From assembly GCA_016929195.1 (NCBI GenBank), contig JAFGJG010000026.1:1-35581 (forward strand): 35,581 nucleotides of DNA, read 5' to 3'. Below the pieces are notes generated by a model. It did not search any database. It had not been told where the DNA came from and saw only the letters and a list, made by a program, of their open reading frames with translations. A program made the position numbers and the translations under genes. Positions 1-35,581 of this stretch are shown here, in pieces; position 1 is the first letter of the stretch; the number at the start of each line of letters is the position of its first letter. Origin of the DNA: Thermoleophilaceae bacterium. GTDB lineage: Bacteria > Actinomycetota > Thermoleophilia > Solirubrobacterales > Thermoleophilaceae.

Positions 1-45
1 GGCGAGCGGATGCCCCACTGCGTGAACCCCGAGGTCTACGAGTAG
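1..45 (+). CDS. 3' end of a probable D-isomer 2-hydroxyacid dehydrogenase
   Basis: Only the last 14 codons and a TAG stop are present (frame 1). The tail contains the string VNPEV followed by Y-E-stop. D-2-hydroxyacid dehydrogenases, including phosphoglycerate dehydrogenase-like enzymes, often end in a similar NPEV-type tail, and this is the only basis for the name. The gene converges on the L,D-transpeptidase, with only 2 nt between the two stop codons. The assignment is tentative because the catalytic and NAD-binding parts lie outside the window. Confidence 0.4.
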   Translation, partial: GERMPHCVNPEVYE

Positions 46-47
46 CC

Positions 48-800
48 CTATTCCCTGATGGTCAGCGGTACGCCGCTCCCGATGCGCCGCGCCAGCCACG
101 TGATGGCGCTCGTGGCGACCCGGACGCAGCCGTGCGAGGCCGCGGTCCCCGGCACGCCGGAGAGCCCTTCCGTGCCGTGCAGGGCGATCTGACCGGGGCC
201 GCCCTCGAACTCTTGAAGGACGTTCGAGCGAGCGCTCGTGGCAAGCGCGAATGGATTGCCCGGGGCCGTGGGTGAGAGAGCCAGCGCCTCCTCGACGAAG
301 AACAGGCCGCGCGGGGTCGGCGTCGAGGCCTTCCCCACCACCGCGGGGAAGCGCCGCTTGACGTGACCGCGGCGGTAGACCGTGACGCGGCGGGCGGAGA
401 TGTCGATCGCCAGGCGCCACACGGTCGAGGCGGCTCTGGTCTGGCGGGCGCGAATCCAGCCGCTGTGTCCGTTGGGCCGACCGGGGAGCCTGACGTGGAT
501 CCAGGACCCTCCGCCGCGGCCGCGCGTGCGCCGGAGCACCGGCAGGACCGTGCGCACTCCGGTGAGCGGCCTGCGTGCCGACACGGACTCGATCAGGCGT
601 GCGTGCGAGCTCGGGGCGGCGCGCACGAGCCGATCGTGCAGGAGGGCGACGAGCGGCCGGCTCGCGGGCACCCGTGATCCGGCCTGGGCCGGTGAAGCGA
701 GGGTGCCCGCGACTGCGGTCGCGAGCAGCGCAGCCACGACGGCCGAGGCCCTCCGGCATGAGCCGGAGGGCCTCGGGGACGCGTGGGTGATGCGGGTCAA
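48..800 (-). CDS. Secreted L,D-transpeptidase (YkuD domain)
   Basis: 250 aa. It is predicted to make 3-3 peptidoglycan cross-links or anchor proteins to the wall, outside the membrane. A basic N-terminus and hydrophobic stretch (about residues 16-40, ending SPAQA) form a signal peptide. Residues about 75-120 resemble a bacterial SH3-like region. The YkuD domain spans about 128-248, with the conserved LHGT (H208) and the catalytic motif SHGCVRV (H223, C225). The start is a TTG whose last two bases lie in the TGA stop of the upstream DUF3494 gene (TTGA overlap), which implies translational coupling under the same riboswitch. A GTG at about 737 is a possible later start, but it would remove the basic N-region. 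A perfect 13-bp hairpin lies in the signal-peptide codons. The family call is firm; the start is less certain. Confidence 0.88.
   Translation of the reverse strand: MTRITHASPRPSGSCRRASAVVAALLATAVAGTLASPAQAGSRVPASRPLVALLHDRLVRAAPSSHARLIESVSARRPLTGVRTVLPVLRRTRGRGGGSWIHVRLPGRPNGHSGWIRARQTRAASTVWRLAIDISARRVTVYRRGHVKRRFPAVVGKASTPTPRGLFFVEEALALSPTAPGNPFALATSARSNVLQEFEGGPGQIALHGTEGLSGVPGTAASHGCVRVATSAITWLARRIGSGVPLTIRE
745..774 (-). promoter_or_regulatory. Perfect 13-bp inverted repeat at the L,D-transpeptidase start
   Basis: Arms 745-757 and 762-774 are fully complementary around a 4-nt loop. The hairpin begins 23 nt after the DUF3494 stop codon and lies within the first codons of the L,D-transpeptidase. 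No T-tract follows on the minus strand, so it is not a standard intrinsic terminator. It could stabilise the upstream mRNA end or throttle expression of the second gene. Confidence 0.6.
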
Positions 801-1954
801 CCTGTGAACCGCGACGGGCCGCGGAGCGGCTGGAGGGCGGCCGCGGAGCAGGCGCGATACCGGAGGACGCGGTTCTTCGGCCGGGTCGAGTCCCGGAACG
901 TGATGTGCGCCCTGATCCTGTGGTTGCCGGCCCTGGCGCGCACGAGCACCTGGAACGGCGAGTTGGCACGGTTGGCGATGCGCCTGCCGTCCAGCCTGAA
1001 GACGACTCGGTCGATCAGGTGGCCGCGGACCCGTGCACGGAAGCCCGCGGTGCAGGCCGCCCGCGGCGCGTGCCGCAGGGTGGCCCTGCCGTTGCGTGCG
1101 CGTCTCTGCGCCCGCGTGAGCGGTGCCTCGCCGCCGTTGCGGCCGCCGCCCGGCGAGGTCCCGTCTCCGGGTGAGCCGCCGCCCGGCGAGCCGCCGTCGC
1201 CCGGCGAGTCATCGTCGCCCGGCGTGCCGGAGGTCGCGCACTGCGGCGCTGACAACACGTTGTTGATGAGCGTGACCGAGCCGTTGCGGGCAAGCAGGCG
1301 CCCGATCACCGAGGCGCCGTTGTTCAGCGAGATGCTGGTGAGAGCCATCAGGTTGCCCTGGAACGCCGTGGTGGTGCCGAGCGTGGCCGAGCTGCCGACC
1401 TGCCAGTACACATTGCACGGGGAGGCCCCGTTGACCAGCCGGACCGCGCTGGCGCCGGCGGTCGTGAGCGTCGAGCCGATCTCGAACACGAACTGCGCGT
1501 TGGGGTTGCCCTCGGCGTTGAGGGTGACGGTGCCGGTGAGCTGGGCGCTCGAGGCGTAGCGGTAGGCGCCCGCGGTGAGCGTCCTGTTGCCGAGGTTGGT
1601 GCCCGTCAGGTCGTCCGCGGGCGCGACCGGCTGCCCGGCGGCGACGTTGTAGGCCGTCGTGAGATCGCTCTTGGCGTTGCTCGCCACGGCGTCGTTGTTG
1701 TGCGTGGCGCCGTTCACGACGGCCGGAAGCCCGAAGCCGACGAGCGACGTTCCGGGCGAGACGCCGAGATCGCCGTTGAGCACGGACGGGCCGGTGTTGG
1801 TGACCGACGCCCCGCCGAGCACCACGAACGGGCTGACCGTGCCGAGGTTGACCGCGGCGGCCTGGGCCGCGGCGGGGACCGAAAGGATGCCTACCCCTAC
1901 TGCGAGCGCCGCGCCGATGCGTCCGGCGCGCTTGAAGCGGGTGTGGTTGGACAT
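797..1954 (-). CDS. Secreted DUF3494 (ice-binding-like) protein with Ser/Gly/Pro linker and C-terminal domain
   Basis: 385 aa. The start is the ATG at 1954, preceded by a clear GGGAGG Shine-Dalgarno 6 nt upstream; the frame remains open further 5' but that part is the riboswitch leader. Signal peptide at about 1-33 (ends AAAQA). Residues about 36-240 match the DUF3494/ice-binding beta-solenoid fold, including NGDLGVSPG, AYRYASSAQLTGT, FVFEIGSTL and NVYWQVGSSATLG. Next come a repetitive SPGDG/SPGGG linker (about 245-275) and a C-terminal region (about 300-370) with two cysteines (C301, C369) that looks like a small beta-sandwich. Members of this family bind ice or act as surface adhesins; the ligand here is unknown. 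The gene leads an operon with the L,D-transpeptidase and lies 90 nt downstream of a c-di-GMP riboswitch, which favours a surface or adhesion role. Confidence 0.9.
   Translation of the reverse strand: MSNHTRFKRAGRIGAALAVGVGILSVPAAAQAAAVNLGTVSPFVVLGGASVTNTGPSVLNGDLGVSPGTSLVGFGLPAVVNGATHNNDAVASNAKSDLTTAYNVAAGQPVAPADDLTGTNLGNRTLTAGAYRYASSAQLTGTVTLNAEGNPNAQFVFEIGSTLTTAGASAVRLVNGASPCNVYWQVGSSATLGTTTAFQGNLMALTSISLNNGASVIGRLLARNGSVTLINNVLSAPQCATSGTPGDDDSPGDGGSPGGGSPGDGTSPGGGRNGGEAPLTRAQRRARNGRATLRHAPRAACTAGFRARVRGHLIDRVVFRLDGRRIANRANSPFQVLVRARAGNHRIRAHITFRDSTRPKNRVLRYRACSAAALQPLRGPSRFTG
1149..1226 (-). repeat. In-gene tandem repeat encoding SPG-rich linker
   Basis: Imperfect 15-18 nt units containing CCCGGCGAG or a close variant repeat about five times on the plus strand. 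On the coding (minus) strand they give the SPGDG/SPGGG linker of the DUF3494 protein. Such units can expand or contract, changing the spacer length. Confidence 0.7.
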
Positions 1955-1969
1955 GAACGTCCTCCCTAT

Positions 1970-2042
1970 GGGCGAGCAGCCCCTACAAACGATCCTGGTT
2001 CGCCACCGACCGCTGTGGAAGCCGTACGTGCGGTCGTGGTGG
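1970..2042 (-). promoter_or_regulatory. Candidate expression platform between riboswitch and start codon
   Basis: Two hairpins lie between the aptamer and the Shine-Dalgarno. The larger (2003-2042) pairs CCACC/GGTGG and GACCGC/GCGGTC with a 2-nt bulge and a 16-nt loop, and its 5' arm begins 1 nt after aptamer stem P1. A small GGGC/GCCC hairpin (1970-1982) sits just before the GGGAGG site. No T-run follows either one, so the mechanism (termination or translation) cannot be told from the sequence. Confidence 0.45.
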
Positions 2043-2043
2043 T

Positions 2044-2122
2044 CCTGGGTAGCCCGGCGAACTCCGATGGAGTCCCGTGGCTTTGCGGACCCGCCTTGCG
2101 GCGAGGGTGCCCTAGTCCAGGG
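2044..2122 (-). ncRNA. Cyclic-di-GMP-I (GEMM-I) riboswitch aptamer
   Basis: Read on the minus strand, this leader shows the GEMM-I layout. The 5' P1 strand CCUGG is followed by AGGGCA. A 6-bp stem capped by a GCAA (GNRA) tetraloop comes next (CUCGCC-GCAA-GGCGGG). Then come the hallmark core GCAAAGCC, a stem ACUCC-AUC-GGAGU, the receptor-like segment CGCCGGGCUACC (compare the family's GCCGGGUUACC), and the 3' P1 strand CCAGG, complementary to the first. It lies 90 nt upstream of the DUF3494 start in the same orientation. Known members of this class bind c-di-GMP and control motility, adhesion and surface-protein genes. The match was made by eye; a covariance-model search would settle it. Confidence 0.85.
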
Positions 2123-2306
2123 TTCTGCTCTGGTGTCCGGTGTTCGTCGGCCGAGACGCGCCCTGGCTTGAGGCGATTGGCGCTGCGTTGGACGATCGGC
2201 TACCACGGATCCCCAGCTTCGGGTCGCGGAGCGAGGTTGGTCCCGCGGTTTCGCTGGGGAAGCTCCCCGTGGCCGCCGGGGCCCGGCGCGGATCGCCGAT
2301 CGAACG
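2123..2306. other. Long GC-rich spacer upstream of the riboswitch
   Basis: No gene is seen here. On the minus strand a TANNNT-type hexamer (TACGTT, 2303-2308) could start a leader that runs through the riboswitch, overlapping the divergent hexamer of the metzincin-like gene. The segment contains inverted repeats, for example CCCCAGC at 2211-2217 with GCTGGGG at 2253-2259, but no recognised RNA family. Confidence 0.35.
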
Positions 2307-2312
2307 TACGGT
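2307..2312 (+). promoter_or_regulatory. -10-like hexamer TACGGT, leaderless spacing
   Basis: TANNNT hexamer 6 nt before the ATG at 2319. No Shine-Dalgarno is present, so a leaderless transcript is likely. Confidence 0.45.
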
Positions 2313-2318
2313 CGGTAC

Positions 2319-2762
2319 ATGGGTCGTCGCCCCGCCAGCCGCCTCGCGCTCCTCCTTCTGGTCGCGAGTCTCGCCGTCCCGGCCGCGGCTGCTGCGCAGA
2401 GCCCGGCCGGGCACGGGCACGCCTCCGCGCGCACGGAGCGACTCGCCCTCAGGGCGGCCGACGCCTACTGGCTGCAACGCGGGCTCACAGCCTGCCCCGC
2501 GCCGCGGATCGAGTACGCGCGGCTCGCCCTGCGAGCGTCCGGCGACGCCTTCATCGGCCCGAACCTGCCCGCCGCGTACTGCGTGATCCGCGTGAGCACC
2601 GCGCTCTCGTGGCGGGGCCGCGCGGGCGCAATCGACTTCTGCTGGACCGTCGTGCACGAACGCGGCCACCAGGTCGGACTGCCGCATGCCGGCACCGGCA
2701 TCATGCGGGCGGACGGCGGCGAGCGGCCACCCGCGATCTGCGCGCGGCTGCTCGGCCACTAG
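2319..2762 (+). CDS. Small secreted metzincin-like putative zinc metallopeptidase
   Basis: 147 aa. An N-terminal signal peptide (about 1-27, ending AAAAAQS) indicates export. The notable motif is HERGHQVGLPH (H113-H123), an exact HExxHxxGxxH zinc-binding signature as in metzincins such as matrixins. It is followed by a plausible Met-turn, GIM, at M129. Four cysteines (C59, C88, C108, C141) could form two disulfides. At roughly 120 residues after the signal peptide it is shorter than typical matrixin catalytic domains, so it is either a minimal member or a degenerate relative; activity is not certain. It is divergent from the riboswitch operon and convergent with yjbQ (20 nt gap). Confidence 0.68.
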   Translation: MGRRPASRLALLLLVASLAVPAAAAAQSPAGHGHASARTERLALRAADAYWLQRGLTACPAPRIEYARLALRASGDAFIGPNLPAAYCVIRVSTALSWRGRAGAIDFCWTVVHERGHQVGLPHAGTGIMRADGGERPPAICARLLGH

Positions 2763-2782
2763 GCCGGCGGAGCTCGCAAGGG

Positions 2783-3244
2783 TCATTCGCCGATCACCTT
2801 GATCACGAGCCGCTTCGGCCTGCGGCCGTCGAACTCGGTGTAGAAGACCTGCTGCCATGGGCCGAGGTCCAGGCGACCGTCCGTGACCGGCACGATCGCC
2901 TGGTGGTGGACCAGCAGGTTCTTCAGGTGCGCATCGCCGTTGTCCTCCCCGCCACGGTGATGGCGGTAGTCGCCCGGGTCGGGCAGCAGCCGGCGCGCCA
3001 CGTCGTTGGCGGGCTCCTTCCAGCTGGGCGGCGCCACCTTGTCGAGCCACTCGAGCGTGTCCTCGTGGAGCCCGGGCTCGTCGTCGTTGATCCACACCCC
3101 GGCGGTGATGTGCATGGCCGCCACGAGCGCGAGCCCTTCGCGGATCCCGGCGTCGTCCACGGCCGCCTGCACGTCCTCGGTGATGCGGATGAACTCGCGC
3201 CGCTCGCTCGTCTGGAACGTCCTGTAGACGGTGTTCGACTTCAT
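2783..3244 (-). CDS. yjbQ: YjbQ/UPF0047 family protein
   Basis: 153 aa, full length for the family. Conserved segments include [31 protein letters not shown] and [13 protein letters not shown], with the histidine and acidic residues expected near the bound metal. Members of this family can substitute weakly for thiamine-phosphate synthase in E. coli, but their physiological role is unclear. A GGGAG-like site lies about 11-12 nt before the ATG. The gene is divergent from the SDR gene with only 20 nt between start codons, so their control regions must overlap the coding sequences. Confidence 0.88.
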
Positions 3245-3264
3245 TCGGCGATCATCTCCCTCTC

Positions 3265-4002
3265 ATGGATCTCGGTCTCGAAGGCAGGCTCTGCGTCGTC
3301 ACGGGCGCGACGCGCGGCATCGGCGCCGCCACCGCCCGCATGCTGACGCAGGAAGGGGCGCGCGTGCTGTCCGTCGCGCGCACGGGCGCGGACCTCGAGC
3401 TCGACGTGACCGACGCGGACGCCGGCGAGCGCGTGCTGGCCGCGTGCAGCGGGGCGCCGTGGGCGCTCGTGAACAACGCCGGCACGAGCTACGTCCGCTC
3501 CCTCGACGAGCTCAGCGACGACGAGTGGCGCGCCCAGTGGGAGCTCCACGTGATGGCGCCGCTGCGCCTGATGCGTGCGCTCGCGCCGGTCATGGCCGAG
3601 GCGGGCGGCGGCCGGATGGTCACCGTGAGCTCCTCCTCCGGCAAGCGGCCCTCGCTCACGAACGCCGCCTACTCGGTCACGAAGGCGGCGGCGCTCTCGC
3701 TCAGCCGGGTGTTCGCCGACACCTACGCCGCGGACGGCGTGCTCGTCAACTCCGTCGCGCCCGGCCCGGTGGCCACCGAGCTGTGGACCGGCGAGGGCGG
3801 CCTCGCCGACCAGGTGGCCGCGGGCACCGGCCAGACGCGCGACGAGGTGCTCGCCGCGACCCACTCCAAGCCGCCGATCGGGCGCATGGGGGAGGAGGAC
3901 GAGGTCGCCGCGGTGATCGCCTTCCTGTGCTCGGAGCAGGCCTCGAACGTGACCGGGGCCGCCTGGTCGGTGGACGGCGGCAGCGTGCCTGTGATCCTCT
4001 GA
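3265..4002 (+). CDS. Short-chain dehydrogenase/reductase (classical SDR)
   Basis: 245 aa, typical classical SDR length. The Rossmann motif TGATRGIG is at residues 13-20. NNAG follows the fourth strand, and the catalytic serine region (VSSSSG) and YSVTK (YxxxK) are intact. The C-terminal WSVDGG is typical of FabG-like oxidoreductases. The substrate cannot be told. The GT4 gene starts 3 nt after its stop, so the two are probably co-transcribed with the following YgjP-like gene. No Shine-Dalgarno is seen before the ATG. Confidence 0.92.
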   Translation: MDLGLEGRLCVVTGATRGIGAATARMLTQEGARVLSVARTGADLELDVTDADAGERVLAACSGAPWALVNNAGTSYVRSLDELSDDEWRAQWELHVMAPLRLMRALAPVMAEAGGGRMVTVSSSSGKRPSLTNAAYSVTKAAALSLSRVFADTYAADGVLVNSVAPGPVATELWTGEGGLADQVAAGTGQTRDEVLAATHSKPPIGRMGEEDEVAAVIAFLCSEQASNVTGAAWSVDGGSVPVIL

Positions 4003-4004
4003 CC

Positions 4005-5408
4005 ATGCCGCGCGTGGTCATGGGGCTGATGTTCTTCCCGCGGGGCGGGTCGAGCCAGGTGACGCGCTACCTCGCCCGCTCGCTGCCGGAGTCGGGCTGG
4101 GACGTCTCGCTGGCGTGCGGCTCGCTCGGCGCGCCCGGCGCCCCCTCGAACGCCGCCACCTTCTTCAAGGGCCTGGACGTGCACGCGCTCGACTTCGGCG
4201 CGGCCGCGGCCGCGCCGGACCCGCTCGCCGCCGACCCGCCGTTTCATCCCTCCTTCGAGGACCGGCCGGGCGCCCCGGACCGGGTGTTCGCCTCGCTCGA
4301 CGATGCCGCGTTCGAGCACCAGGTAAGGGCCTGGAGCCGGCAGCTCGAGGTTGCCGGGGCGGACTCGGCGGACCTGTTGCACCTCCACCACCTCACCCCG
4401 ATCAACGAGGCCGCCCAGCGCGACCACCCCGGCGTGCCGCGCATCGGGCACCTCCACGGCACCGAGCTGCTCATGCTGCGCGAGATCGCCGAGGGGCCGC
4501 CGCCCGGCTGGGCGCACGCGGAGGAGTGGGCCGAGCGGCTGCGCCGCTGGGCGGGCGCCTGCGAGCGCCTGCTGGTGCTGTCGCCGGACGCCGTGCGCCG
4601 GGTGCCGGCCCTGGTCGGCGTGCCGCAGGAGAAGGTGGTGTGGGCGCCCAACGGCTTCGACCCGGCCGGGTTTCGGCGCGAGCCGCTGGGGCCGGACGAA
4701 CGGCTCGCGCACTGGAGCCGCTGGCTCGTCGAGGAACCGCGTGGATGGGACGAGTCGGGCGAGCCCGGAAGCGTCGCGTACTCGGACGATCAGCTCGCCC
4801 CGTTCCGGGAGGGAGGGCCTGTGCTCCTGTACGTCGGCCGCTACACCCAGGTCAAGCGGATCCCGCTCCTGATCCGCGCGCACGCGCGGGCGCGGGAGCG
4901 CTTCGAGCGGCCGGCGCCGCTCGTGCTGCTCGGCGGCTTCCCCGGCGAGTGGGAGGGCGAGCACCCGCTCGACGTCGTCCGCGAGACGGGGAACCCCGAC
5001 GTGTTCCTGGCCGGCTGGCGCGGCCACGAGGACCTTCCCGCAGGGCTCAACGCGGCGGACCTGCTCGTGCTGCCCTCCGTGCACGAGCAGTTCGGCGCCG
5101 TGCTCGTGGAGGCGATGGCCTGCGGGCTCCCCGTGACCGCCGTGAACGCCCACGGCCCGGCCGAGATCGTGGACGCGGGGGAGACGGGCTGGCTCGTGCC
5201 GCCGGACGACGAGGAGGCCCTGGCCGAGGCGCTCGTGGAGGCCGTGAACGGCGACGCGGAGCGGCGCCGCCGCGGGGAGCGCGCGTACGAGGAGGCGCGC
5301 TCGCGCTACGCCTGGCCGGCGCTCGCGCGCGGGCTGGCACACGTCTACGACGAGGTCCGCGAGGGCCGTCCGGCCGCCGCCGGCGCGCATACGCTCCTCG
5401 AGGCATGA
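4005..5408 (+). CDS. GT4-family glycosyltransferase (GT-B fold)
   Basis: 467 aa. The N-terminal domain starts with a Gly-rich loop (FFPRGGSSQVTRYLARSL), and the C-terminal nucleotide-sugar-binding domain carries YVGRYTQVKR and the EX7E motif in EQFGAVLVEAMACGLPV. These are features of retaining GT4 enzymes acting at the cytoplasmic face of the membrane. A middle insertion (about 220-265, rich in Trp, Glu and Gly) is longer than in simple GT4 members. Donor and acceptor are unknown; synthesis of a glycolipid, polysaccharide or small glycoside is possible. The start is 3 nt after the SDR stop, and its TGA overlaps the next ATG (ATGA). Confidence 0.9.
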   Translation: MPRVVMGLMFFPRGGSSQVTRYLARSLPESGWDVSLACGSLGAPGAPSNAATFFKGLDVHALDFGAAAAAPDPLAADPPFHPSFEDRPGAPDRVFASLDDAAFEHQVRAWSRQLEVAGADSADLLHLHHLTPINEAAQRDHPGVPRIGHLHGTELLMLREIAEGPPPGWAHAEEWAERLRRWAGACERLLVLSPDAVRRVPALVGVPQEKVVWAPNGFDPAGFRREPLGPDERLAHWSRWLVEEPRGWDESGEPGSVAYSDDQLAPFREGGPVLLYVGRYTQVKRIPLLIRAHARARERFERPAPLVLLGGFPGEWEGEHPLDVVRETGNPDVFLAGWRGHEDLPAGLNAADLLVLPSVHEQFGAVLVEAMACGLPVTAVNAHGPAEIVDAGETGWLVPPDDEEALAEALVEAVNGDAERRRRGERAYEEARSRYAWPALARGLAHVYDEVREGRPAAAGAHTLLEA

Positions 5409-6064
5409 ACTACCGAGTCCGTGAGTCGGAGCGGGCCCGCCGCGCCCGCATCGTCATCGACGGCGGCGGCGTGGAGGTCGTCGTCCCGCGCGGCTTCGCC
5501 CTCCGCAAGGTGGAGCCGTTCCTCGAGGAGAAGCGCCCCTGGATCGAGCGGACGCTCCGGCGCCTGCGCGAGTCGGACGCGGAGCTGCCTCCGGCCCGGA
5601 TCGAGGACGGGGGGGAGGTGCCGTACCTCGGCGAGCGGCTCGCGCTCCGCCTGCGGGACGGGCGCTCGCGGGTCACGCGCCGCGGTGGCGTGCTCCACGT
5701 GTGCGCGCCGCCCGGCGCCGCTCGCGACGTGCTCGAGTCCTGGTACCGGCGCCGCGCGCGCGACGAGGTGGCGCGGCGGCTCGACGCCGCCGTGGCCCGC
5801 GCCGGGACGCGGTACGGGTCGCTCCAGATCCGCGGGCAGCGGACGCGGTGGGCGTCCTGCTCCTCGAGCGGGGCCATGAGCTTCAACTGGAGGCTGCTGC
5901 TCGCCCCGGAGGCGATCCTCGAGTACGTGGTCGAGCACGAGGTGGCGCACCTGGAGATCCAGGACCACTCGGAGCGCTTCTGGCGGCTGGTGGAGGAGCG
6001 CTGCCCGGACTGGCGCGAGCACGAGCGCTGGCTGCGCGCGCACGGGCATGCGCTGAGGCTCTAG
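5405..6064 (+). CDS. YgjP-like (DUF45/SprT-like) zinc metallopeptidase-fold protein
   Basis: 219 aa. The family-defining region includes RWASCSSSGAMSFNWRLLL and the zinc site HEVAHLEIQDHSERFW (HExxH plus a downstream His), in the last third of the protein. YgjP-like proteins are predicted cytosolic metallopeptidases, often associated with restriction-modification or repair loci, with largely unproved function. The start overlaps the glycosyltransferase stop by 4 nt. The TAG stop lies in a CTAG shared with the convergent ABC permease gene. Confidence 0.88.
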   Translation: MNYRVRESERARRARIVIDGGGVEVVVPRGFALRKVEPFLEEKRPWIERTLRRLRESDAELPPARIEDGGEVPYLGERLALRLRDGRSRVTRRGGVLHVCAPPGAARDVLESWYRRRARDEVARRLDAAVARAGTRYGSLQIRGQRTRWASCSSSGAMSFNWRLLLAPEAILEYVVEHEVAHLEIQDHSERFWRLVEERCPDWREHERWLRAHGHALRL

Positions 6065-6789
6065 CTCCAGCGGAAGAAGCGGACCGCGAGCAGCAGGCCG
6101 ACCGCGGTCCAGCCGCCAACGACCGCGGCGGCCGCGAGCGTGTCCTCGCCGCCGCCCACGATCCCCGCTGACAGCCCGTCGATCAGGTGCTTGAGCGGGA
6201 GCGCCTCGGCGATCGCCTTCAGGAAGCCCGGCAGGTCGTCGGCCGAGTAGAACACGCCCGAGATGAAGATCAGCGGCAGGAAGACCGCGTTCACCCACGC
6301 CGGGCCCGAGTCCACGTTCGGGATCGCGTGCGCGAACGCGATGCCGAGCGAGCCGAAGCACACGACGCCGAGCAGGGAGAACGCGCCCACCAGCAGCCAG
6401 TCGGCGGGCCAGTCGACGCCGTACACGAAGTGGCCGATGCCGATGACGAGCAGGATCTGGAGCAGGGCGTTCAGCACCGCCGACCCGATCATCCCGCCGA
6501 GGTAGGAGGCGGCCGGCATCGGCGTGCCGCGCACGCGCTTGAGGATGCCCTCCTCGCGGCGGTAGACGAGCACGTAGGCGAGTGCCGTGAAGGTCGTGGC
6601 CATCACGCTCATGCCGGCGATGCCGGGGATCAGCGTGTCGAGCTCCTCGCCCTCGCTCGAGAACGCGGTGGCGATCAGGAAGAGCAGGAGCAGCGGCAGG
6701 ACGAAGTTGAAGAACGCCGCGGTGGGGTTGCGCCAGAACAGCTTGCGCTCGAACCGGAACTGCTCCCAGGTCAGGGCGGCCGCGCTCAT
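6061..6789 (-). CDS. ABC-2 type transporter permease
   Basis: 242 aa with about six hydrophobic segments, starting with a cytoplasmic segment (FRFERKLFWRNPTAAFFNF) typical of DrrB/NatB-like permeases and containing the ABC-2 loop YRREEGILKRVRGTPM. It forms the membrane half of an exporter with the ATPase encoded immediately upstream (ATGA overlap). Its substrate is unknown; relatives export drugs, lipids or polysaccharides. The TAG stop overlaps the stop of the convergent gene in a palindromic CTAG. Confidence 0.9.
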   Translation of the reverse strand: MSAAALTWEQFRFERKLFWRNPTAAFFNFVLPLLLLFLIATAFSSEGEELDTLIPGIAGMSVMATTFTALAYVLVYRREEGILKRVRGTPMPAASYLGGMIGSAVLNALLQILLVIGIGHFVYGVDWPADWLLVGAFSLLGVVCFGSLGIAFAHAIPNVDSGPAWVNAVFLPLIFISGVFYSADDLPGFLKAIAEALPLKHLIDGLSAGIVGGGEDTLAAAAVVGGWTAVGLLLAVRFFRWS

Positions 6790-7628
6790 TCCGCGGTCAG
6801 CTCCAGGTAGACGTCCTCGAGCGTGGGGCGGCTCACCTCGAGGCCGTCGAGCCGCTCGCCGCGAGCCAGCGCGTCGCTCGTGAGGCGGTGCAGGAGGTCG
6901 GTCGGATCGTCGGTCTGGTGCTCCACGCGCCGCCCCGACGAGAGGTAGGAGACCCGGTAGCGCGCCTGCTCGGGCCCGAGCTCCGAGGGCGGGCCCTGGG
7001 CGACGATGCGCCCGTCCTTGACGATCGCCACCCGGTCGGCCAGCTCCTGGGCCTCGTCCAGGTAGTGAGTCGTGAGCAGGACCGTCATGCCGAGGCCGCG
7101 CAGGTTGCGGACGGCGTTCCAGGCCGTCCGCCGCGCCGCCGGGTCGAACCCCGTCGTGGGCTCGTCCAGGAAGACGAGCTCGGGATCGCCGATCAGCGCC
7201 AGCGCGAGGTCCAGCCGCCGGCGCTGGCCGCCGCTCAGCTCGGCGGTGCGGGCGTCGGCCTTGTCGGCGAGCCCGACCAGGTCGATCGTCTCCTCCACGT
7301 CACGCGGCCTGGAGTAGGCCTTCGAGGTGTTCGCGACCGCCTCGCGCACGGTCGCCTGCGGGTAGAAGCCGGAGCTCTGGAGCACGATGCCGAGGCGCTC
7401 CTGGAGCCGGCGGTCGCGCACCTCCGGGTCGTGGCCGAGCACGCTCACGTTCCCGCCGGTGCGCTTGCGGTAGCCCTCGAGGATCTCGACCGTGGTGGTC
7501 TTGCCGGCGCCGTTCGGGCCGAGCAGGCCGAACACCTCGCCCTGCTCCACGGAGAAGGACAGTCCGCGGACGGCGTCCACCGGGCCATAGGACTTCTCGA
7601 GGTCGCGGACCTCGATCGCGGCGGCCAC
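6786..7628 (-). CDS. ABC transporter ATP-binding protein (DrrA-type)
   Basis: 280 aa. Walker A GPNGAGKTT, Q-loop (LQSSGFYPQ), signature LSGGQRRRLDLA, Walker B LVFLDEPTTGFDP and the H-loop histidine (TTHYLDEA) are intact, so it should be an active ATPase. A C-terminal extension of about 70 residues matches the DrrA type. The start is GTG at 7628, 2 nt after the crotonase stop. The permease gene follows with a 4-nt overlap, giving a crotonase-ATPase-permease operon. The crotonase in front does not reveal the transported substrate. Confidence 0.94.
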   Translation of the reverse strand: MAAAIEVRDLEKSYGPVDAVRGLSFSVEQGEVFGLLGPNGAGKTTTVEILEGYRKRTGGNVSVLGHDPEVRDRRLQERLGIVLQSSGFYPQATVREAVANTSKAYSRPRDVEETIDLVGLADKADARTAELSGGQRRRLDLALALIGDPELVFLDEPTTGFDPAARRTAWNAVRNLRGLGMTVLLTTHYLDEAQELADRVAIVKDGRIVAQGPPSELGPEQARYRVSYLSSGRRVEHQTDDPTDLLHRLTSDALARGERLDGLEVSRPTLEDVYLELTAE

Positions 7629-7630
7629 GG

Positions 7631-8395
7631 TCAGACCCCGGCGCCCTTGCCGCCGCGGCCCTCGCCGTCCGCGAACCGCGCGGCGCCGCGCCAGGCGGTC
7701 TCGAGCGTGGCCTCGCCGCTGCGCGCCTCGAGCGCGAGCGCCTCGGGGAGCGGGAGGTCGAAGCCCTCGATGGCGGCGGCGCGATCGGCGAGCATCGTGT
7801 CCTGGGGGAAGCGGGCGAGCGCCTCGGCCATCTCGAGCGCCCGGTCCAGGTGCCGGCCCTCCGGCACGATCTCATTCACGAGCCCCATGGCGAGCGCCTC
7901 GTCGGCGTCCACGATCCGGCCGCTGAGGATCAGATCGAGCGCGCGGCCGAGGCCCACGATTCGCGGCAGGCGCTGCGTGCCGCCGTCGATCAGGGGCACG
8001 CCCCAGCGGCGCTCCGGAAAGCCGAGCGCGGCCGTCGGGGTGGCCACGCGCAGGTCGCACCAGAGCGCGAGCTCGAGGCCCCCGGCGAGGCACCACCCGG
8101 AGATCGCGGCGATGGTCGGCTTGGAGGCGATCCTGCGCGTGAAGCCGAGCGGCCCGCCGTCGCGCCCCATGCGCGGGCCGAAGCTCTCGATGGCCTTCAG
8201 GTCGGCCCCGGCGCAGAAGGCGACCTCGCCCGCGCCGGTGAGGATCATCACGCGCGCGTCGTCGTCCGCCTCGAAGCGCTCGTAGGCCTCGGCGAGCAGG
8301 TCCGCGGTCGGGCCGTCGACCGCGTTGCGGCGGTCCTGGCGGTCGATGGCGACGACCGCGGCCGCGCCCTGGCGCTCGTAGCTGACGGGGGTCAC
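7631..8395 (-). CDS. Enoyl-CoA hydratase/isomerase (crotonase) family protein
   Basis: 254 aa starting from GTG at 8395. The frame is open to 8812, but upstream residues belong to a different gene region and a hairpin terminator. The crotonase oxyanion-hole segments are present: AFCAGADLKAIE and SGWCLAGGLELALWCDL. A glutamate occurs in the position expected for catalysis (GFPERRWGV). The likely role is hydration or isomerisation of an acyl-CoA; the exact reaction cannot be assigned. The ABC transporter genes follow immediately. A GGGAG element lies about 12 nt before the GTG. Confidence 0.88.
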   Translation of the reverse strand: MTPVSYERQGAAAVVAIDRQDRRNAVDGPTADLLAEAYERFEADDDARVMILTGAGEVAFCAGADLKAIESFGPRMGRDGGPLGFTRRIASKPTIAAISGWCLAGGLELALWCDLRVATPTAALGFPERRWGVPLIDGGTQRLPRIVGLGRALDLILSGRIVDADEALAMGLVNEIVPEGRHLDRALEMAEALARFPQDTMLADRAAAIEGFDLPLPEALALEARSGEATLETAWRGAARFADGEGRGGKGAGV

Positions 8396-8410
8396 CCCCT
8401 GAACTCTCCC

Positions 8411-8449
8411 AAAACAGCGCGTGGCCCCGGCGGGGAGCTCGGGGCCACG
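8411..8449 (-). terminator. Hairpin terminator of the small membrane protein gene
   Basis: Arms CGTGGCCCC (8420-8428) and GGGGCCACG (8441-8449) pair perfectly over a 12-nt loop. Read on the minus strand, a TTTT run (8414-8411) follows after 5 nt. It sits between the 70-aa membrane protein gene and the crotonase gene, separating the two units. Confidence 0.6.
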
Positions 8450-8514
8450 TGCTCGGAGGAGGGATCTGCCAGCGCATCGTGGCGCTGTGCGGAACGGCCT
8501 GTGTGAAGAAACGG

Positions 8515-8727
8515 CTACCAGCCGACGCGCCGGCGGAGCTCCGCGGCCTTGCGCTGCTCCTTGCGCTTGTCCAGAGCGCCCTGGAGGAGCGAGGCGAGCG
8601 TCACGAACACGGCGAAGAAGATGACCAGGCCCAGGCAGAAGAACGTGATGATCCGGTCGTCGGTCTCCCCGACGATGCCCTCGCCGTTGTCCGCGGCGAA
8701 GACCGCTATCTGCGCGAGCAGCGACAT
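8515..8727 (-). CDS. Small single-pass membrane protein, function unknown
   Basis: 70 aa. One strong transmembrane helix (about residues 27-50, IITFFCLGLVIFFAVFVTLA) is followed by a basic cytoplasmic tail (KRKEQRKAAELRRR), which fits the positive-inside rule. I do not recognise a family. It is divergent from ppa with 29 nt between starts, and a good hairpin terminator follows, so it appears to be a stand-alone unit. A TATCGT hexamer sits 9 nt before its ATG, suggesting a leaderless mRNA. Confidence 0.72.
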   Translation of the reverse strand: MSLLAQIAVFAADNGEGIVGETDDRIITFFCLGLVIFFAVFVTLASLLQGALDKRKEQRKAAELRRRVGW

Positions 8728-8736
8728 GCAGGCCGA

Positions 8737-8742
8737 ACGATA
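8737..8742 (-). promoter_or_regulatory. -10-like hexamer TATCGT, leaderless spacing
   Basis: Nine nt before the ATG at 8727 of the 70-aa membrane protein. It overlaps the divergent hexamer of ppa by 2 nt, so the two promoters should compete. Confidence 0.45.
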
Positions 8743-8746
8743 CCCT
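8741..8746 (+). promoter_or_regulatory. -10-like hexamer TACCCT, leaderless spacing
   Basis: Ten nt before the GTG start of ppa; no Shine-Dalgarno is present. Confidence 0.42.
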
Positions 8747-8756
8747 GTGCCCCGAC

Positions 8757-9254
8757 GTGTCCGACGAGTCGTTCGCCTGCATCGTCGAGATCCCCAAGGG
8801 GAGCAGGAACAAGTACGAGTGGGACCACGAGCGTGACGCCCTGGTCCTGGACCGGTTCCTGTTCTCCTCGGTCGTCTACCCGACCGACTACGGGTTCATC
8901 CCGGAGACCCTCTCGCAGGACGGCGACCCGCTCGACGTGATGGTCTGCGTCTCCGAGCCGACGTTCCCCGGCTGCATGATCGATGTCAAGCCCATTGCGC
9001 TTTTCCGCATGGAGGACGACAAGGGTCTTGATGACAAGGTCCTGTGCGTGCCCCTCCGCGATCCCGGCTGGAACAGGCTGGAGACCCTGGACGACATTCC
9101 CGAGCAGCTCCAGAACGAGATCGCGCACTTCTTCTCGATCTACAAGAACCTCGAGAACAAGGGCGTGCGGGTGGACGGCTGGTTCTCACGGCAGGACGCC
9201 GTGGACGAGATCCACGCGTCGCGAGCACGTTTCCGCGAGGCAGAAGCTCACTAG
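8757..9254 (+). CDS. ppa: Inorganic pyrophosphatase (family I)
   Basis: 165 aa, normal length for bacterial family I enzymes. It hydrolyses cytosolic pyrophosphate to phosphate, pulling biosynthetic reactions forward. The metal-binding signature DGDPLDVMV (DxDPxD) and the flanking VYPTDYGFIP segment are intact, as are the N-terminal EIPKGSRNKYEWD and the later KGLDDKVL. The start is GTG at 8757, with no Shine-Dalgarno and a TANNNT hexamer 10 nt upstream. uppP follows 12 nt after the stop, apparently with its own hexamer. Confidence 0.97.
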   Translation: MSDESFACIVEIPKGSRNKYEWDHERDALVLDRFLFSSVVYPTDYGFIPETLSQDGDPLDVMVCVSEPTFPGCMIDVKPIALFRMEDDKGLDDKVLCVPLRDPGWNRLETLDDIPEQLQNEIAHFFSIYKNLENKGVRVDGWFSRQDAVDEIHASRARFREAEAH

Positions 9255-9257
9255 GGT
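9252..9257 (+). promoter_or_regulatory. -10-like hexamer TAGGGT, leaderless spacing
   Basis: Nine nt before the GTG of uppP. The hexamer begins with the TAG stop codon of ppa. Confidence 0.4.
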
Positions 9258-9266
9258 TCCGCGGCT

Positions 9267-10091
9267 GTGTCGACGCTCGAGGCGATAGTCCTCGGGATCG
9301 TGCAGGGGCTCACGGAGTTCCTGCCGATCTCGAGCACGGGGCACCTGCGGATCGTCCCCGCCTTCATGGGCTGGGAGGACCCCGGCGCCGCGTTCACCGC
9401 GGTGACCCAGCTCGGCACCATGGCAGCCGTGCTCCTCTACTTCCGCCAGGACCTCCAGCGGATCGCGCGGGCCTGGCTGCGCTCGCTGCGCGAGCGCGAG
9501 GTGCGCCGCGAGCTGGACGCGCGGATCGGCTGGTACATCGTGCTGGGCACGATCCCGATCGGGATCTTCGGCCTGCTCTTCAAGGACCAGATCGAGACCG
9601 GCGCGCGCGACCTCTACCTCATCGGGACCGCCCTGATCGTGCTCGGGCTCGTGCTGCTGCTGGCCGAGAAGGTCGGCAAGCGCACCCGCCACATCGAGGA
9701 CATCGATGCGCGCGACGGCTTCACGATCGGGTTCGCCCAGGCGCTGGCGCTGATCCCGGGCGTCTCGCGCTCGGGCGCCACGATCACCGCCGGCCTGTTC
9801 ATGGGGCTCGACCGCACCGCCGCGGCGCGCTTCTCCTTCCTCCTGTCGATCCCCGCAGTGGTCCTGAGCGGCCTGCTGGAGCTCGGCTCGATCCTGAGCG
9901 GCGAGGAGGGCCAGCACACGTCGCTGTTCAACCTCGCGCTCGCCACCGCGCTGGCGTTCGTGGTCGGGTACGCGTCGATCGCCTTCCTGCTGCGCTACCT
10001 CGAGCACCACTCGACGATCGTCTTCGTCGTCTACCGGGTGGCGCTCGGCGCGCTGGTCCTGGTGCTCGTGGGCGCCGGCGTGATCAGCTGA
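9267..10091 (+). CDS. uppP: Undecaprenyl-diphosphatase
   Basis: 274 aa, the usual length for UppP/BacA. This polytopic membrane enzyme recycles undecaprenyl pyrophosphate to undecaprenyl phosphate, the lipid carrier for peptidoglycan and other envelope polymers. Both conserved regions are intact: QGLTEFLPISSTGHL near the N-terminus and PGVSRSGATITAG in the middle. About eight hydrophobic segments are visible. The start is GTG at 9267. Overexpression of UppP homologues is known to give bacitracin resistance. The gene sits behind ppa and before a small membrane protein gene on the same strand. Confidence 0.97.
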   Translation: MSTLEAIVLGIVQGLTEFLPISSTGHLRIVPAFMGWEDPGAAFTAVTQLGTMAAVLLYFRQDLQRIARAWLRSLREREVRRELDARIGWYIVLGTIPIGIFGLLFKDQIETGARDLYLIGTALIVLGLVLLLAEKVGKRTRHIEDIDARDGFTIGFAQALALIPGVSRSGATITAGLFMGLDRTAAARFSFLLSIPAVVLSGLLELGSILSGEEGQHTSLFNLALATALAFVVGYASIAFLLRYLEHHSTIVFVVYRVALGALVLVLVGAGVIS

Positions 10092-10096
10092 TCGCC

Positions 10097-10102
10097 TAGC
10101 CT
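10097..10102 (+). promoter_or_regulatory. -10-like hexamer TAGCCT, leaderless spacing
   Basis: Seven nt before the GTG at 10110; no Shine-Dalgarno is present. Confidence 0.38.
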
Positions 10103-10109
10103 TCTGGCC

Positions 10110-10466
10110 GTGCAGTTCGCGTGGAAGCTCGGGGTGGTCGCGCTCGTCGCGCTCGCGCTGGTGGCGCTGCCCGGCTCGGGCGGGCTGCTCGACGTGGTTC
10201 TCACGATGCTCTCGATCGCGTTCTTCGCGGCGATCGCGTTCATGGCGTACCGCCTCTTCCGCCAGTACCGCTTCGAGCTCGAGACGCTGCCCGACTCTCA
10301 GCGCCTGGTCCTCTACGCCTCGCTGGGCGTGGCGCTCGTGACCCTCGTGGCCACGAACCGGTTGTTCGACGTGGGCGGCCTCGGAGCGCTCGCGTGGTGC
10401 GCCCTGCTCGGCGGCGCGTCGTACGGGCTCTACTGGGTCTGGACCCAGTACAGGGCCTACGGCTGA
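10110..10466 (+). CDS. Small polytopic membrane protein, function unknown
   Basis: 118 aa, GTG start. Four hydrophobic stretches are visible: about 6-24, 26-46, 64-80 and 86-112. A charged loop (YRLFRQYRFELETLPDSQR) separates the first pair from the second pair. No family is recognised. It lies 18 nt after uppP and probably belongs to the same neighbourhood transcript or has its own leaderless promoter. Its 3' end overlaps the convergent LLM oxidoreductase gene by 10 nt. Confidence 0.75.
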   Translation: MQFAWKLGVVALVALALVALPGSGGLLDVVLTMLSIAFFAAIAFMAYRLFRQYRFELETLPDSQRLVLYASLGVALVTLVATNRLFDVGGLGALAWCALLGGASYGLYWVWTQYRAYG

Positions 10467-11491
10467 GCGGAGACGCCGGCGGGCTCGCGCCCCGCGCTGA
10501 GGCCGAACGCCTCCGCGATCAGCTCGTACGAGCGCCTGCGGGCCTCGTGCTCGTGCGTGATCGTCAGGATCGTGACCTCGCGGGCGCCGTACTCGGCGGC
10601 CACCGCCTCGAGGCCCTCCCTGACGGTGTCCGGCGAGCCGATCACGGCGCGCCGCCGCGAGGGCGCCCGCTCGCGCGTCTCCAGATAGCGCAGCGCCTTC
10701 TCGACCGGCGGCACCGGGATCAGACTGCCCTGGCGGAGCAGTGAGAACGACATGCGGCCGCTGGCCGCGAGCCGCTCCGCCTCCTCGTCGGTGTCCGCGC
10801 AGACGGCGACCACACCGACGCTCACGAGCGGGCCGTCGGAGCGGCCGGTGTCCTGGAAGCGGCGGCGGTACTCGCCGGCGATCTCGGCGCCGCTCGGGTT
10901 GATGAAGTCCGCGAACGAGTAGGGCACGCCGAGCTCGCCGGCCCAGATCGCGCTCTGCGGCGAGGAGCCGAGCAGCCACACCTCGGGGCGCTCGGGGATC
11001 CCCGGCAGCGTGGCCGACAGGCGCGCGAACGGGTGGTCCGCGGGCATGCGGTCCTCGAGGTAGGCGAGCAGCTCGGTGAGCTGCTCGGGGAAGTCGTTCG
11101 GCGCCGCCTGGCGCCGGTCGCGCTGGAGCGCCAGCATCGTCAGCTGGTCGGTGCCGGGCGCGCGGCCGATCCCGAGGTCGATGCGGCCGGGGGAGAGGCC
11201 GCTGAGGATGCTGAACCGCTCGGCCACGCTCAGCGGGCTGTAGTGGGGCAGCATCACGCCGCCGCTTCCGACCCGGATGCGCGCCGTGGCGGCGGCGATC
11301 GGGCCGATCAGCACCTCGGGGCTCGCGCACGCGAGCGTGGGCGTCCCGTGGTGCTCGGCGACCCAGTAGCGGTCGTAGCCCAGGCTGTCCGTGAGCTGCG
11401 CGAGGTCGAGCGTGTTGCGCAGCGCGTCGGGGCCCGTCGATCCCTCGGAGATCGGGGACTGATCGAGGACGTTCAGCCGCAGCCCGGACAC
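10457..11491 (-). CDS. LLM-class flavin-dependent oxidoreductase (luciferase-like)
   Basis: 344 aa, a normal length for single-component LLM proteins. Features include the N-terminal VLDQSPI, YWVAEHHG, the GSGGVMLPHYSPL turn and GRIDLGIGRAPGTD, which match the MsnO8/YhbW-like group with a TIM-barrel FMN/F420-type fold. The cofactor (FMN or F420) and substrate are unknown. The start is GTG at 11491, with TAGTCT 8 nt before it and no Shine-Dalgarno. The gene is divergent from the TadE-like operon, and their control region (11492-11572) contains the shared 29-nt element. Confidence 0.92.
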   Translation of the reverse strand: MSGLRLNVLDQSPISEGSTGPDALRNTLDLAQLTDSLGYDRYWVAEHHGTPTLACASPEVLIGPIAAATARIRVGSGGVMLPHYSPLSVAERFSILSGLSPGRIDLGIGRAPGTDQLTMLALQRDRRQAAPNDFPEQLTELLAYLEDRMPADHPFARLSATLPGIPERPEVWLLGSSPQSAIWAGELGVPYSFADFINPSGAEIAGEYRRRFQDTGRSDGPLVSVGVVAVCADTDEEAERLAASGRMSFSLLRQGSLIPVPPVEKALRYLETRERAPSRRRAVIGSPDTVREGLEAVAAEYGAREVTILTITHEHEARRRSYELIAEAFGLSAGREPAGVSAQP

Positions 11492-11499
11492 CGCTTCCG

Positions 11500-11505
11500 A
11501 GACTA
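11500..11505 (-). promoter_or_regulatory. -10-like hexamer TAGTCT, leaderless spacing
   Basis: Eight nt before the GTG of the LLM oxidoreductase gene; no Shine-Dalgarno is present. Confidence 0.45.
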
Positions 11506-11519
11506 GAGCGTGCGCGGCT

Positions 11520-11548
11520 TTTCACACCGGCGCGTTGAGCCGTCACGC
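11520..11548 (+). promoter_or_regulatory. Copy A of a 29-nt upstream element shared with the pilin-like hydrolase gene
   Basis: TTTCAC, four less conserved bases, then GCGCGTTGAGCCGTCACGC (11530-11548). The 19-mer is identical to 31421-31439. It ends 24 nt before the ATG of the first TadE-like gene, which has neither a Shine-Dalgarno nor a TANNNT hexamer. It is likely a promoter or activator site for a pilin-type regulon (inference). Confidence 0.6.
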
Positions 11549-11572
11549 AGCCGCCGCGACGCTGCATCCGTC

Positions 11573-11908
11573 ATGAGCGACGAGCGAGGACAGGCGTCCG
11601 TGGAGCTGGTTGCGGCGCTGCCGCTGGTGCTCGTGGCCGCGGCCCTCGCCTGGCAGGTCACGCTGGCCGGCCACGCGCTCTGGCTGTGCGCGCATGCGGC
11701 CCGCGCCGCCGCGCGGGCCGACAGCGTGGGCGCAAGCGCCCGCGCCGCGGCGCGGAGCGCGGTGCCGGAGTCGATGGCGAGCGGGCTGCGCGTGGAAAGG
11801 CTGAGGACTGGCGGCGTGCGCGTGTCGCTGCGCGTGCCCGCCGTCCTAGGGGGCGCCCGCACGCCGTTCAGCGTGAGCGCCAGCTCGTCGCTCGGGCGGG
11901 GCTCGTGA
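11573..11908 (+). CDS. TadE-like pseudopilin (first copy)
   Basis: 111 aa from the ATG at 11573; the frame is open further upstream, but that part covers the shared regulatory element. The N-terminus has the TadE/type IV pilin-like pattern: short basic leader, G-Q-A-S-V-E (residues 6-11) with Glu at position 5 after the Gly, then one hydrophobic helix (about 12-35). A beta-rich C-terminus of about 70 residues follows. Such proteins are minor pilins of Flp/Tad systems, inserted in the membrane with the C-terminus outside. The next gene overlaps by GTGA. No Tad ATPase, platform protein or prepilin peptidase is encoded in this window. Confidence 0.82.
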   Translation: MSDERGQASVELVAALPLVLVAAALAWQVTLAGHALWLCAHAARAAARADSVGASARAAARSAVPESMASGLRVERLRTGGVRVSLRVPAVLGGARTPFSVSASSSLGRGS

Positions 11909-12231
11909 GCCGCGAGCGCGGCCAGGCCAGCGTCGAGGTGCTCGGGATGCTCCCGGCGGTCCTCCTCGTGGGGCTGGTGTGCTTCCAGCTCCTCGCCGTC
12001 GGCTACGCGAAGGTGCTCGCGGGCACCGCGGCCGAGGCGGGCGCGCTGGCGCTCGCGGCCGGCGCCGATCCGCGCGCAGGCGCGCGCGAGTCCCTTCCGG
12101 GATGGGCGCGCGTGCGCGCGCGCGTCGCCGTCACGGCCGGTCGCGTGGCCGTCCGCATCCAGCCGCCGGCGGCGCTGCGCTCGCTGTCCGGAGCGCTCGA
12201 GGTCGAGGCCACCGCGGCGGTCGGCTCGTGA
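11905..12231 (+). CDS. TadE-like pseudopilin (second copy)
   Basis: 108 aa from a GTG start whose last bases form the upstream stop (GTGA). It has the same leader and cleavage-like pattern as its neighbour (RGQASVEVLGMLP) and a hydrophobic helix at about 12-32. The C-terminal half is Arg- and Val-rich and differs from the first copy. The two genes probably arose by tandem duplication and may form a minor-pilin pair such as TadE/TadF. The TadZ-like gene follows with another GTGA overlap, so the three genes are translationally coupled. Confidence 0.82.
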   Translation: MSRERGQASVEVLGMLPAVLLVGLVCFQLLAVGYAKVLAGTAAEAGALALAAGADPRAGARESLPGWARVRARVAVTAGRVAVRIQPPAALRSLSGALEVEATAAVGS

Positions 12232-12908
12232 ACCGGCTCGTCGCGAACGCCCTCGGAGCTGCCGGGGCCTGGCTCCTCGAGTCGCCGGCGGAGCCGGCCA
12301 TGGGGCCCACGCCCGCCGCGCGGGCGCGACCGGTCGTCGCCGTGTTCGGCCTCGCGCCGGGCTGCGGTGCGACCGTCGTGGCCCGGGCGCTGGCCGCAGA
12401 GCTCGGCGCGCGCGATCCCCGCGGCGCCGCGGCGGTCGGCTGCGACGCCCCCGGGGCCGGGCTCGCGCTCGCCACCGCCGCGGCCGGCCGGCTCGCGCGC
12501 GTCCTCGCCGACGTGCCGGGCGCGCACACGCGAGCGGTCGGGAGGCTCTGCCTCGTGGGCGGCGCCGATCCGCTCGCGCTCGCCGACTGCTGCCGTCATC
12601 ACGCCCCGCTCGTGGTGGACGCCGGTTCCGGGGCGCTCGGCGGCCGGGCGGCGGTCGTGGCGGACGCGACCGTGCTCGTCGCCTCGCCGTCGTCGGAGCC
12701 CGCGCTCGCCGCTGTCGCGGCGGCGTGCATCGCGGGCGTGGGGCCCGAGCCGGTCACGGTCGTGAACGGCGCCGTGAGCGCGCGGACGGGTCTCTCGCTG
12801 CCGCGCTCGCGCGTGGGCGCGGGCCTCGCCCTGGCAGGGCGGGAGCCGCCCGGGGAGGCGGGGCGCACGCTCGCCCGGCTGGCCGACCTGGTGGAGGAGG
12901 CCTCCTGA
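12228..12908 (+). CDS. Degenerate TadZ/CpaE-like P-loop protein
   Basis: 226 aa from GTG (GTGA overlap). Residues about 36-60 (VVAVFGLAPGCGATVVARAL) resemble the ParA/MinD deviant Walker A as found in CpaE/TadZ. However, the lysines of KGGxGKT are absent, leaving only GxGAT. A VVDAGSGAL segment corresponds to the Walker B/switch region but keeps an Asp. The remainder is Ala- and Leu-rich. TadZ/CpaE proteins position Tad pilus machinery at a cell pole; loss of the lysines suggests a structural or scaffold role, or altered nucleotide use. The assignment rests on the P-loop remnant plus linkage to two TadE-like genes. It converges on the ROK kinase gene (8 nt gap). Confidence 0.6.
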   Translation: MNRLVANALGAAGAWLLESPAEPAMGPTPAARARPVVAVFGLAPGCGATVVARALAAELGARDPRGAAAVGCDAPGAGLALATAAAGRLARVLADVPGAHTRAVGRLCLVGGADPLALADCCRHHAPLVVDAGSGALGGRAAVVADATVLVASPSSEPALAAVAAACIAGVGPEPVTVVNGAVSARTGLSLPRSRVGAGLALAGREPPGEAGRTLARLADLVEEAS

Positions 12909-12916
12909 GAGCGGCG

Positions 12917-13870
12917 CTACAGCTCCTGGCGGGCGAGCAGCGCAGCGCCGCGAACGCCGGCATCGGCTCCGTAGCGCGAGACGCGGATCACGGTCCGCTC
13001 GCCCACGCCCGGGACCACGAACCGGCGCGCGCTGTCCCGGGCCGGGCCGAGCAGGAGCTCGCCCGCGGCGGACACGCCGCCGCCCACCGCGACCACTTCC
13101 GGGTCGAACGTGTTGATGGCGTTCGCGATGCCCACTCCCAGCCGCTCGCCGACCAGCGCGACCAGCCGCCGGGCCGCGGCGTCCCCGGCGAGCGCCGCGT
13201 CCACGGCGTCGCGGCCGGTCACGCGGCCGGACTCAGCGAGCCGCGCCGCGAGCGCCGACCCGGGCTCCGCGCGAGCGGCGGCCTCGGCGAGCGCGTCGAG
13301 CGCCCGCCCGGCGGCGAGCGCCTCGAGCGAGCCGGCCTGGGGGAAGCGGCCGGCCGCGGGCGCGCCATGCTCGAGCAGCGCGCCCACGAGCGTGTGGCCG
13401 AGCTCGCCCGCCGCGCCGGTGTGCCCGCGGTAGACGCGGCCGCCGAGGACGAGCCCGCCGCCGATCCCCGTGCCCACGGTCAGCATCACGAGGTCGCGCA
13501 CGTCCGGCTCCGCGTCGTCGTGGGCCTCGGCCAGCGCCGCGCAGTTGGCGTCGTTGTCCACGAACACCGGCACGCCCAGGCGTTCCTCCAGGAGCACGCG
13601 CAGCTCGACGTCCTCGAGCCGCGCGTTCGCGCTCCACTTCACGCGGCCGGTGGAGAACTCGAGGACCGCCGGGATCCCCACGCCCACCGCCTCCGTGTCG
13701 CCGGTGCGCACGGCGGCCACGGCGCCGGCGATCTCGTCCATCAGGGCCTCGGGGCCCGCGGTGGACGTGGGCTCGACCGTCGGCCGGCCGAGCGCTCCGG
13801 CCCGGAGCGTGGCCACCGCGACCTTGCTTGCGCCCACGTCCACGCCGATCACCTGGCCGGCCATGCTCAA
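12917..13870 (-). CDS. ROK-family sugar kinase lacking the CxCGxxGC motif
   Basis: 317 aa. The N-terminal phosphate-binding motif IGVDVGASKVAVA, the catalytic FVDNDANCAALAE and the second phosphate loop TVGTGIGGGLVLGG are intact. The zinc-site histidine segment AGELGHTLV is present, but the following Cys-rich ROK motif is replaced by APAAGRFPQAGSLEALAAG with no cysteine. ROK kinases phosphorylate glucose, GlcNAc or ManNAc; position after nagA suggests an amino-sugar kinase. The start is either TTG at 13870 (TTGA overlap with the nagA stop) or ATG at 13864. It is the last gene of the NagB-NagA-ROK operon. Confidence 0.85.
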   Translation of the reverse strand: MSMAGQVIGVDVGASKVAVATLRAGALGRPTVEPTSTAGPEALMDEIAGAVAAVRTGDTEAVGVGIPAVLEFSTGRVKWSANARLEDVELRVLLEERLGVPVFVDNDANCAALAEAHDDAEPDVRDLVMLTVGTGIGGGLVLGGRVYRGHTGAAGELGHTLVGALLEHGAPAAGRFPQAGSLEALAAGRALDALAEAAARAEPGSALAARLAESGRVTGRDAVDAALAGDAAARRLVALVGERLGVGIANAINTFDPEVVAVGGGVSAAGELLLGPARDSARRFVVPGVGERTVIRVSRYGADAGVRGAALLARQEL

Positions 13871-14967
13871 TCGAGCCAGCGGCCGTGCCGCATCGTGCGC
13901 ACGACCTCCCCCTCGGGGTCGAGCAGGACGAGGTCGGCCGGCGCTCCCGGCGTCAGCGGCTCCGGGAGACCGAGCACGCGCGCCGGCCGCTCGCTCGCGG
14001 CGGCGAGCGCCTCGGCGAGGGTCGCCTCGGTGAGCGACGCCCAGCCGCGCACCGCCGCGTCGAGCGTCAGTGAGGAGCCGCCGAGCCGGCCTTCCGGGGT
14101 GCGGACGGTCCCGCCCTCGTCCCGCTCGATCCGCACCCCGGCGAGCTCGTACGTGCCGGCAGGCGCGGCCGCCGCCGGCGAGGCGTCGCTGATGAGGACC
14201 ACGCGCGGGCCGGCGGCGCGTCTGGTGAGCTCGAGGATCGCCGGGTCCACGTGCACGCCGTCGGCGATCAGCGTCACGAGCGCGCGCCCGTCGGTCAGGG
14301 CCACGCCGGCGAGCCCCGGCTCGCGGTGGTGGAGCGGCGCCATGCCGTTGAAGAGGTGGGTCACGAGCCCCGCGCCGGCGTCGAGCGCGGCCCGCGCCTC
14401 CGCCGCCGTGGCGCCCGAGTGCCCGAGGGAGACGGCGACTCCGCGAGCGCGCAGCCGGGCGATCAGCTCGGTCGCGCCGGGGAGCTCCGGCGCGAGGGTG
14501 ACGAGCCGCACGGCGCCGGAGACGAGGTGCGAGGGCACCTCACCGGGCGGAAGCCGCAGCGCCTCGCGGCGATGCATCCCGGCATGCGCCTCGGCGAGGA
14601 ACGGTCCCTCCAGGTGCACGCCGGCCACGGGCGAGTCGGGAGCGGCCGCGCGCTCGGCGAGCTCGCCGAGCAGGCGTCCGGCGTCGTGCTCGTCGAGGTC
14701 GAGGATCGTCGGGAGGTAGGTGGTCACGCCGTGGGCGAGCTGCACGGCGTCGATCGCGTCGAGGGCCGTGGAGCCGCCGGTGACCTCGTGCCCGCCGCAG
14801 CCGTTCACCTGGAGGTCCACCAGCCCCGGCGCGACGATGCCGTCGTGACGGTCCGCGCCCGGGCGCGGCGGCGGGCCCGGCCCGGCCTGCGCGATCCGCC
14901 CGCCGTCCACCTCCACCCAGCCCTCCTCGAGGGATCCGCCGCGCGCAAGGAGCCCCGCGATCAGCAT
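13867..14967 (-). CDS. nagA: N-acetylglucosamine-6-phosphate deacetylase
   Basis: 366 aa. It removes acetate from GlcNAc-6-phosphate to give glucosamine-6-phosphate in the cytosol. Amidohydrolase-fold features are intact: DLQVNGCGG near the N-terminus, the metal ligand Glu in HLEGPF, LGHSGA and THLFNGM for the metal histidines, and the catalytic Asp in ISDAS. The C-terminal LGLPEPLTPGAPADLVLLD segment is typical of amidohydrolases. The start chosen is ATG at 14967, directly after the NagB-fusion stop; a TTG at 14973 overlaps that stop. Upstream is the deaminase and downstream the kinase, which completes a GlcNAc-use pathway. Confidence 0.95.
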   Translation of the reverse strand: MLIAGLLARGGSLEEGWVEVDGGRIAQAGPGPPPRPGADRHDGIVAPGLVDLQVNGCGGHEVTGGSTALDAIDAVQLAHGVTTYLPTILDLDEHDAGRLLGELAERAAAPDSPVAGVHLEGPFLAEAHAGMHRREALRLPPGEVPSHLVSGAVRLVTLAPELPGATELIARLRARGVAVSLGHSGATAAEARAALDAGAGLVTHLFNGMAPLHHREPGLAGVALTDGRALVTLIADGVHVDPAILELTRRAAGPRVVLISDASPAAAAPAGTYELAGVRIERDEGGTVRTPEGRLGGSSLTLDAAVRGWASLTEATLAEALAAASERPARVLGLPEPLTPGAPADLVLLDPEGEVVRTMRHGRWLD

Positions 14968-14969
14968 GC

Positions 14970-16274
14970 TCAACGTGCGCCTCCCGCGCCGGACCGCTCG
15001 GGGAGGGCCGGCTCCGGGGGAAGCCGCATCGCGGCCATCGCCTCGCGGCGCTCCCGGTGCATCGCGGGCGCCTGGGTGAGCTCGTGCCAGAGCATGCGCG
15101 GCCACCGGCCGCGCGGGGAGAAGCGAAAGGAGGTCTCGAGGCCGAAGCGCGGGAAGGGCCGGAAGAAGAACGGGGCCCGCAGGTGCCAGGTGGAGGTGAC
15201 CACCGTTACCCGCCGGATGTCCCCGATGGCGCGGACGATCGGCAGCGAGCGCGAGGCGTTCTCCGAGGTGTTCCTGCCCGCGTCCTCGAGCAGCGCGGGC
15301 ACGCCCGGGACCGACCAGTCGGCCTTCATCTGCTCAGCCTCCGAGACCCCGCCGGTCCGGCTGTAGCCGGTGAGGATCACCGCCCGCGGCGGGTCGGCGC
15401 GGCATTCGCTCGCGGCGAGCCGCAGGCGCGCCCGCGACTCCTCGGAGATCACGTGCTCCGGGCTCACGCTGGGCTCGCGGTGGCCGAGCACGATCAGGGC
15501 GCGGTCGCTCGACCAGCCGGCCTGCGGGCTGAGCTCCGCGGCGGCCGCGGTGTCGCAGACGATGGTGAGCCGCGGGTGTGTGCGGAGCAGCGACGCCGGC
15601 GAGCCCGGCCCCGGTGCATCCTCGAGCATGGCCCGCAGGGCGTGCGCCTTCGCCGCCCCGGTGACCAGCATGAGCAGCTCGCGCGCGCCGGCGAGCGAGC
15701 GCATCCCGACCGTGAGGGCCTCGCGGGGCACGGCCTCGAGCACGCCGAAGTCGCCGGCCGCGTCCGCCCTGGTCGTCTCCGCGAGCCGCACCCGCCGCGT
15801 GTCCGTGTCCAGGTCCGAGCCGGGCTCGTCGAACGCCACGTGGCCGTCGCGCCCGAGCCCGAGCACGACGAGGTCGAGCGGCGCCGCGTCGAGCAGCGCC
15901 TGGTGGCGCGCGCATTCGGCATCCGGGTCGGGCGCCGAGCCGTCGAGCCCGTGGACCGCCGCAAAGCGGATGCCGCGCAGCTCGCGTGCAAGGTAGGCGG
16001 CGTAGCTGCGCTCGTCGTCAGGCGGGAGCCCGGCGTACTCGTCCAGCTGGAAGAGCGTCGCGCGCCCGGTCACGAGGCTGCCGTCGGCTGCGTGGTCGCG
16101 AAGCACCCCGTACATCCCGACGGGCGTGCGCCCGGTCGGGAGGATCAGGCGCAGCCCGGGCCGCGCCCGGAGCCGGTTCGCCACGAGCTCGCCCGCGAGC
16201 AGGGCCACCCGCCCGGGGTGGTTCAGCACGAGCGGGGGCGCCGCGGTCTGCGAGGGGTCGGGGTCGGGCGGCAC
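14970..16274 (-). CDS. nagB: Glucosamine-6-phosphate deaminase (NagB) fused to a DUF218/YdcF-like domain
   Basis: 434 aa from GTG at 16274. Residues about 20-252 are a NagB/SIS-like deaminase that converts GlcN-6-P to fructose-6-P and ammonia. It carries LPTGRTPVGMY, LDEY (78-80) and GLGRDGHVAFDEPG with D143, H145 and E150. Residues about 258-405 match DUF218 (YdcF/SanA/ElyC type): ALIVLGH, RLRLAASE, ILTGYSRTGG.SEAEQMK, GVP, NTSENA and VTSTWHLRA. No frame break is seen at the join. Free-standing NagB is about 240-270 aa, so the fusion is unusual. DUF218 relatives affect envelope metabolism, but their chemistry is unclear. The first start is 21 nt from the divergent AlkD-like gene; GTG at 16229 is an alternative. 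Confidence 0.88.
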   Translation of the reverse strand: MPPDPDPSQTAAPPLVLNHPGRVALLAGELVANRLRARPGLRLILPTGRTPVGMYGVLRDHAADGSLVTGRATLFQLDEYAGLPPDDERSYAAYLARELRGIRFAAVHGLDGSAPDPDAECARHQALLDAAPLDLVVLGLGRDGHVAFDEPGSDLDTDTRRVRLAETTRADAAGDFGVLEAVPREALTVGMRSLAGARELLMLVTGAAKAHALRAMLEDAPGPGSPASLLRTHPRLTIVCDTAAAAELSPQAGWSSDRALIVLGHREPSVSPEHVISEESRARLRLAASECRADPPRAVILTGYSRTGGVSEAEQMKADWSVPGVPALLEDAGRNTSENASRSLPIVRAIGDIRRVTVVTSTWHLRAPFFFRPFPRFGLETSFRFSPRGRWPRMLWHELTQAPAMHRERREAMAAMRLPPEPALPERSGAGGAR

Positions 16275-16283
16275 CGCGCGCCG

Positions 16284-16289
16284 TACGAT
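16284..16289 (+). promoter_or_regulatory. -10-like hexamer TACGAT, leaderless spacing
   Basis: Six nt before the ATG at 16296. It lies in the 21-nt gap to the divergent NagB-fusion start. Confidence 0.42.
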
Positions 16290-16295
16290 CGCGCC

Positions 16296-17012
16296 ATGAC
16301 CGGACGAGCGCTCGCCGCGCAACTCGAAGAACGGCTCGCCGCGCTCGGGAGCGCGGACCGCGCCGAGCACGAGAAGCGCTATCTGAAGAGCGAGCTCGAG
16401 CACCTCGGCGTCAGCGTCCCCGCGATCAGGAAGGCGGCGAAAGAGGCGGTCGCGGAGCGCCCCGGACTCGACCACGACGAGTTGTGCGGGGCGGCGGGCG
16501 CGCTCTGGGAGCGCCCGGTGCACGAATGCCGCATGGCGGCCGTCGAGCTGCTGGACCTGCGCTCGGACCTGCTGGGCGCCGACGACCTCGCGCTGGTCGA
16601 GCGGCTGATCAGGGAGTCGAGGACGTGGGCTCTCGTCGACGGGCTCGCCGCCAGCGTGGCCGGGACGCTGATCGACCGGGAGCCCGCCGCCGCGGACGTC
16701 CTGGACGGCTGGGCGGTGGACGAGGATTTCTGGGTGCGGCGATCGGCGCTCCTGGCGCTGCTCGTCCCGCTGCGGCGCGGCGAGGGCGACTTCGAGCGCT
16801 TCGGGCGCTATGCCGACGCGATGCTCGACGACCCGGAGCCCTTCATCCGCAAGGCGATCGGGTGGGTCCTGCGGGACACGGCCCGCAAGCGTCCCGGCCT
16901 CGTCTACGAGTGGCTCGCTCCGCGCGCCGCGCGAGCGTCGGGCACGACGGTCCGCGAGGCCGTAAAGCACCTCACGGACGAGCAGCGCGAGGCGATCGCC
17001 GCGGCCCGCTAG
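16296..17012 (+). CDS. AlkD-like DNA alkylation repair protein (HEAT-like repeats)
   Basis: 238 aa, alpha-helical throughout, close to AlkD length (about 230-240 aa). Features include KRYLKSELEHLGVSVPAIRK near the N-terminus, the paired ALWERPVHECRMAAVELLDL helix, SRTWALVDGLA, FWVRRSALLALL and PFIRKAIGWVLRD. These are characteristic of the AlkC/AlkD superfamily, which excises N3- and N7-alkylated purines. The start is ATG at 16296 with a TANNNT hexamer 6 nt upstream and no Shine-Dalgarno. It is independent of the divergent amino-sugar operon. Confidence 0.92.
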   Translation: MTGRALAAQLEERLAALGSADRAEHEKRYLKSELEHLGVSVPAIRKAAKEAVAERPGLDHDELCGAAGALWERPVHECRMAAVELLDLRSDLLGADDLALVERLIRESRTWALVDGLAASVAGTLIDREPAAADVLDGWAVDEDFWVRRSALLALLVPLRRGEGDFERFGRYADAMLDDPEPFIRKAIGWVLRDTARKRPGLVYEWLAPRAARASGTTVREAVKHLTDEQREAIAAAR

Positions 17013-17025
17013 CCGCGCGGCGCGG

Positions 17026-17031
17026 TAGCGT
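17026..17031 (+). promoter_or_regulatory. -10-like hexamer TAGCGT, leaderless spacing
   Basis: Eight nt before the GTG at 17040 of the CapA-like gene; no Shine-Dalgarno is present. Confidence 0.42.
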
Positions 17032-17039
17032 CGGATCGG

Positions 17040-18230
17040 GTGAACCTCGGAGCCACCGGCCTGGCCGCGGTCATCTCGGCCGGCATCGTGCCGGCGGCGG
17101 CCGCGCCGCCCGCGGCCGCGCAGGAGCCGCTCGTGCTCCACGGCCCGCGCCTCGTGGCCACCGGCGCCGCGATCGAGCTGCGCGGCCGCTCGGGCCCGCG
17201 GGAGCGGGTGCGGCTGGAGGTGCGGGTCGGCTCGCGGTGGGCGCGCGTGGCGGCGCCGGTGACGGACCGCCGCGGGCGGCTCTCCGAGCGCTTCGTGCCA
17301 CGGCGCGCGCGCGGGCGCTACCTGCTGCGCGCGCGCACGGCCGACGGACGCGTGTCGCGCAGGCTGCGCGTGCGCTCGCGGGATCTCGTCCTCGCCGCGG
17401 TCGGCGACGTCAACCTCGGGGACGGCCCGGCGCTGGTGATGCAGCAGCGCGGGCTAGCCTTCCCGTGGACCGGCGTGGGGCCCGTCTTGCGCCGCGCGGA
17501 CATCGCCTTCGGGAACCTCGAGTGCGCGGTCTCGGCCCGAGGGGCGCCGGTGCCGAAGCTCTACAACTTCCGCGGCTCGCCGGCAGCCCTGAGGGTGATG
17601 GCGCGCCGGACCGGCTTCGACGCGCTCAACCTGGCCAACAACCATGTCGGCGACTACGGCAGCACGGCCCTGCTCGACACCGTCCGCCTCGTCAGGCGGG
17701 CGGGCATCGTGGCGGTCGGCGCCGGGGGCAGCATCGCCTCCGCGGCCAGGCCGCGGGTAGTGCGGCGGCTCGGCCTGCGCGTGGCGTTCGTCGGCTTCTC
17801 GGACATCCTGCCCGCCTTCTTCTACGCGGGGCCGCGCCGCGCGGGCACACAGCAGGCGACCGTGCCCGCGATCCGCGCCGGCGTCCGGCGGGCGCGGCGG
17901 CGCGCCGACGTCGTGGTCGCCACGTTCCACTGGGGCGTGGAGCGCTCGCCGGTCGAGAACGAGCGCCAGCGCGCGTTCGCGGCCGCCGCGCTCGGCGCCG
18001 GCGCGGACGCCGTGATCGGCGCGCATCCGCACGTGCTGCAGCCCGTCCGCCGCCACGGACGCCGGGTGGTCGCATACAGCCTCGGGAACTTCGTCTTCTC
18101 GGCGGGCTCGCCGGGCACGACCGCGACCGGGATCCTGAGGCTGCGGCTGTCCGCGCGCGGCGTGGAGGGCTCCCGGCTGCTCCCGGCGCACATCGAGAAC
18201 ACGCGCCCGCGGCTGCTGGGCGGCCGCTAG
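17040..18230 (+). CDS. Secreted CapA-family protein (PGA_cap metallophosphatase fold)
   Basis: 396 aa, GTG start. A short hydrophobic N-terminus (about 5-27, AAAAPPAAAQ) may be a signal peptide, although it has few positive charges. Residues about 30-115 form an Arg-rich beta domain. From about 118 the CapA fold carries the expected metal and active-site strings: AVGDVNLGD, FGNLECAVS, NLANNHVGDYG, ATFHWGVE, GAHPHVLQP and YSLGNFVFS. CapA proteins are linked to poly-gamma-glutamate export in Bacillus, but most actinobacterial members are of unknown role and no capBC is nearby. Its TAG is shared as CTAG with the convergent GST stop. Confidence 0.9.
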   Translation: MNLGATGLAAVISAGIVPAAAAPPAAAQEPLVLHGPRLVATGAAIELRGRSGPRERVRLEVRVGSRWARVAAPVTDRRGRLSERFVPRRARGRYLLRARTADGRVSRRLRVRSRDLVLAAVGDVNLGDGPALVMQQRGLAFPWTGVGPVLRRADIAFGNLECAVSARGAPVPKLYNFRGSPAALRVMARRTGFDALNLANNHVGDYGSTALLDTVRLVRRAGIVAVGAGGSIASAARPRVVRRLGLRVAFVGFSDILPAFFYAGPRRAGTQQATVPAIRAGVRRARRRADVVVATFHWGVERSPVENERQRAFAAAALGAGADAVIGAHPHVLQPVRRHGRRVVAYSLGNFVFSAGSPGTTATGILRLRLSARGVEGSRLLPAHIENTRPRLLGGR

Positions 18231-18910
18231 CCCTTCGCCTGCGCCACGAAGCCGCGCACGTCCGCGGCCGGCTCGGAGTAGGCGTCGCCGAGCGTGGACT
18301 CCATGGCGCTCATGAACTCCTCGGCCCAGTCCGGCAGCTCGTAGTCGATCGCGCGCAGGAACTCGAGCGTCGCCGCGAGCCGGATATCGGCAATCGAGGG
18401 GCCGGCGCCGCCGATGAAGCGCTTCCCGTCGAGGAAGAAGGCCCGGTACGCGTCGAGCGGCTCGGCGAGCGCGTCCGTGGCGTCCTGCTGGGCCTTCGCC
18501 TTCATGGCGTCGTCGGCGGCCGAGGTGGCCACCTCGCCCGGATACTGCGGGAACCCGAGCGCCGGATAGGTGGCGCGCGCGACCAGCGGGTAGAGCGTGC
18601 CGATCAGGTAGAACATCGCGCTGTCGACCATCGCACGCTCGCCGGGCTCCTCCGGATACAGGTGGGAGAGCCCGTGCTTGTTGCAGAGGTACTGCATGAT
18701 CGCGCAGCTCTCCCACAGCGTGCCGCGGGGGAGGCCCGGCTCCTCGAGCATCGGCGTGAGTTGTGCGGGGTCCTTCGCGAGGAAGTCCGGGGTCGTCGTC
18801 TGCCCCCAGACGTCCACCTCCTCGAAGTCGAGCCCCGCGGCGCGCATGAAGATGCGCGTGCTCAGGTTGTTCACGCTCGGCTTCAGGATGTTCAGCGTGT
18901 TCTCGGCCAT
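18227..18910 (-). CDS. Glutathione S-transferase-like protein
   Basis: 227 aa. The N-terminal thioredoxin-like domain has NILKPSVNNLSTRIFMRAAG, with Ser at the usual activating site, and WESCAIMQYL at the Ser-containing GSH-contact segment. The C-terminal helical domain contains PSIADIRLAATLEFL with the N-capping/hydrophobic staple motif. GSTs conjugate or isomerise electrophiles. Most actinobacteria make mycothiol rather than glutathione, so the thiol substrate is an open point. It has a strong GGAGG site just before the ATG and is the last gene of the citrate synthase-like/ligase/VOC/GST operon. Confidence 0.88.
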   Translation of the reverse strand: MAENTLNILKPSVNNLSTRIFMRAAGLDFEEVDVWGQTTTPDFLAKDPAQLTPMLEEPGLPRGTLWESCAIMQYLCNKHGLSHLYPEEPGERAMVDSAMFYLIGTLYPLVARATYPALGFPQYPGEVATSAADDAMKAKAQQDATDALAEPLDAYRAFFLDGKRFIGGAGPSIADIRLAATLEFLRAIDYELPDWAEEFMSAMESTLGDAYSEPAADVRGFVAQAKG

Positions 18911-18922
18911 GGCTCCTCCCGC

Positions 18923-19507
18923 CTAGCTGTAGGGGTCCTTGGGCTCGCGGTCGCCGGAGAGCGAGTCGCGCGAGCGGGTCACGAGCAGCTCGATCGCATC
19001 CGCGAGGTGCTGCTGGTCGATGTTGTAGTCGCCGCGCTCCACCCTCAGCCTGTGCGCCTCCAGCAGCACGTGCGCGTGCGTGTGGCCGAACGGCGGCTCG
19101 AAGCGATACGAGGCCAGCTCGATCAGGAGCCCGAGCGGGTCCTCGAAGTAGATCGAGTCCATGAACCCGCGGTCCTTCACGCCGCTGTGCCGGATGCCGC
19201 GCTCGTCGAGGCGCTCCACGGCCTGGTTGAACGTCGCCTGCGAGACGGCGAAGGCCAGGTGGTGCACGCAGCCCGGGTCGGTCGGGGTCCGCTCCGGGTC
19301 GCCCTCGCGCTCCTCATTCGTGAAGACGGTGATCAGGCGCCCGTCGCCCGGGTCGAAGTAGAGGTGGCTCTCCGACTCGTTGTCGAGGTTGGGCTGGTCG
19401 AAGACGAAGGGCATGCCGAGCACGCCCTCCCAGAAGTCGATCGACGTCTGGCGGCCGGCTCCGACGATCGTGATGTGGTGGACGCCCTGGGTCTGAAGCT
19501 TGCGCAT
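18923..19507 (-). CDS. VOC-superfamily (glyoxalase/ring-cleavage dioxygenase-like) protein
   Basis: 194 aa with two beta-alpha-beta-beta-beta modules: GVHHITIVGAGRQTSIDFWEG at the start, then CVHHLAFAVSQATFNQAVERL, and EDPLGLLIELAS. Metal ligands (two His and a Glu) are in the expected places, so a metal-dependent ring-opening or isomerase reaction is plausible. A C-terminal tail of about 55 residues (HLRVER.., DAIELLVTRSRDSL) is extra to the minimal fold. GGGAG lies 5 nt before the ATG. Its company with a CoA ligase and a GST suggests a xenobiotic or aromatic degradation step, but the substrate is not shown. Confidence 0.88.
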   Translation of the reverse strand: MRKLQTQGVHHITIVGAGRQTSIDFWEGVLGMPFVFDQPNLDNESESHLYFDPGDGRLITVFTNEEREGDPERTPTDPGCVHHLAFAVSQATFNQAVERLDERGIRHSGVKDRGFMDSIYFEDPLGLLIELASYRFEPPFGHTHAHVLLEAHRLRVERGDYNIDQQHLADAIELLVTRSRDSLSGDREPKDPYS

Positions 19508-19518
19508 CGGTCTCCCGT

Positions 19519-20814
19519 TCAGTGCTCGACGAGCTTGGACTTGTACTCGCTACGTCCCAGGCTCCCCCACGGGACCAGCTCCACGGTGGTCTGCACGACG
19601 AGCGTGCTGCGAAGTCTCTCGCGTATCGCGTCGGCCAGGCCGGGCCGGGCCGTGCCCTCCCGCGCGAGCTCGACGCTGACCGGAAGCGGCGGCTCCTGCT
19701 TCACGTCGCCGGAGCGCGGCCGGACGCGGATATGGCCGCTCACCTCCGGCGCGAACGCGCTCACCACCTCGCGCACGGCCGAGGGGAACACGTTCACGCC
19801 CCGCACGATCAGCATGTCGTCGGTGCGGCCCACGCAGCGCACGCGCGGGCCGGTCCGGCCGCACGCGCAGCGGCCCAACCGCACCTGCACGTGGTCGCGC
19901 GTGCGGAAGCGGAGCAACGGTGCGGCCCTGTGCCGCAGGTGGCTGAGCACCAGCTCGCCGGACGCCCCGTCCCGCAGCTCGAGCGCCGATCCCGTCTCGG
20001 GATCGATCAGCTCGGGATGCACGAACCCGCGCGCGCCCAGGTGCATGCCGTCCTGCTCCTCGCACTCGCCCCAGAGCGACACGCCGATGTCACCGATTCC
20101 CATCGCCTCGGTCACGCGCGCGCCCCAGCCCTCCTCGAGCTCGGCGCGGAACGCCGGCTCGCCGCCGCCGGGCTCCCCGGCCACGAGCACCCTCTCGACG
20201 CTCGACCCGCGCAGGTCCACGTCGTGCGCGTCCGCCCACTCGACGAGATGGGCGGCGTACGACGGAGTGAGCACCGCTGCGTCCGGCCGCAGCAGCTCGA
20301 TCGCCCGCACGAGCCGCTCGCTGTTGCCGGTCCCGACCGGGACGTGCGTGAGGCCGATGCGCTCGAAGGAGGCGAGCGCCGCGCCCGCCGCGAAGGGGCC
20401 GGCGTTGTAGGTGCTCACGATCCGCTCGCCCGGCTCCACGCCCGATGCCGCGTAGCTGCGGGCGGAGCCGGTGATCCAGTTCTCGAGGTCGCCCGCGGTG
20501 AGCGGGATGTAGCTGGGCGTCCCCGTGGTGCCGCTCGTCGAGTAGATCCGGACGATCTCCTCCGGCGGTGCGCACAGGTGGGCGCCGACGGGGTTCTCGG
20601 GCGTGACGGTCGCCCTGAGCTCGTGCTTCTCGGTCAGCGGCAGCGACTCGATGTCCGCGAGGCCGCCCGCCGACTCCGGGCGGTCGAGGCCGAGCTTCTC
20701 GCGGTAGAAGGGGGAGCGCTCGAACAGGTAGGCGAGCTGGTCGCGGTAGCTCGCGTCGTCGCGCGCCAGCTGCTCCTCCCAGGGGAGCGTCTCGGCCTCG
20801 GGCGCGAGGATCAG
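19519..20814 (-). CDS. Phenylacetate-CoA ligase-like (PaaK-like) enzyme with apparent CTG start
   Basis: 431 aa from CTG at 20814. It activates an acid as acyl-AMP/CoA thioester. The ATP loop YSTSGTTGTP lies N-terminal to the first ATG/GTG/TTG-type codon (GTG at 20439), so the usual starts would cut off 125 residues including this loop. The N-terminal ETLPWEEQLARDDASYRDQL and RSPFYREKLG match PaaK, as do LLRFRTRDHV, CGRTGPRVRCVGRTDDMLI and GVNVFPSAV. No ATG, GTG or TTG lies in frame between 20440 and 20814 or nearby upstream. CTG overlaps the upstream TGA (CTGA), as the ATGA/GTGA/TTGA junctions elsewhere do, and AGGGAGGA lies 10 nt before. The acid substrate is unknown. Confidence 0.87.
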   Translation of the reverse strand: MILAPEAETLPWEEQLARDDASYRDQLAYLFERSPFYREKLGLDRPESAGGLADIESLPLTEKHELRATVTPENPVGAHLCAPPEEIVRIYSTSGTTGTPSYIPLTAGDLENWITGSARSYAASGVEPGERIVSTYNAGPFAAGAALASFERIGLTHVPVGTGNSERLVRAIELLRPDAAVLTPSYAAHLVEWADAHDVDLRGSSVERVLVAGEPGGGEPAFRAELEEGWGARVTEAMGIGDIGVSLWGECEEQDGMHLGARGFVHPELIDPETGSALELRDGASGELVLSHLRHRAAPLLRFRTRDHVQVRLGRCACGRTGPRVRCVGRTDDMLIVRGVNVFPSAVREVVSAFAPEVSGHIRVRPRSGDVKQEPPLPVSVELAREGTARPGLADAIRERLRSTLVVQTTVELVPWGSLGRSEYKSKLVEH

Positions 20815-21608
20815 GGCGCGTCGTCCTCCCTGCTCGGCTCGTACTCCACCGCCTCCTCCGCGGCGCCCGCCATCAGGAAGCCGATGGGCAGCTCGCGCTC
20901 CTCGGCGAGGTGCGCCAGCAGGCCGGCGGTGCGCGCCAGGATCGGCACCGCCTTGACGGTGGCCGAGGGGAAGCCCAGGTCGAGCATCACAGCCGCGATC
21001 GGCATGGACACGTTCATGGTGAGCGGGCGATCCCAGGCCTGCTCGGCGGCGGCGCGGAAGTGCAGCGCCAGCTCCAGGTGCGGCCCGCCCGCGCGGCGTT
21101 CCTCGGCAAGCTCGAGGATGCGCTCGGCGCGCGGGTCGAGCGGGCGGTGGACGGGGTGGCCGAAGCCCGGGAGGCGTGCCCCCGTCTCACGGAGCGCGCG
21201 TGCGGCGTGAGCGGCCACCGCGGCGGGGTCGCCCCCCTCGGCCACGCGCGCCTGAGCGTCCTCCAGGAGCCGCGCGCACTCCGCCGCCGTGCCGAGGATC
21301 ACGGGCCCGCACCCCAGGATCCCAGCGGCCACCGCGCCCTGGAGCGACTCGGGGTCGGCGGCGAGCGTCATCCGCGCCGCGACGTTGGTTGGCATCATCC
21401 CGTGCTCGGCGATCGCCACGAGCAGGAGGTCGAGGAAGAAGCGCTGGTCGGCCGTCGGCTCCTCGCCGGTCAGGAGCAGGTGGAAGTACTCCGTGAAGCT
21501 GAGCCGTCCCATCAGTTCGCTGGTCAGGTCGCGCCCGCGGACCTCGACCCTGTCGGCGTGGGCGTGGCTGATGTGGCTTACGGCGCGGCCGTCCGGACCG
21601 ATCGGCAT
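20811..21608 (-). CDS. Citrate synthase-like protein (citryl-CoA lyase type)
   Basis: 265 aa from ATG at 21608, shorter than citrate synthase proper (about 370-430 aa) and similar to stand-alone citryl-CoA lyase-type proteins. Conserved elements are RLSFTEYFHLLLTGEEP, PTNVAARMTLAADPESLQGAVAAGIL, LPGFGHPVHRPLDPRA (catalytic His) and the C-terminal MAGAAEEAVEYEP. An upstream GTG at 21656 would overlap the divergent hydrolase start, so ATG is preferred. It is first in the operon with the PaaK-like ligase, VOC and GST genes. The CoA substrate and direction of the reaction are not known. Confidence 0.85.
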   Translation of the reverse strand: MPIGPDGRAVSHISHAHADRVEVRGRDLTSELMGRLSFTEYFHLLLTGEEPTADQRFFLDLLLVAIAEHGMMPTNVAARMTLAADPESLQGAVAAGILGCGPVILGTAAECARLLEDAQARVAEGGDPAAVAAHAARALRETGARLPGFGHPVHRPLDPRAERILELAEERRAGGPHLELALHFRAAAEQAWDRPLTMNVSMPIAAVMLDLGFPSATVKAVPILARTAGLLAHLAEERELPIGFLMAGAAEEAVEYEPSREDDAP

Positions 21609-21619
21609 GAGGCGTGGCG

Positions 21620-21625
21620 ACGCTA
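21620..21625 (-). promoter_or_regulatory. -10-like hexamer TAGCGT upstream of the citrate synthase-like gene
   Basis: Eleven nt before the ATG at 21608, in a 31-nt divergent gap also holding the hydrolase hexamer. Confidence 0.38.
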
Positions 21626-21626
21626 C

Positions 21627-21632
21627 TAGTTT
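21627..21632 (+). promoter_or_regulatory. -10-like hexamer TAGTTT, leaderless spacing
   Basis: Seven nt before the GTG at 21640 of the alpha/beta hydrolase gene; no Shine-Dalgarno is present. Confidence 0.45.
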
Positions 21633-21639
21633 CGGTGCG

Positions 21640-22440
21640 GTGCCGTCAGCCTTCACACCCGCCCACCGCGCCGGCGCAGGCCCCCCGCTCGTGCTCCTTC
21701 ACGGGTTCCTCGACACGTGGCGGGTCTGGGAGCTCGTGCTCCCGGCGCTCGAGCGCAGTCACGAGGTTCTCGCGCCGACGCTTGCCGGCCATGCCGGGGG
21801 CCCGCCGATCGAGGAGGGCGTCCACGCCGACGTCCTGGCCGACCACGCCGAGCGTGCGATGGACGACGCCGGTTTCGAGACGGCGCACCTCGCCGGTAAC
21901 TCGCTGGGCGGGTTCGTGGCCCTCCAGCTGGCGGCACGTGGGCGAGCCCGCAGCGTCACGGCGCTCGCCCCCGCCGGCGGCTGGGCGCTCGGCGACGAGT
22001 CCTACCGCGACGTGCTCCGGCTCCAGGCGGCGATGCGGGTGGTCGCCCGCTCCTCGGCGCCGCAGGCCGACGCGATCGTCTCCACCCCCGAGGGCCGGCG
22101 CCGCGCGACGGAGCTCATCGCCGTGAACTTCGAGCACATCCCGCCCGCTCTCCTGGCGCACCAGCTCCTCGGCGTGGCGGGCTGCACCGCCGCGAACGGC
22201 ATGATCCAGCACGCCCTCGCCGAGGGCTTCGAGTTGGACGCCGCCCGGATCGAGTGCCCCGTCCGGGTGGTCTGGGGGACCGCCGACAGGCTGCTGCCCT
22301 GGCCGAGCGCCGCGGCGCGCTTCCGCGAGGACTGGCTCCCGCACGCGGACTGGGTGGTGCTCGACGGCGTCGGCCACGCGCCGCAGCTCGACGTGCCGCT
22401 CGAGGCCGCCGAGCTGATCCTGGGCTTCGCCTCCGGCTAG
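21640..22440 (+). CDS. Alpha/beta-fold hydrolase
   Basis: 266 aa from GTG at 21640. The fold signature is clear: PPLVLLHGFLDTWRVW (oxyanion-hole HG), the nucleophile elbow AGNSLGGFVALQ (Ser), the acid in VVWGTADRLLPW, and the catalytic His in VVLDGVGHAPQLDVP. The substrate is unknown. The gene is divergent from the citrate synthase-like operon and convergent with the sugar porter gene, sharing a CTAG stop. Confidence 0.9.
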   Translation: MPSAFTPAHRAGAGPPLVLLHGFLDTWRVWELVLPALERSHEVLAPTLAGHAGGPPIEEGVHADVLADHAERAMDDAGFETAHLAGNSLGGFVALQLAARGRARSVTALAPAGGWALGDESYRDVLRLQAAMRVVARSSAPQADAIVSTPEGRRRATELIAVNFEHIPPALLAHQLLGVAGCTAANGMIQHALAEGFELDAARIECPVRVVWGTADRLLPWPSAAARFREDWLPHADWVVLDGVGHAPQLDVPLEAAELILGFASG

Positions 22441-23804
22441 GCGGGCGCGGCCTCGCGCTCCGCGTCCTCCACGAGGCCCTCCTCGATCTGCTCGAGCGAC
22501 TTGCCCTTGGTCTCCGGCACGAGCTTCACGACGAACACGAGCGCCAGCACGGCGATCACGGCGTAGCCGAGGAACACCGGGCCGGGGTCGAAGGCGTCGG
22601 TGAGGATCGGGAAGGTCTGCGAGACGGCGAAGTTCGCCCCCCAGTGGAGGAAGATCGCGACCCCCATCGCGGTCCCGCGCACGCTCAGCGGCAGCACCTC
22701 GGGCAGCATGACCCAGACGACGGGACCCCAGGTGGCGGCGAACGAGACGATGTAGGCGGCGAGGCACGCGAGCGTGATGACCGCGGCGGCGTCGCCCGGC
22801 TCGTCGGGAGTCGGCAGGGCCTCGAGCGAGATGCCCAGCACGGCCAGGCTCGTGATCACGCCCACGAGCCCCGCGATCAGGAGCGGCTTGCGCCCGACGC
22901 GGTCGATCAGGCGGATCGCGACGAGGGTCGCCGCGAGGTTGAGCACGCCGATGACGATGTTCGCGTAGATCGCCGCGTCTGCTCCGTAGCCCACACCGGT
23001 GAGCGTGGTCGGCGCGAAGTAGATGATCGTGTTGATCCCGATCAGCTGCTGGAACATGGCGAGGCCGACGGCCACGACGAGCGCGGGGCGGATCCAGGGC
23101 TCGGCGAGCTTTCTCAGGCCGCCCTCCTCCTCCTCGACCTCGCCCATCTCGCGGAGCTCCCTCTCGGCCTCGTCCTGGTCGGAGCGCGCGCTGCGCAGGA
23201 CCTCCCGGGCGCGCTCCTCCTCGCCGTGCATCACGAGCCAGCGCGGCGACTCGGGCATGCGGACGAGCCCCGCGATCAGCACGAGCGACGGGATCGCGGC
23301 GAGCCCCAGCATCCAGCGCCATTCCCCGGAGGATGCGAAGGCCGCGTCAACGAGGTAGGCGATCAGGATGCCCGTCACGATCATCAGCTGGTTGAGGCCG
23401 GTGATCGCCCCGCGGATCTTCGCCGGGGCGAGCTCGGAGAGGTAGAGCGGCACGATCAGGGCGGCCGAGCCGACTCCGACGCCGATCACGAACCGGAATG
23501 CGATCAGCGCCCAGATGTCCTGGGCGACCGCCGCGCCGAGCGCGCCGAGCGTGAACAGGACGCCCGCGCCGAGGAGCAGCGCCCGCCGCCCGAGACGGTC
23601 GGCCAGCCGGCCCGCCGCCCCCGCGCCGAGCATCGCGCCGAGCAGCAGCCCCGCCACCACTGCGCCCTCCAGGAACGGGGTGGGGTCGAACTCGTCGGAG
23701 ATGAACAGGATCGCCCCGGAGATGACGCCCGTGTCGTAGCCGAAGAGCAGCCCGCCGAGTGCGCCGAAGAAGTACAGCCGGGCGTTGTCTCGCACGTCCG
23801 CCAT
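22437..23804 (-). CDS. MFS sugar porter (XylE/GalP/GLUT-like)
   Basis: 455 aa with 12 predicted membrane helices. Family motifs are LFGYDTGVISGAI in helix 1, GRLADRLGRR between helices 2 and 3, PESPRWLV before the central loop, QQLIGINTIIYFAP in helix 7, and the C-terminal ETKGKSLEQIEE. These identify a proton-coupled or facilitative sugar importer, substrate unknown. The ATG at 23804 is chosen since the upstream frame is not conserved-looking. The gene shares its CTAG stop with the convergent hydrolase gene. It lies 44 nt after the histidine kinase gene but probably is not functionally linked. Confidence 0.93.
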   Translation of the reverse strand: MADVRDNARLYFFGALGGLLFGYDTGVISGAILFISDEFDPTPFLEGAVVAGLLLGAMLGAGAAGRLADRLGRRALLLGAGVLFTLGALGAAVAQDIWALIAFRFVIGVGVGSAALIVPLYLSELAPAKIRGAITGLNQLMIVTGILIAYLVDAAFASSGEWRWMLGLAAIPSLVLIAGLVRMPESPRWLVMHGEEERAREVLRSARSDQDEAERELREMGEVEEEEGGLRKLAEPWIRPALVVAVGLAMFQQLIGINTIIYFAPTTLTGVGYGADAAIYANIVIGVLNLAATLVAIRLIDRVGRKPLLIAGLVGVITSLAVLGISLEALPTPDEPGDAAAVITLACLAAYIVSFAATWGPVVWVMLPEVLPLSVRGTAMGVAIFLHWGANFAVSQTFPILTDAFDPGPVFLGYAVIAVLALVFVVKLVPETKGKSLEQIEEGLVEDAEREAAPA

Positions 23805-23848
23805 CCTCGGCGGGTCGTTACCCGGCGCCGCCGCTTTGAACCGCGCGG

Positions 23849-26057
<2,209 letters not shown>

Positions 26058-26065
<8 letters not shown>

Positions 26066-27152
26066 GGAGCACCTGCTGGCCAGTCGGGACGTCCGAGTCC
26101 CTCACGCGCCCCATCAGGCTTGGATGGTCCAGCCTGGCGAAGGCGCCGACCACGGCCGGGTCGAACTGCCTGCCCGCCTGGGAGAGGATCTCGGTGACGG
26201 CGTCCTCGACAGCCCAGGCGGGCTTGTAGGGACGTTCGTGCGTGAGCGCGTCGAATACGTCGGCAACCGCCACTATCCGGCCCGCGAGCGGCGTCTCCTC
26301 GCCGCGGCGCCCGCCCGGGTAGCCCCCTCCGTCCCAGCGCTCGTGGTGGGTGAGGGCGATCTGCTGGGCGAGCCTGAGCAGCGGGCTCTTGCTGCCCGCG
26401 AGGATCTCCGCCCCGATGGTGGTGTGCCGCTTGACGATCTCGAACTCTTCGTCGGACAGCTTCCCCGGCTTCAGGAGGATCAGGTCGGAGATGCCGATCT
26501 TGCCGATGTCGTGGAGCAGCGCCGCGCGCCGGATGAGCTCCGACTCCGCGTCGGGCAGCCCCAGCTCCCGGGCGAGGAGGGCGCAGGTCCGGCCGATCCG
26601 CCAGGCGTGCTCCTGTGTTGCGTCGTCGCGGTACTCGGCGGCCGCCGCGAGGCGTTCGAGGATCTCGAGCCGCGCCCGCTCGAGGTCCTGCGTGCGCTCG
26701 GCCACCTCGGCCTCGAGGTTGGCGTTCTGGCGCGCCAGCCGGCCCTGCAGGTGCTGGACCTGGAGCAGGTTGCGGACACGGATGGATAGCTCCACCTGGT
26801 CGATCGGCTTCGTGAGGAAGTCGCGCGCGCCGGCTCTGAGGGCGCGGCGCTTGGCGTCGTCGGTGGCGTCGGCCGTGAGCACCAGGATCGGGATGGCCGG
26901 TCCCATGCCGGAGAGCGGCGCGAGCTGCTCCATCAGGGCAAACCCGTCCGTCACGGGCATGTGGAGGTCGAGGATGATCAGGTCCGGCCGAAGCTCGACG
27001 TACATGCTCGGTATCGACGTGGGATCGGTCGTGGCCGCCACGCGGGTGTAGCCCTCGCGCTCGAGCACCCGTTCGAGCAGGAGGAGGTTCGACGCCTCGT
27101 CGTCCACGGCGAGGATCTGGAGCTCTTTGAGTTCCTGCTCGGGTGTCGTCAT
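26058..27152 (-). CDS. Response regulator with HD-GYP c-di-GMP phosphodiesterase domain
   Basis: 364 aa from the ATG at 27152 (AGGAG about 12 nt upstream). The N-terminal receiver has AVDDEASN and the phosphoacceptor D62 in LIILDLHMP, followed by a coiled-coil linker (about 130-170). The HD-GYP domain has HAWRIG, the metal-binding LLHDIGKIG (H214, D215), HTTIGAEIL, LTHHERWDGGGYPGG (GYP at 277-279) and VADVFDALTHERPYK, so all motifs for c-di-GMP hydrolysis are intact. The role is phospho-controlled lowering of c-di-GMP. The gene precedes and overlaps the hybrid kinase gene. An ATG at 27213 in frame is an alternative start that adds 20 residues. Confidence 0.93.
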
Positions 27153-27421
27153 TGGGCGAGTCGACTCCTGCGAGTCCTTGCGCTCGCTATCGGCTTCTCG
27201 AGCCGAATTCATTAGGACAGGATTTCCTGCGGAAACCCAGGGTCCCTCGCCGACGCCGACCGCCCCCACTCGGAGGGAAGCCAATGAGGACAGTCGGCCG
27301 GCCGAGCGGCTTCGTCGAAGGCCGCCCGGCTGGCGCGCAGGCCCGCCGGCGCCGACTGCCGCAGCGCGGCGGTGCCGGCGTTCCTGAGGGCGACGTGCCT
27401 CGGGGCGGTCAGAGAGGGGGG
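27153..27421. other. Divergent intergenic region between HD-GYP and DHA2 genes
   Basis: No gene is seen. It includes an imperfect palindrome CAGGATTTCCTG (27218-27229) and GC-rich inverted repeats. The HD-GYP side has no TANNNT hexamer at leaderless spacing. A weak GEMM-like reading of 27231-27282 was rejected. The DHA2 promoter/operator follows at 27422-27452. Confidence 0.4.
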
Positions 27422-27452
27422 TTGACTTCAAGTGCGCTTGAAGCCCTATCGT
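27422..27452 (+). promoter_or_regulatory. SoxR/MerR-type promoter-operator of the DHA2 efflux gene
   Basis: A -35 TTGACT (27422-27427) and a -10 TATCGT (27447-27452) are separated by 19 bp, the over-long spacing that is the hallmark of MerR-family promoters. Between them lies a perfect dyad, CTTCAAG-TGCG-CTTGAAG (27426-27443), closely resembling the SoxR box core CCTCAAG-N4-CTTGAGG. The ATG at 27466 is 13 nt after the -10, so the 5' leader is only a few nucleotides. No MerR gene is nearby, so the regulator must act from elsewhere. Confidence 0.8.
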
Positions 27453-27465
27453 CCCGTCGCTCGAA

Positions 27466-28938
27466 ATGACTGAGACCCGCGATTACCTCGAGCGCCGCTG
27501 GTGGGCGCTGGCGCTGCTCTGCATGACCCAGTTCATGGTCGTGCTCGACGCGTCGATCGTGAACATCGCGCTCCCCTCGATCGGGCGCGAGGTGGGGATC
27601 TCGCAGGAGAACCTCTCCTGGGTGGTCAACGGCTACGTGCTGACCTTCGGCGGGTTCCTGCTGCTGGGCGGCCGCATGGCCGACCTGCTCGGCCGCCGCC
27701 GGATCTTCATGACGGGCCTCCTGATCGTCGCGGTCGCGTCGCTGTTGGCGGGCTTCGCGCCGAGCGAGGGGGCGCTGATCGCGGCGCGCGCCGCCCAGGG
27801 CCTCGGCGCGGCGATCATCGCGCCCAGCGCGCTCTCGATCGTCACGACGATCTTTCGCGACGGAGCTGAGCGAAACCGGGCGCTCGGTGCCTGGGGGGCC
27901 GTGGCGGGGTCGGGCGGGGCGGCCGGCGTCCTGCTCGGCGGCGTCTTGACGGACAGCCTCGGCTGGGAGTGGGTGCTGTGGGTGAACGTGCCGGTGGCGC
28001 TCGCGGTGTTCGCGCTCACGCCGGGCCTGATCCCGGAGAGCCGCCCCGAGCTCGAGACCCGCACCTTCGATCTGGCCGGCGCCGTGACCGTCACGGCGGG
28101 GCTCTCCCTGCTCGTCTACGCGATCGTCGACGCGGAGAGCGCCGGCTGGGGCTCCACGCAGACGATCGGGCTGCTCGCCGCGGCGGCGGCGCTGCTCGCC
28201 GCGTTTACGGCGATCGAGCTCCGCTCCGTGGCGCCGCTCGTGCCGTTCAGCATTTTCCGCAAGCGGACGCTCACGGGAGCGAACGCGGTCGGCCTCATGG
28301 TCGGCGGGTCGCTGTTCGCGATGTTCTTCTTCATCACGCTGTACATGCAGCAGGTGCTCGACTACAGCCCGATCAAGGCCGGCCTCTCGTATCTGCCGCT
28401 CTCGATCGCGATCATCCTGTCGGCCGGGGTGGGCTCGCAGCTCGTCACGAGGATCGGCTTCAAGCCGGTGCTCGCCGTCGGCCTCATCCTGGTCGCGAGC
28501 GGGCTCTTCTGGTTCAGCGGGGTCTCGGTGGACGGCGGCTTCGCCTCAGACATCCTCGGTCCGTCGCTGCTCGCGGCAGTCGGGCTCGGATTCACCTTCG
28601 TGACGACCACGATCGCCGCCGTCTCGGGGATCGAGGACCGGGAGCAGGGCCTCGCGAGCGGGCTGATCAACACCTCGCAGCAGATCGGCGGCGCCCTCGG
28701 GCTCGCGATCCTCGCCACGGTCGCGAACACGCGTACGGACGACGCCCTCGCCGCGGCCGGAGGCGGCCCCAGCGCCGTTCCCGAGGCCCTCGTCGAGGGG
28801 TTCCAGGCCGCCTTCCTCGGGGCGGGCCTGATCGCCGTGGCCGGGCTGGTGCTGACGCTCGTTCTGATCCGTGGCAGTGACAGCCGCGCTCACGTCGAGC
28901 TCGCCGGGCGGGAGCGACGGGCCACGGCGGGCGCGTAG
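27466..28938 (+). CDS. DHA2-family MFS efflux transporter (EmrB/QacA-like)
   Basis: 490 aa with about 14 membrane helices, the DHA2 (EmrB/QacA) pattern. Motifs include FMVVLDASIVNIALPSIG in helix 1, GGRMADLLGRRR (motif A) and AGSGGAAGVLLGG, a variant of motif C (antiporter). It is predicted to export drugs or redox-active compounds by proton antiport. The start is ATG at 27466 with no Shine-Dalgarno and a short leader. The SoxR/MerR-type operator just upstream suggests induction by redox-active compounds or another MerR ligand. The gene is divergent from the c-di-GMP phosphodiesterase gene. Confidence 0.94.
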   Translation: MTETRDYLERRWWALALLCMTQFMVVLDASIVNIALPSIGREVGISQENLSWVVNGYVLTFGGFLLLGGRMADLLGRRRIFMTGLLIVAVASLLAGFAPSEGALIAARAAQGLGAAIIAPSALSIVTTIFRDGAERNRALGAWGAVAGSGGAAGVLLGGVLTDSLGWEWVLWVNVPVALAVFALTPGLIPESRPELETRTFDLAGAVTVTAGLSLLVYAIVDAESAGWGSTQTIGLLAAAAALLAAFTAIELRSVAPLVPFSIFRKRTLTGANAVGLMVGGSLFAMFFFITLYMQQVLDYSPIKAGLSYLPLSIAIILSAGVGSQLVTRIGFKPVLAVGLILVASGLFWFSGVSVDGGFASDILGPSLLAAVGLGFTFVTTTIAAVSGIEDREQGLASGLINTSQQIGGALGLAILATVANTRTDDALAAAGGGPSAVPEALVEGFQAAFLGAGLIAVAGLVLTLVLIRGSDSRAHVELAGRERRATAGA

Positions 28939-29070
28939 CCAGTCGAGCGGCGGCCCCGAGAGCTCGATCCCGTGCCGCCGGGCGGCGGAGAGCCGGTCTC
29001 GGGTCGACCGACAGCACGCTCGCCGGCGGAACAGCGGGAGGATCGGTCACACGCCGGCCGCCGAACCGGG

Positions 29071-29076
29071 TATGTT
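29071..29076 (+). promoter_or_regulatory. -10-like hexamer TATGTT, leaderless spacing
   Basis: Nine nt before the ATG at 29086 of the CocE-type hydrolase. Confidence 0.45.
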
Positions 29077-29085
29077 GCGCATGCA

Positions 29086-31350
29086 ATGAGGGGAGTGAGG
29101 GTGTTGGCCGGAGTGCTCTCGGCGCTGGCGCTCGTGCTGGCCACCGCAGCCGGCGCGCAGGCGTACACGGCGCGCGGCAGCGTCGAGCAGGTGTACGTGA
29201 CAGGCGCGACGCCCGGCGCGCAGCTGGTGCTCGAGGACAGCGCCGGCGGGACGGTGGGCACCCGAACGGTCAACCCGCTGGGGGCCACGCTCTTCCGCAA
29301 CGTGCCCCCGGCTGCCGGCTACCGCGTGCGGCCGGCCGCGGGCGGTGGCGCGTCGCCTCCCGTGCGGGTGCTCTCCACGCGTTCGGCGCCGCCTGACACG
29401 AGCGTGTACGGCCAGTCGATCCCGCAGGACGGCTACGGGTACCTGACCACGCGCGACGGGACCCAGCTGGCCATCAACGTGCACCCTCCGCAGGACGTGG
29501 CCGACGTCATCCCGCTTCCCCCCGGCATCCCGCTGCCTCCGGTCCCGACGGGCCCGACGCCGACCCTGATCGAGTACTCCGGCTACGGCTACGCCAATCC
29601 GGACGGCCCCACGAACGGCATCGCCATCCTGGCCAACCTGATGGGCTTCACCGTCGTCGACGTGAACATGCGCGGCACGGGCTGCTCGGGGGGCGCCTAC
29701 GACTTCTTCGAGCCGCTCCAGAGCCTCGACGGCTACGACGTCATCGAGACGATCGCGCGCCAGCCGTGGGTCGCGAACGGCAAGGTCGGGATGATGGGCA
29801 TCTCCTACGGCGGCATCAGCCAGCTGTTCACGGCCGCCACGCAGCCCCCTAGCCTGGCCGCGATCTCACCCCTGTCGGTCATCGACAGCACGCAGACGAC
29901 GCTCTACCCGGGTGGCATCCTCAACACCGGGTTCGCCGTCGCCTGGGCGCAGGAGCGCATCAACGAGGCCAGGCCCGCGTCCTCGACCGAGGGCCAGGCC
30001 TGGGCCTACCAGCGGATTCAGGAGGGCGACCAGACCTGCGCGGCGAACCAGGCGCTGCACCCCGAGGCCGTGGACCTGATGGCGAAGATCCGCGCCAACG
30101 ACAGCTATGTGCCCGAGGTGGCCGACCCGCTGGCGCCCGAGACCTTCGTGAAGAAGGTGAAGGTGCCCACGTTCCTGGCCTGTCAGTGGCAGGACGAGCA
30201 GACCGGCGGCCACTGCCCGACCCTGGCCAAGGCCTTCACCGGCACGGACCGCAAGTGGTTCAACTTCACGAACGGCACCCACGTGGACTCGCTCGCGCCC
30301 GAGACCTTCAACCGCTGGTACGACTTCCTCAAGCTCTACGTCGCCAGGCAGGCGCCGATCACTGACTCGGCGCTCATCAAGGCGGCCGCCCCGGTGGTCT
30401 ACGAGGAGGCGATGGGCGTCTCGGGCGTGACGATGCCCAGGGACCCGATCCAGGAGCAGCCGACCTACGCCGGCGCTCTGGCCGCCTTCGAGGCTCTGCC
30501 CGCGGTGCGCGTGCTGTTCGACAACGGAGCGGGCGGGCTGGAGCCTGGGCAGCCTCTGCCGGGCTTCGAGCGGTCCTGGGCGCGCTGGCCGATTCCCGGC
30601 ACGACCGCGCGCTCGTGGTACCTGTCGGGGAACGGAAAGCTCAAGACCAAGGGACCGCCCGAGGAACCCGTCTTCGACAAGTTCACCTGGGACGCCCGGG
30701 CCCGTCCGTTGACGAACTTCACCGGGGACACGGGGTCCGGCGAGAACGGCCTCTGGACGGCCACGCCGCCGTACGGGTGGAGCCAGAACCCGCCCGGCAA
30801 GGCCCTCTCGTACATAACCCACCCGCTCAAGTCGAGCAAGACCGTGATCGGCGGCGGCGCGGTGCGCGTGTGGGTGAAGACGCCGTCCCCGAACGTCGAC
30901 CTGCAGGCCACCCTCAGCGAGGTCCGGCCCGACGGCAAGGAGACCTTCGTGCAGGGCGGCTGGGTGCGCGCCGACAAGCGCAAGCTCGACGCCGCGAAGA
31001 GCACCACGCTCGCCCCGGTCCTGAGCCTGCGGGCCTCCGACGTCCAGCCGCTCCAGCCGACCGGCTGGTACGACGTGGTGATCCCCCTCTACTACCAGGG
31101 GCATGCGTATCGAGCCGGCTCGAGCATCCGCCTGACGATCGCGGCGCCGAACGGCGATCAGCCGATCTGGTCGTTCAACGAGGCGGACCCCGCCGGCACC
31201 ACGGAGGTCCAGCTCGCGCTCACCAAGCTCACGCCCTCCCAGCTGATCCTGCCGGTCGTGCCCGGGGTGAGCGTTCCGACCGGCCTGCCGCCCTGTCCCG
31301 CCCTGCGCGGCCAGCCCTGCCGGGACTACCAGGCGTTCTCGAACCGGTAA
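29086..31350 (+). CDS. Secreted CocE/NonD-family hydrolase (S15 peptidase/esterase fold)
   Basis: 754 aa. Signal peptide about 1-27 (LATAAGAQA). The CocE domain shows TTRDGTQLAINVH, FTVVDVNMRGTGCSGG, the nucleophile elbow MGISYGGISQ (Ser), and a C-terminal jellyroll with PTGWYDVVIPLY and AGSSIRLTIAAPNGD. Members cleave esters, amides or X-Pro peptides; the substrate is unknown. The start may be ATG 29086 (9 nt after a TATGTT hexamer, hence possibly leaderless) or the GTG at 29101. No transposon or phage sequence is nearby, so the gene looks resident. The region 28939-29085 upstream has no gene. Confidence 0.9.
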   Translation: MRGVRVLAGVLSALALVLATAAGAQAYTARGSVEQVYVTGATPGAQLVLEDSAGGTVGTRTVNPLGATLFRNVPPAAGYRVRPAAGGGASPPVRVLSTRSAPPDTSVYGQSIPQDGYGYLTTRDGTQLAINVHPPQDVADVIPLPPGIPLPPVPTGPTPTLIEYSGYGYANPDGPTNGIAILANLMGFTVVDVNMRGTGCSGGAYDFFEPLQSLDGYDVIETIARQPWVANGKVGMMGISYGGISQLFTAATQPPSLAAISPLSVIDSTQTTLYPGGILNTGFAVAWAQERINEARPASSTEGQAWAYQRIQEGDQTCAANQALHPEAVDLMAKIRANDSYVPEVADPLAPETFVKKVKVPTFLACQWQDEQTGGHCPTLAKAFTGTDRKWFNFTNGTHVDSLAPETFNRWYDFLKLYVARQAPITDSALIKAAAPVVYEEAMGVSGVTMPRDPIQEQPTYAGALAAFEALPAVRVLFDNGAGGLEPGQPLPGFERSWARWPIPGTTARSWYLSGNGKLKTKGPPEEPVFDKFTWDARARPLTNFTGDTGSGENGLWTATPPYGWSQNPPGKALSYITHPLKSSKTVIGGGAVRVWVKTPSPNVDLQATLSEVRPDGKETFVQGGWVRADKRKLDAAKSTTLAPVLSLRASDVQPLQPTGWYDVVIPLYYQGHAYRAGSSIRLTIAAPNGDQPIWSFNEADPAGTTEVQLALTKLTPSQLILPVVPGVSVPTGLPPCPALRGQPCRDYQAFSNR

Positions 31351-31410
31351 CCGGCCTTTCCCCTGGCCGACGGCTTGTGGCCGAGTGCCTTCGGCGCCTG
31401 GTCACGGAGA

Positions 31411-31439
31411 TTTCACCCGCGCGCGTTGAGCCGTCACGC
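31411..31439 (+). promoter_or_regulatory. Copy B of the 29-nt upstream element
   Basis: TTTCAC (31411-31416) plus the same 19-mer GCGCGTTGAGCCGTCACGC (31421-31439) as copy A at 11520-11548, with equal spacing inside the element. It ends 23 nt before the GTG at 31463, versus 24 nt for copy A. It points to co-regulation of the pilin-type genes. Confidence 0.6.
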
Positions 31440-31462
31440 GGGTTCGTCGAGCGTGACGACCC

Positions 31463-32800
31463 GTGCGGGAGCGGGTGCGTGATGAGTCCGGGCAGGCGGC
31501 GCTGCTGCTGCTTGGCGTCGTTGCGGCGCTGCTCATCTGTGTCGCGATCCTGCTGGGCTTCGGCCAGGCGCTCGGCGCGAAGTCGCGCCATCAGCGGGCG
31601 GCCGACCTGGCGGCGCTGTCGGCCGCCGTGGCGATGCGCGACGCGTATCCGCGGTTGTTCGATTCCGGGCCGGATGGGCTGACGGTCGCAGCGTTCGAGG
31701 CGCTCGCTCGCGAGCGGGCGCTGCGTGTTGGGCGCGCCAACGGCGTGACGCTTCGAGCGTGGGACGTGACGTTCCCGGGCGGCTCGTTCGCGCCGACGCG
31801 CGTGCGGGTGGTGGCGCGGGGCGCGGCGAGCGTGCGGGTGGGGGAGCGGCCGCGGTCGGTGCCCGTGCGCGCGAGCGCGACGGCCGAGCTTGCGCCGGGG
31901 TCGGACGCGATCCTCGGCGGCCCGGCACGCGGGGAGGGCGGTGGCTACGACGGCCCGCTCGCGTACCGGATGGGTCACGCGATGCGGCCCGACGTGGCCG
32001 CCGCGTTCGACCGGATGGCGGCAGCGGCCCGCCGCGACGGGCTCACGCTGTCGATCAACAGCGCCTTTCGCTCCGACGCGGAGCAGGCGCGCCTGTTCGC
32101 CGCGAACCCGAATCCGAAGTGGGTCGCCCCGCCGGGCACGAGCCTGCACCGCTACGCGACCGAGCTCGACCTCGGCCCGCCCGCCGCCTACGGATGGCTG
32201 GCCGCCAGCGCCAGGCCGTTCGGCTTCATCCACCGCTACGCCTGGGAGCCGTGGCACTACGGCTTCGGTCCCAACCCGCGCGACCGCGCGCACCCCGCCC
32301 AGTACGAGCGCGGCTCCTGGGAGCCGCCCGGCGGCGACCACGGCCGTGTGGTCCGGCGACTGCCGGGCTTCGTGCCGCCTCGCTTCCATGACGGGATCGC
32401 CGCCGCGGCGCTCCGCTGGAACGTCCCGATGGAGCTGCTGGCGGCGCAGTTGTACGCCGAGTCCGGGTTCAACCCGTTCGCGGAGAGCGCGGCCGGGGCG
32501 CGTGGCATCGCTCAGTTCATGCCCGGCACGGCGCGCGAGTACGGCCTTGCGGATCCGCTCGACCCGGTCGCCTCGATCGACGCTCAGGCGCACCTGATGT
32601 CCGACCTCCTGAGCCGCTTCGGCGGGAAGGTGGCGCTGGCGCTGGCGGCCTACAACGCGGGCGCCGGGGCGGTCGAGCGCCACGGCGGCATCCCGCCGTT
32701 CGCGGAGACGCGCGCCTACGTGGCGCGCATCCTGGGGCTGCTCGGCGGCGCAGGGGCGATCGCGGGTGGATCGGCGTGGGAGGTGCGGCTCGTGGGGTGA
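31463..32800 (+). CDS. TadG-like pilin/VanY D,D-peptidase/lytic transglycosylase fusion
   Basis: 445 aa from GTG at 31463 (GTG at 31475 also possible). The N-terminus has a pilin-like basic leader, G-Q-A-A and a hydrophobic helix (about 12-36), then a TadG/pilin-like segment to about 145. Residues about 175-270 match VanY-type D-Ala-D-Ala carboxypeptidase: SAFRSDAEQ, SLHRYATELDL (H229, D236) and WEPWHYGF (H265), covering the zinc ligands. Residues about 305-425 match a lytic transglycosylase (SLT): YAESGFNPFAESAAGARGIAQ (E333 candidate catalytic) and AAYNAGAGAV. The enzyme would cut both peptide and glycan parts of peptidoglycan from a membrane-tethered position. Such a three-part fusion is unusual; it may open the wall for the pilus or secretion apparatus (inference). 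Confidence 0.85.
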   Translation: MRERVRDESGQAALLLLGVVAALLICVAILLGFGQALGAKSRHQRAADLAALSAAVAMRDAYPRLFDSGPDGLTVAAFEALARERALRVGRANGVTLRAWDVTFPGGSFAPTRVRVVARGAASVRVGERPRSVPVRASATAELAPGSDAILGGPARGEGGGYDGPLAYRMGHAMRPDVAAAFDRMAAAARRDGLTLSINSAFRSDAEQARLFAANPNPKWVAPPGTSLHRYATELDLGPPAAYGWLAASARPFGFIHRYAWEPWHYGFGPNPRDRAHPAQYERGSWEPPGGDHGRVVRRLPGFVPPRFHDGIAAAALRWNVPMELLAAQLYAESGFNPFAESAAGARGIAQFMPGTAREYGLADPLDPVASIDAQAHLMSDLLSRFGGKVALALAAYNAGAGAVERHGGIPPFAETRAYVARILGLLGGAGAIAGGSAWEVRLVG

Positions 32801-33045
32801 CCGTTTTTCAGACTGGCGCGACCGGGGGCCCCCGGCGTAATTTGGTACCAGCGCATACGGGCTCCGAGGGCGTCGTCGAGATCCCCTTGGGACGCACCCC
32901 CGGCTCCCAGCTTTGAGGTCGACCAACGGCGTACCTCACGGCGGTCAACAAGCCGGGCCTCGGGGTCCGTTGCGCACCATCTCCTCCTCGTACGTTCGGC
33001 CGGTCCCTGGTTTGCGCCGTTGCGTGGCCCGGGTACCTGCGCTCC
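32801..33045. other. Intergenic region before the DUF6458-type gene
   Basis: No gene is seen in 245 nt. It has a perfect 14-nt palindrome, CCGGGGGCCCCCGG (32822-32835), close to the upstream stop, and a TAATTT hexamer (32838-32843) with no convincing -35. No recognised RNA family is visible. Confidence 0.4.
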
Positions 33046-33276
33046 ATGTACATCGGAACGTCGATCTTCTTGATCGCGGTAGGGGCGATCCTCAAGTTCG
33101 CGGTGACGGCGACCGTCGCCGGCGTCGATATACAGACCGCCGGCGTGATCCTCATGGTCGTGGGCGCGATCGCGCTGGCGATCTCGCTGATGGAGCAGCT
33201 GCTCTGGGCAGACCGGAGACGCACGCGCGCCGTCGAGGTCGAACGCGAAGTCGTGACCCCCCGCGAATACCGCTGA
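33046..33276 (+). CDS. Small DUF6458-type membrane protein
   Basis: 76 aa. Two hydrophobic helices (about 4-22 and 30-50) with IFLIAVGAILKFAVTATV, then IQTAGVILMVVGAIALAISL, and a charged tail (DRRRTRAVEVEREVV). This is the arrangement of DUF6458-type actinobacterial membrane proteins of unknown role. Start ATG at 33046 with a weak CTCC spacing. The gene is isolated between the fusion hydrolase and the secreted lysozyme-like gene. Confidence 0.78.
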   Translation: MYIGTSIFLIAVGAILKFAVTATVAGVDIQTAGVILMVVGAIALAISLMEQLLWADRRRTRAVEVEREVVTPREYR

Positions 33277-33308
33277 GCATCCCCCTGGGCCCGCCCGCGG
33301 GCCGCGGT

Positions 33309-33314
33309 CATACT
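33309..33314 (+). promoter_or_regulatory. -10-like hexamer CATACT before the lysozyme-like gene
   Basis: It lies 6 nt before the ATG at 33321. It deviates from TANNNT in its first base, so the call is weak. Confidence 0.28.
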
Positions 33315-33320
33315 GCGCCG

Positions 33321-34247
33321 ATGCGCAGGCGGCTCGCGACGTGCGTCCTCGCCGGGATCGTGGCTGCCCTGTGGGCGCCCGCCGGTGCGAGCGCGGCGCA
33401 GCCCGCGCCGTGCGACCCGGTCGGCGAGTACCCGGGCGACGATGCGGAGAAGTCGGCGATCGCCCGCTGGATGGGCGGCGGGGCGGCGGCCGCGGGCCTT
33501 CCCGCCGAGCTGCCGGTGGTCGCCGCGCTCGTGGAGTCGGGGCTGGTGAACCTCCACTCCGGGGACGCCGACGCCGTCGGGTACTTCCACATGCGCGTCG
33601 GGATCTGGAACACGGGCCAATACGAGGGCTTCCCCGGGAAGCCGGAGCTCCAGCTCGAGTGGTTCAGCGACCAGGCGGCCCAGGTGCGCCAGGCCCGGCT
33701 CGCCGCCGGCGCGCCCGACCCGCTGTCCGACGAGAGCCGGTGGGGCGGGTGGATCGCCGACGTGGAGCGACCGGCCGCCCAGTACCGCGGCCGCTACCAG
33801 CCGCGACTCGCCGATGCGCGTGAGCTGATCGGTCCGCTGTGCATGCCACCCGGCGGCGACCCGAGCGGCGGCTCGCCGGGGCCCGAGGCCCCCGACGCGT
33901 CAGACGTCCGGGCGCCGAAGCTCGCCGTGCGCGTCACCCAGGGGCAGCGCCCGCTTCGCCGCCGCGCGATCCTGCTGCGCGCACGCTGCCCGGGGGAGGG
34001 CTGCGTCGTGGCGGCCAGGGGGTCGCTCCTGGTCGGAAAGCGCGCCTACCCGCTCTCGTCGAAGCCGCGCCGCCTCGCCCGCAACCGCACCGGCGACGTG
34101 ACGGTCAAGCTGTCGAAGGCGCTCCGGAAGAAGCTCAGGAGCGCGTTCGAGCGCGGCCGCCCGGCCCGGGCGCGGCTGACGCTGCGCGCCGCCGACCTCG
34201 CCGGCAACGTGACGACGAAGCGCATGTCGGTCCGGCTCTCGGACTAG
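33321..34247 (+). CDS. Secreted lysozyme-like (SLT-like fold) protein with C-terminal beta domain
   Basis: 308 aa. Signal peptide about 1-27 (AGASAAQ). Residues about 45-180 look like a lysozyme/SLT-type domain, with a candidate catalytic Glu in ALVESGLVNLHSGDADAVGYF. This is inferred from sequence pattern and is less certain than the fusion protein's SLT domain. A Gly/Ser/Pro linker (about 177-193) leads to a basic beta domain (about 195-308) with two Cys (CPGEGC) and DLAGNVTTKRMSVRL, common in secreted proteins of this lineage. The ATG at 33321 may be leaderless. The TAG is shared with the convergent crotonase gene as CTAG. Confidence 0.65.
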   Translation: MRRRLATCVLAGIVAALWAPAGASAAQPAPCDPVGEYPGDDAEKSAIARWMGGGAAAAGLPAELPVVAALVESGLVNLHSGDADAVGYFHMRVGIWNTGQYEGFPGKPELQLEWFSDQAAQVRQARLAAGAPDPLSDESRWGGWIADVERPAAQYRGRYQPRLADARELIGPLCMPPGGDPSGGSPGPEAPDASDVRAPKLAVRVTQGQRPLRRRAILLRARCPGEGCVVAARGSLLVGKRAYPLSSKPRRLARNRTGDVTVKLSKALRKKLRSAFERGRPARARLTLRAADLAGNVTTKRMSVRLSD

Positions 34248-35113
34248 CGGAACTCCGGCTCCCGCCACTCGGGAAGCATGTCCGGCAGCCCGGCGCTGAC
34301 GCGGTCGGGAAAGTCCGCGTCCCGCTTCTCGAGGAAGGCCGCGATGCCCTCGCGCGCGTCCTCCGACTGGCCGCGGGCGAACATCGCGCGCGAGTCCGCC
34401 CTGTGCGCCTCCATCGGGTGCGACGCGCCCAGCATCGTCCACATCAGCCGCCGCGCGACAGCCACGGAGACCGGCGCGGCGTTGTCCGCGATCTCGTCCG
34501 CGAGCGCCCGCGCGGCGGGCATCAGCTCGTCGGCCGCGTGCACGCTTCGCACGAGCCGCCCGGCGAGCGCCTCCTCGGCGGTGAACACGCGCCCGGTGGC
34601 CACCCACTCCATGGCCTGCGAGATGCCGGTGATCCGCGGGAGGAACCAGCTCGAGGCGGCCTCCGGCACGATTCCGCGCCGCGCGAAGACGAAGCCGATC
34701 TTCGCGCCCGACACGGCGAGCCGGAAGTCCATCGGCAGGGTCATCGTGATGCCGACGCCCACGGCCGGGCCGTTGATCGCCGCGATGACCGGCTTGGCCG
34801 AACGGAAGATCCGCAGGGTCAGCATGCCGCCGCCGTCGCGGGGCACGTCGCCGGCGCCCTCCTCAGCCATGCCGGCTCGGGCCCGCCAGTCGAAGGTCTC
34901 GCCGCCGCGCTCGAGGTCGGCGCCGGCGCAGAACCCGCGTCCCTCGCCGGTCACGATCACCGCGCGGACCTCGTCGTCGGCGTCGGCCAGGTCGAAGGCC
35001 TGGATCAGCTCCTCGTGCATGGTGCGGGTGTATGCGTTGAGCCGCTCCGGCCGGTCGAGGGTGATCGTGGCCACGCGGCCGTCGACGTCGTATCGGATCT
35101 CGGTGAAGTCCAA
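34244..35113 (-). CDS. Enoyl-CoA hydratase/isomerase (crotonase) family protein
   Basis: 289 aa. Oxyanion-hole strings GRGFCAGADLERGG and AAINGPAVGVGITMTLPMDFRLA are intact. IVPEAASSWFLPRITG carries the Glu expected in hydratases. A short insertion (ETFDWRARAGMAEEGAGD) follows the first motif. The start is TTG at 35113, preceded by GAGGAG at 6 nt. Divergent from a MaoC dehydratase gene with 45 nt between starts, so both may act on enoyl-CoA or hydroxyacyl-CoA intermediates (inference). Confidence 0.9.
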   Translation of the reverse strand: MDFTEIRYDVDGRVATITLDRPERLNAYTRTMHEELIQAFDLADADDEVRAVIVTGEGRGFCAGADLERGGETFDWRARAGMAEEGAGDVPRDGGGMLTLRIFRSAKPVIAAINGPAVGVGITMTLPMDFRLAVSGAKIGFVFARRGIVPEAASSWFLPRITGISQAMEWVATGRVFTAEEALAGRLVRSVHAADELMPAARALADEIADNAAPVSVAVARRLMWTMLGASHPMEAHRADSRAMFARGQSEDAREGIAAFLEKRDADFPDRVSAGLPDMLPEWREPEFR

Positions 35114-35144
35114 GCTCAGCTCCTCGGTGGAAATGGGGGTCGGT

Positions 35145-35150
35145 TAGGCT
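35145..35150 (+). promoter_or_regulatory. -10-like hexamer TAGGCT, leaderless spacing
   Basis: Eight nt before the GTG at 35159 of the MaoC gene. Confidence 0.42.
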
Positions 35151-35158
35151 CCGGCGCC

Positions 35159-35581
35159 GTGAGCATCACAGTCAACGGCATAGAAGAGCTGAAGGGCCTG
35201 CTCGGCCAGACGGTCGGGCCGACCGAATGGCGCGAGGTCACTCAGGAAATGATCGACACGTTCGCCGAGCTGTCGGGCGACGACCAGTGGATCCACGTGG
35301 ACACCGAGCGCGCGAAGACCGAGAGCCCGTTCGGCACGACGATCGCGCACGGCAACCTGACCCTGTCCCTGATCGACGGCTTCCGCAAGGACCTGGTCCA
35401 GTCGACCGGGTTCAAGCTCGGCGTCAACTACGGCTGGAACAAGGTCCGCTTCCCCGCGCCGGTGCCGGCGGGCTCGCGCGTGCGCGCGAGCTCCGAGGTC
35501 GTGTCGGTCGAGGAGGTCGGCGGCGGCTGGTGGCAGGTCGCGACCAAGTTCACGGTCGAGGTCGAGGGCAACGAGAAGCCC
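35159..35581 (+). CDS. MaoC-family dehydratase, N-terminal 141 residues (partial)
   Basis: 141 codons from GTG at 35159 to the window end, with no stop. The N-terminal pattern is that of MaoC/NodN-like hot-dog proteins: TQEMIDTFAELSGDDQWIHVD with the catalytic Asp and His, then SPFGTTIAHGNLTLSLI, and a later VRFPAPVPAGSRVRA. It hydrates or dehydrates enoyl-CoA thioesters in fatty acid or polyester pathways. The C-terminal part lies beyond the window. Confidence 0.88.
   Translation, partial: MSITVNGIEELKGLLGQTVGPTEWREVTQEMIDTFAELSGDDQWIHVDTERAKTESPFGTTIAHGNLTLSLIDGFRKDLVQSTGFKLGVNYGWNKVRFPAPVPAGSRVRASSEVVSVEEVGGGWWQVATKFTVEVEGNEKP

What the first reader, a model, noticed from the sequence alone, without database searches (positions are those of the whole stretch)
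2044..2122. c-di-GMP-I riboswitch controlling a DUF3494 protein and an L,D-transpeptidase
The leader of the minus-strand DUF3494 gene shows the GEMM-I core GCAAAGCC, a GNRA-capped stem, a GCCGGG-type 3' segment and closing P1 arms CCUGG/CCAGG. This would place a secreted ice-binding/adhesin-like protein and, by TTGA coupling, a wall cross-linking enzyme under c-di-GMP. The pairing suggests a regulated surface coat or anchored adhesin.
Basis: partly seen in the sequence, partly recalled or inferred. Interest (0 to 1): 0.82.

Follow-up and report, generated by a model that had tools for sequence, protein, structure and literature searches.

The report
c-di-GMP switch for wall-anchored surface protein
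A soil actinobacterium carries a real c-di-GMP-type RNA switch in front of a two-gene unit encoding a secreted surface protein and a wall-linking enzyme, and the surface protein's invariant last three residues, shared with many unrelated proteins that sit next to such enzymes, suggest an undescribed way of fixing proteins to the cell wall.

Summary
The riboswitch is real: Rfam c-di-GMP-I, window 2045-2121 minus, 49.1 bits (cut-off 35), ligand-contact positions intact. It is the only copy in a Solirubrobacterales genome with 24 GGDEF domains. The same arrangement (aptamer, DUF3494 gene, overlapping L,D-transpeptidase gene) recurs in three families of the order. Twelve such leaders also share a long-range helix with compensatory changes: GAGCAG just before the aptamer pairs with CUGCUC just before the Shine-Dalgarno. 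It is the probable expression platform.

Following the operon gave a larger result. DUF3494 proteins of this order end in an invariant C-terminal Phe-Thr-Gly whenever an L,D-transpeptidase gene follows: 46 of 49 exact FTG ends have one (two of the other three lie at contig ends). DUF3494 relatives with an LPFTG sortase signal lack the enzyme gene. Unrelated secreted proteins (DUF11, SpaA-like, ferritin-like, trypsin-like) beside related transpeptidases end the same way (phi-Thr/Ala-Gly-COOH), in several actinobacterial lineages. I infer an L,D-transpeptidase-based wall-anchoring system with a C-terminal phi-TG signal; here c-di-GMP would gate it. I found no description in the open-access library. 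Ligand binding, switch direction and anchoring chemistry are untested.

The parts
2045..2121 (-). c-di-GMP-I (GEMM-I) riboswitch aptamer
   Evidence: Rfam RF01051 49.1 bits, cut-off 35, E 8e-7; only copy in the genome
2117..2121 (-). P1 5' arm CCUGG
   Evidence: sequence; pairs with 2044-2048
2044..2048 (-). P1 3' arm CCAGG
   Evidence: sequence
2125..2130 (-). P0 5' strand GAGCAG, just upstream of the aptamer
   Evidence: pairs with 1974-1979; 94.4% of cells paired in 12 leaders, compensatory changes in 3
1974..1979 (-). P0 3' strand CUGCUC, ending 7 nt before the Shine-Dalgarno
   Evidence: sequence strongly conserved
2003..2042 (-). linker hairpin between aptamer and platform (CCACC..GACCGC / GCGGUC.GGUGG)
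   Evidence: MFE fold of the window leader; sequence variable in relatives
1961..1966 (-). Shine-Dalgarno GGGAGG of the DUF3494 gene
   Evidence: sequence and conservation
797..1954 (-). secreted DUF3494 (Ice_binding, PF11999) protein, 385 aa, with C-terminal domain ending -GPSRFTG
   Evidence: PF11999 206 bits, residues 45-233; alignment A9
800..808 (-). C-terminal Phe-Thr-Gly codons, the proposed sorting signal
   Evidence: 49 of 77 complete DUF3494 ORFs of the order end in FTG, 57 counting [FYL][TA]G variants
48..800 (-). L,D-transpeptidase gene (TTG start overlapping the DUF3494 stop, TTGA)
   Evidence: YkuD PF03734 69 bits; AF2 model pLDDT 87.8
450..659 (-). N-terminal all-beta (SH3-like by inference) domain of the transpeptidase
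   Evidence: AF2 secondary structure, residues 48-117
60..413 (-). YkuD catalytic domain with intact HG...SHGCVR motif
   Evidence: alignment A6; Foldseek best hit B. subtilis YkuD 1y7m, then mycobacterial Ldts

Best explanation
This is a c-di-GMP-I riboswitch that controls a two-gene operon. The first gene makes a secreted DUF3494 surface protein and the second makes its dedicated L,D-transpeptidase, translated through an overlapping start. When c-di-GMP binds, the aptamer's P1 closes, which should change formation of a long-range helix (P0, GAGCAG/CUGCUC) next to the Shine-Dalgarno; control is therefore most likely at translation initiation. No U-run terminator is visible by eye and the direction of switching is undetermined. 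After export, the transpeptidase recognises the partner's free C-terminus -Phe-Thr-Gly-COOH and links the protein to peptidoglycan. The most attractive chemistry is that the protein is the acyl donor: L-Thr-Gly-COOH would mimic the L-centre-D-Ala-COOH end of a stem tetrapeptide, Gly would leave, and Thr would be joined to a wall amine. The aptamer, operon, tail and pairing are shown. The ligand, P0 as the switch, and covalent anchoring are inferred.
For: Riboswitch: (24 GGDEF domains). It lies upstream of DUF3494 genes in 12 genomes of families f1, f2 and f4. Ldt follows in all 8 riboswitch-linked loci of this DUF3494 type whose contigs extend far enough; three other contigs end first. P0: 94.4% of cells paired, against 24-44% for slid registers, with compensatory changes in L060, L069 and L086. 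Tail: of 77 complete DUF3494 C-termini 49 are exactly FTG, and 46 of those have an Ldt downstream. Codon third positions vary (ACC/ACG/ACA/ACT, GGC/GGA/GGT/GGG), so selection acts on the protein. Relatives with LPFTG plus a membrane span lack the Ldt (L056, L095). Independent search by Ldt: 48 of 51 DUF3494-adjacent Ldts follow a phi-[TA]G end. Other substrates: DUF11, DUF7507, SpaA_4, SdrD_B, Ferritin_2, Trypsin, including a ferritin-like -SPRFTG protein in this genome (L181). Other lineages of the phylum. Pooled: 102 of 218 ORFs upstream of an Ldt versus 26 of 4043 others end in phi-[TA]G. Pairs occur in genomes with no detected sortase (G003, G009, G012).
Against: No experiment. Known L,D-transpeptidase substrates join wall peptides through an amine (Lpp Lys, N-terminal Gly/Ala of OMPs; PMC8263019), not through a C-terminal carboxyl, so the donor chemistry is new and unproven. 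Many Ldts of the same broad family have no phi-TG neighbour. Constrained folding showed no consistent change in Shine-Dalgarno access with aptamer formation. Four of 12 leaders vary at position G20 (L068, L081, L086, L117). The window's internal loop departs from consensus.
Confidence: 0.66

Rival explanations
1. The phi-TG tail is only a docking motif for the partner L,D-transpeptidase; the protein is attached through another amine (a lysine or its N-terminus) as acyl acceptor, as for Braun's lipoprotein, LimB and alphaproteobacterial OMPs.
For: All documented L,D-transpeptidase-protein links use an amine of the protein (PMC8263019). Lys/Arg-rich linkers precede many tails.
Against: The tail is strictly C-terminal with a free carboxylate (one extension only, L306 -GFTGKR), as a donor end would be. 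No Lys is conserved near it.
Confidence: 0.25
2. The L,D-transpeptidase is an ordinary 3-3 cross-linking enzyme co-regulated with a secreted protein to strengthen or remodel the wall in the c-di-GMP state; the tail serves something else.
For: Fold and motif are those of ordinary Ldts; many related Ldts have no phi-TG neighbour.
Against: The near one-to-one link between tail and adjacent Ldt across unrelated secreted proteins has no reason under this view; relatives with a sortase signal lose the Ldt.
Confidence: 0.2
3. The FTG ending is a by-product of translational coupling (overlapping stop/start codons or an RNA element), not a protein signal.
For: Overlaps of the NTGA type are common (GGATGA, GGTTGA).
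Against: Third codon positions vary freely; 26 of 49 read GGC before the stop, so no ATG overlaps the stop; TAA and TAG stops occur; Ldt starts lie from -14 to over +30 nt.
Confidence: 0.03
4. The aptamer of this subgroup has drifted and no longer senses c-di-GMP, or senses another cyclic dinucleotide.
For: Internal loop ACC/UCC; G20 changed in four relatives (A in L081 and L086, as in c-AMP-GMP aptamers).
Against: The window keeps G20, A47 and C92; the aptamer is the most conserved part of the leader (85% column identity across families); the loop co-varies in other c-di-GMP-I RNAs of the class; 24 GGDEF domains.
Confidence: 0.1

Closest known systems
c-di-GMP-I (GEMM-I) riboswitch, Rfam RF01051
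   Same: Full-length match above cut-off, GNRA loop, ligand-contact positions, leader position
   Different: Internal loop ACC/UCC instead of AAA/GAC; 90-nt expression platform with the long-range P0 helix; no previous report found of control of a DUF3494 gene
DUF3494 / type 1 ice-binding proteins (PF11999)
   Same: Complete domain, signal peptide
   Different: Ends in FTG-COOH and has a partner L,D-transpeptidase; ice binding untested; one named carrier is an Antarctic isolate by name (Paraconexibacter antarcticus), others are Solirubrobacter species and environmental MAGs
Sortase / LPXTG anchoring
   Same: A C-terminal phi-T-G reminiscent of LPxTG; same kinds of surface domains (DUF11, SpaA, SdrD_B); DUF3494 relatives use LPFTG instead
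   Different: Protein ends at the Gly: no membrane span or basic tail; the partner is a YkuD enzyme, not a sortase; also in genomes with no detected sortase
L,D-transpeptidase attachment of Lpp (LdtA/B/C) and of OMPs in Brucella/Coxiella
   Same: YkuD enzyme joining a protein to peptidoglycan (inferred here)
   Different: Those use a Lys or N-terminal amine in diderm bacteria (PMC8263019); here a C-terminal phi-TG tail, Actinomycetota, one dedicated enzyme gene per substrate gene

Membership tests
c-di-GMP-I riboswitch (RF01051) | Covariance-model score above the curated cut-off | tested here: met
   49.1 versus 35 bits, full length
c-di-GMP-I riboswitch (RF01051) | Ligand-contact nucleotides G20, A47, C92 | tested here: met
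   G-A-C in the window (numbering recalled); not the A-A-C of c-AMP-GMP aptamers
c-di-GMP-I riboswitch (RF01051) | Consensus internal loop AAA/GAC (usual, not known here to be essential) | tested here: inconclusive
   Window ACC/UCC; the same and other co-varying loops occur in many aptamers of the class
c-di-GMP-I riboswitch (RF01051) | Binds c-di-GMP and switches expression | not testable with these tools
   Needs in-line probing and a reporter
DUF3494 ice-binding protein | PF11999 domain | tested here: met
   206 bits
DUF3494 ice-binding protein | Ice binding | not testable with these tools
   Needs a thermal hysteresis or recrystallisation assay
L,D-transpeptidase (YkuD) | YkuD domain with catalytic HG...SHGC.R motif | tested here: met
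   69 bits; motif invariant in A6; fold match to B. subtilis YkuD and LdtMt
Sortase substrate (LPXTG protein) | LPXTG motif followed by a hydrophobic span and basic tail | tested here: not met
   The protein ends at FTG
Lpp-type L,D-transpeptidase substrate | C-terminal lysine as acceptor | tested here: not met
   Ends -GPSRFTG, no conserved Lys nearby
OMP-type L,D-transpeptidase substrate | Mature N-terminal Gly/Ala attached to the wall | not tested
   Cleavage site not determined

The most novel reading that the evidence does not exclude
Actinomycetota use dedicated L,D-transpeptidases as functional sortases: secreted proteins ending in phi-Thr/Ala-Gly-COOH are joined by their C-terminus to peptidoglycan by the enzyme encoded next door, the T-G end mimicking the stem peptide. 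The window shows one such pair under direct c-di-GMP riboswitch control.
Probability: 0.45. Interest if true: 0.92.

Novelty: new variant of a known kind. Interest (0 to 1): 0.74.

Why it matters
If right, it adds a second class of C-terminal protein-to-wall anchoring in Actinomycetota next to sortase, with a short signal (phi-TG-COOH) that can be searched for and a one-enzyme-one-substrate gene layout. It would explain what some of the many actinobacterial L,D-transpeptidases do. It also links c-di-GMP directly to surface-protein anchoring in a little-studied class of soil bacteria, and gives a testable expression platform (P0) for these riboswitches. A named, completely sequenced strain carries it (Paraconexibacter antarcticus, NZ_CP098502.1).

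Tried and rejected
(1) A new riboswitch class tied to DUF3494, suggested by the ACC/UCC internal loop: rejected, since many c-di-GMP-I aptamers of the class with other target genes carry covarying loops. (2) The riboswitch directly upstream of an Ldt in a congeneric genome (L141/L167) as independent proof of co-control: rejected, because the DUF3494 gene and the Ldt N-terminus (signal peptide) are deleted there, so it is a remnant. (3) Rfam variants c-di-GMP-I-GGC and -UAU: several relatives score best there but below cut-off; the window's reported hit is RF01051. (4) Direction of switching from constrained folds: no consistent answer. (5) Shuffle test of P0 in single leaders: not significant one by one; support comes from position and compensatory changes across leaders, and the P0 alignment was made by hand around the hexamers, which favours it. 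(7) NCBIfam has no model covering the tail. (8) Prior reports of a DUF3494 riboswitch or an L,D-transpeptidase C-terminal sorting signal: none found in the open-access library, which misses most subscription papers.

Full report
WHAT WAS CHECKED. The window is one contig (C20) of a 3.46 Mb draft genome. A congener in the same search set is named Thermoleophilaceae bacterium MGR_bin41 and the relatives are Solirubrobacterales. Rfam gives one hit in the window, c-di-GMP-I at 2045-2121 minus, 49.1 bits with cut-off 35. It is the only copy in the genome; the genome also has one DUF3494 gene and 24 GGDEF domains, so c-di-GMP signalling is likely.

IS IT MORE THAN CHANCE? Of 232 genomes of the order, 128 carry c-di-GMP-I hits and 62 carry DUF3494. 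I fetched the DUF3494 loci and searched them with a covariance model built from the order's own aptamers. Twelve loci in twelve genomes, families f1, f2 and f4, have the aptamer directly upstream of the DUF3494 gene. The aptamer is the most conserved part of these leaders (85% column identity). Contig lengths identify one carrier (G170) as Paraconexibacter antarcticus NZ_CP098502.1.

THE APTAMER. The window keeps the positions that contact the ligand in the Vc2 aptamer (G20, A47, C92; numbering from memory). Its internal loop is ACC/UCC instead of AAA/GAC. I first took this for a new subclass; a wider survey showed the same and other co-varying loops (AUC/UCC, AGC/UGC, ACU/UUC, ACA/GUC) in aptamers with quite different target genes, so it is ordinary variation. 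Position 20 is not G in four relatives (L068, L081, L086, L117); for those the ligand is less certain.

EXPRESSION PLATFORM. No U-run terminator is apparent by eye between aptamer and gene; a terminator scan was not run. A hexamer immediately 5' of the aptamer (window GAGCAG, 2125-2130) is complementary to a hexamer that ends 7 nt before the Shine-Dalgarno (CUGCUC, 1974-1979). Across 12 leaders 94.4% of cells pair, against 24-44% when the register is slid. Three leaders carry compensatory changes (L060 GAGCG/CGCUC, L069 GAACA/UGUUC, L086 GAACAG/CUGUUC), and none of 500 shuffles reached this number of double changes. The alignment was made by hand around the hexamers, which favours it, and single-leader shuffles are mostly not significant. 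This helix, P0, encloses the aptamer and sits next to the ribosome-binding site, so it is the likely output of the switch. Constrained folding did not settle whether binding turns translation on or off.

THE OPERON. The DUF3494 stop overlaps the transpeptidase start (TTGA). In all eight riboswitch loci of this DUF3494 type with enough contig (window, G176, G061, G057, G170, G171, G205, G075) an L,D-transpeptidase (Ldt) gene follows. G034 and G043 end 37 and 98 nt after the stop and G068 ends inside the gene; G071 carries a different DUF3494 protein without the Ldt. In the congener G219 the DUF3494 gene and the Ldt signal peptide are deleted and the riboswitch abuts a headless Ldt; I read this as a remnant, not as extra support.

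THE TAIL. The last residues of the DUF3494 protein are -GPSRFTG. Of 77 complete DUF3494 ORFs in the order, 49 end exactly in FTG, 57 if [FYL][TA]G is allowed. An Ldt follows 46 of the 49; of the other three, two contigs end within 100 nt and one has 789 nt without a detected Ldt. The residues before the tail vary widely (Ig-like domain, Pro/Arg or Lys-rich linkers). Threonine and glycine codons differ in the third position, and stop codons and spacing differ, so selection is on the protein. DUF3494 relatives that end otherwise almost never have the Ldt: two carry a classical LPFTG signal with membrane span and basic end (L056, L095), others are large multidomain proteins. L061 is an apparent frameshift and L055 an apparent DUF3494-Ldt fusion.

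GENERALITY. Searching by Ldt instead gave the same picture. Among 68 named loci found with an Ldt alignment, 48 of 51 with DUF3494 upstream end in phi-[TA]G. A survey of other YkuD genes in 41 genomes found about 20 preceded by non-DUF3494 proteins ending in RFTG, KFTG, GVTG, RVTG, YVTG, QLTG, AMTG or PVTG. They carry DUF11, DUF7507, SpaA_4, SdrD_B, Ferritin_2 or Trypsin domains, mostly domains usual in surface proteins. One is in the window's own genome: L181, ferritin-like, ending -SPRFTG and overlapping its Ldt. Phylum-wide, other lineages (families f13, f21, f25, f44, f53, f79) show -APRFTG, -TPTFTG, -TPNFTG, -APKFAG, -QPGFAG and -HPTFTG; 16 of 41 Ldts with room upstream have such a neighbour. 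Pooled, 102 of 218 long ORFs upstream of an Ldt end in phi-[TA]G against 26 of 4043 others (odds ratio 136; relatives are not independent, so the p-value 1e-117 is only indicative). The pairs also occur in genomes in which no sortase was detected (G003, G009, G012), although the window's genome itself has four sortases.

MECHANISM. Ldts normally cut the L-centre-D-Ala bond of a stem tetrapeptide that ends in a free carboxylate. A protein ending in L-Thr-Gly-COOH (Gly being achiral) resembles that end. I propose that the partner Ldt uses the protein tail as donor and joins it to a wall amine. The rival is that the tail only docks the enzyme and attachment is through an amine, as in all described cases (Lpp lysine, OMP N-terminus; PMC8263019). 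The Ldt model is confident (pLDDT 87.8) and shows an N-terminal beta domain plus a YkuD domain, closest to B. subtilis YkuD and mycobacterial Ldts. This does not discriminate between the two.

WHAT IS KNOWN. c-di-GMP-I riboswitches, DUF3494 proteins and Ldts are known. I found no paper linking c-di-GMP riboswitches to DUF3494, nor a C-terminal phi-TG signal for Ldts; the library is open-access only, and NCBIfam has no model covering the tail. The riboswitch alone would be a new member of a known class. The operon and the tail-enzyme pairing make this a new variant of Ldt-mediated protein attachment, pending experiment.

SHOWN VERSUS INFERRED. Shown: aptamer, operon conservation, P0 covariation, the tail and its association with Ldt genes. 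Inferred: ligand identity, direction of control, covalent anchoring, which bond is made, and any role in ice binding or adhesion.

Noticed in passing
L181:416-1860 (G000:C62): Second phi-TG/Ldt pair in the same genome: a ferritin-like secreted protein ending -SPRFTG overlapping an L,D-transpeptidase gene, without a riboswitch.
   Followed up: yes
L055:1303-3390: DUF3494 and L,D-transpeptidase read as one open frame across ...GFAG; a natural fusion or a sequencing error at the stop codon.
   Followed up: partly
L167:6650-7400 (G219, same genus): DUF3494 gene and Ldt signal peptide deleted; the riboswitch abuts a headless Ldt.
   Followed up: yes
L144, L146, L148, L156, L161 and others: In many c-di-GMP-I leaders of this class the aptamer's 3' end runs into the Shine-Dalgarno (CCGAAGGAGG), suggesting direct sequestration, unlike the long platform in the window.
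   Followed up: partly
G173:C206:5074-5154 and 5888-5970; G179:C1:3813900 and 3814782: Pairs of c-di-GMP-I aptamers about 800 nt apart on the same strand.
   Followed up: no
L086:1314-1393 (G071): Aptamer with A at position 20 (c-AMP-GMP-like signature) before a DUF3494-like gene lacking both the FTG tail and the Ldt.
   Followed up: no
L364, L371: phi-TG-ending proteins with CxxCH-type motifs (possible haem proteins) and Thr-rich linkers upstream of Ldt genes in other lineages: possibly wall-anchored cytochromes.
   Followed up: no
L306 (upstream of the Ldt at 4001): The only extended tail seen, -GRNPGFTGKR.
   Followed up: no
L064 and L066 leaders: Close DUF3494 homologues keep the GGACACCAGAGCAG box but have lost the aptamer.
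   Followed up: partly
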